Shown one piece after another: positions 1 through 64,000 of a DNA stretch of 64,000 nucleotides. The stretch covers positions 1 to 64,000 of the forward strand of contig SYAZ01000053.1 of NCBI GenBank assembly GCA_005788815.1. The letters run 5' to 3'. Positions within the stretch are counted from its first letter, which is position 1; each line of letters starts with the position of its first letter. The notes under the pieces are model-generated. The model had not been told where the DNA came from and searched no databases. It saw only the letters and a program-made list of their open reading frames with translations. A program made the position numbers and the translations under genes. This DNA is from Actinomycetota bacterium (GTDB lineage Bacteria > Actinomycetota > Acidimicrobiia > Acidimicrobiales > Ilumatobacteraceae).

Positions 1-756
1 GTCAATCAGGCGGTGTTCGTAGGTGAGTTCGGCTTTGTCAAAATCAGCTTTGAACTCTGCATTAAAGATTTCCTCGAACAGATCTTTGAACTGACCGTCG
101 TATGCCTTCAAGATGGTGTTCTTCGTGCTCATATATACGGGATAGTTGCGCGAGAGTCCGTAGCGGAACGATGCACGAGCAAAATCGCGAATGCTGTCGT
201 TGAAGTTGTACATACCCATGGCCACTCCACCGTCGGCTCCGTACTGTGCAACCTTGAATTCCATTGGCGCGCTGCCATCTTCAGGCGTGAACGTCATTGT
301 GACGGAACCGGCACCTGGAACTTTAAAGTCGGTTGCCTTGTACTGATCGCCGTGAGCATGACGACCAATCACGATGGGCTTGGTCCAGCCAGGTACCAGT
401 TTTGGAATATTGCTGCAAATGATGGGTTCGCGAAACACGACGCCACCGAGAATGTTACGAATCGTGCCGTTTGGCGACTTCCACATTTTCTTCAAGCCGA
501 ACTCTTCAACGCGAGCTTCGTCAGGAGTAATGGTTGCGCACTTCACACCGACTCCGTGCTTCAAGATTGCATTGGCTGAGTCAATTGTGACCTGGTCGTC
601 TGTGGCATCGCGGTGCTCCATACCAAGGTCGTAGTACTCAAGATTGATGTCGAGGTACGGCAAGATGAGGCGGTCTTTGATGAACTGCCAGATGATGCGA
701 GTCATCTCATCTCCGTCGAGTTCAACTACTGGATTATCAACCTTGATCTTTGCCAT
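1..756 (-). CDS. icd: NADP-dependent isocitrate dehydrogenase, N-terminal part (runs off the window start)
   Basis: Reverse complement from ATG at 754-756 reads [64 protein letters not shown], typical of NADP-IDH; absent from ORF track because the stop is outside the window. Confidence 0.93.
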
Positions 757-858
757 GGGAAACACCTTTTCTTGAAGCACCCTCTCGAGGGCCACTACTT
801 GTATCAGACTTGTACACAATAGCGTGATGGCCAAGGCTGCCCCCTACCATCTGTAGCA

Positions 859-1959
859 ATGGATTTTAAATGGAGCCCTGACCAGATATCACTTCGTGAA
901 GAGGCTGCCGCCGTTGCTACTGACGCGGTACAACGTTTTGGTCGCCACAACGTCACTTGGATGAATGGATACTCCAAAGAGTTCTCACAAGAGCTCGCCG
1001 AACGTGGCTGGATCGGCATGATTTGGCCAAAGGAATTTGGTGGCGGAGGCAGACCTCCGATTGACCGCCTCATCGTGGGCGAAGAAATGATCAAGGCTGG
1101 CGCCCCCATTGCAGCGAGTTGGTTTGGTGACCGACAAATGGGTCCGGCACTCATTCAGTACGGAACAAAAGAACAACAAGAACAATTCCTCCCTGACATT
1201 CTCGCGGGCAAGTCCACGTGGTGCATTGGCATGAGCGAACCCAACTCGGGTAGCGACCTTGCTTCATTAAAGACGTCAGCACGTGATGATGGTGATGAAT
1301 GGGTCATCAACGGCCAAAAGATCTGGACAAGTTTTGGCGCCCATGCCGACTATTGCTACCTCATCTGTCGCACCAACAGCGAAGGTCCCCCACACGCAGG
1401 TATTAGCGAAATCATTGTTCCAATGAACACTCCAGGAATTGAGATTCGTCCGATCACCGACATGACCACGAATCGCCACTTCTGTGAAGTCTTCTTTACT
1501 GACGCCCGTGTACCTAAAGCAAACTTGGTAGGTCGCGAAGGCGGAGCATTCGGACAAACCATGCGTCAACTCGAACATGAACGTGGCGGCATTGATCGCC
1601 TCATGTCTAACTATGCACAGTTCAAACACGCGATGTCACTTGCAGATACTTCTAAATCAACAGTTCGCCAAGAAATTGCCAAACTTGAGACTGGCTATCG
1701 CATCGGACGCATTCTTGTCATTCGTGAAGTACTCAGACAAGCGCCCGCCGGTTTCTCGGCTGCAACAAAATGTTTCTGCACCGAACACCAACAAAAGGTC
1801 GATGAGTTTGTGTATCGCATGATGGGTGCTTCTGGTGCTCTCTGGGATGACATGGTGCAGGGTCTTGTGTATGGCCCTGGATACACCATCATGGGCGGCA
1901 CTTCGAATGTCATGCGCAACATCCTTGGCGAGCGCGTCCTCGGATTACCCAAACTCTAA
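859..1959 (+). CDS. acyl-CoA dehydrogenase family protein
   Basis: 366 aa; MSEPNSGSDLASLKTSA and C-terminal GGTSNVMRNILGERVLGLP are acyl-CoA dehydrogenase signatures. Confidence 0.92.
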   Translation: MDFKWSPDQISLREEAAAVATDAVQRFGRHNVTWMNGYSKEFSQELAERGWIGMIWPKEFGGGGRPPIDRLIVGEEMIKAGAPIAASWFGDRQMGPALIQYGTKEQQEQFLPDILAGKSTWCIGMSEPNSGSDLASLKTSARDDGDEWVINGQKIWTSFGAHADYCYLICRTNSEGPPHAGISEIIVPMNTPGIEIRPITDMTTNRHFCEVFFTDARVPKANLVGREGGAFGQTMRQLEHERGGIDRLMSNYAQFKHAMSLADTSKSTVRQEIAKLETGYRIGRILVIREVLRQAPAGFSAATKCFCTEHQQKVDEFVYRMMGASGALWDDMVQGLVYGPGYTIMGGTSNVMRNILGERVLGLPKL

Positions 1960-1973
1960 ATAAGGAGACCGAC

Positions 1974-3299
1974 ATGGCAGACCTCATTGGTCTTAGTACC
2001 AAGATTGTGGATTCGGGAATTGCCGATCAACCAGTGAATAGAACAACCGGCGAACTTTCTGAGATTGCCGACAAGCTCGCCATGGTGGAGTCGTTTAGTC
2101 ATGTTGTCACCTGGGATTCGGGTGATGGACTTGTGTGCTTCGACACGAGCCATGTCAACAGCGGACAACAGGTTGTTGATTCCATTCGATCATGGTCCAC
2201 TGATCCCTTCAATGCTTTGGTCTACACACATGGCCATTCCGACCATGTTGGTGGCAGTGTTGCATTCGGCGCTAACGCTCGTGCGCTCGGGCATCAGGCC
2301 CCACGCGTCATCGCCCACAAGAATGTGCAGCGTCGCTTTGATCGCTACAGATACACCAATGACTGGAACGTTGCTATCAATGCACGTCAGTTCGGTGGCA
2401 TTAGAGGCGACCTCAACAATGCACTGAATGATTTACGACCTGCGTCTGGTGGACCGCGCCTCAGCAATTTCATCCCCGAAGACACACTGGAAACAACGGA
2501 AACAGTCGACAGATTTGCTTCAATGACATTTGGTGACACCGTTGTGGAGTTTCACCACGGTCGCGGCGAAACAGACGACCACCTCTGGTCATGGTTCCCC
2601 GAAAAAAAGTGGGTTGCGACTGGTGACTTCGTTATCTGGAACTTTCCAAATGCCGGAAACCCCCAAAAGGTGCAACGCTGGCCGATTGAGTGGGCTGAAT
2701 CACTACGGGCAATCATCGCTAAAGGACCCGAGTTGTTGCTCCCTGCTCACGGTTTACCCATTGCAGGAAAAGAACGGATTGCACGCGTACTCGACGAGAT
2801 TGCATCTGCTCTCGAATACCTAGTGACATCGACAGTTGAGATGATGAATGCAGGCGAAACACTGAACACAATCATTCACAGTGTGAAGATTCCTGATGCG
2901 ACACTTGGCAAGCCATACCTTCGCCCGCTGTACGACGAACCAGAGTTTGTTGTGCGCAACATTTGGCGTCAGTTCGGTGGCTGGTGGGACGGAGCCCCTT
3001 CTCGCCTCAAGCCATCAACCGATGAATCTGTAGGAACAGAGATTGCTCGACTCTCGGGTGGTGCTGAAGTACTTATGGCGCGCGCAAAAGAATTAGCCGC
3101 ATCGGGAGATTTACGTCTCGCATGCCACCTTGCAGACTTTGCAGGCTGGGCCGCACCAGATGACCCAGACATCCATGCAGCACGATCAGAGATCTATGAA
3201 GTACGACGCAAGAACGAGGCGTCATTGATGGCAAAGGGCATCTTCAAAGGTGCGTCGCGTGAATCAGACTCTGTAGTGAAAAAAGCCACTGGCCAATAG
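1974..3299 (+). CDS. metallo-beta-lactamase-fold hydrolase, alkylsulfatase-like
   Basis: 441 aa; HxHxDH motif THGHSDHVGG; C-terminal region resembles alkyl sulfatase dimerisation domain. Confidence 0.8.
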   Translation: MADLIGLSTKIVDSGIADQPVNRTTGELSEIADKLAMVESFSHVVTWDSGDGLVCFDTSHVNSGQQVVDSIRSWSTDPFNALVYTHGHSDHVGGSVAFGANARALGHQAPRVIAHKNVQRRFDRYRYTNDWNVAINARQFGGIRGDLNNALNDLRPASGGPRLSNFIPEDTLETTETVDRFASMTFGDTVVEFHHGRGETDDHLWSWFPEKKWVATGDFVIWNFPNAGNPQKVQRWPIEWAESLRAIIAKGPELLLPAHGLPIAGKERIARVLDEIASALEYLVTSTVEMMNAGETLNTIIHSVKIPDATLGKPYLRPLYDEPEFVVRNIWRQFGGWWDGAPSRLKPSTDESVGTEIARLSGGAEVLMARAKELAASGDLRLACHLADFAGWAAPDDPDIHAARSEIYEVRRKNEASLMAKGIFKGASRESDSVVKKATGQ

Positions 3300-3300
3300 T

Positions 3301-4137
3301 TCACGCCACTGTTATCAGAACTAACGCAAGAGCAGCCAACCCAAGCCCTACGGCTTGTGAGCGATGAATCTTTTCTCTATCTAGACGTGTTGCCAGCAGC
3401 AAAGTACTTGCAGGATAGAACGAGTTGATTGTTGCCACGATAGACATCAATCCGTGGCGTACTGCAAGCAGGTACAACGCGTTTGCAACGGTGTCGAGAA
3501 CTCCGGAGCCAATAACAAACTTGCGTAGAGCCCCTATGTCGCGCACCCTATTCCCCGTTACATACATAACTGTCAACATGTAAGGAACAGAAGTAACACG
3601 CATGGCAAATACTGGCCATAAACCTGAGTTATCACTGGTGTGACCCAAGATGACGAACAGCGAACCAAATGTGCAACCCGCAAGTAGTGCCATCAACAAA
3701 ACCTTTGCTGGCGCACGACGATGGTTTGGACCCATCACATCACTAATCAATGCAATGGCAACTAATGCAATGGGGATTCCCAATAAGGCAAGAAACCCTG
3801 GACGTTCCCCTGTAGACAAACCAATGATCACTGGCACAGACGTAGCAGTAACCGCAGAGACGGGAGCCACAACTGTCATGTAACCACTACCCATTGCCTT
3901 ATAGAACGCAAGTAGGCCTGTGGCACCCGCGAGGCCGCCGATGCCGCCCCAGATCCAGTCACTCAACGGTGGCACTGGCACGCCACTTGCTAGAACAAAA
4001 ATAAGCAGTAGAAATCCTGCGACGGATTGACCGATTGCCGTGACCGTAATTGCTGAGATTTTCTGCGAGGCACGTCCACCGCTGTAATCAGCAACTCCGT
4101 ATACACAAGCAGCACACAGCGCTAAAAAAATGTCCAT
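3301..4137 (-). CDS. EamA/DMT-family transporter
   Basis: 278 aa polytopic, duplicated DMT-like helices. Confidence 0.75.
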   Translation of the reverse strand: MDIFLALCAACVYGVADYSGGRASQKISAITVTAIGQSVAGFLLLIFVLASGVPVPPLSDWIWGGIGGLAGATGLLAFYKAMGSGYMTVVAPVSAVTATSVPVIIGLSTGERPGFLALLGIPIALVAIALISDVMGPNHRRAPAKVLLMALLAGCTFGSLFVILGHTSDNSGLWPVFAMRVTSVPYMLTVMYVTGNRVRDIGALRKFVIGSGVLDTVANALYLLAVRHGLMSIVATINSFYPASTLLLATRLDREKIHRSQAVGLGLAALALVLITVA

Positions 4138-4187
4138 AACAAACTCGGCTGACTAACTACGGAAAGAAAAGTAGTGACTGCATTAGT

Positions 4188-4259
4188 GGGCGCGACGGGG
4201 CTCGAACCCGGGACCCCCACCATGTCATGGTGGTGCTCTACCAACTGAGCTACACGCCC
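4188..4259 (-). tRNA. tRNA-Val (anticodon GAC)
   Basis: Reverse complement GGGCGTGTAGCTCAGTTGGTAGAGCACCACCATGACATGGTGGGGGTCCCGGGTTCGAGCCCCGTCGCGCCC folds as a full cloverleaf; loop ATGACAT. Confidence 0.95.
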
Positions 4260-4280
4260 TTTTCAGGAAGCCCTACTTTA

Positions 4281-5342
4281 TCAGGGCTTCAGCGTGAGCG
4301 TCACTTCGTTGGCTAAAAGCCTGCCTCTTCGCGTGAGCACCACACGTTCTCCTGCTCGTTCGACGAGATCGCCGAGGTGTTCCTCATCCAGTGTGCCAAC
4401 TGGTACGCCGGCGGTCGTGCGCAGAGACAACTCCAGTGCTTCTTTCCGTCGTGCGAAATCATCAAGAACTTCATCAGCGGCTTCGACTGTTTCGTTGGCC
4501 TGCACTGCTGATATGTACCGCTCTGGTGTGCGCATGTTCCACCAACGTCTGCCATTGAAGTGAGAATGTGCAGCACATCCGAACCCCGTGTAGTTGCCTT
4601 GCGACCAATACACCTTGTTGTGTCGGCATTCGTGTCCAGGCAATGCCCAGTTGCTGATTTCGTAATTGTGCATCCCCGCGGCAATCAGCGCATCGTCCAC
4701 AAGAATGTATTTATCTGCTTGATCATCGTCGTCTGGATGACGTGCGGGGTCATCTGCAAGTGGAGTCCCTGCTTCCACAGTTAATCCATATGCAGAAATA
4801 TGCGTGGGTTGCAGAGCAATTGCCTGACGCACTGTTTCTTTCCAGTCTTCAAGAGACTCGCCATGCACCCCGTAAATCAAATCGAGATTGATTGACGTGA
4901 TGTTTGCACTACGTACAGCCGCTATTGCTTTTTCTACATTTGCAGGATCATGAGTGCGATTTAATGCTTTCAGCACCGACGTCACCATGGATTGCACACC
5001 CATGCTGATGCGATTCACGCCAGCGGCCGCATACACACGCATCATCTCTGGCGTCACATCGTCTGGGTTGCATTCGATGGTGATCTCCGCTTGAGCAGAG
5101 ACAGGAATTGCCTTCACGATTGAAGCAAGCAGTTGCGGGTCGAGGCGCGTTGGGGTTCCCCCACCAAAAAACACGGTGTCGGCAACTGGCATACCGTCTG
5201 CCACTTTGCGCTCAATGTCGGCAATTACCGCTTGTACGTATGACTCCATGATGTCGTCTTTGTCGGTCCATGTTGCAAATGCGCAATAGTCACAGCGGTG
5301 CCGACAAAACGGAATATGAACATAGATACCAAATTCAGACAT
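4281..5342 (-). CDS. hemW: radical SAM coproporphyrinogen III oxidase-like / heme chaperone HemW
   Basis: 353 aa; YVHIPFCRHRCDYCAF (CxxxCxxC) and FFGGGTPTRL. Confidence 0.9.
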   Translation of the reverse strand: MSEFGIYVHIPFCRHRCDYCAFATWTDKDDIMESYVQAVIADIERKVADGMPVADTVFFGGGTPTRLDPQLLASIVKAIPVSAQAEITIECNPDDVTPEMMRVYAAAGVNRISMGVQSMVTSVLKALNRTHDPANVEKAIAAVRSANITSINLDLIYGVHGESLEDWKETVRQAIALQPTHISAYGLTVEAGTPLADDPARHPDDDDQADKYILVDDALIAAGMHNYEISNWALPGHECRHNKVYWSQGNYTGFGCAAHSHFNGRRWWNMRTPERYISAVQANETVEAADEVLDDFARRKEALELSLRTTAGVPVGTLDEEHLGDLVERAGERVVLTRRGRLLANEVTLTLKP

Positions 5343-5350
5343 GCACGTAC

Positions 5351-5875
5351 TCAGGTAGCGGGAGGAATGAACAGTAAACCGAGTTCGGATAGTTTGTCGC
5401 CCACCCCATCGACTGGCACATCCAACATGACAGCGATGGCGCGGGTGTCGTGTGCGCGCACAGTAATTACTTTTCCGTTGAAATCTTGCCGTTGCACCTG
5501 AATCATGCGCAGCAGACGTTCTAACATCTCAAACTGTTGACCGCTCATCGTTGAGAGTTTCGCTACGTCTATACGCAATTTCTTTGGCGCACCATCTGCA
5601 CTCGCAGCATCTTCCATGCGTTGACTATCGCGTGGTAACAACTGGTCGATACTCACACCATAAAAGCGCGCAAGCCGTTCGAGTCGTGGCACTGAAATGG
5701 CACGCTCACCGCGTTCGTATGCGCCGAGCACAGAGGCTTTGAACTCGCTGTCGCTATTGGCCTCAACCTCAGAGAGAGACCATTGTTTTTGTTGCCGAAT
5801 ACGTCGCAGTCGTTCTCCGACTAAGCGCGTAAACGGAGAATCGTGCAGAAGTTCGTCGTCAGAATATGAAGGCAT
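5351..5875 (-). CDS. bldD: BldD-like HTH transcriptional regulator
   Basis: 174 aa; VLGAYERGERAISVPRLERLARFYGVSIDQLLP is BldD-like; C-terminal RQD-x8-RAHD. Confidence 0.85.
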   Translation of the reverse strand: MPSYSDDELLHDSPFTRLVGERLRRIRQQKQWSLSEVEANSDSEFKASVLGAYERGERAISVPRLERLARFYGVSIDQLLPRDSQRMEDAASADGAPKKLRIDVAKLSTMSGQQFEMLERLLRMIQVQRQDFNGKVITVRAHDTRAIAVMLDVPVDGVGDKLSELGLLFIPPAT

Positions 5876-5897
5876 AACACCACACAGTGTGGTTCAT

Positions 5898-6575
5898 TCA
5901 ACGCCGCGAGTGTGCGACCATCAGCGAAGCGCCCACAATTGCTGCGGTTTCCGCCCGCAATATGGTGCTTCCGAGGTCAATGGTGGGCAGAGAGGATGCG
6001 AGTTCGCTGGGGGAAAATCCACCCTCTGGACCAATCACCAACGTGCGAACACCATCCCATGATGCTTGCCCACCGGGTTCGGCCATCGCTATACCGTCAA
6101 CCCCTAAAGCATCGAGCGACACAGGCCCCACGATTTCTGGGAGATACACACGACGAGATTGCATTGCTGCTGCGAGGGCGATGCGGCGGTAACGGTCCAA
6201 GACCTGACTTGTTTTGTCTGAATCCCAACGCACCACACTGCGCTCAAGAGGCTGAAGAATTGCAATGCGGTCAATGCCAATCTCCACAAGTTTTTCGATG
6301 GTGAGATCTGTCTTGTCGCCTTTCACCGGCGCAATAGCAACAGTGAGCAATATCGAATGTTCTGGTTCGGTGACTACTTCAGACACAGACTCAACTGCGC
6401 CATCTTTCCAATGCGTTACTCTCCACGCGCCATGACCATCTGAACACGACACGACTTCACCGTTCTTTAGGCGCAACACTCGTGAAAGATGATGTACATC
6501 ACTATATGTGAGTACCGGATGAGAAATATCCTCGACAAATACATGCGCAGACGAGCGGCGCAATTCATCCATCAT
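5898..6575 (-). CDS. rsmE: 16S rRNA (uracil1498-N3)-methyltransferase
   Basis: 225 aa; [12 protein letters not shown] and [11 protein letters not shown] motifs. Confidence 0.9.
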
Positions 6576-7690
6576 GAAAATGCCGATTTAATGCGCGAGA
6601 AGATTCCTTTGTCTGCATTGGCAACTTCTTCGCCCGAGATCTGCGCAAGTTGACGCAAGAGAGCTTCTTGTTCTTCGGAAAGATTCTTTGGCACCGTTAC
6701 TGCAACGCGTACACGAAGGTGACCACGACCGCGACCATTGAGATGCGGGACACCACGACCACGGGCAACAAATTCATGACCATGTTGGGTGCCTGCGGGA
6801 ACGACAAGGTCTAACTCGCCGTCCAAGGCATCGAGAACTTGATGAACTCCCAAGGCGGCTTGCGAAATAGTGAGAGGCAGAATCCAGATGAGATCGTCTT
6901 CGTCCCGTATGAGTTTCTCGTGCTGTGCAACAGCGACGTGAACATATAAATCCCCAGCGGCACCGCCCCTAGCACCAACGGCACCACGACCAGTGAGGCG
7001 CAACGTTTGGCCAGACCTAATGCCTGCAGGAACATCGACGGTGTATGACTCTTTTGATGCGCGACGACCTTCACCAGAACACGAAGAGCAAGGCGTCATG
7101 ACAACTTGTCCCAGACCACCGCACCGACCGCACGGACCTGACGTGACCATCTGGCCGAGCATGCTCTGACGAACCCGACGAACTTGACCTGAACCACTGC
7201 AATCAGAACAGGTAACAGGCTTAGTGCCACCACCTGCGCCACTGCCAGCGCAATCGCTACAAACCACAGCTGTATTTACATCGACTGTGACTTGAGTGCC
7301 GAACATCACACCAGAAAGATCAATGCGTGCGGTGACTTCTAAATCTTGACCACGAGGTGGTCCTGCTTGTTGACGAGAACTAAATCCACCTGAACCACCA
7401 CCGAAGAAAGCTTCAAAAATATCTCCGAGGCCGCCTCCGCCAAATGGGTCACCGCCGCCGCCTGCTCCGCCAAGACCTTGTTCACCGAATCGGTCATAAC
7501 GGGCACGAGTGTCTGGGTCTGACAACACTTCATATGCGCGACTGACTTCTTTGAATTGATTCTCTGCTTCAGGGTCACCCGGATTGGCATCGGGGTGCAA
7601 CTCACGAGCCTTCTTGCGATACGCCTTCTTGATGTCGTCTGCAGATGCGTTTGAACTAACGCCGAGTAGTGCGTAGAAATCTGCACTCAT
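6572..7690 (-). CDS. dnaJ: chaperone DnaJ
   Basis: J domain, G-rich linker, four CxxCxGxG zinc motifs. Confidence 0.97.
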
Positions 7691-8688
7691 GACACGCCCT
7701 CTGCAATGTGTCTACCTAATTGTTCACTGACTACTTCAACTGTGGTGAGTGCTTGAGGGTAATTCATGCGTGTAGGGCCAAGCACACCAACAGAACCAAC
7801 AATTTCACCGTCGGCCATGACAGGCGAAACAACGACGGAACAAGCCGACAACGGCTCCACTCCATGTTCAGCACCAATTGCTACAGAGAGCCCACGGTCA
7901 AGGAGGTCTTGCAACAATGTGACCACCACAAATTGTTGTTCGATAGTGGAAAGCACGTCGCGCACAATATCAACAGCGTCGAATGCATTCGCCAAAGAGG
8001 AAGCGCCACCAACAAAGACCGGCTGATCATTGCGATGACGCGACAAGGCATTGATAGTTGCAAAACATACAGCATCCACATGAGCATCGTTCGTGGATGG
8101 AACCGAGCCAATGTCGCCGAGAGATTTCGCAACAAGATGACGAGACACATGCTGAACGGCAGAAGCAATGTGATCATCAGAGATGTCTTCCGACATTTGA
8201 ATTGTCTCGTTTTCCACATTGTGATTGGAGAGAACCACAACAACTGTTGCTGAACGTGGTGTGACTCGGCTGATATGCACCGCCAATACTGTGGTCTTCT
8301 CGGCTTCTGGGCCTACCACCACAGCCGTATGGTGCGTGATGTTTGCGAGAAGCGTGGTGGTGTGACGAAGCAGATCTTCAAGTCGACCATGTGTTCCTTT
8401 GAAGAAATCGCCGACTTGTGATGCTTCTTCAGCAGCTAGAACACCTTGTGGCGTGATGGAGTCGACAAAGTGTCGATACCCCTTGTCCGTTGGGATGCGA
8501 CCCGCAGATGTGTGCGGCTGTGCGAGATAGCCCTCTTGCTCGAGTACGGCCATTTCATTGCGAACCGTGGCAGACGAAACCTTGACAGAAGGAAGTGTGG
8601 CTATATGTGTAGACCCCACGGGCAAACCCGTCGCTACGTACTCTTGGACTACTGCCTTGAGAATTGCGGTCTTTCGCTCGTCCAACAT
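7687..8688 (-). CDS. hrcA: heat-inducible transcription repressor HrcA
   Basis: 333 aa; N-terminal [25 protein letters not shown]; overlaps dnaJ by 4 bp. Confidence 0.93.
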
Positions 8689-8700
8689 GATTCGGGAATT

Positions 8701-10044
8701 TTACTTTCCACTCACCGATTTATAACGCGACAAAGCCTCTAAACGCTCATTCGCATGGTCAACCATAGGCGCGGGGTACGCCGGTGGCGCCAAAAGCCCT
8801 AGTTCCCACGGAGCATGGATTGCGCTGTTATCAAGGTCTGCGATCTCGGGTATCCACTGGCGTAGATACTCACCCGTTGGGTCAAACTTTTCGCTTTGCG
8901 ATGTGGGGTTGAATACTCGAAAGAATGGAGCCGCATCTGTTCCTGTGCCTGCAGTCCATTGCCACCCGTGATTATTCGAAGCAATATCTCCATCGATGAG
9001 GTGATCCATAAAGAACTTTGCACCCCATTGCCACGGCACGTGCAGATCTTTTACTAGGAAACTGGCCACAATCATGCGCACACGATTGTGCATCCACCCT
9101 GTCTGCAACATCTGACGAATGCCCGCATCCACGATTGGATACCCCGTATTGCCTTCACAAAACTGCGCAAAACGCGCCTTTGCTGCGGCATCAGTATCAA
9201 CTGGCAACACGTTCATCTTTGTTTGCAGATTTACCCATGTCGTTTCGGGCTGATGAAACAAAACATCTGCGTAAAACTCACGCCACGCCAACTCTCGACG
9301 GAAGTGATCTTCCCCCTCGGATGACCCCAAGTGTTGGAGTAACTGCCGCGGATGAAGAACACCGAATCGAAGTGGTGCAGACAACTGCGACGTTCCATCA
9401 ATGGATGGAATGTTTCGATTGTCGTTGTACCCCTGCAGTTGTGAAGCCGACCACTGTGTCCACCGCGCCCATACAGCATCTTCTCCAATGGGCCATCGTG
9501 CGTGTACGTCAGAATCAATATCTGGGAATCCCTCGGATAATTCACGCCTATCTTCAAACCGCACCTTTGCGTCGGCAATTTGTTCAGGCAGAAATCCCAA
9601 CCACCGTTTGTAGAACGGTGTAAACACTTTCAGCGGTGTTCCATCGTCTTTCACTACCGTCCCAGGACGCACCGCATAGGGAGTATCTGCAGAGACAAGT
9701 TCAATGCGGCTCTGTTCAAGCGCGACACGAACCTTTTCGTCACGCTTGCGACCATAGGGAGAAAAATCAGCAGCCATGTGCACACTGCTAGCGCCCACCA
9801 ACGCGGCAAACGCTGGCAATACCTCATCTGGTTTTCCACTACGAAGAACGACAACACCACCGGTTGCTTCATTGAGCGAACGCAATGTGGCGAACATGTA
9901 GGCCCGACGCGCATCACTAGCCGAAGCAAATGTGGGGTCAATTACAAAGAGCGGAACAACTGACCCAGCCGCGGCGGCCGACTGAAGCGCTCGGTTATCT
10001 TCTAATCGCATGTCACGGCGAATCCACCAAATAGTTATGGTCAT
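8701..10044 (-). CDS. phr: deoxyribodipyrimidine photolyase / cryptochrome family
   Basis: Start moved to MTITIWWIRRDMRLEDNRAL; C-terminal photolyase FAD region (RRELAWREFYADVLF, WMHNRVRMIVASFL). Confidence 0.92.
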   Translation of the reverse strand: MTITIWWIRRDMRLEDNRALQSAAAAGSVVPLFVIDPTFASASDARRAYMFATLRSLNEATGGVVVLRSGKPDEVLPAFAALVGASSVHMAADFSPYGRKRDEKVRVALEQSRIELVSADTPYAVRPGTVVKDDGTPLKVFTPFYKRWLGFLPEQIADAKVRFEDRRELSEGFPDIDSDVHARWPIGEDAVWARWTQWSASQLQGYNDNRNIPSIDGTSQLSAPLRFGVLHPRQLLQHLGSSEGEDHFRRELAWREFYADVLFHQPETTWVNLQTKMNVLPVDTDAAAKARFAQFCEGNTGYPIVDAGIRQMLQTGWMHNRVRMIVASFLVKDLHVPWQWGAKFFMDHLIDGDIASNNHGWQWTAGTGTDAAPFFRVFNPTSQSEKFDPTGEYLRQWIPEIADLDNSAIHAPWELGLLAPPAYPAPMVDHANERLEALSRYKSVSGK

Positions 10045-11240
10045 TGTGCTTTCCTTAACAACGGCAACGACATCAGTGCCAGAACGCCACCATACGCAAT
10101 GGACCAACGAATACTGACATGATCACCAATCCAACCCGTGATTGGTCCACCGATTGGAGTGGAACCAAGAAAGGCCACGGACTGCAATGCCATCATGCGG
10201 CCGCGCATTTCAGATGACACTTTCTGTTGGGTAATGCCAGTCATTGCTGCTACAAGACCAGTACCGCCAAGACCCAATGGAATTGCCACCACACACGCCA
10301 CATAAAAATTGGGTGCAAATCCCATTGCGATACAGGAAATCGCACAGATAGTAAGCATGGACGCATACCAGTTGATTGTGATGCTGCGGAATCGAGCAGT
10401 TGCGAGTGCGCCAACAATGCTGCCAATGCTTGTCATAGACAAAAGGATTGCGTAACCGTTCGGTTCATTCCACACGCGGTCACTCAATTTCGGAAGCACC
10501 ACGCTGTAGTTGAACGCAAACGTACTAACCACGATGAAGACTATGAATGAATAACGAAGCGACACATCGTTCCATACAAATTTCAATGCTTCACGCACTG
10601 GTTTACCAGTACGCGGTGCTGGCGTCACCGGAATCATTTCAGAACGGCGCAGCATGAAAATTGATGCAATGACTGCCACGTACGACACAGCATTCATTGC
10701 AAATAGCCACGCAGTTCCAAGTGGCCCAATTAGTAGTGCAGCTAACGCTGGACCAAAGACACGTGAACCTGTCATCACCGTTGTGTTCAATGACATTGCA
10801 TTTGAAATCTCACCTGGTTCGACCAGTTCAGTCACTAAACCACGGCGAGATGGATTATCAATTGCGTTAGCAACTCCAAGGATGAGCGACAATGTGTAAA
10901 TCATCGGCAGAGTGGCAAAACCACCAAAATCTGCTGCTGCCAATAACGCTGCTTGAATCAGCAGCGCACACTGGGTCCATAAGGTGATGGTGCGACGATC
11001 ATGACGGTCTGCAAAGCCTCCGGCCCACGCGCCCAAGAGCAACATAGGCAAGAACTGAAACATGGTGTTCCAGCCCGCATCGGTTGCTCGATTATTGATG
11101 CGATAGATGAGCAACGAAGTTGCTGTGAACTGCAGCCACGTACCAACGTTGGATAGCAGCAGACCGACGAAATACACGCGCACATTGCGCTGGTGCAGGG
11201 AACGAAACGGGCTTGCCTTCTCAGACATCGCTTCGGTCAT
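10041..11240 (-). CDS. MFS transporter
   Basis: 399 aa, about 12 TM, ADRHDRR loop. Confidence 0.85.
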   Translation of the reverse strand: MTEAMSEKASPFRSLHQRNVRVYFVGLLLSNVGTWLQFTATSLLIYRINNRATDAGWNTMFQFLPMLLLGAWAGGFADRHDRRTITLWTQCALLIQAALLAAADFGGFATLPMIYTLSLILGVANAIDNPSRRGLVTELVEPGEISNAMSLNTTVMTGSRVFGPALAALLIGPLGTAWLFAMNAVSYVAVIASIFMLRRSEMIPVTPAPRTGKPVREALKFVWNDVSLRYSFIVFIVVSTFAFNYSVVLPKLSDRVWNEPNGYAILLSMTSIGSIVGALATARFRSITINWYASMLTICAISCIAMGFAPNFYVACVVAIPLGLGGTGLVAAMTGITQQKVSSEMRGRMMALQSVAFLGSTPIGGPITGWIGDHVSIRWSIAYGGVLALMSLPLLRKAQ

Positions 11241-13030
11241 CAGTCGTCCAGTTTCAATGCAGAAATGAAAACATCACCAGGTACTTCTACCCGACCGATC
11301 GCCTTCATTTTCTTCTTGCCCTCTTTTTGCTTCTCGAGCAATTTGCGCTTACGAGTGATGTCGCCGCCGTAACACTTTGCGAGCACGTCTTTGCGCTTTG
11401 CCTTCACCGTTTCACGAGCAATAACTTTTCCGCCGATAGCTGCCTGAATAGGTACGTCGAACATCTGGCGTGGAATTAATTCACGCAACTTGGCGCACAT
11501 TCTGCGTCCGTAATCAAACGCCTTATCGCGATGAACAATGGTGCTGAAAGCATCTGCAGGAATGCTGTTCAAAAGTAGATCGACCAATACAAGGTCGCTT
11601 TGGCGATAGTCATCTAGTTCATAGTCAAGGCTTGCGTAGCCCTGCGTGCGGCTTTTCATTTGGTCGAAGAAGTCAACAACAACCTCAGCTAACGGAATGA
11701 GATAGTGGAGCTCGACGCGTTCTGGCGAGAGATACTCGAGTTTCACCATGTCACCACGACGCGATTGGCACAACTCCATCAGAGTTCCTGTGTATTCCTT
11801 GGGCGTGATGATGGAGACCTTAAAGAATGGTTCTTCGATGAAGCTGATGTTCTGCATGGGCGGAAGGTCTGCCGGGTTTGCGACGTCCACAACTATCCCA
11901 TCGGTACGGGTTACGCGATAGGCCACTGATGGTGCCGTTGCAATCAACGCCAAGTTGAATTCACGCTCAAGACGCTCCTTCACAATTTCCATATGCAAAA
12001 GCCCAAGGAAACCACAACGGAATCCGAAACCGAGTGCGCCAGACGATTCCGGTTCGTATGTGATTGAGGCATCGTTCAGTTTCAGTTTTTCAATGCTCTC
12101 TCGAAGTGTTTCAAAATCATCACCGTCAATGGGATACAAGCCGCAAAACACCATGGCCTTTGGGTCTCGATAGCCATCTAGTGGCTCAGACGCCGGCGAT
12201 GCCAACACAGTCACTGTTTCACCACTTCGTGCTTCAGCAACGTCTTTGATGCCAGCGATGAGGTACCCCACTTCGCCTGGTCCTAGCTCGGCAACTGGTG
12301 TTGGCACGGGTGCGCGAGCGCCAATTTCAATTGCATCGTGCGTCGCACGTGCTTGCATGAATAGCAAGCGGCTCCCAGTCGTGAGTCGACCATTCATCAC
12401 GCGAACGCTCGACACCACTCCACGGTATTGATCGAACTGCGAGTCAAAAATCAGTGCCTGCAGCGGTGCATCAATGTCGCCAACAGGTGCGGGAATGCGC
12501 TCGGCAATCGCGTCAAGCAATTCGGGCACTCCTTCGCCAGTCTTTGCAGAGATGCGAAGAATCTCATTCGCTGGAATGCCAAGAATGTTTTCAATTTCTT
12601 GTGCGTACCTATCAGGGTCAGCAGCAGGAAGGTCGATCTTGTTGAGAGCCGCAACAATCTCCAAGTTGTGCTCTAACGCCAGGTAACAGTTAGCAAGAGT
12701 TTGCGCCTCGATGCCTTGTGCTGCGTCAACAACAAGCACTACGCCTTCGCATGCCGCGAGAGACCGGCTGACTTCATACCCGAAGTCCACGTGTCCTGGG
12801 GTATCGATGAGGTGATACGTATGCCCTTTCCATGGGACACGCACATTTTGAGCCTTGATGGTGATGCCACGTTCGCGCTCAAGGTCCATGGAATCCAGAT
12901 ACTGGGCTCTCATGTCACGCGCCTGGACCGCACCTGTCAATTCAAGGATGCGGTCAGAGAGGGTCGACTTGCCATGGTCAATATGGGCAATGATCGAAAA
13001 ATTGCGGATTTTAGAGAGGTCCATGGGCAC
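11240..13030 (-). CDS. lepA: elongation factor 4
   Basis: 596 aa; [31 protein letters not shown]; LepA C-terminus. Confidence 0.98.
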
Positions 13031-13089
13031 TACGAAGCCTACCTGTGGGCAGTTGGGGTCGGGGGTGTACGGCGATAGCCTTGTTCACC

Positions 13090-13341
13090 GTGGCAAACAT
13101 CAAGAGCCAAAAGAAGCGCATTCTTACCAACGCAAAAGCAGCCGATCGCAATAAGGCTGTCAAGAGCGAACTTCGCACTCGCGTGCGCAACGCACAGACG
13201 TCTGTCGGCACCCCAGAAGGTGAAGACAACCTTCGCCTTGCCATCAAGCGCATCGACATGGCTGCTGCCAAGGGAATCATTCATCCCAACTCAGCTGCTC
13301 GTCGTAAGAGCCGCTTGATGCGTCAACTCAAGTCCGCTTAA
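13090..13341 (+). CDS. rpsT: 30S ribosomal protein S20 (GTG start)
   Basis: VANIKSQKKRILTNAKAADRNKAVKSELRT; GTG at 13090 preferred over upstream ATG. Confidence 0.93.
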   Translation: MANIKSQKKRILTNAKAADRNKAVKSELRTRVRNAQTSVGTPEGEDNLRLAIKRIDMAAAKGIIHPNSAARRKSRLMRQLKSA

Positions 13342-13380
13342 GCAGCGCACTTGGTGCTTAGGGCACCTGAATTCTCAGAA

Positions 13381-14382
13381 TTACTTCCTGCTGAAGGCGC
13401 GCGTTCGTGAACCAGTCGGTTGCGTGCCTGCCAAACGAGACAGTCGCGCAATGAGCACTTCCATCACAAGTTCTGGTTCCCAATCAGTAGCACCGCGCAA
13501 GTCAAGGTCTGCACTTGCAATGAGTGAATTAGCGCGTGCCACGCCAGCACTACCAAGCCGTTGATACTGCTCGAGCACTTTTTTCGCCGTGAACTCTTTG
13601 CCACCCAAGATGGCGGCAGCGTCTGCTCCCGAGCGCACTCCCCGTCCATCGATCTTCATCATCTGGGCATATCGATTGGCGAGTAGAGCGAGGATCTGCA
13701 TGGGGTGAGAGCCGCCAGCCTTCATCATGCGATGCAACATGACAAGCGCCGTATTGGCGTCTCCTTTGTCGATTGCATCGGTGAGATCCCATGGAGCCAC
13801 ACTTCCGGCTTCGCCGAGAAACACCTCAATGTCTGAACGTGAGAGTTTGGCGCCTTCGCCGTAGGCAGAAGTAAGAGTGGCAATGAGTCCGGCGACTCTG
13901 GCGTGGTCGCCACCAAACCAATTTGTGATGAGTCGTGTGGCGTCGGCTGAATAGGAGAACCCAGCTTCAATGAGGCGTGCCTCGACCCACTCCATTCGTT
14001 CTTTGTGATTATTGACAACTGCAGCACCGATGGTTTCGGTCTTTGCTCGTTTGCAGGCATCGGCAATCACTTTGGGAACTCGCCCAGTAATTGTCATCAC
14101 AAGATCTGTTTCTTCAATACACGCATCGATTGCTGTGGCGAGCACATCACTTTGCGCCGCATCGAGACTATGAATATGACGAATGACTACAACTTTTCGC
14201 TCAATAAACAGCGACATAGTGGTGATTGCATCTGCAATGGACGCAAGTGAGACAGACGACTCGGCGCAATCGAAATCGTCGACCATCATGGACCTGTCGT
14301 TGTCGCCCACTAACCGATCGACAAGTGACGTGAGTTCAAGACTGATGAGAGCTTCATCACCTGAAATGAGATACGCCGCCAT
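13381..14382 (-). CDS. holA: DNA polymerase III subunit delta
   Basis: 333 aa HolA-like sequence, adjacent to comEC as is common. Confidence 0.85.
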   Translation of the reverse strand: MAAYLISGDEALISLELTSLVDRLVGDNDRSMMVDDFDCAESSVSLASIADAITTMSLFIERKVVVIRHIHSLDAAQSDVLATAIDACIEETDLVMTITGRVPKVIADACKRAKTETIGAAVVNNHKERMEWVEARLIEAGFSYSADATRLITNWFGGDHARVAGLIATLTSAYGEGAKLSRSDIEVFLGEAGSVAPWDLTDAIDKGDANTALVMLHRMMKAGGSHPMQILALLANRYAQMMKIDGRGVRSGADAAAILGGKEFTAKKVLEQYQRLGSAGVARANSLIASADLDLRGATDWEPELVMEVLIARLSRLAGTQPTGSRTRAFSRK

Positions 14383-14386
14383 GCCT

Positions 14387-15763
14387 CTACCCTGCCACAG
14401 AGGTGGGTCGCTTGGCCGAATTACGCATGCGCTTCACGATGAACCATACGACGAGAAGCCAGCCACACAGGTTCCACCACCCCTTGGGTGAGAACTGCGA
14501 ACAAACCGCTGCGACCCCAGCCACCCATGCAACGGGTACCACCATGAGCCACGAAACAACGACGGCCAATGGCGACCAGATACCGCCCAGGATTGCGAGT
14601 GGCAGCCCGATCATCATCACCCCTCCCGCAACTGCCAATGCCAATGGATTTGCAATCAACGACACCACCGGAACTTGTCCGAAAATGGCAAACGAAACGG
14701 GCATGGTGCCTATCAATGCAGCAATTGTGGAATCCATACCGCCGCGCGAACCAACAATCTTCTGCAACGGATGAGATAACCACGCCAATCCCGATGTAGC
14801 CCCCACAGACAAAGCAAATCCAATGCTCCATGCAAGCATCGGGTCAATAACGAGAAGCAGCATCACTGTGAGCGCAATAACTGATCGAGCATTCATGGGT
14901 TTGCCGCGTAATGAGTTGGTTGCCACAATACCTGCCATGAACGCAGCACGCAAGACCGATGGTTCGCCGCGTGCAAGCGCGACAAACCACAGAAGGAGAA
15001 ACAACGTGACACACCAGCGAGGGACTCGGCGTAGTCGACCTAACAACGGAGACATCACAGCTAATAGGTACGCCACGTTTTGGCCAGATACAGCGCATAA
15101 ATGAGATAGTCCGCTCGCGCGAAATTCGTTCACCATTTCACGTGATTGTTCGCGATCGTCTCCGATTACTAAACCCGTGAAAAGCGCACGCAACTGGTCG
15201 GGCATATGACGCACGCCGTGAATCATTGTTCTACGTGTTCTGTTTGCAGCCCGCATATACAACGAACCATCGGAGAACTTTTCAGACACTTCGGAAAGAA
15301 CGATGCGACCCCTGATGTGATTGACATGATCAAACCGTTGGTATCTCCCCACCGACGGGCCACAATCACCGACAACAAAAACATGTTCACCCGCCATGCG
15401 TTCGTTTAGTCGCCGTGCTAGTCGCCCATGTGTAATGGTGCGATATCGAATGTTCTCAATTTCAATAACACTGATGACGGCATTTCCCATCTGTGTCGGG
15501 TCTGTGCGAATAATGGCGTCACCCGAACACGGAACGGTTGCTAAATCATCAACACCGTTCCAAGCAGATGAACCGCCAACAAGACCCACGATCGCGCAGA
15601 TAACGAAAAGCCCAATACCTGCTCTGGCCAGTCGGCCAGAAAAGATGACGGCGACTGTGGCCAGCCCAACGACAAGCGCCAAACGGCGAAACTGCTCCAC
15701 ACCGCTGGCATGCTCACCAAGAATTGTCATCAACCACATCACTGCAGCAACCAGTGTGATCAT
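14387..15763 (-). CDS. comEC: ComEC/Rec2 competence protein
   Basis: SHLCAVSGQNVAYLLA and multi-TM core; start moved to MITLVAAVM because the ORF extension is antisense to a membrane-protein ORF. Confidence 0.85.
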   Translation of the reverse strand: MITLVAAVMWLMTILGEHASGVEQFRRLALVVGLATVAVIFSGRLARAGIGLFVICAIVGLVGGSSAWNGVDDLATVPCSGDAIIRTDPTQMGNAVISVIEIENIRYRTITHGRLARRLNERMAGEHVFVVGDCGPSVGRYQRFDHVNHIRGRIVLSEVSEKFSDGSLYMRAANRTRRTMIHGVRHMPDQLRALFTGLVIGDDREQSREMVNEFRASGLSHLCAVSGQNVAYLLAVMSPLLGRLRRVPRWCVTLFLLLWFVALARGEPSVLRAAFMAGIVATNSLRGKPMNARSVIALTVMLLLVIDPMLAWSIGFALSVGATSGLAWLSHPLQKIVGSRGGMDSTIAALIGTMPVSFAIFGQVPVVSLIANPLALAVAGGVMMIGLPLAILGGIWSPLAVVVSWLMVVPVAWVAGVAAVCSQFSPKGWWNLCGWLLVVWFIVKRMRNSAKRPTSVAG

Positions 15764-15821
15764 GATTGATGGACTAGCGAGATGCCCCGTTGAGTAGGTG
15801 CTGGGGTCATACGATTGAGCA

Positions 15822-16268
15822 ATGCCTGCATCTGTGCCTTCTCCGCGACGTCCGTGGCCTGTGATGCCAGGCGGACTATTTGCCACTCGGCGCGCCATTC
15901 GACGACGCGGTGGCCTCATCGCAATTGCCGTAGCTATTTCACTGTGGTTACTCGGAGTCGTCGTGAAGTTCTTCTTTTCTGGTTCCATAGGTGGCGGCGT
16001 CTCATTTATCTGCATGGTGATGGCTCTGCCTGTCATGCCTCTCTTAGGAATGCCAGCAACTGGTGGCAGTAGTCGACTCCTCGTCGCAATCGCACTGAGT
16101 GGTGCGATGTGGTGGTTACTCGGACAAGTTGTTGCCGCTCGCGTGACACAACGCCCCGTGGTTGGCTGGCGTGAATGGACACGCGAGTTTGTGGTTATGG
16201 GTAGTGGACTCTGGGTGGGTGCGGCTGGTGGATTACTGCTGGGCGCATTTCTGCTCGGCGCCTTTTAA
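15822..16268 (+). CDS. hypothetical membrane protein between comEC and comEA, opposite strand
   Basis: 148 aa, basic N-terminus and several hydrophobic helices; convergent overlap with comEA stop. Confidence 0.6.
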   Translation: MPASVPSPRRPWPVMPGGLFATRRAIRRRGGLIAIAVAISLWLLGVVVKFFFSGSIGGGVSFICMVMALPVMPLLGMPATGGSSRLLVAIALSGAMWWLLGQVVAARVTQRPVVGWREWTREFVVMGSGLWVGAAGGLLLGAFLLGAF

Positions 16269-16942
16269 CTCGCACGTATTTTTGATTTCATTGCCGCCAA
16301 TTTGGCTGGCCCAATACCCGGAACATTCAGTAGATCGTCCACGCTTGAAAATGGACCTTTCTGTGAGCGATACGACACAATTGCTTTTGCTGTTGCTGGT
16401 CCTACGCCAGGTAGCGCGTCAAGTTGTTGTGCAGTTGCCGAATTGATGTTGATGCGTGCATCGTTGCCGGGAATTGATGGTGCAACAGTTGGTGCAGCCG
16501 CACCAGGGATGTTGAGTGGAACCGTGGTGCGTGATGGGCGCAATCGTGGAGCAACCGTGGTGCGTGGACGCGATGAAGAGCGACTCGGGACAAATATCTG
16601 TTCCGTATCTATCAATGTTTGTGCCAGGTTGATTCGCTCGAGGTCTGCGGTTTTTGTGGCTCCTCCTGCAGCGGTCACTGCGTCAATAACACGCGCAGAC
16701 ATTTGTAAGCGATACACGCCAGGTTTTTGCACTGCGCCCGTGACATGCACAATCAGCACACCACTTCGTTCAAGCGTGCTTGCAGTAGCAACAGACGAAA
16801 TGCCTGCCTGAGGTACCACTGACTCCACTAATGGCGCTGAGGGACGAATGAGCAGCCACACAACCAACAGTGCGGCAACCACGGAGACGGCTACAGCGAC
16901 GAGGCGCATGGGGCCGATGTACGCCAACCAGTGACGAAGCAT
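16265..16942 (-). CDS. comEA: ComEA-like helix-hairpin-helix competence protein
   Basis: N-terminal TM, SLBB-like domain, INSATAQQLDALPGVGPATAKAIVSYR...FSSVDDLLNVPGIGPAKL. Confidence 0.92.
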   Translation of the reverse strand: MLRHWLAYIGPMRLVAVAVSVVAALLVVWLLIRPSAPLVESVVPQAGISSVATASTLERSGVLIVHVTGAVQKPGVYRLQMSARVIDAVTAAGGATKTADLERINLAQTLIDTEQIFVPSRSSSRPRTTVAPRLRPSRTTVPLNIPGAAAPTVAPSIPGNDARININSATAQQLDALPGVGPATAKAIVSYRSQKGPFSSVDDLLNVPGIGPAKLAAMKSKIRAS

Positions 16943-17075
16943 CTTTTGAACGTGTTTCCAATTCGGTACATCCACGCGTGAAATGTGGATTTCTGCCACG
17001 GCGAACGGCACGACCGAACTACCTCTATTGCTGTCGCTTAGGCCCCAATGGACGAATAGAAGTAGTTTTTGAGGT

Positions 17076-18107
17076 GTGAGTCTTCCCCATGGCATCGGCC
17101 CCAATGTTGAGAATTGGCTTGTCACCAACATTCCCGGCTCGACAGCTCCGTTCTCCTACACCCAGATAGCTGGCGGTCACTCGAACCTCACTTTCAAGGT
17201 CGACGACGCTGCAGGTCATTCCTATGTGTTGCGTCGTCCACCACTTGGCCATCGGCTTGCCAGCGCCCACGACATGAGCCGTGAGCATCGAATCATCGCC
17301 GGATTAGCAAAGAGCAATGTTCCTGTTGCACCTGCGCTTGGCCTATGCAGTGACGAAGCAGTCAACGAGCTGCCCTTCTACGTCATGGCGTTTGTTGATG
17401 GTCACGTCATCCGCGACAAAGACACTGCTAGTTCCATCCTTCAACCACAAGGGTGCCGCAGAGCAAGTGAATCCATCGTGGACACCATGGCGGCTATTCA
17501 CGCTGTAGACATCACATCTGTTGGGCTTCAAGATCTTGGCCGACACGATGGATACATTGCTCGTCAACTAAAACGTTGGCACGGAAATATTGTTGAGCAG
17601 CGCACGCGTGAGCTTCCACTCGTTGACAGCGTGTATGAAGAACTGATGACTCGCATACCGACGCAAGACGCAACAACCATTGTGCATGGCGACTACCGAC
17701 TCGATAACTGCATGGTTGATACACAAGGCAATGTGATTGCAGTTCTCGACTGGGAGATCTGCACACTTGGAGACCCCATGGCAGATCTTGGATTACTCAT
17801 GGTGTACTGGACTGGCCCAGATGACGAAGCAAGTGCTTGGTCAAATGCAGTGTGCACCGCCGAAGGGTTTTTAAATCGTGCTGACCTTGCGCAACGTTAC
17901 GGCGAAGTGTCTGGCCGCGATATTTCACAACTTGATTACTATGTTGCATTCGCGTATTGGAAACTCGCATGCATTATTGAAGGCGTGTACGCCCGATACC
18001 TCGGTGGCGCTCTTGGTGACCGCGATCCCGCTGAACTGGAGCCATTCAAACTTCAAGTAGATGGAGCAGCCCAAAAGGCAGCGAGCATGCTCGAGAAACT
18101 GCGATGA
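17076..18107 (+). CDS. aminoglycoside-phosphotransferase-fold kinase family protein
   Basis: 343 aa; IVHGDYRLDNCMVD and AVLDWEICTLGDPMADLG. Confidence 0.88.
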   Translation: MSLPHGIGPNVENWLVTNIPGSTAPFSYTQIAGGHSNLTFKVDDAAGHSYVLRRPPLGHRLASAHDMSREHRIIAGLAKSNVPVAPALGLCSDEAVNELPFYVMAFVDGHVIRDKDTASSILQPQGCRRASESIVDTMAAIHAVDITSVGLQDLGRHDGYIARQLKRWHGNIVEQRTRELPLVDSVYEELMTRIPTQDATTIVHGDYRLDNCMVDTQGNVIAVLDWEICTLGDPMADLGLLMVYWTGPDDEASAWSNAVCTAEGFLNRADLAQRYGEVSGRDISQLDYYVAFAYWKLACIIEGVYARYLGGALGDRDPAELEPFKLQVDGAAQKAASMLEKLR

Positions 18108-19006
18108 CCTCTGCACCGTTACCCTTTACCGTCAAAGGCCAATTACCAACGCTTGATTCGCCTGTTCTCATTGTGATGCTCAATGGTTGGATTGATGCGA
18201 GCGGCGCAGCCAATGCAGCAATGGAACATTTGAAGAATGCCATCGTGTCGCGTGACCTCATTACGTTCGATGGTGACGCGTTCATTGACTATCGCGCACG
18301 TCGACCACTGATGGAGTTGCGCGAAGGCGTCAATACTCGAATTATTTGGTCGTGTCCCGAGATGAGGGTTGGCAACGACGAGGATGGCAAAGACGTGCTG
18401 TTGTTAACTGGTCCTGAACCAGATATGGCATGGCAACACTTTGCACGCACTGTCGCAGGACTAGCCCAACAACTTGGTGTTGAGAAAATGATTGGCATGG
18501 GTGCGTATCCATATGGTGCGCCACACACTCGCGCTGTTGGTCTTTCCACCACTTCCCCCGACGCTGATATTGCTGCGCGATTGTCCTTCACAAAAAACTC
18601 AGTGGATGTTCCTGCCGGAGTTGAAGCAATCCTGGAACATGCATTGCACGACATAGGCATTCCTGCAATGGGTATGTGGGCACAAATTCCCCATTATGTG
18701 GCCTCCATGGCATATCCGGCAGCAAGCGCCGCACTCGTCGAAGCAGTCAGTTTGGAAGCAGGACTCACGCTCGACACTTCTGCTCTGAGACGAGAGGCTG
18801 GGGTGCAACGTGAGCGTCTAGACCAACTGGTATCCAGCAACCCCGAACACGCTGAGATGCTAGGAAAATTAGAGACTGCCTACGACGAAATACATGGCAT
18901 TCGGAGTTCAACTACCAATGACGATGCAGTTATACCTAGTGTGGACGAATTAGCAGCAGAGGTTGAGCAGTTTTTGCGAGACCAACAATCTGGAGGACAA
19001 TCATGA
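18104..19006 (+). CDS. PAC2 family protein
   Basis: 300 aa; PVLIVMLNGWIDASGAANAA... typical of actinobacterial PAC2. Confidence 0.82.
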   Translation: MTSAPLPFTVKGQLPTLDSPVLIVMLNGWIDASGAANAAMEHLKNAIVSRDLITFDGDAFIDYRARRPLMELREGVNTRIIWSCPEMRVGNDEDGKDVLLLTGPEPDMAWQHFARTVAGLAQQLGVEKMIGMGAYPYGAPHTRAVGLSTTSPDADIAARLSFTKNSVDVPAGVEAILEHALHDIGIPAMGMWAQIPHYVASMAYPAASAALVEAVSLEAGLTLDTSALRREAGVQRERLDQLVSSNPEHAEMLGKLETAYDEIHGIRSSTTNDDAVIPSVDELAAEVEQFLRDQQSGGQS

Positions 19007-20022
19007 AGATAGATGGCGGACTAGGTACGGATCTCACAAAGGTTCCAAACGCAGCAAAAGAATTAGAAGCAGCTGGTTACTCAGGCGCATGGACCGCCGA
19101 GACCTCGCACGATCCGTTCTTTCCCCTCTTGCTTGGTGCAGAGCACACAAGCACCTTGGAACTCGGAACTTCGATTGCTGTTGCCTTCGCGCGCAACCCG
19201 ATGAACTTGGCCAACATTGGCTGGGACCTTCAGGCATATTCGAAGGGTCGCTTCATGCTTGGTTTAGGTAGCCAAATCAAGCCTCACATCACCAAGCGAT
19301 TCTCGATGGAGTGGAGCCACCCCGCAGCACGTATGCGCGAAATGATTCTTGCGATTCGTGCAATCTGGGATACATGGGAGAACGGCACCAAGTTAGATTT
19401 CCGCGGCGATTTCTATACACACACATTGATGACTCCGTTCTTCACACCAGATGCCAAAGAACTCAGTCCATTTGGAACACCGAAAATCTTTCTTGCTGGT
19501 GTAGGCGAATTGATGACCGAAGTTGCTGGCGAAGTGTGCGACGGATTCCTGTGTCACGGATTTACCACCGAGAAGTATCTTCGCGAAGTAACCATTCCTG
19601 CACTTGCGCGTGGTCGTGCAAAGGCCGGCAAGACAATGGAAGGTTTCGAATTAGTCGGGCCAAGTTTTGTTGTAACCGGAACCACCGAAGAAGAAATGGC
19701 AGCTGCAGCCGCTGGTACGCGCCAGCAGATTGCGTTCTACGGCTCAACACCTGCATACAAAGGCGTGCTCGACATTCACGGGTGGGGCGGTCTGCAAGAA
19801 GAACTGAACGGATTGTCGAAACAGGGCAACTGGGTAGAGATGGGAAATCTCATTACCGATGAGATCTTGAATACTTTCGCAGTAGTGGGTGAACCTGAGC
19901 GCGTCGCACCTGAATTGATTACTCGTTATGGCGACGTCATCGATCGTTTGAGTTTCTATGCGCCGTACAAGGCAAACCCTGATCGCTGGTTGCCAGTGAT
20001 CGATGCGTTGAAGAAAGGGTAA
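19003..20022 (+). CDS. LLM-class (probably F420-dependent) oxidoreductase
   Basis: 339 aa luciferase-like fold; GTSIAVAFARNPMNLANIGWDLQAYSKGRFMLGLGSQI. Confidence 0.88.
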   Translation: MKIDGGLGTDLTKVPNAAKELEAAGYSGAWTAETSHDPFFPLLLGAEHTSTLELGTSIAVAFARNPMNLANIGWDLQAYSKGRFMLGLGSQIKPHITKRFSMEWSHPAARMREMILAIRAIWDTWENGTKLDFRGDFYTHTLMTPFFTPDAKELSPFGTPKIFLAGVGELMTEVAGEVCDGFLCHGFTTEKYLREVTIPALARGRAKAGKTMEGFELVGPSFVVTGTTEEEMAAAAAGTRQQIAFYGSTPAYKGVLDIHGWGGLQEELNGLSKQGNWVEMGNLITDEILNTFAVVGEPERVAPELITRYGDVIDRLSFYAPYKANPDRWLPVIDALKKG

Positions 20023-20031
20023 GCGGTAGGG

Positions 20032-21075
20032 CTATACGCCCAATCCCACTAACCAACTCTGCACGTTGATACCGAGTTTGTCCACGTCGTAGCCACCCTC
20101 TTGCAACACCACTGTTGGAAGCCCGAGTGCAGCCACTACTTCACCACTTCGGCGGAAACCCTCTGTTGTCAGGGACATGTCACAAATGGGGTCTGTAATG
20201 AACGTGTCTAACCCAAGCGAGACCACCACCATTTGTGCACCGAATGCTTGAATCTTTGCTACCGCGTCAGCGAGTGCATTCACATAAACATCGTCGTCTG
20301 TGCGCGCAGCAAGAGGAACATTGACAGTGCTACCCAATCCACGACCACTTCCGGTTTCGTCTGCGTAACCAACGGTGTATGGATACGCACGAGTCGGATC
20401 ACCATGCAAAGACACATACATCACATCGTCGCGATCATAAAAGATTTCTTGCGTGCCATTGCCGTGGTGGTAGTCAACGTCTAACACAGCAACCTTTACA
20501 CCAGTAGTGCTCGCAACATGATGCGACACAATGGCGGCGTTATTGAAGAAGCAATAGCCGCCGTACAAATCTGTTGTTGCATGGTGGCCTGGTGGGCGAC
20601 ACAAACCATATGCTGCACGCTCACCATCAAGCACCAGCTGCATAGCAGTCATTGCAGTATCTACCGCCCCACGCGCAGCCACATATGTGCCCTCAGTAAG
20701 TGGTGTTGTGGTTTCAAAACACCACCAACCTAAGCGACCAGTAATGGAAGCGGGCTCGACACCATCAGCCATTTTGTGGCGAAGCGAAGGGCGATAGAAA
20801 ACTTCTGGCGTCACTTCTCGCGATGGTCCGATGATGTCTTGGTACTCCTGCCATGCAGTAGTGAAGAAGCGATGCAACCCAGGATTGTGTACGGCGTTGA
20901 TGACGTCAATACCCCACTCTGATGGCGACAACATTTCAAAACGAGAATCGGCAGACAGCACTTCCCTAATGACTTCTCCCCGACCAATGTGCTCGAAAGG
21001 AGAATGCACAGTGCCCTTCTCAATTTCTGAGTGAGGATCATGCAATAGGTGCGCTGGCGTATAGACAACTTTCAT
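20032..21075 (-). CDS. histone deacetylase family / AcuC-like hydrolase
   Basis: 347 aa; RPPGHHAT, GYCFFNNAA, VDYHHGNGTQEIFY. Confidence 0.9.
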   Translation of the reverse strand: MKVVYTPAHLLHDPHSEIEKGTVHSPFEHIGRGEVIREVLSADSRFEMLSPSEWGIDVINAVHNPGLHRFFTTAWQEYQDIIGPSREVTPEVFYRPSLRHKMADGVEPASITGRLGWWCFETTTPLTEGTYVAARGAVDTAMTAMQLVLDGERAAYGLCRPPGHHATTDLYGGYCFFNNAAIVSHHVASTTGVKVAVLDVDYHHGNGTQEIFYDRDDVMYVSLHGDPTRAYPYTVGYADETGSGRGLGSTVNVPLAARTDDDVYVNALADAVAKIQAFGAQMVVVSLGLDTFITDPICDMSLTTEGFRRSGEVVAALGLPTVVLQEGGYDVDKLGINVQSWLVGLGV

Positions 21076-21096
21076 AGCGATAACACTAGAAGATGA

Positions 21097-21738
21097 TTAG
21101 TCGAAGCTTGGACGAGCACGCAATGAGCGCTTCAGTTCAGCCATCCCGCTCGCCGTAGCAATCACTTCAATGGCATCCCATAAACGCACTGCTTCATCGC
21201 CGCGTGGAATGGTGGAAATCACGGGACCAAAGAATGAACCTTCGCGCACGCCGCCAGGGTTGAAAGTAATGATGGGCGTACCAACATCTTTTCCTGTGCG
21301 ATCAAGAGCGATCTGTGTTTCGTCGGAAATCAGTCGGTCAAAGGTTTCATCGTTGACTGCCTTGGCCCATTCCACGGGCAACCCTTCTTCACCCAGAAGT
21401 TTTGCGATGTGGCCTTCAATGTCGGCAACAAATAGTTCACGCTCTTGTTTGTTGTGCAAACTTGTGCCAAGTGCGGTGTACACCTTGGCAACTGCCTCAT
21501 TGCCGGCGACAGAACGCGCTTTGGCGGCCACGCGCAAACCATACGTGCCGGCCGCATGAATATCTTTGTAGCCAGCAGGCATCTTGGAATAATCCATCGA
21601 GTCCTGGTTGATCATCTTCAAAGAAATGAACTTCCATGACACTTCGTAGTCGCGTAACTGTTGTACTTCAGTCACCCAACGAGATGTAATCCATGCCCAT
21701 GGGCATACAGGGTCGAAGAAAAAATCAAGGTCAGCCAT
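21097..21738 (-). CDS. DsbA-family thioredoxin-fold protein (Rv2466c-like)
   Basis: 213 aa; DFFFDPVCPWAWITSRWV. Confidence 0.82.
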   Translation of the reverse strand: MADLDFFFDPVCPWAWITSRWVTEVQQLRDYEVSWKFISLKMINQDSMDYSKMPAGYKDIHAAGTYGLRVAAKARSVAGNEAVAKVYTALGTSLHNKQERELFVADIEGHIAKLLGEEGLPVEWAKAVNDETFDRLISDETQIALDRTGKDVGTPIITFNPGGVREGSFFGPVISTIPRGDEAVRLWDAIEVIATASGMAELKRSLRARPSFD

Positions 21739-21740
21739 GG

Positions 21741-24692
21741 CTAGACCCTAGCGATTTCTCTCTCTTCGAATGTTTCAATAATGTCGCCTGGCTTGAGGTC
21801 TTGGAAGTCGGACAAGCCGATACCACACTCGAAACCTTCGCGCACTTCACGCACATCGTCCTTGAAGCGGCGCAGTGACTGGATGGAGCCCTTCCAGATG
21901 ATGGTTCCTTCGCGAAGGAAACGAACCTTTGTGCCACGAGTGATAACGCCCGTACGCACAACACATCCGGCGATCGCACCAAGTTTTGGAACACGGAAGA
22001 TCTCGCGCACTTCTGCTTCACCAGTAACCACTTCTTCGAACTCAGGAGCCAATAGACCAAGCATTGCTCGTTCCATGTCTTCCAACAGTTTGTAGATGAT
22101 TTCGTATGTACGGATCTCAACTTTTTCAATTTCAGCTAATTCACGCGACTTGCGGTCGGGACGAACATTGAAACCAATGAGAGTTGCGTTAGTTGTAGCT
22201 GCCAGTGTGATGTCGTTCTCGGTGATACCGCCGACACCACGATGAACAAACGCCACCTTGACTTCTTCTCGCTCCAATTTACGAAGGCTTTCCGTCACTG
22301 CTTCGAGTGAACCCTGTACGTCGGCCTTGATAACAAGGTTCAGTGTTGCCACTTCGCCAGCCTGAATCTGACTAAAGATGTCTTCAAGCTTTACGCCACC
22401 TTGTACACGTGAATCTCCACGTTGGTTCAAGGTGCGACGAGTGTGACCACGTGAGTCACCCACAACGCGAGCAGTCTTTTCGTCTGGTGCTGCACGGAAC
22501 TCATCGCCTGCTTGAGGCACAGATGACAATCCGAGCACCTGTACAGGCGTAGATGGGCCAGCTTCTTTTACTTGTTCGCCGCGCTCGTTGATGAGTGCGC
22601 GCACTTTGCCCCATGCTGCGCCCGCAACGATTGGGTCGCCCACCTTCAATGTTCCCTTGTCTACCAACACTGTGGCAACGGGTCCACGACCAATGTCGAG
22701 GTTTGCTTCGAGAACAATTCCCTTTGCGCGTCCTGTTGGATTTGCAGTGAGTTCTTCTAGTTCAGCAACAACAGTGAGTTGTTCCAACAGATCATCGATA
22801 CCCATGTTTTGTTGTGCCGACATCTCGACAACGATGGTGTCTCCACCCCATGCCTCGGGAACCAATTCATACTCTGCCAATTGAGTAAGCACGCGCTGAG
22901 GATCAGCGTTCTCTTTATCAATCTTGTTCACTGCAACAACAATGGGCACTTCAGCAGACTTTGCGTGATTAATGGCCTCAATTGTTTGTGGCATGACACC
23001 GTCGTCTGCTGCAACAACCAACACAACAATGTCGGTGACCTGTGCACCACGCATACGCATCTTTGAGAACGCAGCGTGACCAGGTGTGTCAATGAAAGTA
23101 ACTTTCTTGCCGTCTTTTTCTACTTGGTATGCACCGATGTGCTGCGTAATTCCGCCGGCTTCGCCAGCGACAACATTTGCGGAACGAATACGGTCGAGCA
23201 ACGTGGTTTTACCGTGGTCAACGTGACCCATAACTGTGATGACAGGTGGACGAGTCTCTTGCAATGATTCATCGTCGTCATCAGAGTCGTCGAACAATGC
23301 TTGCAATTCAGTTTCTTGCTGTTGACCTGGATCGACAAGCAGAATTTCTCCGCCAACTTCAAGCGCAAACAATTCCATCTGATCGTCGCTCAGTGTCATG
23401 GTGGCTGTGACCATTTCGCCGTGCTCAAGCAAGTAGCGAACAACGTCTGCCGCTGTGCGATTTAGTTTCGGAGCAAACTCTTGTGCAGAGACACCACGTT
23501 CAATAACGATGATTCCTTCTGGAACTGGTGCGTTGCTGTTTGAGTAGTTCGTGAACTGCGGCTGCAATTCATCGAACTCGCGCCGACGTCGTGCACGCGA
23601 CTTCTTGCGAGGTGCGCGACGCTGACCATTACGTGGACCACCAGGACCGCCTCCAGGACGAGGACCGCCACCAGGGCCACCTGCACCAGGACCGCCACCA
23701 GGGCCTCCCGCGCCAGGACCGCCAGGTCGAGCGCCACCTGGGCCACCAGGACGAGGGGCAAAACCAGGACGTGAACCAGGACCACCGGGACCACCAGGAC
23801 GTGGACCACCAGGACCTCCGGTACGCGGACCACCAGGACCTCCGGTACGAGGACCACCAGGGCCGCCAGTACGTGGACCACCAGGGCCAGGACGAGAACC
23901 AGGGCCAGGACGAAAGCCGCTAGGACCACCAGGACGAGGACCACCGGGAGTAACGCGACCACCAGGAGGCGGAGGTATTGGTCGACCAGTCGCAGACATT
24001 GGACCGGGTGGCGGTGGAATCGGACGAGGACCTGCACCGGGACCTGCGCTTGGGCCGCGCGGAGGCATACCTGTTGGAGGCATACCCGCTGGAGGACGGC
24101 CTGCAGGAGGAGTTGGTCGAGACGGAGGTTGCGGAGTGACCGGAGGGCGAGGAATCGCTCCTGTTGGACGTCCACTAGAGATCACACGAGATTCACCACT
24201 TGCAGCAGGCGCAGCAGGCGCTGGGGTTTCCACCGCAGGCGCAGGCACATCGACAACTGGAGCTACTTCTACAGGTACTTCAGCAACAGGAGTAACTGGT
24301 GTGGGTGCAATAACTTCTGGCGCTTCGCTAATTGGTTCTGCATCCACTTTTGCAGCAGCTGCCTTTTTCGCAGGAGCCTTCTTTGCAGCAGTCTTCTTGA
24401 CAGCAGTCTTCTTTGCCGGTGCATCACCGTCGCCAGATTCACCGTCTGCTTTTTTGGCAGCGGCTTTTTTGGCGGGAGCTTTCTTTGCTGGCTTTTCTTC
24501 GGCGGGCTGTACATCACGTACTAGTCCATCTTTGACGGCTTTACGACGAACACGGTCAGCCTGTGCTTCTTCCATTGAAGAAGACACATTCTTGACGTCG
24601 ATGCCCATTTCTTTGGAGCGATCGAGTGTTTCTTTGTTCGTCCAGCCGAGCTCTTTTGCAAGCTCCGCAATTCGGATCTTCTTGATTGCCAA
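21741..24692 (-). CDS. infB: translation initiation factor IF-2
   Basis: 983 aa; [19 protein letters not shown] core after Lys/Ala- and Gly/Pro-rich N-terminal regions. Confidence 0.98.
23803..23890. repeat. about 24-bp tandem repeats in infB (GGPGGPRT units)
   Basis: Units ggaccaccaggacctccggtacgc / ...cga / ggaccaccagggccgccagtacgt plus a partial copy. Confidence 0.85.
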
Positions 24693-24695
24693 GGG

Positions 24696-25853
24696 TTAGG
24701 CCTCCGTGCTTTCGCTGTCACTCGATGAGCCGCCGGCCCACTCTTGTTCGCTGACCACAGACCCATCGGTGTTGTGGAACTGCAGCTCACCAGTTTCGTC
24801 GTTCTTGCGCCATTCGCCCTCTGCATACTCAGTGTTGCGTGGTGACTGACGTGGTTCGAAAATTCCGTTGGCTTCGTTTGCTGCTTGTGTTTCCGACTTG
24901 ATGTCGATACGCACACCAGTAAGGCGTGCTGCAAGTCTTGCGTTCTGACCTTCTTTTCCGATTGCCAAAGACAACTGGAAGTCAGGAACGATGACATCAG
25001 CTTGCGTGTTGTCCTCACTCAGGCGCACTTCTGTGACTTTTGCAGGAGACAATGCCTTTGATACGAAATCAATGAGATCTTCTGAATAGGAAACGATGTC
25101 AATCTTTTCGCCACGAAGTTCATTGACAACCATGCGAACACGGCCGCCACGTGCACCAACACATGCGCCGACTGGGTCGACGTTTGGATCGTTAGAAAAC
25201 ACTGCAATCTTTGTGCGATGACCCGGTTCACGAGCACATGACTTGATCTCTACAACGCCATCAGCAATTTCAGGGACTTCTAGTTCAAACAAACGCTTGA
25301 TGAGGCCTGGGTGAGTGCGACTAACCACAATCTGTGGGCCTTTTGCAGTTTTACGAACTTCAACGATGTACGCCTTGACGCGCGCATTTGGCTCTGGTCG
25401 TTCGTATGGAACTTGTTCAGCTTGTGGAAGCAACGCCTCTACCTTGCCAAGATCGAGCAACGCATAACGTCCCTCTGACTGCTGAATGATTCCGGTTACA
25501 AGATCGCCTTCGCGGTTTGCATATTCCTCGAACTTGCGATCGCGTTCAACTTCACGGATGCGCTGGCTCATGACCTGCTTGAACGTTGCTGCAGCGATGC
25601 GTCCGAGCTCGTGTTTGTTCGGCGTATCGTCGCGCTCGTTGATCCAGTTGCCGTCGTCGTCAACGTCGTAGGCCGTGAATGTCATGTCGAGGTTTTCAGG
25701 GTTTACCTCAACGATGACTTCGTCTGCAGCGTTTGGACGCTTCTTATATGCGGTTGCCAATGCTTCTACGAGCACCTGCAGCAGTGAATCGACACTGATG
25801 CCATGGTGCTCTGCGAGCATGCGTACTGCTTCGGACATATCTAGGTTGCTCAT
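24696..25853 (-). CDS. nusA: transcription termination/antitermination protein NusA
   Basis: Start moved to MSNLDMSEAVRMLAEHHGIS; S1 and KH motifs VDPVGACVGARGGRVRMVVNELRGEKIDIV. Confidence 0.95.
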   Translation of the reverse strand: MSNLDMSEAVRMLAEHHGISVDSLLQVLVEALATAYKKRPNAADEVIVEVNPENLDMTFTAYDVDDDGNWINERDDTPNKHELGRIAAATFKQVMSQRIREVERDRKFEEYANREGDLVTGIIQQSEGRYALLDLGKVEALLPQAEQVPYERPEPNARVKAYIVEVRKTAKGPQIVVSRTHPGLIKRLFELEVPEIADGVVEIKSCAREPGHRTKIAVFSNDPNVDPVGACVGARGGRVRMVVNELRGEKIDIVSYSEDLIDFVSKALSPAKVTEVRLSEDNTQADVIVPDFQLSLAIGKEGQNARLAARLTGVRIDIKSETQAANEANGIFEPRQSPRNTEYAEGEWRKNDETGELQFHNTDGSVVSEQEWAGGSSSDSESTEA

Positions 25854-26428
25854 TGCGCACTTACCTCTTGATGATCGGATGTTTGATGATCGGATGGAAC
25901 AGATTTTTGAGAAGTGCTGCGCTTTGCGGCGCGCGCTTCTTTCGAATTTGGCTTTGGCTGTGATTCCCACACAAAGACCGTCTTTGCCTTTTCAATAAGT
26001 GACAAAGGAATCTCGACTGACTGAGCAGTATCAGTGACCAGCACGGTGGCAGTTGCGTCGGTGGCTGCAACAAGAGCGCCAGAGAAACGACGTTGACCTT
26101 CATGTTCGGCAACCAGACGAATAGAGACGTCCTTGCCTACTTCGCGTTGGAAATGATGAGGGGTACGAAGATTGCGCTCGAGACCAGGGCTTGACACTTC
26201 GAGGGTGTATCGACCAGGGACAACGTCGTTGTGATCGAGTTCGCGGCCAAGCAAACGGTTGACGCGAGAGATTTGGTCGATGTCGACCCCTGCTTCTTGA
26301 CCGGCTGGCGTGTCGATGGTGACCTTCAAAACGCCGCCGGCGAACTCCATGTCATACAGTTCAAGGCCCAAGTCGTCCAAAATGGGGGAAACCATGGCGG
26401 TCACTGACGTAACTACATTGACAGACAT
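25850..26428 (-). CDS. rimP: ribosome maturation factor RimP
   Basis: GVDIDQISRVNRLLGRELDH...YTLEVSSPGLERNLRTPHHFQREVGKDV. Confidence 0.92.
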   Translation of the reverse strand: MSVNVVTSVTAMVSPILDDLGLELYDMEFAGGVLKVTIDTPAGQEAGVDIDQISRVNRLLGRELDHNDVVPGRYTLEVSSPGLERNLRTPHHFQREVGKDVSIRLVAEHEGQRRFSGALVAATDATATVLVTDTAQSVEIPLSLIEKAKTVFVWESQPKPNSKEARAAKRSTSQKSVPSDHQTSDHQEVSAQ

Positions 26429-26467
26429 ATGACTACCTCCCGCCAAACATGGCACTAACAAAACAAA

Positions 26468-26490
26468 AGGCACGGGGGGTACCCGTGCCT
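26468..26490 (-). terminator. terminator-like hairpin in the rimP-nusA-infB 5' leader
   Basis: Minus strand: A-GGCACGGG-TACCC-CCCGTGCC-TTTTGTTTTG, about 40 nt upstream of rimP ATG. Confidence 0.7.
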
Positions 26491-26553
26491 CAGGTTCACC
26501 GAACTTCAAAGGACGGCTTCAAGCATAGCCATTCAAAGTAAGGTTTTGCTCCG

Positions 26554-28320
26554 ATGCTTCGTCTCTCCAAACTCTTCGTTCGCACCTTGCGTGATGACCC
26601 TTCCGATGCTGAAGTCCCCAGCCATCGCCTCTTGGTACGGGCGGGCTACATCCGCCGAGCCGCCCCCGGTGGGTATACCTGGCTACCGCTTGGTTGGAGG
26701 GTGCTTCGCAAAGTCGAGGACATCGTTCGCCAAGAGATGGACGCCATGGGAGCACAAGAGGTTCACTTCCCTGCCCTCCTTCCTCGCGACGTGTACGAGG
26801 CCACCGGACGATGGACCGAATATGGCGACAACCTTTTTCGCTTGAAAGATCGCAAAGGCGCCGACTTCTTACTTGGACCAACACACGAAGAGATGTTCAC
26901 ACTGCTCGTGAAAGATATGTACTCGAGTTATAAAGACCTTCCTGTTTCGCTGTACCAGATTCAAACGAAGTATCGCGATGAAGCTCGACCACGTGCTGGC
27001 CTGTTACGCGGTCGCGAGTTTCTCATGAAGGACAGTTACTCATTCGACATCGACGATGATGCGCTTGCAGTTAGTTATGCGCAACATCGTGATGCATACG
27101 AACGCATCTTTGCGCGCCTGCAATTGCCATACGTCATTGTGAAAGCGATGAGCGGTGCTATGGGTGGTTCTATGAGCGAAGAATTCCTTGCGCCCATCGA
27201 AGTGGGTGAAGACACATTCGTTCGTTGCTCAGCATGTGACTATTCAGCAAACACAGAGGCAGTTACCACATCATCTCCTGCTGCTGATAGCAACACCTAC
27301 GATGCGTCGTCTACTATCGCAACCCCCAACTGCCCCACCATCGCAACACTCGTTGATTTACTCAATGCAAATCATCCGCGCACAGATCGTTCGTGGGAAG
27401 CACACGACACTCTCAAGAATGTCGTACTACGTCTTCGTCAACCAGATGGTTCCACAGAGACACTCGTCATCGGCGTACCTGGCGACCGTGAAGTCGATAT
27501 GAAGCGCATTGAGGCACAGCTTTCTCCTGCAGAAGTAGAACCACTCGACGAAGAAGGGTTTGCTCAACATCGCACGCTTATTCGTGGCTACATCGGGCCA
27601 CAAGTTCTTGGAACCACTTCTACATCTGGCATTCGCTATCTCGTCGACCCTTCGGTGGTTCACGGCAGTGCTTGGGTGACTGGCGCAAACACCAAAGACA
27701 CACACGTCATTCATTTGGTACATGGCCGCGACTTCACTGCAGACGGAACCATTGAAGCCGTCGAAGTGGCAGCTGGGGATCCATGCCCCAATTGCTCAGC
27801 GCCTCTTGAGATAGCACGCGGTATCGAGATTGGTCATGTCTTTCAATTGGGTCGCAAATACGCAGACAAACTTGGGCTTACCGTTCTTGATCACAATGGA
27901 AAACAAGTAGTAGTCACCATGGGCTCATACGGCATTGGCGTATCGCGTGCAGTTGCTTCCATCGCCGAAGTATTCCATGACGACATCGGCTTGAAATGGC
28001 CACGAGCCATTGCACCTGCCGATGTGCATGTAGTCGTTACTGGCAAAAATGGTGACGACATCACTATCGCCGGCGAAAAGATTGCGGTCGAACTTGAAGC
28101 GCAAGGTCTTGACGTGCTCATCGACGACCGCAACGGCGTGTCACCTGGCGTGAAGTTCAAAGACGCTGAACTCATTGGCATCCCCACCATCTTGGTGGTG
28201 GGCAAATCTCTCGCGGAAGGAAATGTTGAACTGAGGGACCGCCATACGGGAACCAATGAAGCAATTCCTGTTGCAGATGCCGTTACCCGAGTTGTTGCAC
28301 TCGCCCGAAGCGGTCAATAG
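26554..28320 (+). CDS. proS: prolyl-tRNA synthetase
   Basis: 588 aa; [23 protein letters not shown]; class II motifs with insertion domain. Confidence 0.98.
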
Positions 28321-28324
28321 AACC

Positions 28325-29356
28325 ATGTTGCGGCGCATCATTGGTGCTGCTCAGCACTACGACTGGGGTGACTCTGTCTCCATCCCTCTCCTATTAGGAA
28401 TGCCACTTGACGGAAACACGTGGGCAGAAATGTGGTTCGGCACTCATCACGTTGCACCTTCGCATCTCGACACACCAAACGGACCATTGCTCTCTTCAGA
28501 GGTTGGCGAGATGACGATGCTGGTCAAACTCTTGGCGTGCGCAAAACCATTGTCGTTACAGACACATCCGACAACGCAACAAGCCATTGACGGGTTTGCA
28601 AAAGAAAACTCGGAGTCCGTCGCTCTTGAGGCTCCCCATCGCATGTACCGTGACCCATCCGACAAACCAGAGATGTTGATTGCTCTCACACCATTCGAAG
28701 CATTGTGTGGTTTTCAACCAATACAACAATCAGTTGCGGTACTGCGCACCATGAACTGGCAAAACGAAGCCGACGTGCTTGAAGCAAACGGCATTGCGCA
28801 CTACGTCGAATGGGCGATGCAGCAATCAACCCCAGTTTCTACCGACGCCCTTCCTGAGTGGCTCATCACGATTGCATCGCTGCACCCACATGATCCCGCG
28901 TTGCGCGTAGCTCCCCTTCTTCATCACTTCACCCTTCAACCAGGAGAAGCAATCTCGCTTCCTGCCGGAAACTTGCATGCGTATATACGGGGCTTTGGTC
29001 TTGAAGTCATGAAGTCATCAGACAACGTCATCCGTGCCGGATTCACATCAAAGTTTGTCAATGTGAAAGAACTGCTTTCCATTGTCGATTTCTCTTCAAT
29101 AGACATTCCCGTTATACGTCCTGATAACGACGGGCACTACGCATCTCCTACTCCTGCATTTAGCGTTCAACAACTGCCGTGGAAGCACGGCGCCAACTTG
29201 CCGTCTGCGCCTGTTGACAGAATTCTGTTTGGTCCAATTCAGAGTGAACTGATGAATGGCTCACCAGAAATGGTGTTGTTGCCCGCGAATGAAGAACTAG
29301 AACTTGTTGACTCGGATAATTCTGGTGGAATTCTTTGGGTGTTTACCCAGAACTAA
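28325..29356 (+). CDS. manA: mannose-6-phosphate isomerase, class I
   Basis: Start moved to MLRRIIGAAQHYDWGDS; AEMWFGTHHVAPS, LSLQTHPTTQQA, PAGNLHAYIRGFGLEVMKSSDNVIRAG. Confidence 0.92.
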   Translation: MLRRIIGAAQHYDWGDSVSIPLLLGMPLDGNTWAEMWFGTHHVAPSHLDTPNGPLLSSEVGEMTMLVKLLACAKPLSLQTHPTTQQAIDGFAKENSESVALEAPHRMYRDPSDKPEMLIALTPFEALCGFQPIQQSVAVLRTMNWQNEADVLEANGIAHYVEWAMQQSTPVSTDALPEWLITIASLHPHDPALRVAPLLHHFTLQPGEAISLPAGNLHAYIRGFGLEVMKSSDNVIRAGFTSKFVNVKELLSIVDFSSIDIPVIRPDNDGHYASPTPAFSVQQLPWKHGANLPSAPVDRILFGPIQSELMNGSPEMVLLPANEELELVDSDNSGGILWVFTQN

Positions 29357-30564
29357 TTGCCAGCAGTTTTTCTGATCTCAACTATTTTTTCTGCTGAATG
29401 ATTCGCGTCATCGCCTTTTTCATCCATGAGCTGTGCACGGTCTCGTGCAGCCTCGCGCTCGGCGAGTTTGGTGTCGGCTCGTTCAATTGCAGCATCTGTT
29501 CCGTGTTCGTTAATGAATTCGGCCCACTCCACTAAAGCCTCGACCATCTCGTCCTCTGGGATAACAGCAACATTGCGACCCTTAACGAAGAGGTGACCGC
29601 GCTTGTTACCTGCAGCGATTCCAAGGTCAGCTTCGCGAGCCTCACCCGGCCCATTAACGACGCAACCCATAACTGCAATCTGTAATGGCAACTTCTTGTC
29701 TTCAAATGCTTTCATTGCTCTATTAGCAACATCAATAACATCAATTTCTGCGCGACCACAACTAGGGCACGCAATGAGATCAACGTTCTTTCGTTCTCGC
29801 AAACCAAGTGCTTCTAGTAATTGGCGTCCTGCGCGCGCTTCTTCTACTGGGTCGGCAGTGAGGCTGTAACGAATGGTGTCGCCGATTCCCTCGAGCAACA
29901 AAGTAGAAATACCGGCTGTGGCTTTCACTAAACCTGCCGGGGGTGGGCCTGCCTCAGTAACTCCGAGGTGCAACGGAATATCTGTTGCATCGGCCAACAT
30001 GCGATACGCCTCAACCATGAGTGGAACGTTGCTTGCTTTCACGGAGATCTTCATCAGGTTGAAATCAACTTCTTGGAAATAAGCAATTTCCTGCATTGCA
30101 CTTTCCACCATTGCCGCTGCGGTGAGTCCGCCGTATTTCTCGTATAGGGATGGATCAAGCGAACCACCGTTGACGCCAATACGAATGGGGATGCCGCGGT
30201 CACGCGCTTCTGAGGCGACAGCCTTAATGTGTTCTGGCTTGCGAATGTTGCCCGGATTAAGACGCAAACCGTGCACGCCTGCTTCCATTGCCGCTAGTGC
30301 CATCTTGTACTGGTGATGAATGTCGGCGATGATGGGAATCGGCGAACGCGGAACGATTTGAGCAAGACCTTCTGCCGCTTCAATTTCGTTACATGTGCAT
30401 CGCACGATGTCACAACCTGCTGCAGCAAGTGCATAAATCTGTTGCAAAGTACCTTCGACATCAGCAGTTTTCGTGGTGGTCATTGACTGCACAGAGATGG
30501 GCGAACCGCCACCGACGGGCACTTTGCCCACCATAATTTGCGAAGTAGATCGACGTTCAAACAT
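29353..30564 (-). CDS. ispG: 4-hydroxy-3-methylbut-2-enyl diphosphate synthase (IspG/GcpE)
   Basis: VGGGSPISVQSMTTTKTADVEGTLQQI; CPSCGRAEID; MGCVVNGPGEAREADLGIA. Confidence 0.96.
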   Translation of the reverse strand: MFERRSTSQIMVGKVPVGGGSPISVQSMTTTKTADVEGTLQQIYALAAAGCDIVRCTCNEIEAAEGLAQIVPRSPIPIIADIHHQYKMALAAMEAGVHGLRLNPGNIRKPEHIKAVASEARDRGIPIRIGVNGGSLDPSLYEKYGGLTAAAMVESAMQEIAYFQEVDFNLMKISVKASNVPLMVEAYRMLADATDIPLHLGVTEAGPPPAGLVKATAGISTLLLEGIGDTIRYSLTADPVEEARAGRQLLEALGLRERKNVDLIACPSCGRAEIDVIDVANRAMKAFEDKKLPLQIAVMGCVVNGPGEAREADLGIAAGNKRGHLFVKGRNVAVIPEDEMVEALVEWAEFINEHGTDAAIERADTKLAEREAARDRAQLMDEKGDDANHSAEKIVEIRKTAGN

Positions 30565-30594
30565 CAGTTACTAGTGTGCCATCTTCAGAGCCAA

Positions 30595-31842
30595 TTACCC
30601 GAGTGGTTGCGTCACATCGAGATACAAACCGGTCAACAATAAGAACACCAATAGCCCCACCACCACAGTTGCCACAGGCACCATCTTGTTGATGTCGGCC
30701 TGATACGGCTTGTTTCGTCGTGACCGAATTCGCTCGTAGGTGGCAATTGCTGCGTGTCCGCCGTCGAAAGGTAACAACGGCAACATATTGAAGATTCCGA
30801 TAAACACATTGACGCTCGCCAACAAAATGAGCACCCCTTTCAGACCCTCGGAGCGACCCACGGTTCCACCGTATTGACTGACTCCGACGACCGTGCTCGG
30901 CCGAGTAGCTGGGTCTGCTTGAGATGAATCGGTGAGATGACGCAGTGAGTTGACAGGATTAAGTGCCGATACAACACCTGTTACAGACGACCACATTGTG
31001 GTGCCAATATCTGATGCACTTTGACCCGCTGCAACGATGGGATTCAAACGCTCCCATCCCCAGTCATCTGCAGCGACGCCAAAGTAACCACGATCTTTCA
31101 CCTGAGGATGAGGCGCTAGTACAACTGACAGTCTTTTCTCGACGCCATTTTGTTCAACAACAACGTCGACAGAATCGCCTGGTTGATAGGCAGAAATAGT
31201 GGCAACTACCGAGTCGTAATCAGTTATGGCCGTGTCACCAATTCGCAAAAGAGTGTCTCCCACTCTTACTCCAGCCATGTATGCCGGACTGTTCTGCTCA
31301 TCAACGTGACGCACCGTGGACACCCCAGTTGATTGTGCACGCCCACTGATTGCATACACACCCAGGAAGAGTGAAAAGGCAATTGCCATATGCATTAACG
31401 ACCCTGCCGTAATAACGAGCATTCGTCGTGGATATGACTTGGAACGATACGCACGAGATTCATCTGCTTCGTCGACTTCGTCAATGTTGTTCATGCCGAT
31501 GATGCGAACGAACGCACCAAGTGGCAATGCTCGAATACCGTATTCAACTTCACCACGTCGCATGGACCACACTCTCGGCCCAAACCCCATGAAGAACTGA
31601 GTGACTTTCATTCCTGTAAGTCGCGCGGTGGAAAAGTGCCCCACTTCGTGAAGAAACACGGAGATGAGCAAGCCCACTACAAATACGAATGTCCATGGGT
31701 TCTTGACCGCAAGATATAACAACAAGGCAGCAATGACGACGCCTGTAACTTTGCCGCTTCGTGTGACTTCTGGATTCTCTATTTCTTCAACAGAACCACC
31801 AGCAGCCATCTCTTCGCGGAAACGCTGATAAAAGTTGCTCAC
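30595..31842 (-). CDS. site-2 protease family, RseP/Rip1-like
   Basis: 415 aa; HEVGHF zinc motif, PDZ domain, NMLPLLPFDGGHA. Confidence 0.92.
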   Translation of the reverse strand: MSNFYQRFREEMAAGGSVEEIENPEVTRSGKVTGVVIAALLLYLAVKNPWTFVFVVGLLISVFLHEVGHFSTARLTGMKVTQFFMGFGPRVWSMRRGEVEYGIRALPLGAFVRIIGMNNIDEVDEADESRAYRSKSYPRRMLVITAGSLMHMAIAFSLFLGVYAISGRAQSTGVSTVRHVDEQNSPAYMAGVRVGDTLLRIGDTAITDYDSVVATISAYQPGDSVDVVVEQNGVEKRLSVVLAPHPQVKDRGYFGVAADDWGWERLNPIVAAGQSASDIGTTMWSSVTGVVSALNPVNSLRHLTDSSQADPATRPSTVVGVSQYGGTVGRSEGLKGVLILLASVNVFIGIFNMLPLLPFDGGHAAIATYERIRSRRNKPYQADINKMVPVATVVVGLLVFLLLTGLYLDVTQPLG

Positions 31843-32981
31843 TTAGTTAACTCCTCGGTTGCAAGACGACGACCCATCGCGTCGGCTTCTAAAACATCTT
31901 CCACAGTGTGTGGTTGGGTGACGTTAAATTTTGCCATGACACTGCTCAGGCACACAGCGATGTCTGTCCACACCAAACGCCCCGCGAGAAACGCCTCCAC
32001 AATTACTTCATTGGCTGCAGATAACGCCGCTGGCGCAGTGCCTCCTGCTCGACCCGCAGCGTACGCAAGGTCGAGACACTGAAACGTGTTGCGGTCTGGC
32101 TCTTCAAAATCTAGGTGCTTTAAAGTTGACCAGTCGATACGGCCATAAGCAGTAGAGATACGGTGTGGATACCCCAAGGCATAACCAATGGGCAATCTCA
32201 TATCGGGTAACGACATTTGCGCAATCGTAGAACCATCTGTGAACTCAACCATTGAATGAACTACGGATTGTGGATGTACTACCACATCGATCTGATCAAA
32301 CGACACGTGAAATAGTTCATGCGCTTCGATGACTTCTAAACCCTTGTTCATCAACGTGGATGAATCGATGGTGATCTTTGGACCCATCTTCCATGTTGGG
32401 TGTTGCAAAGCTTCTTCAACGGTGACGGATGCCAGAGATTCACGTGAACGCCCCCGAAAGGGACCACCACTTGCGGTGAGCACTAACCGAGAGACCTCTG
32501 TTTCAGGTCTTCCAGAAGATCGCAGACACTGATGAATCGCACAATGTTCGCTGTCGACAGGGACCAATTGCGCACCAGGCACACTGCGCAGAGGTTGAAC
32601 AATGGGACCAGCAGCAATCAAACTTTCCTTGTTTGCAAGGCCAAGCGTGCGACCTTGGCGCAGAGTTTCGAGGGTGACCGAGAGGCCAGCAAAACCCACA
32701 ACGCCATTGATCACTACATCTGCCTCATCGACAATGTCTGAAAGAACGTTGGTGACTTGAACTCCGGGCAAAGCCGCCGCTACTCGGTGTAATTCAGATT
32801 CATCTGTGACGACGACCAATTCTGGTTGCAGCCGCTTTGCTTGTTCGATAACAAGGTCGACCGACGAACCCACTGCCAGTGCAGACACCCGATAGTTCTG
32901 AGGCTCGGCAAGAACCACCTCAATAGTTTGAGTTCCGATAGAGCCCGAAGACCCAGCAATAGCAACTCGCTTTTGTGTCAC
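31839..32981 (-). CDS. dxr: 1-deoxy-D-xylulose-5-phosphate reductoisomerase
   Basis: VAIAGSSGSIGTQTIEVV, LANKESLIAAG, LTASGGPFRG. Confidence 0.96.
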   Translation of the reverse strand: MTQKRVAIAGSSGSIGTQTIEVVLAEPQNYRVSALAVGSSVDLVIEQAKRLQPELVVVTDESELHRVAAALPGVQVTNVLSDIVDEADVVINGVVGFAGLSVTLETLRQGRTLGLANKESLIAAGPIVQPLRSVPGAQLVPVDSEHCAIHQCLRSSGRPETEVSRLVLTASGGPFRGRSRESLASVTVEEALQHPTWKMGPKITIDSSTLMNKGLEVIEAHELFHVSFDQIDVVVHPQSVVHSMVEFTDGSTIAQMSLPDMRLPIGYALGYPHRISTAYGRIDWSTLKHLDFEEPDRNTFQCLDLAYAAGRAGGTAPAALSAANEVIVEAFLAGRLVWTDIAVCLSSVMAKFNVTQPHTVEDVLEADAMGRRLATEELTK

Positions 32982-33036
32982 GGATTCATTCTGTCAGTGG
33001 GACGCGTCAGTGAGACGGCAGCACACCAAATGTTGG

Positions 33037-34302
33037 TCACGCCCAGGGCTGCAATACCAACATGAGGTAGTAGGCAGCGGGAAGAACAAACAAGAACCCG
33101 TCGAAACGATCAAGAACTCCGCCATGACCAGCGATGAGGCTGCCAAAATCTTTGACATCTAGGTTGCGCTTGAACATTGACTCAACAAGGTCGCCAATTG
33201 GAGCCATGACTGCAATAACAATCGTGAGGGCAATCCATTCACCCATGCTGTTCCATGTTCCGTTTTGTGAACCGACGACAATCAGAGCAACAAGGGTTGC
33301 GATAGCGCCACCGATTGCACCTTCAATAGTTTTATTTGGGCTCACCCACTCACGCAATGGAGTTTTTCCAACTGATGCCCCGACGAACAAACCACCAACG
33401 TCGTTAGCAATCACACCGATGACGATCATGAACAAAGTGTCGGTGCCCACGTGAGGAAGTCCACCGTTCACTGAATAGCGAAGAATCAACGCGGCAAAAG
33501 ACCCCATGAGGCCAATCCAAGTAATAGCCATCGTGGAGATAGCAACGTTCGGCATTGGTCCACTTTGCACACTGGATGCACCCAGGAAACCAGTGGATGT
33601 TGCAAGGAAACCAAACGCAAGTACGAGTGGCAGTGCTTCGTCTCCCACCCAGTACGCCGCAAGAGGCGCAGCAATACAAGTAATGAGCCCAGCAAATGTT
33701 GCAGGTCGGTAACCCTTTTCTGTGACTTTGCTGAAGAACTCAACTGCAGCAAAACCAACAACGGCAATAACGATCAACATGACAGCAGCAGGACGCCACA
33801 TGATGGCGCCGAGGAATACTGCCAAAAGAATCAACCCGGTTGTGATTGCAGTAGGCAAGTCACGGCTGATCCCCTTCTTTGGTCCACGTGGTCCGGAACG
33901 ACGAACAGGTTGTCCACGTCCACCGCGAGGTACACCACCAGTGATGTCTCGCGATGGGTCGCGACCTAAGTCGCCAGTTATATCGCGAGGGCGACGCCTC
34001 TCATCTGTGGGGTCGGTACCAATCGAGATGTGGTCTGGCCGGCGCGCTGGCTGACTGGGCTCTTGGAATGTGCCCCACACATCGGTGTCGTCGTCTTCGT
34101 CGACGACAGGAATTTCGCCCGTGGCTGGCTCAGTCCAATGTGGCAATTTGCCCGTATCAGCATCTCCGAAACTGAGAGCAGGTTCAGATGTTGGATCATC
34201 GGCGAACTGCACAGTCCCAAAGTCGGAACCAAAGTCTGTGCCATAACCCGAAGAATCGTCGCCTCCGGTGTCATCTTTACGGCGCCAAATATCGTCACTC
34301 AT
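33037..34302 (-). CDS. cdsA: phosphatidate cytidylyltransferase
   Basis: Multi-TM protein with C-terminal GDLVESMFKRNLDVKDFGSLIAGHGGVLDRFDG; start moved to MSDDIWRRKDD. Confidence 0.93.
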   Translation of the reverse strand: MSDDIWRRKDDTGGDDSSGYGTDFGSDFGTVQFADDPTSEPALSFGDADTGKLPHWTEPATGEIPVVDEDDDTDVWGTFQEPSQPARRPDHISIGTDPTDERRRPRDITGDLGRDPSRDITGGVPRGGRGQPVRRSGPRGPKKGISRDLPTAITTGLILLAVFLGAIMWRPAAVMLIVIAVVGFAAVEFFSKVTEKGYRPATFAGLITCIAAPLAAYWVGDEALPLVLAFGFLATSTGFLGASSVQSGPMPNVAISTMAITWIGLMGSFAALILRYSVNGGLPHVGTDTLFMIVIGVIANDVGGLFVGASVGKTPLREWVSPNKTIEGAIGGAIATLVALIVVGSQNGTWNSMGEWIALTIVIAVMAPIGDLVESMFKRNLDVKDFGSLIAGHGGVLDRFDGFLFVLPAAYYLMLVLQPWA

Positions 34303-34351
34303 TTTTCTCCCCTTTCGGGTTGTACACAAACAATAAGCATTGCGTGCATTC

Positions 34352-34909
34352 TTATACCTCGAGCAGTTCTTGTTCCTTGCGGGCAAAAGCTTTTTCGATG
34401 AGATCTACATGATCTTGTGTGTGCTTATCGAGGTCTTTCTCAGCACGCTCAAGTTCGTCCTTTGACATTTCAGAATTCTTTTCCAAGGTCTCTAATTGCT
34501 TACGTGCATCACGTCGTATGTTTCGTACGGCAATTCGACCATCCTCGGTCATATTTTTTACGACTTTCACATATTCCTTACGTCGCTCTTCTGTGAGCAC
34601 GGGGATTGAGAGCCGAATAATCGACCCATCATTCGAGGGCTGCAGACCGAGGTCGCTTTCACGAATGGCCTTTTCAATGGCAGCGATGGCGCCCTTGTCG
34701 TGGGGCTTCACGACCAGAGTGCGAGCTTCAGGAACTTGAAACGCGGCTAATTGTTGCAATGGCACCGGCGAGCCGTAGTACTCGACCACTATGCGATCGA
34801 CAAGCGCGGCGTTTGCACGACCGGTGCGCACGGATGAGAACTGAGATTGGACATGCTCCACGGCTCTTTCCATCTTGCCGATGGCTTCGAGCAGGACGTC
34901 TTCAATCAC
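34352..34909 (-). CDS. frr: ribosome recycling factor
   Basis: 185 aa; [29 protein letters not shown]. Confidence 0.97.
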
Positions 34910-35631
34910 CCAACCAGCGTACCTACTGGGTCACCCCTGAGAATGGACTTCACGTTTCCTTTGGCAAGGAGGTCAAACACCACAATCGGCAGGTTTTTGT
35001 CCATACAGAAGGTGATTGCCGTGGCATCCATTACTTTCAGACCTTTGGTGATGACATCCATATGACTAATACGGTCATATCGAGTGGCAGCAGAATCAAG
35101 TTTGGGGTCCGCCGTGTAGACGCCATCGACACCAGAGTGGGTGCCCTTCAAGATGGCTTGAGCCTCTATCTCTGCGGCACGAAGCGCAGCAGCTGTATCT
35201 GTGGTGAAGAAAGGGTTGCCCGTTCCACCCGCCAAGATAACAACTCTGCCTTTTTCAAGGTGACGCTGAGCGCGGCGGCGAATGTATGGCTCGGCAATCT
35301 TTGGCATCTCGATTGCAGACATCACTCTCGACTGTTGACCAACGCGTTCGAGCGCGTCTTGCAGAGCAAGACCGTTCATCACGGTTGCCAACATTCCCAT
35401 GTAGTCAGCTTGCGCTTGGTCCATACCTTGGCCAGCACCTTTGATGCCTCGCCAAAAGTTTCCACCACCAACAACGATGGCAATATCTGTTCCGAGTTCT
35501 TCGCGAGCCTCGCGCACTTCTGTGGCAACTTGCGTTAACACATTGTTGTCAAGTCCAAAACCCGATGGTTCTGCGAGTGCCTCACCCGAAAGTTTGAGCA
35601 CTACACGAGACCAAGTGGGTCGAGAAGTCAT
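34906..35631 (-). CDS. pyrH: UMP kinase
   Basis: 241 aa; [39 protein letters not shown]. Confidence 0.97.
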
Positions 35632-36419
35632 TAGCCGATTTCCACCTGTGCGAATCGAACGATTTTTGCTGCGCCAATAAGTTGCGAAATGACGACTTTG
35701 TCGTCCTTGGCGTATGGCTGCTCAAGAAGGCAAACATCTTTGAAGAAGCCCGCAATGCGACCCTCAACAATTTTGGCAATCGCCTGTTCTGGCTTGCCCT
35801 CGTTGCGGGTAATCGCCACGAGAGTTTCACGTTCTTTTTCAAGCACATCTGCGGGAATATCTTCGCGCTGCAAATAGCGAGGGCGAGCGAATGCAATATG
35901 CACGGCAATGTCGTGCGCGAGTTCTGCAGATGCGCCAGACATTTCCACGATGACACCATTGACACCACGACCACCCTGGACGTGTGTGTATGAGTCGAGG
36001 ATGTTTCCTGCGGCTGCTTCAAAACGAATTGTCTCGCCCACTTCGATTTTTTCCTTCAAGGTGATCTTGAGGTCATCGATTTGAGTTGCGCGATCGCCAA
36101 GTCCGGCTTCACCCTTATCAAGGATTGCCTTAGCAAGCGCATCGGCCTCAGCCTTGAAACCGTCACTTGAAGCCACAAAGTCTGTCTCGCACTTCAATTT
36201 GACGATGGATGCGCGAGTTGGTTCAACGATGAGTGTGACTACGCCTTGGGCGTTGTCACGATCGTCGCGCTTTGCACTTGCTGCAAGACCTTTCTCACGA
36301 AGCCACTGCTTCGCTTCTTCAAGATCTCCACCGTTTTCTTCAAGAGCTTTCTTGCAATCCATCATTCCAGCACCAGTTGACTGGCGCAGACTCTGTACGT
36401 CTTTTGCTGTGTACGACAT
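35631..36419 (-). CDS. tsf: elongation factor Ts
   Basis: [39 protein letters not shown]. Confidence 0.97.
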
Positions 36420-36424
36420 CTGAA

Positions 36425-37285
36425 TTACTCCGCTGCAGGTTCGTCGGTTGTCTTCTTTGCGGCAAGACGTGCTTCACGCGATGCCTGTGCTTCAGCAGCC
36501 TGACGGCGTGCCTCGGCTTGTTGTTCTTCAAACACTGCAGTTTCTTCAGGCGTGCGCTCTGCGGGTGCAGCAGCTGCCGCAGCAGCAGGGTTGCGCTTCT
36601 GCGCAATGAAACGTCCTTCGATGACTGCTTCAGCAATCACGCGAGTCAGCAAGTCGTTTGCACGGATTGCATCGTCGTTACCTGGGATTGGGAACTGTAT
36701 GAGATCTGGGTCAACGTTTGAGTCGACAACTGCGATAACAGGAATCTTCAACTTGTTGGCCTCAGTGACAGCGATGTGTTCTTTCATGGTGTCAAGCACA
36801 AAGATCGCGTCGGGACGACGCGCGAGGTTTGAGATACCAGAAAGGTTTTTCTGCAATTTGTCAAGTTCACGAGTGAGAAGAAGAGCTTCTTTCTTCGGCA
36901 TGGCTTCAAATTCGCCAGAGACCTTCATGCGCTCGTATTCCTGCATCTTGCTAACACGCTTTGAGATGGTTTCGAAGTTGGTGAGCATGCCACCCAACCA
37001 ACGCTCGTTCACGTAGTACATGCCGCATTTTTCGGCGTAGCTACGAATGGGATCTTGTGCTTGCTTCTTTGTTCCGACGAAGAGGATTGTTCCACCGTTG
37101 GCAACAAGGTCACGAACGAATTCGTAAGCGGTTTCAATTCGCTCGAGAGTTTGATCGAGGTTGATGATGTGAATTCCGTTGCGCTCTCCGAAAATGAATT
37201 GCTTCATCTTTGGATTCCAACGACGCGTCTGGTGTCCAAAGTGAACGCCAGCTTCGAGCATTTGACGCATTGATACGACAGCCAT
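36425..37285 (-). CDS. rpsB: 30S ribosomal protein S2
   Basis: [41 protein letters not shown]. Confidence 0.98.
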
Positions 37286-37310
37286 AATTTTCTCCTTCTG
37301 CGGTTGTTCA

Positions 37311-37352
37311 CACACCGATCCGACGCCGAAGCGACCGCAGGTGGTCAGTGTG
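37311..37352 (-). promoter_or_regulatory. structured 5' leader candidate of rpsB-tsf
   Basis: Minus strand CACACTGA...CGCTTCGGCG...TCGGTGTG: outer 8-bp stem enclosing a cUUCGg tetraloop hairpin. Confidence 0.45.
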
Positions 37353-37406
37353 CATGAATTTTGATGTCCAACTCAGGCCGAAAGGCCTCTGTTAGTCGTT
37401 GAAAGC

Positions 37407-37859
37407 CTATCGGGAATGGGTCCTTGTCACCCCAAGGAGTCGGTTGGAAGACACCAGCCTGGCACCGCCGAGACCCAAGTAGCGCAAGGGGTGCACAGGG
37501 CGCACCCCCACACGAACCCCGATGTAGACACGTGATTGCGCTATCCCTACGGGCTGCCCAGAAACCACGCGTTGACCCACCACCACTGAAGAAAGTGGCT
37601 GCAACAGTCCATAGGTGACTCGCACATCTGCAGAAATACGCTCCACTACATACGCCACTCCGGCCACCTCACCAACGAAAACAATTTCGCCGTCAACTGC
37701 TGCACGCACAATGTCTCCGGGATTGGTAGCGATAGTGACTCCCCGATGGCCCGCACATCGCTCACATGCTGGCGCACGGAATTGTTCCACCACAGGTCCC
37801 GTTACTGGCGCTACTACACCAAAGACTGAAAGCAAGATGACTGCAAACATGCACAACAT
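37407..37859 (-). CDS. M23/LytM-like domain protein, zinc ligands apparently degenerate
   Basis: 150 aa; CAGHRGVTIATNPGDIVRAAVDGEIVFVGEVAG; syntenic position upstream of rpsB. Confidence 0.72.
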   Translation of the reverse strand: MLCMFAVILLSVFGVVAPVTGPVVEQFRAPACERCAGHRGVTIATNPGDIVRAAVDGEIVFVGEVAGVAYVVERISADVRVTYGLLQPLSSVVVGQRVVSGQPVGIAQSRVYIGVRVGVRPVHPLRYLGLGGARLVSSNRLLGVTRTHSR

Positions 37860-37883
37860 GTGTGCACATGAGTGACTGAAAGG

Positions 37884-38636
37884 TCAGCCCATGCCAGCGG
37901 CTGCTAATCGCGAACGTAACTGCAGAACCGCTTTTGTATGAATCTGAGACACACGACTTTCAGTCACGCCGAGTGCATCACCAATTTCAGCAAGCGTTAG
38001 CCCGTCGTCGTAATACAGAATAAGAATTGCTTGTTCGCGCTCGGGAAGCTTGGCAATCTCTTCACGCATTGCACCGCGCAACTCGCCTTCTTCCATTGCG
38101 CGACCAGGCTGTAGGTGAGCATCTTTTTCGTGCGTCGTGTTGTCCATCGCCACATGATCAAGCGGACCAACAGATCCAGCAGCAATGTCGGCCAACCACT
38201 TTTCTAACTCTTCAGTCGTGATTTGTAGTTCATCTGCGATCTCTTCATCGGTAGGTGTTCGACCTAACTGATGCTCTAATCGTGCGATTGCATCTTGCAC
38301 AGAACGCGAATGCGAACGCACTGAACGTGGCACCCAATCCAAAGCACGAAGACCGTCGAGAATTGCGCCTCGAATGCGCGGGATGGCGTACGTTTCAAAC
38401 TTTGCACCATTGGCAGGGTCAAACTTGTCGATTGCGTTCATGAGTCCGAATACTCCAGCACTCACTAAGTCGCCTGTGTCTACCGTGCGAGGCAAACCTG
38501 CAGCAAGACGGCCAGCAACGAACTTCACCAACGAGGCATAGTGCACAACAAGCCAGTCTCTTGCAGTTGATTCTTGCGATGTATGCCAAGCATCCCATGC
38601 AGTGTCAATGGTGTAGCGAAGTGGACGTGCGTTCAT
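37884..38636 (-). CDS. whiG: FliA/WhiG-family RNA polymerase sigma factor
   Basis: 250 aa; DTGDLVSAGVFGLMNAIDKFDPANGAKFETYAIPRIRGAILDGLRALDWVPRSVR. Confidence 0.9.
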   Translation of the reverse strand: MNARPLRYTIDTAWDAWHTSQESTARDWLVVHYASLVKFVAGRLAAGLPRTVDTGDLVSAGVFGLMNAIDKFDPANGAKFETYAIPRIRGAILDGLRALDWVPRSVRSHSRSVQDAIARLEHQLGRTPTDEEIADELQITTEELEKWLADIAAGSVGPLDHVAMDNTTHEKDAHLQPGRAMEEGELRGAMREEIAKLPEREQAILILYYDDGLTLAEIGDALGVTESRVSQIHTKAVLQLRSRLAAAGMG

Positions 38637-39961
38637 GCGCGCGGATGCGATTCTGAGTAGACAAGCCGTAAGCGTTCTTTACTGACGTGTGTGTAACGCT
38701 GCGTAGTGGAGGCATCACTGTGACCGAGAAGTTCCTGAATAGAACGGGTATCTGCTCCGTTATCCATGAGATGCGTCGCAAAAGAATGACGCAGTGCGTG
38801 CGGGTGTGTGCCTCCTGCTATGCCAGCTCGTTCACACGCCTCATCAAGTAGGCGCGTAATGTCGCGTCGACTCACGGGGTGTCCCCGACTAGAAAGCAGT
38901 AGAGCCACTTCGGGCGCTTCACCCAATACTTCGTGACGTACTTGTGCCCATCGCTGCAGCGCAATAGTCGCGGGTTCACTCAGTGGCACGACTCTTTCTT
39001 TTGAGCCCTTACCCATGACGCGCATTGTTGTCATGTCAGACGAAACGCTTTGCACCGTGAGTGAACACACTTCGGATACACGCAATCCACTGCCATACAG
39101 AATCTCTAGCACCACACGATCACGCGCACGTCGCCACTCGGGCGCTTCTTCGTTTTCGGTTGAGACCAAACGAGCAACAGTTTCCTCATCAAGTGGTCGT
39201 GGCAACTTCCCATTGACTTTTGGAGTGTGAACGCCATCTGTGGGATCGCTCTCGGCCATCTTGGTGCGCATTGCCCAAGCAAAATACCTACGCAATGAAG
39301 CAATGCGCCGTGCAAGCGTGCGCGAGGTGGCACCGCGTTCGTGCATTTCAGACAAATAGTCGCGGACATGCTGTTTTCCAACTGTCTGAGGTGTCACGGC
39401 TGGCGCAGTGTCGAGCAACCATTCGGCAAACAGTTCGATATCGCGCCGGTACGCCGAACGAGTATTTGCGGCCGACGCAGTGAGTGAGCCCTCGAATGCA
39501 GCAACACCCCAGTGCGACATACGCGCATCCCGTACGGTGCATGCACCTTTGAGATTGTGACCCGACTGTGCGCCATCATCGGCGACGCAATCACCACACG
39601 ACGACATATGCGAGACACGAACTCGACGCACGGGATGCGCTAACGCATCGTGGCCTTTTGCTGGTTTATGAGTACGAATAAACCAGGTGAAGTATCCAGA
39701 CAATGACGCGACGCGTTGCTCCACTGTCTCCACGGTGTATCCACTGCTCTCAAGTGACACCACATACGCCTCTACATGCTCTTGTGTCACTGATGCCGGC
39801 GACAGCACCCCCATAGCAATCAGAAACGTTGCGGCGTGCGCCACATCGACCTGTCGAGAAGCCCGCGATGCATCGGCAACACGCAATGTCTTGACATAAC
39901 GCGGAATCTCAAAGAGGTCAAGTGAGGGCGTTGTCTTCCGTTGTGTGGCTCCACCGCTCAT
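38633..39961 (-). CDS. tyrosine recombinase, XerC/D-like, with duplicated core-binding domain
   Basis: 442 aa; catalytic R (GSGLRVSEV), K (GKGSKERVVP), HxLRHSFATH, LGHSDASTTQRYTHV; two SAM-like N-terminal repeats. Confidence 0.93.
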   Translation of the reverse strand: MSGGATQRKTTPSLDLFEIPRYVKTLRVADASRASRQVDVAHAATFLIAMGVLSPASVTQEHVEAYVVSLESSGYTVETVEQRVASLSGYFTWFIRTHKPAKGHDALAHPVRRVRVSHMSSCGDCVADDGAQSGHNLKGACTVRDARMSHWGVAAFEGSLTASAANTRSAYRRDIELFAEWLLDTAPAVTPQTVGKQHVRDYLSEMHERGATSRTLARRIASLRRYFAWAMRTKMAESDPTDGVHTPKVNGKLPRPLDEETVARLVSTENEEAPEWRRARDRVVLEILYGSGLRVSEVCSLTVQSVSSDMTTMRVMGKGSKERVVPLSEPATIALQRWAQVRHEVLGEAPEVALLLSSRGHPVSRRDITRLLDEACERAGIAGGTHPHALRHSFATHLMDNGADTRSIQELLGHSDASTTQRYTHVSKERLRLVYSESHPRA

Positions 39962-39982
39962 GCCACCAAGGTACTAGCCGCA

Positions 39983-41077
39983 TCAGACGATAAGTGTCTC
40001 CCACCAACCACCAGAGTTAGCCACCCAACCCTTTACTTCAAGGCGGCCGAGAAGGACTGCTGCGTGCACCACAGGAAGGCCAGCACGCAATGCAACTTCG
40101 TCAACACTGCAACTGTCGCGACCCATTGCTCGCAACACCTCGCGTTCGTCGTCGACGGCGGCATCGCGCTCTATCGGAGCAAGAGACCCATTGCGGTGGT
40201 GAAGTCCGAGCGCCAGCAACACATCAATAACATCTGTGACAGGTGCACAGCCATCGCGCAGTAAATCATTTGTCCCTTCAGAGGCAGGAACGCCGGGAGA
40301 ACCTGGAACCGCCATCACCAGCACATCTCGCTTTAGTGCTTCGCGCACCGTAATCATCGATCCTCCTTTCGATTGAGATTCAACAACGACCAGCACCTCG
40401 CTCAAGCCGGCGATGATTCGATTACGCATTGGAAAGCGAAATGGTTCAGGCACGGTTCCTGGTGGCGCTTCCGACACCAGGCATCCGTTACGGGCAATCT
40501 GTGCCCAAATTCGTTGGTGCTCACGTGGATACACAACGTCAGGCCCAGACGCCACAACCGCTACTGGGCCGCATCCGTTCTCTTGCGAGAGCGCACCAAC
40601 GTGTGATTCCACATCGATTCCTCTGGCAAGCCCCGATACTACGCACACACCTTCGGCTGCCAACGCAGCACCTAATTGGCGTGCAATAAATTTCCCACGT
40701 TGCGTAGCGTTTCTAGTTCCCACGATGCCAACACGACGACTGTTAAGCACCGCAGAGTTCCCTCTGAGAAACAACACAGCCGGCGCTTCCGCGTCAGACA
40801 ACAACACATCGGGATATCCCTGATCGCGCACTGACACCACCGACACTCCAGCATCAATACATCGCTCTGCTACCTCATGTACATGGCTCTGCCCACACGA
40901 CTGCCACGCACGCCAAACGTCATCGGAGATTCCATCAAGAGGTCTCTCATTGTTCGACAACATCTCCCACACATGGCGAGCATCACTCAGGCCGATGAGA
41001 CGTCGGAGACGGAGAGGAGTTTGTAACGGCAAAGACGCAAGTGCCGCGTTGTACGCCCACTGTGGCAACTGTTCCAT
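39983..41077 (-). CDS. dprA: DNA-processing protein DprA
   Basis: VGIVGTRNATQRG, VVSGLARGIDVESHVGAL, PFRFPMRNRIIAGLSEVLVVVES. Confidence 0.94.
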   Translation of the reverse strand: MEQLPQWAYNAALASLPLQTPLRLRRLIGLSDARHVWEMLSNNERPLDGISDDVWRAWQSCGQSHVHEVAERCIDAGVSVVSVRDQGYPDVLLSDAEAPAVLFLRGNSAVLNSRRVGIVGTRNATQRGKFIARQLGAALAAEGVCVVSGLARGIDVESHVGALSQENGCGPVAVVASGPDVVYPREHQRIWAQIARNGCLVSEAPPGTVPEPFRFPMRNRIIAGLSEVLVVVESQSKGGSMITVREALKRDVLVMAVPGSPGVPASEGTNDLLRDGCAPVTDVIDVLLALGLHHRNGSLAPIERDAAVDDEREVLRAMGRDSCSVDEVALRAGLPVVHAAVLLGRLEVKGWVANSGGWWETLIV

Positions 41078-41078
41078 G

Positions 41079-42584
41079 TCAGTGAAACTCAGTCTGTGAC
41101 ACAACTGCAACACGCATAGAAATTGCTGTCTCTACCCACTCGCTATTAATCACTTCGTATTCACCGTGCATGTCGGCCAAAGTGCGCGCGACGCGCCTAA
41201 TGCGGTGGTATCCGCGGCCAGACAATTGCCCTTCATCAAGTTTTCGTCGCAACCACACCATTGCCTCACGCGACAACGGCGCAACATCGGCCAGATGTTC
41301 TGCACTGATCGCAGAGTTCAAACAACCTTGGCGCTCTAACGACACAGCATGCACATGTGCAACCCTTTGTGCCACCACAGCACTGCTCTCTCCAGGCACG
41401 TCACTTGTGAGGTCCGTAGTCGATGGTTTGACAAGGTGCATTCGTATATCGAATCGGTCGAGCAACGGCCCGCTAAATCTGCGAAGGTACCTCTGCTTTG
41501 CATGAAGGGTGCAATGACATCGCGTTGGGGTTCCTGCACCGCATGGGCACGGATTAGTTGCAGCAACCAACAGACATTTGGCTGGCATAGTGACCGATGA
41601 ATGAGCACGAGCAATAGAAACAACACCTTCTTCCAAAGGTTGACGCAATGCGTCAAGCACCGTGGGGGCGAACTCACCCATCTCATCGAGGAACAACACA
41701 CCATGTGAGGCCAAACTCAATTCGCCGGGTCGAATGTGGGACGAACCACCGCCCACCATCGCTGCCATAGACACACTGTGGTGTGGTGATCGAAAAGGTG
41801 GCGACGTTGCCACCGCAACGGCACTGCTCAATCCCGCGGCACTTCGCACCATTGCGCAGGTAAATGCTTCGTCTTCAGTGAGTCGGGGCAACAGGCCAGG
41901 CAAACGGCGAGCCAGCATTGACTTTCCCGCACCTGGTGGGCCAACCATCAACATGTGATGAAACCCAGATGCTGAAACTTCTAACGCAAGACGCGCCGAG
42001 TGTTGTCCGCGCACATCGGCAAGATCAGCAATGAAATCTTCTACAACACGAATCGGGCGATAATCAATCTCGGGCCATGGCTGGTTGTTCGTGAGTACTT
42101 CTACCAATTCTCGTAACGTCGCAACACCGTGCAGGCGAGGCGGACGAGCCAGCATGGACTCTCCAACGCCACTGCCTGCAACTACCACCTCGTAATCAGT
42201 GACCGCATCGACAAGTGGCGCCATGCCAGCAGTGGGTCGTAACGATCCATCGAGACCCAACTCAGCGATAAAGGCCATCTTTTCCACGACTGAAGGATGA
42301 ATTATCTCTTGAGCAACAAGAAGGCCAATTGCAATTGCAAGATCCATACCTGCGCCGCCTTTGCGCTCTCCGGTCCCAGCAAGGTTGACCGTGATGCGTC
42401 TATTTGGCCACTCGAGACCACTCGACAACAACGCTGCCCGCACGCGATCTCGTGATTCTCGACATCCTTCATCTGGAAGACCTACGACGGTGAATGCAGG
42501 AATGCCAGATCCAACATGTGCTTCCACCACAATGGGTGTTCCGCGCGTGCCTAGCAAAGTGGCAGATCGAATAGCGGCATACAT
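41079..42584 (-). CDS. comM: ComM/YifB family Mg-chelatase-like AAA ATPase
   Basis: 501 aa; VGPPGAGKSMLARRLPGLLP; LAGTGERKGGAGMDLAIAIGLL; NPCPCG. Confidence 0.94.
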   Translation of the reverse strand: MYAAIRSATLLGTRGTPIVVEAHVGSGIPAFTVVGLPDEGCRESRDRVRAALLSSGLEWPNRRITVNLAGTGERKGGAGMDLAIAIGLLVAQEIIHPSVVEKMAFIAELGLDGSLRPTAGMAPLVDAVTDYEVVVAGSGVGESMLARPPRLHGVATLRELVEVLTNNQPWPEIDYRPIRVVEDFIADLADVRGQHSARLALEVSASGFHHMLMVGPPGAGKSMLARRLPGLLPRLTEDEAFTCAMVRSAAGLSSAVAVATSPPFRSPHHSVSMAAMVGGGSSHIRPGELSLASHGVLFLDEMGEFAPTVLDALRQPLEEGVVSIARAHSSVTMPAKCLLVAATNPCPCGAGTPTRCHCTLHAKQRYLRRFSGPLLDRFDIRMHLVKPSTTDLTSDVPGESSAVVAQRVAHVHAVSLERQGCLNSAISAEHLADVAPLSREAMVWLRRKLDEGQLSGRGYHRIRRVARTLADMHGEYEVINSEWVETAISMRVAVVSQTEFH

Positions 42585-42625
42585 GTGCAGTCCCCTTAGG
42601 TCACAAGTCTGAAAGAATTACAAAG

Positions 42626-43081
42626 ATGTGTACGCGTATGAGGTCTGTTGTGGCAGTTGCCATCGCCTGCACCATTACTTTTTCGGCATGTACTGGCCCC
42701 GAACGAACGGGCACAAGCTTTTGTCAGCAGTTAGGAAAAGAACTGCCATACATTGGCCAGCGAATTAGTACCGCCCCGGAAGCATCTGCGATGGTGAAGA
42801 GATACCAACGACTGCTGGAACGAGCACCACTTGCCATAGAGGGTGACCTTGCAATTCTGACCGAACTTCTCGAACAGGCTTCGCGACTTGACGCAAATGA
42901 TTCTGAAGCGGTTCAAGCACTTGCCGATGCTTCGTATGCCTCACAACAGTCAGCCCACGGCGTACGAGACTGGGTGAAGAGCACATGTGCAGTTGACATC
43001 TCTACGGGTCTCAATATTGAGCCACCCCGAATTGCCCCTACCACCACTATTGCTGGGGTCACTACAACTGTTGCCCCCTAA
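42626..43081 (+). CDS. hypothetical lipoprotein
   Basis: 151 aa; N-terminal signal with lipobox-like TFSAC. Confidence 0.65.
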   Translation: MCTRMRSVVAVAIACTITFSACTGPERTGTSFCQQLGKELPYIGQRISTAPEASAMVKRYQRLLERAPLAIEGDLAILTELLEQASRLDANDSEAVQALADASYASQQSAHGVRDWVKSTCAVDISTGLNIEPPRIAPTTTIAGVTTTVAP

Positions 43082-43096
43082 GAGGCCAGCAACTAG

Positions 43097-43699
43097 TTAG
43101 CGAATTTCTCCGCGCTTCACAATGACTTTGTCGACAAGACCGTAATCTTTGGCCTCGGCTGCACTGAACCAGTGATCGCGTTCACTGTCTTTTTGCACAT
43201 CTTCAATGGTGCGACCAGAGTGATGCGCAATAAGTTCTGCCATGCGCAACTTAATGAAACGTGATTGCTCAACTTGAATTGCAATGTCTGATGCCTGACC
43301 GCGCAAACCAGCAAGGGGTTGGTGCATCATGATGCGAGAGTTCGGCAAGGTGTAACGCTTACCCTCTGCTCCTGCTGTAAGCAAGAACTGACCCATAGAA
43401 GCAGCGAGACCCATGCACACGGTCGCAACATCACAACTAACGAATTGCATGGTGTCGTATATAGCCATACCTGCAGTGACGGATCCACCCGGGCTGTTGA
43501 TGTACAGCCAGATGTCTGCATTGGGATCTTCGCCTTCGAGGTAGAGCAACTGAGCACAGATTTGGTTGGCGATGTCGTCGTTCACGTCGGTGCCCAACAT
43601 GATGACCCGGTTCTTCAGCAATCGCGTGAAGATGTCGGAACGTGGGTCTCCGCCACCATCGAGGGCTGCGGGGCTGACAGGAAGTCCAGTGGTACTCAT
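43097..43699 (-). CDS. clpP: ATP-dependent Clp protease proteolytic subunit
   Basis: 200 aa; YINSPGGSVTAGMAIYDTM, GLAASMGQFLL, RIMMHQPL. Confidence 0.97.
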   Translation of the reverse strand: MSTTGLPVSPAALDGGGDPRSDIFTRLLKNRVIMLGTDVNDDIANQICAQLLYLEGEDPNADIWLYINSPGGSVTAGMAIYDTMQFVSCDVATVCMGLAASMGQFLLTAGAEGKRYTLPNSRIMMHQPLAGLRGQASDIAIQVEQSRFIKLRMAELIAHHSGRTIEDVQKDSERDHWFSAAEAKDYGLVDKVIVKRGEIR

Positions 43700-43736
43700 A
43701 TTGGTGAAAGGCTACCTGCTCGGGCAGAATAGAGAT

Positions 43737-44270
43737 GTGCCGAACTCCCGTGACTTTTCTCCAAACACTGACGAACTTGTCGATAAAAATGCACAATTCG
43801 TCAGCCAATTTGCCGATGCCGGCCTTGCACTTGCCCCGAAACGCCACCTCGCCATCGTTGCGTGCATGGACAGTCGCATGGACATTTTCCAAATGCTCGG
43901 TCTTGCCCACGGAGACGCGCACATCATTCGAAATGCAGGCGGTGTGGTCACCGACGACGTGATTCGTTCTCTCGTTGTATCGCAACGCCTGTTGAATACA
44001 CAAGAAATCATTCTCATCCACCACACAAATTGCGGACTTCAAACAATTTCGGAAGATGGATTCAAGAAACAAATTGAAGACGAATGCGGCATCAAGCCGG
44101 GTTGGGCAATCGAAGCATTTACAGACCCTTTTGATGCAGTGCGACAGTCAATGAATCGTCTTCACCACAGTCCGTTCGTTATCTTCAAAGACCACATTCG
44201 TGGTTTTGTCTACGATGTAGAAACGGGCAAACTCAACGAAGTTGACCCGGACCCGCGTCACGCTACCTAG
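43737..44270 (+). CDS. beta-carbonic anhydrase (GTG start inferred)
   Basis: LAIVACMDSRMDIFQMLGL...HIIRNAGGVVTDD...HHTNCGL; GTG 43737 in frame, just upstream of VPNSRDFSPN. Confidence 0.88.
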   Translation: MPNSRDFSPNTDELVDKNAQFVSQFADAGLALAPKRHLAIVACMDSRMDIFQMLGLAHGDAHIIRNAGGVVTDDVIRSLVVSQRLLNTQEIILIHHTNCGLQTISEDGFKKQIEDECGIKPGWAIEAFTDPFDAVRQSMNRLHHSPFVIFKDHIRGFVYDVETGKLNEVDPDPRHAT

Positions 44271-45558
44271 GTACCACGCGTTCTATTCCGCTCATCACCA
44301 CTACAACGCGTTCATCGCTAGCAATCTGATCTCGCGTTGCCAGCAATCCAGCCAAGCCGGCGACTCCCGTTGCGCTCACGTTGACTGAAGTAAGTGTGTG
44401 CACCAATTCGTATGCCTGCATCACATGTTGTTCTGACACAACTATTGGCGCACCACCGGTGTCAGCCATAGCATCCAACACACCAATCCAGTCATAAGTT
44501 TCATCGTCCAAGATTCCATCTGCAATTGAAACTGGTGTTGTCTCCCACGGCCACATGCATTCCTTCCAACGCGGCCCCGCATTACGCGCTCCACCAGTTG
44601 CGAGTGCGTTCTCCCATGCACGAGCAAGTGGTGCACATCCCTCAGTTTGTACCGCGTGCAATTTGGGATGTACGCCCGCTGATCGCAGAGACGAACCAAC
44701 GCATGCAGCAAATGCGCCACCACCAACCTGAATGAAAATGCGATCCAGCAGAGGACCCATCTCTTCGGTCATTTCCCAACCGATCGTTCGTCCACCGTCG
44801 AGACACCACGCATTCTCGGTGCCCTGCACTCCGAATGCGATTGCACCATTCGCTACTGCTTCACGAAAACGCAAGACACAAGGGTCACCGGCTGCATCGC
44901 CTGGGAGGCGTGGACAGACCCGTACATCTGCATCAAGTTCCGTGAGTGCCGTAAGCACTTCAGTTGCCGATGCAGGCGGCACATGTACATAAATGGGCCA
45001 CTGCACGGCCGCCGCAAGAGTGGAAGCAGCAATAGCCGCATTTCCGCATGAAGCAATTGCTAGCGATGGCCGCGTGCTTGATGTCCATGGGGCAACGCCG
45101 GCAGCTTCAGCAAAAAGCAGGTGAAGAAGTTCGGTGAACAAATGGCGAGCTTTATGCGAACCTGCGACATTATGAGTTTCGTCCTTGATCCACACGCCAC
45201 CTTCCGCAGTAAATTCAAGAGCATCAGATAACTCATTGCTGCGATAGAGCGGCGTACGAAGAAAGCCTGTGCCGGCTACCGCTTTAACTGCGTCATTTGC
45301 TTGCGTGATGATGCGAATTCGCTCATCTTCAGAAAGACCAATTGCTGCACCAAAAGAATCGACAGCTAAATACTTTCGAAATGCTAAATACGGATTGACA
45401 TCGTCGGTGGGCCGAAATGGCTCTATCGTGTTTTCGAAATGCAGAACATGATGAGTGTCTGCTTCAGTTGCTAGCGGACACTTCCACGACAACGCTTGAG
45501 AGATAGAAACTGCAGTGCCACAGACAGCACAGACGAGGCCAGTTACCACGTCTGACAC
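44263..45558 (-). CDS. PLP-dependent fold-type II enzyme (threonine synthase/dehydratase-like) with N-terminal Cys motif
   Basis: 431 aa; CAVCG...WKCP then KDETHNVAGSHKARHL and IASCGNAAIAAS. Confidence 0.75.
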   Translation of the reverse strand: MSDVVTGLVCAVCGTAVSISQALSWKCPLATEADTHHVLHFENTIEPFRPTDDVNPYLAFRKYLAVDSFGAAIGLSEDERIRIITQANDAVKAVAGTGFLRTPLYRSNELSDALEFTAEGGVWIKDETHNVAGSHKARHLFTELLHLLFAEAAGVAPWTSSTRPSLAIASCGNAAIAASTLAAAVQWPIYVHVPPASATEVLTALTELDADVRVCPRLPGDAAGDPCVLRFREAVANGAIAFGVQGTENAWCLDGGRTIGWEMTEEMGPLLDRIFIQVGGGAFAACVGSSLRSAGVHPKLHAVQTEGCAPLARAWENALATGGARNAGPRWKECMWPWETTPVSIADGILDDETYDWIGVLDAMADTGGAPIVVSEQHVMQAYELVHTLTSVNVSATGVAGLAGLLATRDQIASDERVVVVMSGIERVVPR

Positions 45559-45567
45559 GTCACGCTT

Positions 45568-47106
45568 CTAAGAAACCTTGGCAACACGAGCATTGAACTC
45601 AGTAATCAAGTTGTCCCACACTGGGGCATAACTACGTACCGAGCGCCAGAACGACTGTGATCGACGCGCTTCAAAGACATCAAGAGGAGTTCCTTGCTGT
45701 TCTACCCATGTGTAATATCCAAGGTTGAAAATACGATTGCGATCTCGTTCGGTGCAGTCAATCATGTTGTCTGTACTTACTGAACCCAGATGCTCACTGA
45801 AAATTTCCGCCGCATCAACTGCACTGAACTCACCCTTGAAGCGAGTAGCAATTGTCTTCACACGCTCACTTGGGTACAGGGCCCCGCCATCTGTTGCGAT
45901 GGTAACGATTGCATCATTTGCGCCGTATCCCATCAACTTCGCTGTCTTGATTGCAGCCAAAACATTGCAAATAGCAGAGAATCCAAAATGAGTTAACGCA
46001 TCAATCAGTTCTGCACTGAAACCATGACGGGATGCGAGATACTGCTGACCAGCAGGCATATTGAAAAGAGCGTCGAGTTCATCGGTTGCACGATCGGAAA
46101 CCCCGACGACCACATCTGTGTTCATCACGTTGTGAATCAGAGGAATATGCTTGTCGCCGATTCCCTGAATATTGTGTTCACCAAAACCGTTTTCCAACAT
46201 CGTGGGGCATTCAAGAGCCTCCACAGCAACAATCTTTGTGCCGTAGATGTCTTTCAATCTGTCGCCAGCAGCAATGGTGCCAGCAGAACCCGTGGCAGAA
46301 GTAAACGCTGCCAGTCGAATGTCTGAACGTCCATTTGCTTTCACATGCTCGAACGCATGTGCCAAAGCACGCCCTGTGACTTCATAGTGACCAACATGGT
46401 TGCCAAACTCGCAGAACTGATTCAAGATGAAGTTGCCTGGGTCTTTCGCCATTTCGTTACATGCGTCGTAAATCTCTTTTACATTGCTCTCGGTGCCAGG
46501 AGTTCGCACAATGTCAGACGGGTCTGCGACCCACTTATCGAGCCAATCGAATCGCTCTTGTGACATGCCCGCAGGTAGCACTGCCACTCCACGAGATCCC
46601 ATGAGTCGACTGATTGCAATTCCACCACGTGCATAGTTGCCAGTAGATGGCCATATGGCGCGATGGCGCTCTGGATCGAACTGACCAGTAATTACTCTTG
46701 GCACGAAACATGAAAACGCTGCCAGCACTTTGTGGGCAGTAATCATGGGGAATCGATCACCAAAGACAACGATGATTGGGGATTCAATTCCTGTCAGAGA
46801 TGACGGCAAAACAATATGGTCCGGAACCTCGACACGATTGCCGTCGAGGTCGTTGTACCAATGCACACGAAAAAGATTGCGCGGGTCGGCAGCATTTTTG
46901 TCGACACCCCGTGTGATGTCTTGTGAGATGAGTCGAGGTTCGGCCAACTCACCAAAAGTAGGAAGCACAATCTTTTGTGCTGCAAAACGCTTCACACTGC
47001 TCTCAAGGGATGCCGAATCCACCACGGTGTTGGCGAGGCCAAGTTGCTCTTGCAATGCAGTGGCGTCGAGAGCGAGATTCAGGGAAGATGCGTCAGTAAT
47101 TGTCAC
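45568..47106 (-). CDS. PLP-dependent cysteine-synthase-like protein
   Basis: 512 aa; STGNYARGGIAISRLMGSRGVAVLP; fold-type II features. Confidence 0.65.
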   Translation of the reverse strand: MTITDASSLNLALDATALQEQLGLANTVVDSASLESSVKRFAAQKIVLPTFGELAEPRLISQDITRGVDKNAADPRNLFRVHWYNDLDGNRVEVPDHIVLPSSLTGIESPIIVVFGDRFPMITAHKVLAAFSCFVPRVITGQFDPERHRAIWPSTGNYARGGIAISRLMGSRGVAVLPAGMSQERFDWLDKWVADPSDIVRTPGTESNVKEIYDACNEMAKDPGNFILNQFCEFGNHVGHYEVTGRALAHAFEHVKANGRSDIRLAAFTSATGSAGTIAAGDRLKDIYGTKIVAVEALECPTMLENGFGEHNIQGIGDKHIPLIHNVMNTDVVVGVSDRATDELDALFNMPAGQQYLASRHGFSAELIDALTHFGFSAICNVLAAIKTAKLMGYGANDAIVTIATDGGALYPSERVKTIATRFKGEFSAVDAAEIFSEHLGSVSTDNMIDCTERDRNRIFNLGYYTWVEQQGTPLDVFEARRSQSFWRSVRSYAPVWDNLITEFNARVAKVS

Positions 47107-47169
47107 GGGTCAAGTTTGCCACCTCTGACCCCACTGTCCTCTGCCTCCTGGCTGTACCCTTCTGTAAGC

Positions 47170-47243
47170 GCCGGTGTAGCCCAATTGGCAGAGGCAGCAG
47201 TTTTAGGTACTGCGTGTTGGGGGTTCGAGTCCCTCCATCGGCA
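47170..47243 (+). tRNA. tRNA with anticodon UAG and short variable loop (Leu by anticodon; non-canonical body)
   Basis: GCCGGTG TA GCC CAATTGGCAGA GGC A GCAGT TTTAGGT ACTGC GTGTT GGGGG TTCGAGT CCCTC CATCGGC A; all stems pair, CCA not encoded. Confidence 0.8.
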
Positions 47244-47245
47244 CG

Positions 47246-48262
47246 ATGCACATAAACGACCTTCCCACCCCAGCAGTTGTCATTGATATTGCTGCCCTGC
47301 GCAAGAACATCGCCACTATGGCCGATGTTCATCCGGGCAAACGATTACGACCCCACATCAAAGCCCACAAGTGTTCTGGCCTCGCCGCCGAACAAGAAGG
47401 CGCTGGTCACAGTTCTTTCACCTGTGCCACACCGCGCGAGGTGCTCGGCATGATTCATGCCGGCGTTGGCAACGATTTCCTTCTCGCAAATGAGGTACTT
47501 GATCCACGTCGTTTAGAGGCGTTAGCAAGTGCACAAGACCAAGCCCTCATCACGCTTGCAATTGATTCAGAAGAAACTCTCGATGCAGCAGAACGCGCCG
47601 GAATACAAAACATCATGATCGATGTGAATGTGGGCCTTCCCCGGTGTGGTTGTGACCCCAGCATCGCTGGTCGACTCGCTGACTCTGCACGCGTACGCGG
47701 CATGACTGTTCGCGGCGTCATGGGCTATGAAGGCCATCTTATGATGGTGAATGATCGCGAAGAAAAGAAGAAGAACGTTCGCGATGCAATGTCGATTCTT
47801 GCACTCGCACACGAAGACGTTGGCGGAGACATAGTTTCTGCCGGCGGAACAGGCACATACGACATGTTCGCGGGCACCACTGTGAATGAAGTGCAAGCTG
47901 GTAGCTACACATTGATGGACACCCAATATGCACAACTGGGAATTCCATTTGTGCAAGCGATGTGGGTAGTCGGAACAGTTATCTCTAGCAACAATAAGTG
48001 GTCAGTCGTCGACGTGGGTTTGAAATCACTCGGGATGGATCATGGCAATCCAAGCATTGATCAACATTCCGTTTGGTTTTGCTCGGACGAACACATCACC
48101 TTTAGCGCAAACGAAGGCACTCCCCGCCCTCAAGTGGGAGACAGAGCATTTGTGGCGCCGTCACACATTGATCCCACAATGGCATTACATGAAGAGGCAT
48201 ACGTCGCCAATTCATTTGGCGAGATAATCGCAGTATGGCCAATTGATTTACGTGGTTGGTAA
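47246..48262 (+). CDS. D-threonine aldolase / D-serine dehydratase-like (fold-type III PLP enzyme)
   Basis: 338 aa; PTPAVVIDIAALRKNIATM...LRPHIKAHKC. Confidence 0.82.
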   Translation: MHINDLPTPAVVIDIAALRKNIATMADVHPGKRLRPHIKAHKCSGLAAEQEGAGHSSFTCATPREVLGMIHAGVGNDFLLANEVLDPRRLEALASAQDQALITLAIDSEETLDAAERAGIQNIMIDVNVGLPRCGCDPSIAGRLADSARVRGMTVRGVMGYEGHLMMVNDREEKKKNVRDAMSILALAHEDVGGDIVSAGGTGTYDMFAGTTVNEVQAGSYTLMDTQYAQLGIPFVQAMWVVGTVISSNNKWSVVDVGLKSLGMDHGNPSIDQHSVWFCSDEHITFSANEGTPRPQVGDRAFVAPSHIDPTMALHEEAYVANSFGEIIAVWPIDLRGW

Positions 48263-48844
48263 GCCAAAAACACGCGCCAACAATTCAGGCAATTGAGCAA
48301 ACGCTTTTCCACGATGCGACAACACATCTTTTTCTAGATCTGACATTTCTGCGAACGTGCGTCCATCACCTGCAGATGGAATAAAGACCGAGTCGTATCC
48401 GAATCCGTTCACGCCTGACTCTGATCTTGCGATACTTCCCTCGCAGACCCCCGAAACAAAGTGCATATCGCCTTTGGAAGAGACAAGAGCCACCACTGTT
48501 CGAAACCGTGCGGAACGCACTTCTTCATGTGCCATTTTGGATAACAACAATTCACGATTCTCAGAATCAGTCGCATTGTCCGAAGCAAATCGAGCGCTAT
48601 GCACGCCAGGTGCTCCGTGTAACGCATCAACTTCAAGGCCTGTGTCATCAGCGAGCGCCCACTGCGAACAGAAATTTGCTACTTCGACAGCTTTAATGAT
48701 TGCGTTTCCCTCGAGGGTGGGTGCAGTTTCCTCTATCTCACTTAAGTCCTGCGGGCGTGGCATTAACTCCACTCCATCGGGCATCATGCGCTTCATCTCT
48801 GCAACTTTGTGTGCATTGGCACTTGCACACACAATGCGCAACAT
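48248..48844 (-). CDS. rdgB: RdgB/HAM1 family XTP/dITP pyrophosphatase
   Basis: MLRIVCASANAHKVAEMKRMM...ADDTGLEVDALHGAPGVHSARFA. Confidence 0.94.
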   Translation of the reverse strand: MLRIVCASANAHKVAEMKRMMPDGVELMPRPQDLSEIEETAPTLEGNAIIKAVEVANFCSQWALADDTGLEVDALHGAPGVHSARFASDNATDSENRELLLSKMAHEEVRSARFRTVVALVSSKGDMHFVSGVCEGSIARSESGVNGFGYDSVFIPSAGDGRTFAEMSDLEKDVLSHRGKAFAQLPELLARVFGLPTT

Positions 48845-48848
48845 ATGT

Positions 48849-49610
48849 TTACCGAGACATCGGACGCGCTGGAGGCGCTTCAGACAAGAGTCCAGACTGA
48901 AGATCGAAAATTCGATGCAGACCAGAGTCCGCCAATTGCAGCAATTGATCAAGTTCGTTACGCGAGAACGCTACGCCTTCGGCAGTTCCCTGTACTTCTA
49001 CAAAACGTGATTCGCCGCCACCCACTGGGCGAAGCATCACAACGTTCATATCCACTTCGGCAGTTGAATCCTCAACGTACGGGAGGTCGAGTACAGGAAC
49101 ACCGTTACAAACACCAACTGAGATGGCTGCGACATATGAATGCAACGGATTTTCTTTGATTGCTCCACTCTGCACTAATCGTGTGAGTGCATCGTGTAGT
49201 GCCAAGAAGCCGCCGCAGATACTTGCAGTGCGTGTGCCGCCATCTGCCTGCAATACATCACAGTCAACAACTACTTGACGCTCTCCCAGTGCGCGCATGT
49301 CGCACGCAACACGCAATGAGCGACCGATGAGACGCTGAATTTCTACAGTGCGACCACTTTGCTTTCCTTTTGCCGCTTCACGATCAACTCGCTCCGGCGA
49401 TGAACCAGGGAGCATGGAGTATTCAGCAGTCACCCACCCTTTGCCAGAGCCCTTCATCCAGCGCGGCACATCTTCATCAATAGACGCAGTACACAACACT
49501 CGCGTGCGGCCAACAGTGACAAGCACCGAGCCGGCAGACATCTCTGTGAAATCTCGTTGAAAAGACATAGGACGCAATTGGTCTGGTGTTCTTCCGTCTG
49601 GACGTGTCAT
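48849..49610 (-). CDS. rph: ribonuclease PH
   Basis: [21 protein letters not shown]...[24 protein letters not shown]. Confidence 0.97.
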
Positions 49611-49643
49611 GTGTTCCTCCATGAAATGTGAGCAACGAGCAGG

Positions 49644-50471
49644 CTACGCCTGATTGCCGCTCGAACGTTGCCACTGGCTGGCACTTGAGAGTTCTGGGCC
49701 AAGAAGTCGTCGCCCAAAATCTGCAAACCATTCCACATCACCAGATGACAAAAAGGCACGAGAACCTTCCTTTTCAGAATCCGATAACAAACCTTCAGTT
49801 CTCAGCATCTCAGCCAAGGCAAAGGCTGTCTCATCTGCGCTTGACACCAACGTGACGCCAGCGCCCATCACTTCGCTAATCACTCGGGATAAATACGGAT
49901 AATGCGTGCATCCCAGGAGAAGTGCATCAATTCCTGCATTAATGACAGGAGCCAAAAGTCTTTCAGCAAGCAGCACCACTTCGTCACCATGTGTTTGACC
50001 ACGTTCGACAAACTCAACGAACCCAGGACATGCGGTTGCAGTGAGATTTAGTGACGCATCAACATCAGCTAACGCGCGCTGATACGCGCCAGAAGAAATA
50101 GTGCCGATAGTTCCGATGACACCAACGCGCCGCACAGTGGTTGCAACAGCAAGTGCGCGTGCACCTGGCTCAACCACACTGATAACCGGCACTGGCAATA
50201 CGTCTGCCAACTCATTGAATGCGGCAGCCGATGCCGTATTGCACGCAACAACAACTGCTTTGGCATTGTGGTCATTCACCAAACTCCATGCAATCTCTAA
50301 AGCAAACTCACGAACTTCACTTGCGGGTCGCGGCCCATAGGGGTATCTGCCCGTGTCACCGATGTACACAAGACTCTCTTTGGGCAACACGTCGATCACA
50401 GCTCGAGCCACAGTGAGTCCGCCGAATCCGGAATCAAACATCCCAATGGGTCGGTCGTTGGTCCCGGTCAT
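49644..50471 (-). CDS. murI: glutamate racemase
   Basis: IGMFDSGFGGLTVARAV...VVACNTASAAA...LLLGCTHYPYL. Confidence 0.96.
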   Translation of the reverse strand: MTGTNDRPIGMFDSGFGGLTVARAVIDVLPKESLVYIGDTGRYPYGPRPASEVREFALEIAWSLVNDHNAKAVVVACNTASAAAFNELADVLPVPVISVVEPGARALAVATTVRRVGVIGTIGTISSGAYQRALADVDASLNLTATACPGFVEFVERGQTHGDEVVLLAERLLAPVINAGIDALLLGCTHYPYLSRVISEVMGAGVTLVSSADETAFALAEMLRTEGLLSDSEKEGSRAFLSSGDVEWFADFGRRLLGPELSSASQWQRSSGNQA

Positions 50472-50495
50472 TTCTTTAGGCTAGGCGTAGTCTCA

Positions 50496-51326
50496 GTGTC
50501 AATGCTGACTGCCACACTTCTCGCCCTTGCAGCAGCAGTACTTCACGCAGCATGGAACCTCTGGGTCAAGCAGAGCGGAGATCGATGGATTGCTCTGTGG
50601 GGCCAAATGACGATGGCCGGCATCGGCAGCATCATCATCACTGCTGTCGTTGGGCTTCCACCGGACTTTGTGTGGTGGCCTGCCGTGGCAAGTGGGTTGA
50701 TCCATTTGTATTACATCGTTGCCCTCGCACGTTCATACGACCTCGCTGATTTTTCTGTGACATACCCAATTGCACGCGGCTCGGGTGCTTTGCTTGCGGC
50801 TTTTGGCGGTGTTGTGTTTCTTGGCGACGATCTTTCACCCTTGATGATGCTTGGGATCGTCATCGCGATCGCTGGAATAATGCTGCTCGCTGGTCATGCC
50901 AACAATGCACATGTGCGTGCAGCAATCATTGTGGGAACTTTTATTGCGTGCTACTCACTTGTTGACAGCCATGGTGCACGCGTTAATGGCGGAAGCATTT
51001 ACGCACTAACTATTTTCATCACCACAGGTTTCTTTACAACTCTTCACGGATTGATGGCAGGCAAGAAGCAGCAGATGATCGCGGCGATGAAAGCATCGTG
51101 GCTGCACTTCTCGTTTGCGGGAGCAGCAAGTGCACTCACCTACTGGATGGTCATGATTGCAGTTCGGCGTGCGCCAGTTGGATATGTGACGGCCTTGCGT
51201 GAATCAAGTGTCGTGATTGTGGCCCTAGTGGGTACGCGTTATCTCGGCGAAAAAGACATGAAGCGACGTGTATTTGCTGCATGCATCGTGGTGGCAGGCC
51301 TCGGCGTGCTCATCGCTGGCCGATGA
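50496..51326 (+). CDS. EamA/DMT-family transporter
   Basis: 276 aa, about 10 TM. Confidence 0.78.
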   Translation: MSMLTATLLALAAAVLHAAWNLWVKQSGDRWIALWGQMTMAGIGSIIITAVVGLPPDFVWWPAVASGLIHLYYIVALARSYDLADFSVTYPIARGSGALLAAFGGVVFLGDDLSPLMMLGIVIAIAGIMLLAGHANNAHVRAAIIVGTFIACYSLVDSHGARVNGGSIYALTIFITTGFFTTLHGLMAGKKQQMIAAMKASWLHFSFAGAASALTYWMVMIAVRRAPVGYVTALRESSVVIVALVGTRYLGEKDMKRRVFAACIVVAGLGVLIAGR

Positions 51327-52313
51327 TTAGAAGTAGATGATCTTTTCGGCGTTTGCTTCAGCTTCATTGAGGTCAGCTGTATACGCACCAGTTGAGAGAT
51401 ACTTCCAGCCACCATCACACACGATGAACACGATGGTTCCTTCTTGAATTTCGCTGGCAACTTTCACAGCACCTGCAAGTGAAGCACCAGACGACAACCC
51501 GGCGAAGATTCCACACTCTTGAACTAAACGACGTGTCCATTCAATGGATTCACGTGGACGCACAACACGCTTGCGATCAAGAACGTCGCGACCATGCCAG
51601 TTTTCAAACACCGGAGGAATGTAACCGTCGTCTAGGTTGCGTAATCCTTCAACACGTTCACCAAGTGGTGGTTCGATCGCAATGATTTTGATGTCAGCAT
51701 TTTGTTGCTTGAGATAAGTGCCCACACCCATGAGCGTTCCGCTTGTTCCAAGACCGGCAACAAAGTGTGTGATTTCTGGGCAATCGCGCCAAATCTCTGG
51801 GCCAGTTGTTTCAAAATGCGCACGTGGGTTTGCATCATTTGCGTATTGATATAAGAAACACCATTCAGGATGTTGCGCAGCCATCTCTTTTGCGCGACTC
51901 ACTGCTCCGTTTGAGCCCTCTTCACCAGGTGTCAAAATAATGTCGGCACCAAAAACCTCAAGCATTTGGCGTCGCTCGATACTCACCGACGTTGGCATGA
52001 GGATGGTGATGGGATAGCCCTTCATCTTTGCGATTGCAGCTAATGCGATTCCTGTGTTGCCCGAAGATGGTTCCAAGATGCGTTGACCTGGCACTAATCG
52101 TCCGGTGCGCTCAGCATCTTCAATCATGGATTTTGCGATGCGATCCTTGACAGATCCGTACGGGTTCTGGCTCTCTAGTTTGGCCACCAAGCGAACATTC
52201 GGGTTCGGCGACAAATTCGAAACATCAACCATTGGGGTGTTGCCCACAAGCTCCAGGGCATTCTGTAATACGAACACTGATCCGCCATTTCGGCGTACAT
52301 CTGCAACGGACAT
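51327..52313 (-). CDS. cysM: CysM-type cysteine synthase (O-phosphoserine sulfhydrylase-like)
   Basis: LVGNTPMVDVSNLSPNPNVRLVAKLESQNPYGSVKDRIA...EGLRNLDDGYIPP...CDGGWKYLSTGAY resembles M. tuberculosis CysM; adjacent to mec. Confidence 0.88.
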   Translation of the reverse strand: MSVADVRRNGGSVFVLQNALELVGNTPMVDVSNLSPNPNVRLVAKLESQNPYGSVKDRIAKSMIEDAERTGRLVPGQRILEPSSGNTGIALAAIAKMKGYPITILMPTSVSIERRQMLEVFGADIILTPGEEGSNGAVSRAKEMAAQHPEWCFLYQYANDANPRAHFETTGPEIWRDCPEITHFVAGLGTSGTLMGVGTYLKQQNADIKIIAIEPPLGERVEGLRNLDDGYIPPVFENWHGRDVLDRKRVVRPRESIEWTRRLVQECGIFAGLSSGASLAGAVKVASEIQEGTIVFIVCDGGWKYLSTGAYTADLNEAEANAEKIIYF

Positions 52314-52370
52314 GTTCGCCTCCTTTGGCTCACTGTGGGTCATAGATACAACCCGGATGCCGTCAGGCCT

Positions 52371-52398
52371 ATTCCCGACTAATCCTGTCGGAATTATA
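52371..52398 (-). promoter_or_regulatory. IscR/Rrf2-like operator overlapping a TATAAT -10 upstream of cysM
   Basis: Minus strand TATAATTCCGACAGGATTAGTCGGGAAT; inverted repeat ATTCC-GAC-N7-GTC-GGGAAT. Confidence 0.55.
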
Positions 52399-52424
52399 AC
52401 CCTCTCTGAGCCAGAACGCTATGG

Positions 52425-52847
52425 CTATGAAGGAACGACGGTCACTTCAGTGATTGCCTCGCCCACAATGCGATAGGCACGGGTCTCTGGGGCACCCCGC
52501 TTCAGGCCCACAATCACATAGTGCCAACCGGGGTCGGGCGCTTGGGCCACATCGGTTGGACTAGGAAATGGCTCGGTGTGGGTATGGCTATGCACTGAAC
52601 CCATCACTTCAAAACCCTCGGCCTCTGCGGCCAACTCGGCGCGCAAATGCTCCTTGGGGTCGATGGTGTACACCTTGGCGCTATGCGCAACATTTGTGCA
52701 TGCGACGAATCGCGCAACTCGCTGCGATGCAGGGTCGCCGATCAACAGTCCGCAGGCTTCTTCGGGAAAACAGTGATACGCGTGTGCAGCCATTGCTTTC
52801 AAAGCACCTGACGGAATGATGAGCTGAGGTGATTGCGTCGTAGACAT
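52425..52847 (-). CDS. mec: Mec-like JAMM/MPN+ metalloprotease
   Basis: EEACGLLIG and SVHSHTHTEPFPSPTDV (HxHx10D). Confidence 0.9.
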   Translation of the reverse strand: MSTTQSPQLIIPSGALKAMAAHAYHCFPEEACGLLIGDPASQRVARFVACTNVAHSAKVYTIDPKEHLRAELAAEAEGFEVMGSVHSHTHTEPFPSPTDVAQAPDPGWHYVIVGLKRGAPETRAYRIVGEAITEVTVVPS

Positions 52848-52882
52848 CGTTGTGCAGGCTACCTGTACGCTTCGTTACCCCT

Positions 52883-53359
52883 ATGGCCCCAAGCCCACAC
52901 ACCAATTTGGCGACGAATCGCAAGGCACGCCACGACTACGAGATTCTCGATGTCGTCGAGGCGGGAATTGTGCTGTTCGGAAGCGAAGTGAAGAGTTTGC
53001 GCGCTGGCCAGGTGCAGTTAGTGGACGCCTATGCACGGGTCATTGACAACGAAATATGGCTCGACGGTGTTCATATCTCTCCCTACCGATTCGCAGTGGG
53101 AGTCGGTGCCCACGACCCGGACCGAGCGCGAAAACTGCTGCTCAATCGGCAAGAGATTGATCGACTCCACGATCGAGTCGCTCGAGAGCGTTTGTCGTTG
53201 GTACCGCTTGCATTGAAGTTGGTGGACGGCCGCGTCAAAGTAGAACTCGCCCTTGCTCGAGGTCGGCGCAAGGGAGACAAACGCCAAGTCATTGCGGAAC
53301 GCGATGTTCAACGCGAAATGCAACGCGCCATTGGTAGACAACGCAAGGGAATGGAATAG
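52883..53359 (+). CDS. smpB: SsrA-binding protein SmpB
   Basis: NRKARHDYEILDVVEAGIVLFGSEVKSLRAGQVQLVDAYARV. Confidence 0.96.
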   Translation: MAPSPHTNLATNRKARHDYEILDVVEAGIVLFGSEVKSLRAGQVQLVDAYARVIDNEIWLDGVHISPYRFAVGVGAHDPDRARKLLLNRQEIDRLHDRVARERLSLVPLALKLVDGRVKVELALARGRRKGDKRQVIAERDVQREMQRAIGRQRKGME

Positions 53360-53413
53360 CCCTCCACAGTTGCCACTCCCGTGTCATACACTGAACACCT
53401 CACCAAAATCAAT

Positions 53414-53796
53414 GGGGCTGACAGGTTTCGACACCAGTTTCGTTGTTCGTACGTGCGACCCGAATTGCTCAGATTCGTTAAACGGGGCAAAAAACAGAAT
53501 TGCCAACAAGCAGTTCGCTCTTGCTGCCTAATCCGTTAGGTAGTTGAGAGACATCGTGACCAGCAATGGCGCACGGGGCCAATTCATTGCAGCCCGGCAA
53601 CAGAAGCAAAGAATGACGGCGAGAAAGACCGCTGACTTTAGGAAAGACTGATGACATAGCGGAAAGACGTTGCGCAGTTCTCGCAAGAGATCAGTCGACT
53701 CGTCGATGGGGTTGCGTTAGCTCTACAACGGGAATGGTCGTATCACTGGCGAATAGCGCCTGATGGACGGGGGTTCGATTCCCCCCAGCTCCACCA
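53414..53796 (+). ncRNA. ssrA: tmRNA (SsrA); predicted tag AKNRIANKQFALAA
   Basis: 5' GGGGCTGACAGGTTTCGACA and 3' GGGTTCGATTCCCCCCAGCTCCACCA; tag ORF gca aaa aac aga att gcc aac aag cag ttc gct ctt gct gcc taa (53487-53531). Confidence 0.95.
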
Positions 53797-54017
53797 TTTA
53801 CATTCACCAATGCGAACAATTGTCCGTTAAATGCGACGGGCCGAAAGGCACCCATACGGGCCCTGGGGCTACAACTGAGGAAGTTCCACTTTGAGTGCCC
53901 TTCTTGGCTACTGTTGAGTTCCGTTCCCCCCGGCTTGACCCCTTTGTGACTCATACCCACAGAAGGTGCTTGCCCTAGGTACGGGAACGACAACTCGAAC
54001 AAACTGGGAGTACCCAC

Positions 54018-56141
<2,124 letters not shown>

Positions 56142-56153
56142 CAATTATCAATC

Positions 56154-56190
56154 AAAAGGGCCTGGGCAGAAATGCCCAGGCCCTTTTTTG
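56154..56190 (+). terminator. strong, potentially bidirectional Rho-independent terminator between hppA and nhaA
   Basis: AAAAGGGCCTGGGCA-GAAA-TGCCCAGGCCCTTTTTTG. Confidence 0.93.
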
Positions 56191-56221
56191 TATCTATGTT
56201 TCTATTCGAAGAACGAGAAAT

Positions 56222-57505
56222 CTACACCGACTTTGGTTTTGCCTTGAAGAGTATGCCAATCGCCAATATTGCGGCTGTGATCGATGCCAGAAGAATCGCC
56301 ATCTTTGCATTCGTTTGATCCACTTCGTTTGCCAATGCAAGCTCTGTAATGAACAAGGCAACAGTGAAGCCAATTCCTGCAGCGGTACCAACACCCACAA
56401 TCTGAAGTGGACGAGCGCCCTCGGGAGCATCAGCAACACCGCTCTTAATTGCCAGCCGTACTGTAAGAAAAATTCCTACTGGTTTACCTACGAGCAAACC
56501 AAAGAAGATTCCCCACATCACAGAAGATGCAAACGCATCACGCAGTCCGTTGATCGACACTTCAATTCCACTATTCGCCAGGGCGAAAATCGGAACGATG
56601 AAAAAACTGCTCCACGGATGCAACACATGCTGTAACCATTCCACTACCGAGACCGAGTTTCGGGCGGCTTGAGTAGCAATTCGGGCGGCATCAATATCTG
56701 ACACTTCGAATCCATCTTCAACGTCCACAAGTTCTTTCTGCACACGGGGTGATGCCGGCGCGAGAAGACCCATTATCACGCCAGCAATGGTCGGATGAAT
56801 TCCACCTTCATGAAAGGCAAACCACACAAACACACCGACCACGACATATACCGCAATGGCCTGCACACCCGAACGGCGCACAAGGATTGCAAGAGCCACA
56901 CCAAGAAATGATGCAGTCATCCATCCGAAAGCAAGACCAGAGGAATAGACAACAGCAATAATGATGATTCCCCCGATGTCGTCGACGATCGCGAGACCCA
57001 AGAGAAATGCACGCAGAGAGGAAGGCACTCTGCCCTTCGCAACTGTCAAGGCGCCGACTGCAAGTGCAATATCTGTTGCCACTGGAATTGCCCAACCTCG
57101 AGGGGCAGTAGACCCAGCAATCGCCATGTAGATAAGCGCTGGAACTGCCATGCCGCCCATTGCCGCAATAACTGGCAGAAGCGCAGCACGACGGCTTGAA
57201 AGATGACCGTGGGTGGCCTCGCGTTTGATCTCAAGTCCAACAACAAAAAAGAAGATGGTCATTAATCCGTCATTGACCCAATGTCGCAAGTCAAGGTCGA
57301 GTGAATGTCCGGCGAAACCTATCGAGGCTCGTGTGGTCCACAAACTTTCATACGAAGCAGACCAGGGAGAGTTTGCCCAAATCAAAGCCGCCAGTGCAGC
57401 TGTTGCAAGCAACACAGCACCTGACGACTCTGTCTGAAGAAAATCTCGCAATGGCGAGAGCCGACGAACAGAAAGCTCTGACGACTTATTCGGATGATTG
57501 TTCAT
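56222..57505 (-). CDS. nhaA: Na+/H+ antiporter NhaA
   Basis: 427 aa; FFFVVGLEIKRE, PVATDIALAVGAL, LAIVDDIGGIIIIAVVY. Confidence 0.95.
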   Translation of the reverse strand: MNNHPNKSSELSVRRLSPLRDFLQTESSGAVLLATAALAALIWANSPWSASYESLWTTRASIGFAGHSLDLDLRHWVNDGLMTIFFFVVGLEIKREATHGHLSSRRAALLPVIAAMGGMAVPALIYMAIAGSTAPRGWAIPVATDIALAVGALTVAKGRVPSSLRAFLLGLAIVDDIGGIIIIAVVYSSGLAFGWMTASFLGVALAILVRRSGVQAIAVYVVVGVFVWFAFHEGGIHPTIAGVIMGLLAPASPRVQKELVDVEDGFEVSDIDAARIATQAARNSVSVVEWLQHVLHPWSSFFIVPIFALANSGIEVSINGLRDAFASSVMWGIFFGLLVGKPVGIFLTVRLAIKSGVADAPEGARPLQIVGVGTAAGIGFTVALFITELALANEVDQTNAKMAILLASITAAILAIGILFKAKPKSV

Positions 57506-57507
57506 TG

Positions 57508-57580
57508 TTGGCTCCTAAAAGCTGCCGACCGGACTTGCCGGCGCACCAAATTGTAAACAAAGTAACCTAACAGGCAGCCG
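57508..57580 (-). promoter_or_regulatory. candidate structured leader of nhaA
   Basis: Minus strand GCTGCC (57573-57578) complementary to GGCAGC (57521-57526), the latter just before TAGGAG; alternative upstream pairing CAGG...CCTG. Confidence 0.35.
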
Positions 57581-57637
57581 CACCTGCTACTAAAAAGAAA
57601 AGTGCTGTGGCACCCCTGAATGCTGAGGAATTGAAAA

Positions 57638-59047
57638 CTACTTGGTCTTGCGAATGACGCCGTCACGAACAGCCGCCGCCGCCACTGCTGGAGCAACACG
57701 TTCTACAACGGTCTTGTCGAACACTGATGGCACAACAAACTCTGGCGACAGTTGCGCATCAGTTACAGACTCGGCAATTGCAATCGCGGCAGCAAGTTTC
57801 ATACCTTCTGTAATGTCTGTTGCATTCGCATCGAGTGCACCACGGAAAATACCAGGGAACGCAAGAACGTTGTTGATCTGGTTCGGATAATCACTGCGAC
57901 CAGTCGCCATGATTGATGCAAGACCATCAACCTGTTCTGGACGAATCTCGGGGTTTGGGTTAGCCATTGCAAACACAATGGGATCCTTTGCCATTGAGCG
58001 AACATCAGCTGCAGTAATGAGGTCTGGACCACTGACACCAACGAACACATCAGCGCCCTTCATGACGTCACTGATGGTTCCCATCTTGCGAGAAGAGTTT
58101 GTATTGGCAGCAAACCATTCCTTGGCAGAGTTCATTTCTCCACGGCCGGTGTAGATCGCGCCCACTCGGTCACATCCGATGACATCGCCAATGCCTGCGT
58201 TCAAAAGAATCTTTCCGATGGCTACGCCTGCAGCACCAACACCAGCAATAACCACTGTGAGGTCTTCCATTTTTTTGCCGGTGATTTTCAAGGAGTTCCA
58301 CAGCGCTGCCAATGTGACAACCGCAGTTCCGTGTTGATCATCGTGAAAAACAGGAATGTCGAGGCTGGCGCGCAGGCGCTCTTCAATTTCAAAACACTCG
58401 GGAGCCTTGATGTCTTCAAGGTTGATGCCACCAAACGTTGGGGCAATGCGCTGCACGAAATCGACAACTTCGTCGGCTGTTTGCGCATTGATACAAATAG
58501 GGAAACCGTTAACGCCACCGAACTCTTTGAACAGAAGAGCCTTGCCCTCCATTACCGGCATCGCGCCTTCAGGACCAATATCGCCAAGACCAAGAACTGC
58601 TGTTCCGTTGCTCACAATCGCCACAGTGTTCTTACGAATTGTGAACTGATGCGAAAGGGCTGGATCGTTTTCGATTGCGGTGCACACGCGCGCAACGCCT
58701 GGTGTGTACGCCATGGACAGGTCGTCACGATCATTCACCGGCGCAGTTGTGATCACTTCAATTTTTCCGGCTTCATGCATGCGGAATGTGCGATCCCACC
58801 AGTCGAGCAAAGTAACGCCATTAAGTTTTTGAACGGCACTAACAACTGCCTGCTGGTGCGCTTCATCGCGACAATGGACGACAACGCTGCGGCGAAGAAT
58901 TGGCCCACGCACGTCGAATCCGTCGAGAGCGCCAATGTTGCCACCGGCCTCACCAATAGCGGCGCAGAGCTGACCGAGTGTGCCAGGCACATTGTCAAGT
59001 TGGCAATCGAGAGCAATAGAAAAAGCGGCGGAAGGAAGTATTGACAT
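57638..59047 (-). CDS. NAD-type malic enzyme with N-terminal ACT domain
   Basis: 469 aa; AYTPGVARVCTAIENDPALS, VSNGTAVLGLGDIGPEGAMPVMEGKA, PVFHDDQHGTAVV. Confidence 0.93.
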   Translation of the reverse strand: MSILPSAAFSIALDCQLDNVPGTLGQLCAAIGEAGGNIGALDGFDVRGPILRRSVVVHCRDEAHQQAVVSAVQKLNGVTLLDWWDRTFRMHEAGKIEVITTAPVNDRDDLSMAYTPGVARVCTAIENDPALSHQFTIRKNTVAIVSNGTAVLGLGDIGPEGAMPVMEGKALLFKEFGGVNGFPICINAQTADEVVDFVQRIAPTFGGINLEDIKAPECFEIEERLRASLDIPVFHDDQHGTAVVTLAALWNSLKITGKKMEDLTVVIAGVGAAGVAIGKILLNAGIGDVIGCDRVGAIYTGRGEMNSAKEWFAANTNSSRKMGTISDVMKGADVFVGVSGPDLITAADVRSMAKDPIVFAMANPNPEIRPEQVDGLASIMATGRSDYPNQINNVLAFPGIFRGALDANATDITEGMKLAAAIAIAESVTDAQLSPEFVVPSVFDKTVVERVAPAVAAAAVRDGVIRKTK

Positions 59048-59160
59048 AGGGAATACCGAGGATACGCCATTTCGGCATCAATCTGGCGGGTAGATATGTG
59101 AACTGACACCAAATACAGAGGGAACATGGGCGCAAACACTGGTTCACATAGTGTGATGGG

Positions 59161-60009
59161 ATGGCATTTACTCGCAAGAAGTCCCTGCGCTCCCCCGTTG
59201 ACCCTGTCGAAATTGTCACCACTATCTACAGAGGCCTTTTGGGCAGAGAGCCTGACGAAATGGGATTGCCCAATTTTGTTGAACTCTACGAATCCCAGGG
59301 GCTGCAAAAAGTCTTAGAAGCAATCGGTGGTAGCGAAGAAATGCGCAAGCGAGTTTCTGCAACTGATTACCGCAAGCATTGGTCACTCTCACAGTTCCGA
59401 GAGGTGGAAATTCTGCTCTCACTGATGACCGCGATTGCCGCGCCATCGAAAATCATTGTTGACGTCGGTGCAGCCGGGGTGCACCTGTCCAACTCTATTG
59501 ACCTCATTTCAAGCATTGGGTGGAAAGGAATACTGGTCGAGGCGAACCCCAAGGATGCGGAAATACTTGCAGAAGCCGTGAAGGACATCAACGCAACCGT
59601 TCTGAACTACGCAGTTTCAGACACTGAAGGCGAAGCGACATTCTTTCTTGGCAAGCATCCTCACCACTCTTCATTAAAATCTGAGATGACGTCATGGTGG
59701 GGCCCCATCAGCGGAGAAATCACTGTCACCAAACGCAGGCTCCCAAATATTCTGAAAGATCACAATGTTCCTGAAATCTTCGGTGTGCTCTCTCTCGACA
59801 TTGAAGGTGTCGAGTTTGAAGTAATCAACGACTTACTCGAAAACTCCAATTATCGACCACAGTGGATGATTATTGAATGGGGCGAGAAACTCTATGAAGC
59901 GACACTCAACGATGAAAGGTTGACAGAAAAGATCCGCCACGAATACTCAATCGTTGGCGGCACCGAGGCCAACATCTTTCTGCAACACAGAAGTGTTACA
60001 GAATCCTGA
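59161..60009 (+). CDS. FkbM-family methyltransferase with N-terminal DUF4214-like segment
   Basis: 282 aa; YRGLLGREPDEMGLPNFVELYESQGLQKVLEAIGGSEE then IIVDVGAAGVHLSN...LVEANP...VLSLDIEGVEFEVI. Confidence 0.75.
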   Translation: MAFTRKKSLRSPVDPVEIVTTIYRGLLGREPDEMGLPNFVELYESQGLQKVLEAIGGSEEMRKRVSATDYRKHWSLSQFREVEILLSLMTAIAAPSKIIVDVGAAGVHLSNSIDLISSIGWKGILVEANPKDAEILAEAVKDINATVLNYAVSDTEGEATFFLGKHPHHSSLKSEMTSWWGPISGEITVTKRRLPNILKDHNVPEIFGVLSLDIEGVEFEVINDLLENSNYRPQWMIIEWGEKLYEATLNDERLTEKIRHEYSIVGGTEANIFLQHRSVTES

Positions 60010-60032
60010 ACTGATGACCTCGGCTTAGACGC

Positions 60033-60731
60033 TTACTTCTGAATGGTGCCGTTCGACATCTGAGTACCGGTAAAGATTGTGCCGGTCTGCACTGAGCCAG
60101 TTGTGATTGCACCCAACATGAATGCATAGTCAATTGTTGCGTTCGTGAGGTTCGCGTTCGTGAGATTTGCAGAAGTCATATTCGAATACATTGCAGTGAT
60201 TGAGGAAAGATTTGCATTTGTCAGGTTCACCTGAAAGAGAAACGAGCTATCCAACTTTGCACTTGTCAGATTTGTGCTGACAAGAGTTGCGCCGTTGAGG
60301 TTGATGTAGGACAAGTTTGCCTTGACTCCAGAAGCACTAGTGAAGTCTGCATTAACTGCGCGAGCGCCAGTGAGATTGGCTTTCCCAATTTTCGAAGACT
60401 TCAATATTGCATTAGTCAAATTTGCACCTCGTAGGTTTGCTCCCGTGAGGTTTGCGCCAGTTAAGTCAGCGCCGGTCAGGTCTGCCCGACTGAGATTGGC
60501 ACCAGCAAGGTTTGCACTCCTTAATTTTGCGCCACGCAAGTTCGCCTTTGTCAGATTCGCTTTGGCCAATACTGCGCTATTCAGGTTTGCCTTTTTGCAT
60601 TGTGTATTTGCTTTGATAACGCAGCCGTTCACAGTCTTAGCGGGGACACTGGTGGTTGCACCGAATCCAAAAATTGATAAAGCTGAAATTGAAAGTGTTG
60701 CTATAAATGTGAACATATAACGAAGGTACAT
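60033..60731 (-). CDS. secreted pentapeptide-repeat protein
   Basis: 232 aa; N-terminal signal-like helix; more than 20 A(N/D)LxxA repeats. Confidence 0.9.
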   Translation of the reverse strand: MYLRYMFTFIATLSISALSIFGFGATTSVPAKTVNGCVIKANTQCKKANLNSAVLAKANLTKANLRGAKLRSANLAGANLSRADLTGADLTGANLTGANLRGANLTNAILKSSKIGKANLTGARAVNADFTSASGVKANLSYINLNGATLVSTNLTSAKLDSSFLFQVNLTNANLSSITAMYSNMTSANLTNANLTNATIDYAFMLGAITTGSVQTGTIFTGTQMSNGTIQK

Positions 60732-60744
60732 TCAGAACAGTTAG

Positions 60745-60776
60745 TGATGTACGTCAACTTGTAATGATGTATGTCA
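60745..60776. promoter_or_regulatory. tandem operator-like repeats TGATGTAYGTCA
   Basis: TGATGTACGTCA (60745-60756) and TGATGTATGTCA (60765-60776), exactly 20 bp apart. Confidence 0.45.
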
Positions 60777-60842
60777 CCAAAGAACTAACACACAAGCGTG
60801 AATGCTTTGCATTCTCTCGCCGCGTAAAAACATTGTGCGTAA

Positions 60843-61349
60843 GTGATGTACTGTGCGATTGTGAATGCAAACGAAATTCCTGTCGCCCACACACCATCTG
60901 GTGGTTATGGAGAACACTTCCCACCGCTCATTCTTGGCAACTGCACAGAACCATTAATAGAAGGTGCTCCAGATCTACGTGGCATCTGGAAAACTGTTAG
61001 CGCGACACGCGGTGGAGAACCAGTACCTTCCGACGATCGCCTCTTGTCATACACCGAACGAATCGAACAATGCGGAAACAGAATTGTTGATTGTGGTGGA
61101 GGAACTGTTGCTGATGCTCGCGCAGATGGCACAGAAGAAAACGGGGTGCACGATGTTTCTGTATTTGACTACACCACACCTATTCATGTGATCGCTACAT
61201 ATGAAGACGGAGCATTTGTTCTGCGGCCCGTCGGAATTCCCGGCATTGAAGTACGCCGAGAACTTGATGCTGACGGCCACATGATCTGGACACGACCAGA
61301 TATGGGCGGCATACGCGTTGTTCTAGAGCGAGTCAGTCCACCGAGATAA
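60843..61349 (+). CDS. hypothetical protein
   Basis: 168 aa ORF; start uncertain. Confidence 0.55.
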   Translation: MMYCAIVNANEIPVAHTPSGGYGEHFPPLILGNCTEPLIEGAPDLRGIWKTVSATRGGEPVPSDDRLLSYTERIEQCGNRIVDCGGGTVADARADGTEENGVHDVSVFDYTTPIHVIATYEDGAFVLRPVGIPGIEVRRELDADGHMIWTRPDMGGIRVVLERVSPPR

Positions 61350-61361
61350 ATCGGCAGTTGG

Positions 61362-63074
61362 CTATTCGCCGATTAGTTCTTTACGCAGTTCACGCTTCAA
61401 GAATTTGCCCGTAGCGTTACGCGGAATCGGTTCAGACCGGAACCACACCTTTGTTGGGATCTTGTGCTTAGCAAGCGACGCCGACAAGAACGTGCGAAGT
61501 TCTTCTTCGGTCAGGGTTGCTCCAGGTCGTAACACAAGCACTGCCGCCACCTCTTCACCGAGGCGCTCTTCTGGAATTCCGAAGACTGCAGCTTCAGCAA
61601 TTGCATCGTGGTTGTAGATGACTGTCTCCACCTCACTGCAATAGACATTCTCACCACCGCGGATGACCATGTCCTTTGCGCGATCGACGATGTATACAAA
61701 ACCTTCGTCATCAATTCGTGCGATATCGCCGGTATTCAACCAACCATCTTTGATTGTCTCCGCATTTGCTTCTGGGCGGTTTAGATAGCCCTTAATGACA
61801 ATGGAGCCACGTACGCACAAGATGCCCACAGTGTTGGGCCCAGGAGGTAAGTCATTGCCGTCCTCGTCAACGAGTTTTCCTTCCAGTGTTGGCACTAGTG
61901 GACCACATGAATCTGGTTTTGCAATGTACAAACGCGCAGAGTTAGCCGTGATGATTCCGCATGTCTCGGTCATGCCATAACCCGTGGATGGTTGACCAGT
62001 CTTTAAGGCTCCAGCAATTTTGTGCACGAGGTCTGGTTGAACCGCAGAACCACCGCCACCCATGCCTACGACAGATGATGTATCGCGTGTTGACCAATCG
62101 GGGTGCATGAGAAGTTCACGGCTCATCGATGGAACGCCTGAGAAGTTTGTGATTCGCTCCCGTTCAATGAGTTCCAGCGCACGGCCTGGATCCCACTTGT
62201 ACGTCATCACAACTTTTCCTCCAACAAGTGTTGCTGGGTGCAATAGGCAGTTACACGCAGTGACATGAAAAAGTGGAGTCGGCGCCATAAACGCTGGTGA
62301 GTATGCAACATCGGGTGCCGGTGCGGCAGTGACCTCGCCGAGAGCTACTGCTTTTTGTTCTGCAGCATTGGTGATGGCCCCCATTGCTGCAATGTTGAAG
62401 ATGTTCGCAACAGAACCACGATGAGTGAGCTGTGCGCCCTTCGGAAAACCAGTGGTGCCTGATGTGTAGAAAATAGTTGCATCGTCATCTGGGTCGATTG
62501 ATGCGTCAGGCAGAACTCCTGGATCGGCAGCACTCATTACATCGGCCCAGCGCACACCATCACCTTGTACTGCACGATCGGTGCGAACTGAAATGACATG
62601 CATCGGCGGCACGTTTGTTAACTGCTGAAAACGTTCAAGTCGTTCATCGTCGGCGATCAACACAAGGGGCGCACTGTCGTTCAATGCATATTCCATCTCT
62701 GGCGCTGTCCACCAAGCATTCATTCCGACTGCTGCTGCGCCAATGGAGATAGTTGCCCAGTACCCCACTACCCACTCGGGATAGTTACGCATGGCAAGTG
62801 CGACACGTGTTCCACTACCTACACCGTGGGCGACAAGGTGCTGTGCCAATTTGCGCACCATGACATGCACCTCGTTGTAACTAAAACGCTCGTCTTCGTA
62901 CACGAGATAATCCTTGTCACCATGCCCAGCTGACATCTCCCACATGAAGCGCATGTTTGGTGGCGCCGCTGCAAAACTCTTGAGCGTCACACCACGCACC
63001 ACCTCTGTAGTCACAGCAAACGGTGAACCAGGTCCGGTTATTTCATTACGGGCTGCAAGATAATGCTCAATCAT
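61362..63074 (-). CDS. AMP-dependent acyl-CoA synthetase/ligase
   Basis: TIFYTSGTTGFPKGAQLTHRG, GYGMTETCG, GWLNTGDIARIDDEGFVYIVDRAKDMVIRGGENVY; start moved to MIEHYLAARNE. Confidence 0.94.
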   Translation of the reverse strand: MIEHYLAARNEITGPGSPFAVTTEVVRGVTLKSFAAAPPNMRFMWEMSAGHGDKDYLVYEDERFSYNEVHVMVRKLAQHLVAHGVGSGTRVALAMRNYPEWVVGYWATISIGAAAVGMNAWWTAPEMEYALNDSAPLVLIADDERLERFQQLTNVPPMHVISVRTDRAVQGDGVRWADVMSAADPGVLPDASIDPDDDATIFYTSGTTGFPKGAQLTHRGSVANIFNIAAMGAITNAAEQKAVALGEVTAAPAPDVAYSPAFMAPTPLFHVTACNCLLHPATLVGGKVVMTYKWDPGRALELIERERITNFSGVPSMSRELLMHPDWSTRDTSSVVGMGGGGSAVQPDLVHKIAGALKTGQPSTGYGMTETCGIITANSARLYIAKPDSCGPLVPTLEGKLVDEDGNDLPPGPNTVGILCVRGSIVIKGYLNRPEANAETIKDGWLNTGDIARIDDEGFVYIVDRAKDMVIRGGENVYCSEVETVIYNHDAIAEAAVFGIPEERLGEEVAAVLVLRPGATLTEEELRTFLSASLAKHKIPTKVWFRSEPIPRNATGKFLKRELRKELIGE

Positions 63075-63138
63075 CTTCCTATCTTGGTACAAAAGTGACC
63101 ATTGGCACATAGTTCAACATCGCCCGTATCGTGGGCAC

Positions 63139-63789
63139 ATGGAAGATTTCGAGGAAATCGCTACCAGCGAGACCGTCTGGAGATTTGAGAAGGATTTTCT
63201 CACATCGAACTGGACATGCATCTGGGGTCGCGGCTGTAAAGGAATCGGAGAAACCGAGAACACAGAGAACGGACACGGATGCTGCTCGGTCGGAGCTGAA
63301 CTAGATGGTGAAGACGAGGCACTCAACTTGTCTGCCAACGCGGCCTTTGTTCCCACTTCACTGTTTCAGTTCCACGAGGAAGCAGCACTTGGTGGCGTAT
63401 TTAGGGACGAGAAACGCAACGCCACGCGAGTCGTCGAAGGTGCATGCATTTTTCTCAATAGACCCGGCTTTGAGGGCGGAGCAGGGTGTGCGCTGCACTT
63501 GGCAGCCCAGCACTTTGAAGAATCCCCTATTGATTGGAAACCATCTGTTTGTTGGCAGCTGCCCATAAAAGTGGACTGGGAATTAGGTGAGGGCAATACA
63601 GAGATCGCCACCGTTCGCAGATGGAGCCGCAAGGACTGGGGCGACGACGGCGACCCCATGGCCTGGTGTTGCACCGAAGGCCCCGAGGCATACGTAGGCG
63701 ACAAACGGGTCATTGACTCGCTATCAGGCGAACTAACCGCCATCGTGGGTGAAGCAGTCATGGTGACATTGCGCCAACGCCTGCGGTAA
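63139..63789 (+). CDS. Cys-rich protein, DUF3109/YkgJ-like pattern
   Basis: 216 aa; CIWGRGC...GCC, GCALHLAAQHF...WKPSVCWQLPIKV, WCC. Confidence 0.6.
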   Translation: MEDFEEIATSETVWRFEKDFLTSNWTCIWGRGCKGIGETENTENGHGCCSVGAELDGEDEALNLSANAAFVPTSLFQFHEEAALGGVFRDEKRNATRVVEGACIFLNRPGFEGGAGCALHLAAQHFEESPIDWKPSVCWQLPIKVDWELGEGNTEIATVRRWSRKDWGDDGDPMAWCCTEGPEAYVGDKRVIDSLSGELTAIVGEAVMVTLRQRLR

Positions 63790-63805
63790 AAGTCACTCTA
63801 CGCTC

Positions 63806-63825
63806 CCTACCTATCAGTAGGTAGG
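63806..63825. promoter_or_regulatory. 20-bp palindromic operator candidate
   Basis: CCTACCTA-TCAG-TAGGTAGG, perfect 8-bp arms, 16 bp before the downstream ATG. Confidence 0.5.
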
Positions 63826-63841
63826 ACGCTAACCTGAAGCC

Positions 63842-64000
63842 ATGAGCCCAGAGACCTCAGTCAAGCCAGAGCCACGCGAACGTTCGCTGAACGATGTTCG
63901 AGCAATCATCCCCGAGAGTTGCTACAAACGTTCAGTGTTGAAAGCATCACTCGCTCTCGTTCAAGCTTCAGTGCTGTACGTAGTGCCGATGATTGGTCTT
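63842..64000 (+). CDS. probable fatty acid desaturase, N-terminal fragment (runs off window end)
   Basis: MSPETSVKPEPRERSLNDVRAIIPESCYKRSVLKASLALVQASVLYVVPMIGL resembles FAD2-type desaturase N-termini. Confidence 0.5.
   Translation, partial: MSPETSVKPEPRERSLNDVRAIIPESCYKRSVLKASLALVQASVLYVVPMIGL

Follow-up and report, generated by a model that had tools for sequence, protein, structure and literature searches.

A tandem core-binding domain in the housekeeping recombinase XerC, fixed in a genus of freshwater actinobacteria

The window, that is, the whole stretch of 64,000 nucleotides analysed here (contig SYAZ01000053.1 of assembly GCA_005788815.1, Ilumatobacteraceae), encodes a tyrosine recombinase of 442 amino acids within the gene order dprA, xerC, sigma factor, M23 and rpsB, which is the usual neighbourhood of xerC. 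The protein and its coordinates had been described in a first-pass annotation of this DNA and were verified at the level of the open reading frame, residues 21-250 corresponding to positions 39212-39901. The gene, the box preceding it and the parts of its product are the following:

39968..39973, minus strand: TACCTT, a -10-like box of the form TANNNT, 6 bp before the ATG (conserved in 26/26 orthologues)
38633..39961, minus strand: xerC, 442 aa, tyrosine recombinase with an N-terminal duplication of the core-binding domain (open reading frame, PF00589, NCBIfam, synteny)
39662..39922, minus strand: CB1, the extra, diverged core-binding (SAM-like) domain, residues ~14-100 (Pfam, HHalign, AlphaFold, tree of core-binding domains)
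39539..39610, minus strand: linker motif H118-x3-C122-x2-C125-x15-C141, a putative metal-binding knuckle (conservation, basic surroundings)
39254..39520, minus strand: CB2, the canonical XerC core-binding domain, residues ~148-236 (Pfam SAM_1 at residues 164-233, AlphaFold helices at 153-232)
38636..39202, minus strand: catalytic domain, residues ~254-442, with R294, K318, H388, R391, H414 and Y423 (PF00589, conservation)

Few cellular enzymes are as conserved as the Xer recombinases. The C-terminal part of the protein matches PF00589 with E=9.4e-48 over residues 257-429, and the XerC/XerD models of NCBIfam cover residues 163-442. PRK00283 scores above its cut-off, and the best equivalog is TIGR02224 with 324.5 bits, 10.6 bits under the curated cut-off of 335. 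All six catalytic residues are at least 90% invariant across the XerC/XerD alignment, which bears out the earlier description of an intact RKHRHY domain. Judged by its domains and its gene neighbourhood, the 442-aa protein is the XerC of this genome and belongs to the dif chromosome-dimer resolution system. The gene that follows (37884-38636) encodes a sigma factor of the FliA/WhiG type; its start codon and the stop codon of xerC share a 4-bp overlap, a layout that suggests translational coupling.

The first-pass annotation had further claimed that the core-binding domain is tandemly duplicated. When residues 1-144 alone are compared with Pfam, Phage_int_SAM_4 (E=1.5e-5) and SAM_1 (E=0.0015) are matched, both slightly below their curated cut-offs, and the NCBIfam XerC/XerD models give E=1.5e-4 to 6e-4 over residues 28-100. 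A CB1 profile built with 24 orthologues and compared profile to profile with HHalign matches the XerC core-binding domains of Acidimicrobiales relatives with 99.3% probability (E=1.7e-20), its own CB2 with 98.7% (E=1.8e-16) and the core-binding domain of XerD with 97.2%; the catalytic domain, used as a negative control, gives 0.7%. AlphaFold is uninformative on the single XerC sequence (pLDDT 41.5), so an alignment of 39 rows was used instead; in the resulting predicted structure residues 11-120 reach a pLDDT of ~80-96, and the CB1 helices at 19-25, 30-49, 60-73 and 77-97 match in order those of CB2 at 153-159, 165-185, 196-208 and 213-232. The placement of the domains relative to each other is without confidence in this model (pTM 0.62 for the full protein). 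A second core-binding domain in tandem at residues ~14-100 is confirmed by these profile matches and by the predicted four-helix order, which also repeats the SAM-like fold over the stretch 21-115 where its absence would have spoken against a duplication. The two copies proposed earlier stand, and their limits, given as 21-115 and 152-250, are revised: CB1 spans residues ~14-100, the linker ~101-147, CB2 ~148-236 and the catalytic domain ~254-442.

CB1 differs from its relatives in surface character. Its net charge is -0.6, compared with +3.9 for CB2 and +7.7 for the XerC core-binding domains of other genera, and in helix D the pattern A-R-R/L-R-R is replaced by E-Q-R/x-S-x with loss of the basic residues. 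Little of the basic character usual in XerC core-binding domains is left in CB1; some basic residues are kept, R33 and R36 in the helix-B region being invariant. E78, T79, V80, Q82 and W93 are likewise invariant across the orthologues. The linker contains a feature that had gone unremarked: H118, C122, C125 and C141 are invariant in 26/26 orthologues, with the spacing H-x3-C-x2-C-x(9-18)-C, and all cysteines of the module outside this motif are variable. The mean net charge of the linker is +4.5. The simplest reading of the four residues is a putative metal knuckle. A linker VRD, taken from TACCGTGAT, was also considered as a relic of the promoter of the second copy and was rejected, the box not being conserved there at the DNA level.

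The CB1 module is present in 26/26 members of the genus with a visible gene start; two further members (L026, L028) are cut by contig ends and stand outside the 26. Four metagenome-assembled genomes (MAGs) of the genus lack xerC altogether, which is most simply put down to incompleteness. A profile of the module matches genus members along its full length with E=1e-46 to 1e-61, and in 201 genomes of the family the other genera give one match of core-binding type each, as expected for an XerC of ~300 aa. Among 397 genomes of the order and 397 of the phylum nothing comes near the full-length score; the family, order and phylum samples are even draws that do not cover their groups completely, and beyond the family a separate duplication lacking the cysteine linker could have escaped notice. 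Scanning GTDB contigs with a pattern gave 20 loci, which all seem to belong to the same lineage (titled Ilumatobacteraceae, Acidimicrobiaceae or acIV, many from lakes). Two public MAGs of this acidimicrobial lineage (L064, L066) are titled Bifidobacterium breve and are apparently mislabelled. Longer XerC reading frames in other families (L102-L104, 399-424 aa) were examined as further cases and rejected, each being a protein with a single core-binding domain and a 5' read-through. A tblastn search with the N-terminal module against plasmids and phages found no meaningful relative, and in Foldseek comparisons with the PDB and viral models the matches listed were ordinary tyrosine recombinases, none of them a better tandem match. 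The survey of related XerC proteins proposed with the first-pass annotation thus finds the duplication fixed in the genus and absent elsewhere in the sampled genomes.

In a tree of core-binding domains, CB1 forms one clade (support 100/100) and CB2 another (100/99), and both lie inside the XerC domains of the Acidimicrobiales (98/84), apart from those of XerD and RitA. The tree shows CB1 to have a single origin, from a core-binding domain of XerC type, before the radiation of the genus; built on a short alignment of 88 columns, it does not single out the exact XerC donor. Calculated by the Nei-Gojobori method on pairs with pS<0.6, dN/dS has a median of 0.14 in the module, as against 0.037 in CB2 and 0.029 in the catalytic domain; the modules of the orthologues share 29-51% identity with that of the window, the nearest one 83%. 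By this measure the CB1 module is under purifying selection. The TANNNT box lies 6-7 bp before the xerC start codon in 26/26 orthologues and also precedes the start of the short XerC in several other genera (L034, L036, L044, L096). A TACCGT or TACGGT box is found 6-7 bp before the xerC start across the order (L034, L036, L039, L044, L046, L096). In the light of what is generally known of actinobacterial -10 elements, the box is probably a conserved leaderless xerC promoter, which would fix the start at residue 1 and put the added module behind the original start. A start after residue ~145, which would have undone the duplication, is opposed by the conservation of the module, its dN/dS and the start-proximal box, all of which point to residue 1.

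The remaining machinery of dimer resolution is ordinary. An XerD of about 311 aa is encoded on a separate contig (C94 of this assembly, G000), so that the standard partner sought since the first pass is present, and XerC and XerD are the only Phage_integrase proteins of the assembly, which is 68% complete. FtsK_gamma is found on contig C54 (E=1.1e-26) and occurs in the genus as in its relatives. Simple dif patterns found no dif in the genus; a profile of 23 order-level dif sites (R1) was therefore used, which yields a top-scoring site in most members, as a rule a single one in each genome. That of this genome, whose existence had been a question from the outset, lies at C50:2748-2770. In most members the dif sequence is TACGCCCATAATSTCCGTTATGTAATTW; its XerC arm, CGCCCATAA, is shared with other genera of the family. 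The outer bases of the XerD arm are AATTW, as against AAAGT in the sister genera g4, g6 and g38, a position at which other genera of the family vary too. In many members (C50:2748-2770; L176-L195) dif overlaps a conserved uncharacterised gene at its stop codon; the product of this gene ends in ...WLLEAAxPVAAASLxPSLRP*. The 60 bp upstream of dif show nothing beyond coding periodicity, and no accessory half-site was found there or in the 60 bp downstream; outside dif the information content is low, apart from this periodicity on the side overlapping the gene. A partial dif-like match inside xerC (39890-39910) carries two mismatches and was judged to be due to chance, as the profile puts dif elsewhere. 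One order-level genome (G281) has 12 dif-like sites over several contigs, compared with one or two in other matching genomes, possibly owing to dif-using integrative elements.

What CB1 does must be judged against these observations. The first-pass annotation had suggested altered arm-site recognition, dimerisation or regulation. The first of these is disfavoured because the XerC arm is unchanged, no further conserved site lies within 60 bp of dif and the positive charge of CB1 is mostly lost; dimerisation or regulation is the preferred class of explanation. The ancestor of the genus acquired an in-frame duplicate of a core-binding domain of XerC type, immediately behind the conserved promoter and start codon. 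Given that XerD and FtsK-gamma are present, that the XerC arm has not changed and that the enzyme's own residues are intact, CB2 and the catalytic domain would still act on dif, binding and cleaving it jointly with XerD as FtsK-gamma directs; both the site and this partner are ordinary. CB1, with much of the basic DNA-reading surface lost, may then act as a docking and regulatory module, tethered via the basic and probably zinc-stabilised H-C-C-C linker and packing on a neighbouring core-binding domain (that of XerD, or that of an XerC bound to the other dif) or against the outside of the synapse, thereby stabilising or gating the XerCD-dif complex. We give about even chances to CB1 being such a protein-docking or clamp module that regulates or gates the synapse. 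Against it, the invariant R33 and R36 leave room for a contact of CB1 with DNA, and the changed outer XerD bases of dif could mean an altered geometry of the complex.

These two arginines also speak for the next alternative, in which CB1 and the basic cysteine linker form an extra DNA clamp outside the XerC arm, on a non-specific or weakly specified site, and raise the affinity for dif in analogy to an arm-binding domain. The core-binding ancestry of CB1 and the linker charge of +4.5 would fit, and in the ALOG proteins domains of CB type that carry an HxxxC zinc module have been proposed to bind DNA (PMC3537659); however, CB1 is near-neutral and lacks the basic helix-D residues, and no conserved half-site occurs within 60 bp on either side of dif, so that we regard such a clamp as possible but doubtful. 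It is unlikely that CB1 recruits another protein to XerC at dif, be it a factor of division, the replication terminus or DNA uptake or what the adjacent genes encode. The module does evolve faster than the enzyme core, as interaction surfaces may, and xerC lies between dprA and the sigma-factor gene overlapping its end; however, none of the results points to a specific partner, and the neighbourhood is the same in genera with a short XerC and does not explain the module. Least probable is that the module survives from an old in-frame duplication as a near-neutral passenger that does nothing by itself. This would agree with its faster evolution and with an XerC arm of dif that has not changed along with it, but not with a dN/dS of ~0.14, a frame intact in every genus member with a visible start, the persistence of the module in small genomes and the invariance of E78/T79/V80/Q82/W93 and H118/C122/C125/C141 at 29-51% module identity (83% for the nearest orthologue). 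Returning to CB1 as a docking module, it is tempting to speculate that this second, non-catalytic domain acts on neighbouring subunits via a metal- or redox-sensitive linker, which would amount to metal- or redox-gated dimer resolution with the XerC arm and FtsK-gamma control kept; we consider this more specific idea improbable, if a little less so than a mere passenger.

Several known systems share parts of this architecture. In the integrases with an arm-binding domain, such as lambda Int and those of the Tn916/CTnDOT type, an extra N-terminal domain reads arm sites. This XerC likewise has an extra N-terminal domain ahead of the core-binding and catalytic domains; however, the arm-binding domain is of another domain type, whereas here the addition is a core-binding domain and no conserved site was found within 60 bp of dif. 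In the ALOG domains (PMC3537659), a helical domain of CB type, derived from XerC/D, is joined to a predicted zinc module with an HxxxC motif, a combination that CB1 and its putative knuckle resemble; they belong, however, to plant developmental regulators and are mostly solo domains, and their ribbon (HxxxC...CxC) is inserted between helices 2 and 3, whereas the motif described here follows helix 4.

Tandem core-binding domains have been published for RitA of the recombinase-in-trio transposons; a large survey states that no other tyrosine recombinases have them (PMC8138268). RitA (410-412 aa in the pHG1 copies P0002 and P0003, two proteins identified as RitA by their position in trios, following PMC2864759) also has two sequential core-binding domains before the catalytic domain. 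In contrast to XerC, RitA proteins are mobile-element enzymes encoded in trios with a different catalytic-domain sequence, and in the two pHG1 proteins the core-binding domains stand back to back without an H-C-C-C linker. The xerC gene is not part of a ritA-ritB-ritC trio, its neighbours being dprA and the sigma-factor gene in an assembly with two tyrosine recombinases. Nor does CB1 group with the RitA domains: it falls inside the XerC core-binding domains and RitA outside, which, as the RitA branches are long, is moderate evidence against common ancestry. No publication on an XerC with a tandem core-binding domain was found in the open-access literature, and subscription journals could hold one; XerC itself and the tandem domains of RitA were already known, and what is new is the tandem arrangement in a housekeeping XerC.

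The canonical actinobacterial XerC (TIGR02224/PRK00283) shares with this protein CB2 and the catalytic domain, the RKHRHY residues, the locus, the TANNNT box and the XerC arm of dif, but has ~300 aa and a single core-binding domain, without CB1 or the cysteine linker. Taken together, these freshwater actinobacteria carry a vertically inherited, genus-fixed duplication of the core-binding domain in an otherwise ordinary dimer-resolution machinery, and their sister genera with a short XerC and matching dif sites provide a natural before-and-after comparison for a core-binding domain becoming an accessory module of a recombinase.

What the first reader, a model, noticed from the sequence alone, without database searches (positions are those of the whole stretch)
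47170..47243. UAG-anticodon tRNA with a class I (5-nt) variable loop
Seen: all stems pair and the anticodon loop TTTAGGT gives UAG (reads CUA, Leu), but the variable region is only GTGTT. Bacterial tRNA-Leu normally has a long variable arm. The body looks closer to tRNA-Thr(UGU): acceptor GCCGGTG, G1-C72 and C2-G71 (Thr identity pairs in E. coli). The D stem is only 3 bp. CUA seems to mean Leu here: it encodes the invariant Leu of YTWLPLG in proS (26683-26685) and conserved Leu positions in lepA (EPLDGY, YELDDY). So it is either a second, non-canonical Leu tRNA, a mischarging/minor tRNA, or a non-translational tRNA. I do not know whether this type is already catalogued.
Basis: partly seen in the sequence, partly recalled or inferred. 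Interest (0 to 1): 0.75.

Follow-up and report, generated by a model that had tools for sequence, protein, structure and literature searches.

The report
Leucine tRNA without its long arm
This is an ordinary working leucine tRNA that reads the codon CUA but has lost the long side arm textbooks give bacterial leucine tRNAs; it belongs to a widespread and little-discussed family found in actinobacteria and in phages, and it does not change the genetic code.

Summary
In detail: 47170-47243(+) encodes a complete UAG-anticodon tRNA with a 5-nt variable loop and a 3-bp D stem. It is not a pseudogene. All 32 held genomes of the genus have it, with compensatory changes in the stems and a -10-like TANNNT box 15-16 nt upstream. 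The searches found no class II (long-arm) tRNA-Leu(UAG) in the genus, so it appears to be the only UAG tRNA there. A complete genome from another family of the order has class II Leu tRNAs for CAG, UAA, CAA and GAG, and the short form for UAG. The scaffold belongs to a large family of short-arm Leu tRNAs. An anticodon-blind scan of viral contigs returned 129 such tRNAs, all with Leu anticodons, covering all six. The known LeuRS determinants (A73, A15-U48, G18G19, A20a) are kept, and reviewed work on E. coli LeuRS finds the variable arm dispensable. CUA behaves as a Leu codon. Best reading: LeuRS charges it and it decodes CUA as Leu. Such tRNAs are already annotated in phages, and the short loop was noted in passing in 2019. 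I found no systematic description.

The parts
47170..47243 (+). tRNA-Leu(UAG), class I architecture: 7-bp acceptor, 3-bp D stem, Leu-type 11-nt D loop CAATTGGCAGA, 5-nt variable loop GTGTT, A73, no encoded CCA
   Evidence: ARAGORN; Rfam; conservation; covariation; scaffold-anticodon association
47155..47160 (+). TACCCT, -10-like box (TANNNT) starting 15 nt upstream of the tRNA
   Evidence: TANNNT starts at -15 or -16 in 30 of 30 genus loci, 27 distinct upstream sequences; background 0.0024 per position in the window
47178..47194 (+). D-arm signature AGCCCAATTGGCAGAGG shared by the short-arm Leu tRNA family
47246..48262 (+). downstream gene beginning 2 nt after the discriminator: Ala_racemase_N plus D-ser_dehydrat domains (D-threonine-aldolase-like); conserved neighbour, not thought to be part of the mechanism
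   Evidence: Pfam; synteny
45568..47106 (-). divergent upstream PALP-family gene (neighbour only)
   Evidence: Pfam

Best explanation
It is a functional leucine tRNA that reads CUA (and probably CUG by wobble), with the long variable arm reduced to five nucleotides. The ordinary leucyl-tRNA synthetase charges it, recognising A73 and the D-loop/T-loop hinge (A15-U48, G18G19, A20a), which are all intact, and needing neither the anticodon nor the variable arm. In this genus, and in some other lineages of the order, it stands in place of the canonical class II tRNA-Leu(UAG). Shown here: structure, conservation, likely promoter, Leu-only anticodon set of the scaffold, presence of the determinants, absence of a class II UAG tRNA by pattern, and Leu behaviour of CUA. 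Inferred: charging by LeuRS, expression, wobble range, and the direction of the change.
For: Leu-only anticodons: an anticodon-blind scan of viral contigs gave 129 tRNAs, all Leu (UAA 50, UAG 37, CAA 24, AAG 8, GAG 6, CAG 4). In the order every listed match carries UAG, UAA, CAA or CAG. Control scaffolds such as CTCAA-GGnAGAGC, with slightly different D arms, carry up to 15 amino acids. A73 in 235 of 235 and U48 in 229 of 235, although neither was in the search pattern. A review reports A73, A15-U48, G18G19 and A20a as E. coli LeuRS determinants and that tRNA-Leu without the variable arm stays active (PMC9976931). Replacement: complete genome G038 has class II Leu CAG, UAA, CAA, GAG and class I UAG only; genus genome G022 has class II CAA, AAG, UAA, CAG and class I UAG. 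At CUA codons 74.9% of differing aligned residues are Leu, against 69-76% for the other five Leu codons. Covariation; promoter.
Against: No charging or expression data. Bacterial tRNA-Leu is normally class II, and some LeuRSs do use the long arm (Haloferax, PMC9976931). The genus also has tRNA-Leu(AAG), which, if converted to IAG, could read CUA, so the short tRNA may not be the sole CUA reader. The codon test compares species that share the same tRNA. A15, G18G19 and A20a were part of the search pattern and so are not independent evidence.
Confidence: 0.93

Rival explanations
1. A mischarging or code-changing tRNA: a Thr-like (or other) body with a UAG anticodon that puts a non-Leu residue at CUA.
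For: Acceptor stem GCCGGTG resembles tRNA-Thr(UGU) GCCGGGT; yeast mitochondria have a tRNA-Thr(UAG) (PMC7609411).
Against: Discriminator A, while the genome's Thr tRNAs have T73. Nearest tRNAs by alignment are Leu; Thr ranks ninth. Scaffold found only with Leu anticodons. CUA behaves as Leu; Thr is not among the eight residues most often aligned with it.
Confidence: 0.03
2. A real Leu tRNA that is largely redundant for decoding, because tRNA-Leu(AAG) with inosine also reads CUA, and that has an extra role such as regulating the gene 2 nt downstream.
For: Class II tRNA-Leu(AAG) in three genus genomes; very close downstream gene kept in the genus; similar neighbour in at least one other family.
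Against: Family members sit in many different neighbourhoods and in phage tRNA arrays; G038 has GAG rather than AAG and keeps the short UAG tRNA.
Confidence: 0.06
3. A pseudo-tRNA or a mobile-element remnant.
For: Odd architecture; relatives in phage arrays.
Against: 32 of 32 genus genomes, compensatory changes, conserved -10 box, no other UAG tRNA found.
Confidence: 0.01

Closest known systems
Bacterial class II tRNA-Leu(UAG)
   Same: Anticodon, A73, A15-U48, 3-bp D stem, 11-nt D loop with AA-GGYAGA
   Different: Variable arm of about 5 nt rather than a long stem-loop; D stem GCC/GGC instead of GCG/CGC; mostly A9 instead of G9
Short-loop tRNA-Leu(TAG) of the Mycobacterium mucogenicum/phocaicum tRNA cluster (PMC6582537)
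   Same: UAG anticodon with a short variable loop, noted by the authors
   Different: There an extra copy in a tRNA cluster beside a normal long-arm isoacceptor; here a stable chromosomal gene with no long-arm UAG partner found
tRNA-Leu genes of Bxz1-type mycobacteriophages (e.g. ET08, NC_013650)
   Same: 74-76 nt tRNA-Leu; the CAG gene has the same D-arm type
   Different: Phage-borne, other anticodons; the ET08 GAG and CAA genes have other D arms
Mitochondrial tRNA-Leu without long variable arm
   Same: Short variable loop, Leu identity resting on A73 and the D loop (PMC9976931)
   Different: Organellar, with its own LeuRS
Yeast mitochondrial tRNA-Thr(UAG)
   Same: UAG anticodon without a long arm
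   Different: 8-nt anticodon loop and recoding of CUN to Thr; neither is seen here

Membership tests
tRNA-Leu (identity sense) | Discriminator A73 | tested here: met
   Window A at 47243; 235/235 family members
tRNA-Leu (identity sense) | Trans-Levitt pair A15-U48 | tested here: met
   A15 and U48 in the window; U48 in 229/235 family members
tRNA-Leu (identity sense) | G18G19 and A20a in a Leu-type D loop | tested here: met
   CAATTGGCAGA in the window; determinants as in PMC9976931
tRNA-Leu (identity sense) | Leu anticodon | tested here: met
   UAG; relatives carry only Leu anticodons
tRNA-Leu (identity sense) | Charged with leucine by LeuRS | not testable with these tools
   Needs in vitro leucylation or acid gel
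Canonical bacterial class II tRNA | Long variable arm (10 nt or more) | tested here: not met
   5-nt loop GTGTT
Short-arm tRNA-Leu family (as delimited here) | D arm AGCCCAA-GGnAGAGG with variable loop of about 5 nt and Leu anticodon | tested here: met
tRNA-Thr | Thr anticodon (GU at positions 35-36) | tested here: not met
   UAG
tRNA-Thr | Discriminator as in the genome's own Thr tRNAs (T73) | tested here: not met
   A73 here; T73 in Thr(tgt), Thr(cgt), Thr(ggt)
Allo-tRNA (8/4 or 9/3) | Acceptor/T-stem lengths 8+4 or 9+3 | tested here: not met
   7+5
Pseudo-tRNA | Decay of structure or conservation | tested here: not met

The most novel reading that the evidence does not exclude
Short-arm tRNA-Leu is an alternative leucine-tRNA architecture covering all six Leu anticodons, shared between phages and actinobacteria, that has replaced canonical class II isoacceptors in bacterial chromosomes, so that in some lineages it is the only tRNA for a Leu codon. 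It has not been described as a family.
Probability: 0.45. Interest if true: 0.55.

Novelty: new member of a known kind. Interest (0 to 1): 0.4.

Why it matters
It breaks the textbook rule that bacterial tRNA-Leu always carries a long variable arm, and gives a natural experiment in many genomes on which parts of tRNA-Leu the synthetase needs. It also warns that a short variable loop together with a Leu anticodon should not be read as recoding. The spread between phage tRNA arrays and chromosomes makes the replacement of a host tRNA by a mobile one testable.

Tried and rejected
Thr origin: rejected on discriminator, D arm and nearest neighbours. A dedicated LeuRS: LeuRS of short-arm carriers is of both the KMSKS-like type (G171) and the KMGKS type, the C-terminal domain is kept, and G048 and G035 have the KMGKS type with class II UAG, so no coupling was seen. 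A first LeuRS script failed on locus orientation and a second on the KMSK motif. A class II UAG pattern across the phylum was mis-designed (wrong tail spacing) and is ignored. The phylum class I pattern returned only members of the window's own family, while the genome-contig scan found many Actinomycetota; I did not resolve that sampling difference. Ten literature searches found no paper on the family as such.

Full report
What is there. At 47170-47243 on the plus strand lies a complete cloverleaf with anticodon UAG and a five-nucleotide variable loop. The D stem has three base pairs (GCC/GGC) and the D loop has eleven nucleotides (CAATTGGCAGA), the same plan as the class II leucine tRNAs of related genomes (GCG/CGC stem, GAATTGGCAGA loop). 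The discriminator is A; CCA is not encoded.

It is a real gene. The same gene is in 32 of 32 held genomes of the genus, 85-100% identical, and in the genus loci read here it is followed by the same downstream gene; all 30 loci keep UAG and the five-nucleotide loop. Across 18 family members 99.4% of pair cells are standard pairs, and 16 of 20 pairs carry changes on both sides, against 8.3 in shuffles. A TANNNT box stands 15 or 16 nt upstream in 30 of 30 loci with 27 distinct upstream sequences; such hexamers occur at 0.0024 per position in the window.

It replaces the usual tRNA. A pattern covering short and long UAG tRNAs listed, for the genus, only the short form, and the long form in G035, G041, G044, G046, G048 and G053 (its row list was cut, so not every genome of that search is shown). 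In the complete single-contig genome G038 the class II Leu tRNAs are CAG, UAA, CAA and GAG, and UAG is the short form. In genus genome G022 the class II set is CAA, AAG, UAA, CAG. Elsewhere, long and short UAG forms may coexist: the Mycobacterium mucogenicum and M. phocaicum type strains have a normal copy and a short-loop copy in a tRNA cluster (PMC6582537).

It is a leucine tRNA. Searching the order for the D arm and loop lengths without naming the anticodon gave matches in 96 of 298 genomes, none with the reversed control pattern, and every listed match carries UAG, UAA, CAA or CAG. Near-identical D arms with other D-stem bases carry up to 15 amino acids. A73 (235/235) and U48 (229/235) are conserved although neither was specified in the search. 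These are the elements reported for E. coli LeuRS: A73, A15-U48, G18G19, A20a, with anticodon and variable arm dispensable (PMC9976931). By alignment the window tRNA is closest to Leu tRNAs, with Thr ninth, and the genome's Thr tRNAs have T73.

CUA still means leucine. In 171 alignments of 32 window genes with other species of the genus, the residues opposite CUA, identical codons left out, are Leu in 74.9%, against 69.0-75.9% for the other five Leu codons.

Mechanism. The simplest account is that the ordinary LeuRS charges the tRNA through the discriminator and the D/T hinge, and the ribosome uses it at CUA. LeuRS of carriers shows no special feature: carriers have both LeuRS types and retain the C-terminal domain. 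Charging itself is inferred.

What is known. Class I-length tRNA-Leu genes are annotated in mycobacteriophages. A 2024 study of M. tuberculosis names tRNA-Leu-2, -3 and -5 as those with long variable loops (PMC11541572), which suggests but does not say that the others are short. Early tRNA phylogenies note Leu tRNAs with short arms without further detail (PMC2474678). No systematic account turned up in ten searches of an open-licence library, which misses most subscription journals. The window gene is therefore a new member of a known but little-discussed kind.

Noticed in passing
L161, L166, L169 (G022, G031, G001): The genus carries a class II tRNA-Leu with anticodon AAG where the order relatives G038, G061 and G048 have GAG; if A34 becomes inosine it would read CUU, CUC and CUA.
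   Followed up: no
G150, G064, G146, G061, G170, G246 and others: Other lineages of the order have short-arm forms of tRNA-Leu(UAA), (CAA) or (CAG), so the replacement affects different isoacceptors in different lineages.
   Followed up: partly
G563, G564, G565, G566, G567: The Corynebacterium, Nocardioides, Actinopolyspora, Sphaerisporangium and Lentzea genomes show short-span UAA tRNA-Leu candidates, and all but the Nocardioides genome also a short-span UAG one, in one pattern search; no long forms were recognised in that listing.
   Followed up: no
L219, L279, L286, L291, L304: Dense arrays of tRNA genes (over 30 in L219) containing short-arm Leu tRNAs, L219 in a record labelled Planctomycetaceae; probably mobile elements or phages.
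   Followed up: no
LeuRS of G046, G041, G171 versus G048, G001, G038 and others: Two LeuRS types occur in the order, one with a KMSKS-like motif (open frames about 850-875 aa) and one with KMGKS/RMGKS (mostly about 940-980 aa).
   Followed up: partly
window 53414-53796: tmRNA gene with tag peptide ANKQFALAA.
   Followed up: no
window, both strands: TANNNT hexamers are rarer than TA and T frequencies predict (0.0024 against about 0.006), perhaps avoidance of spurious -10 boxes.
   Followed up: no
L079-L098: In several other families the short-arm UAG tRNA lies beside a ClpP-like reading frame, and in L088 also before the D-threonine-aldolase-like gene.
   Followed up: partly
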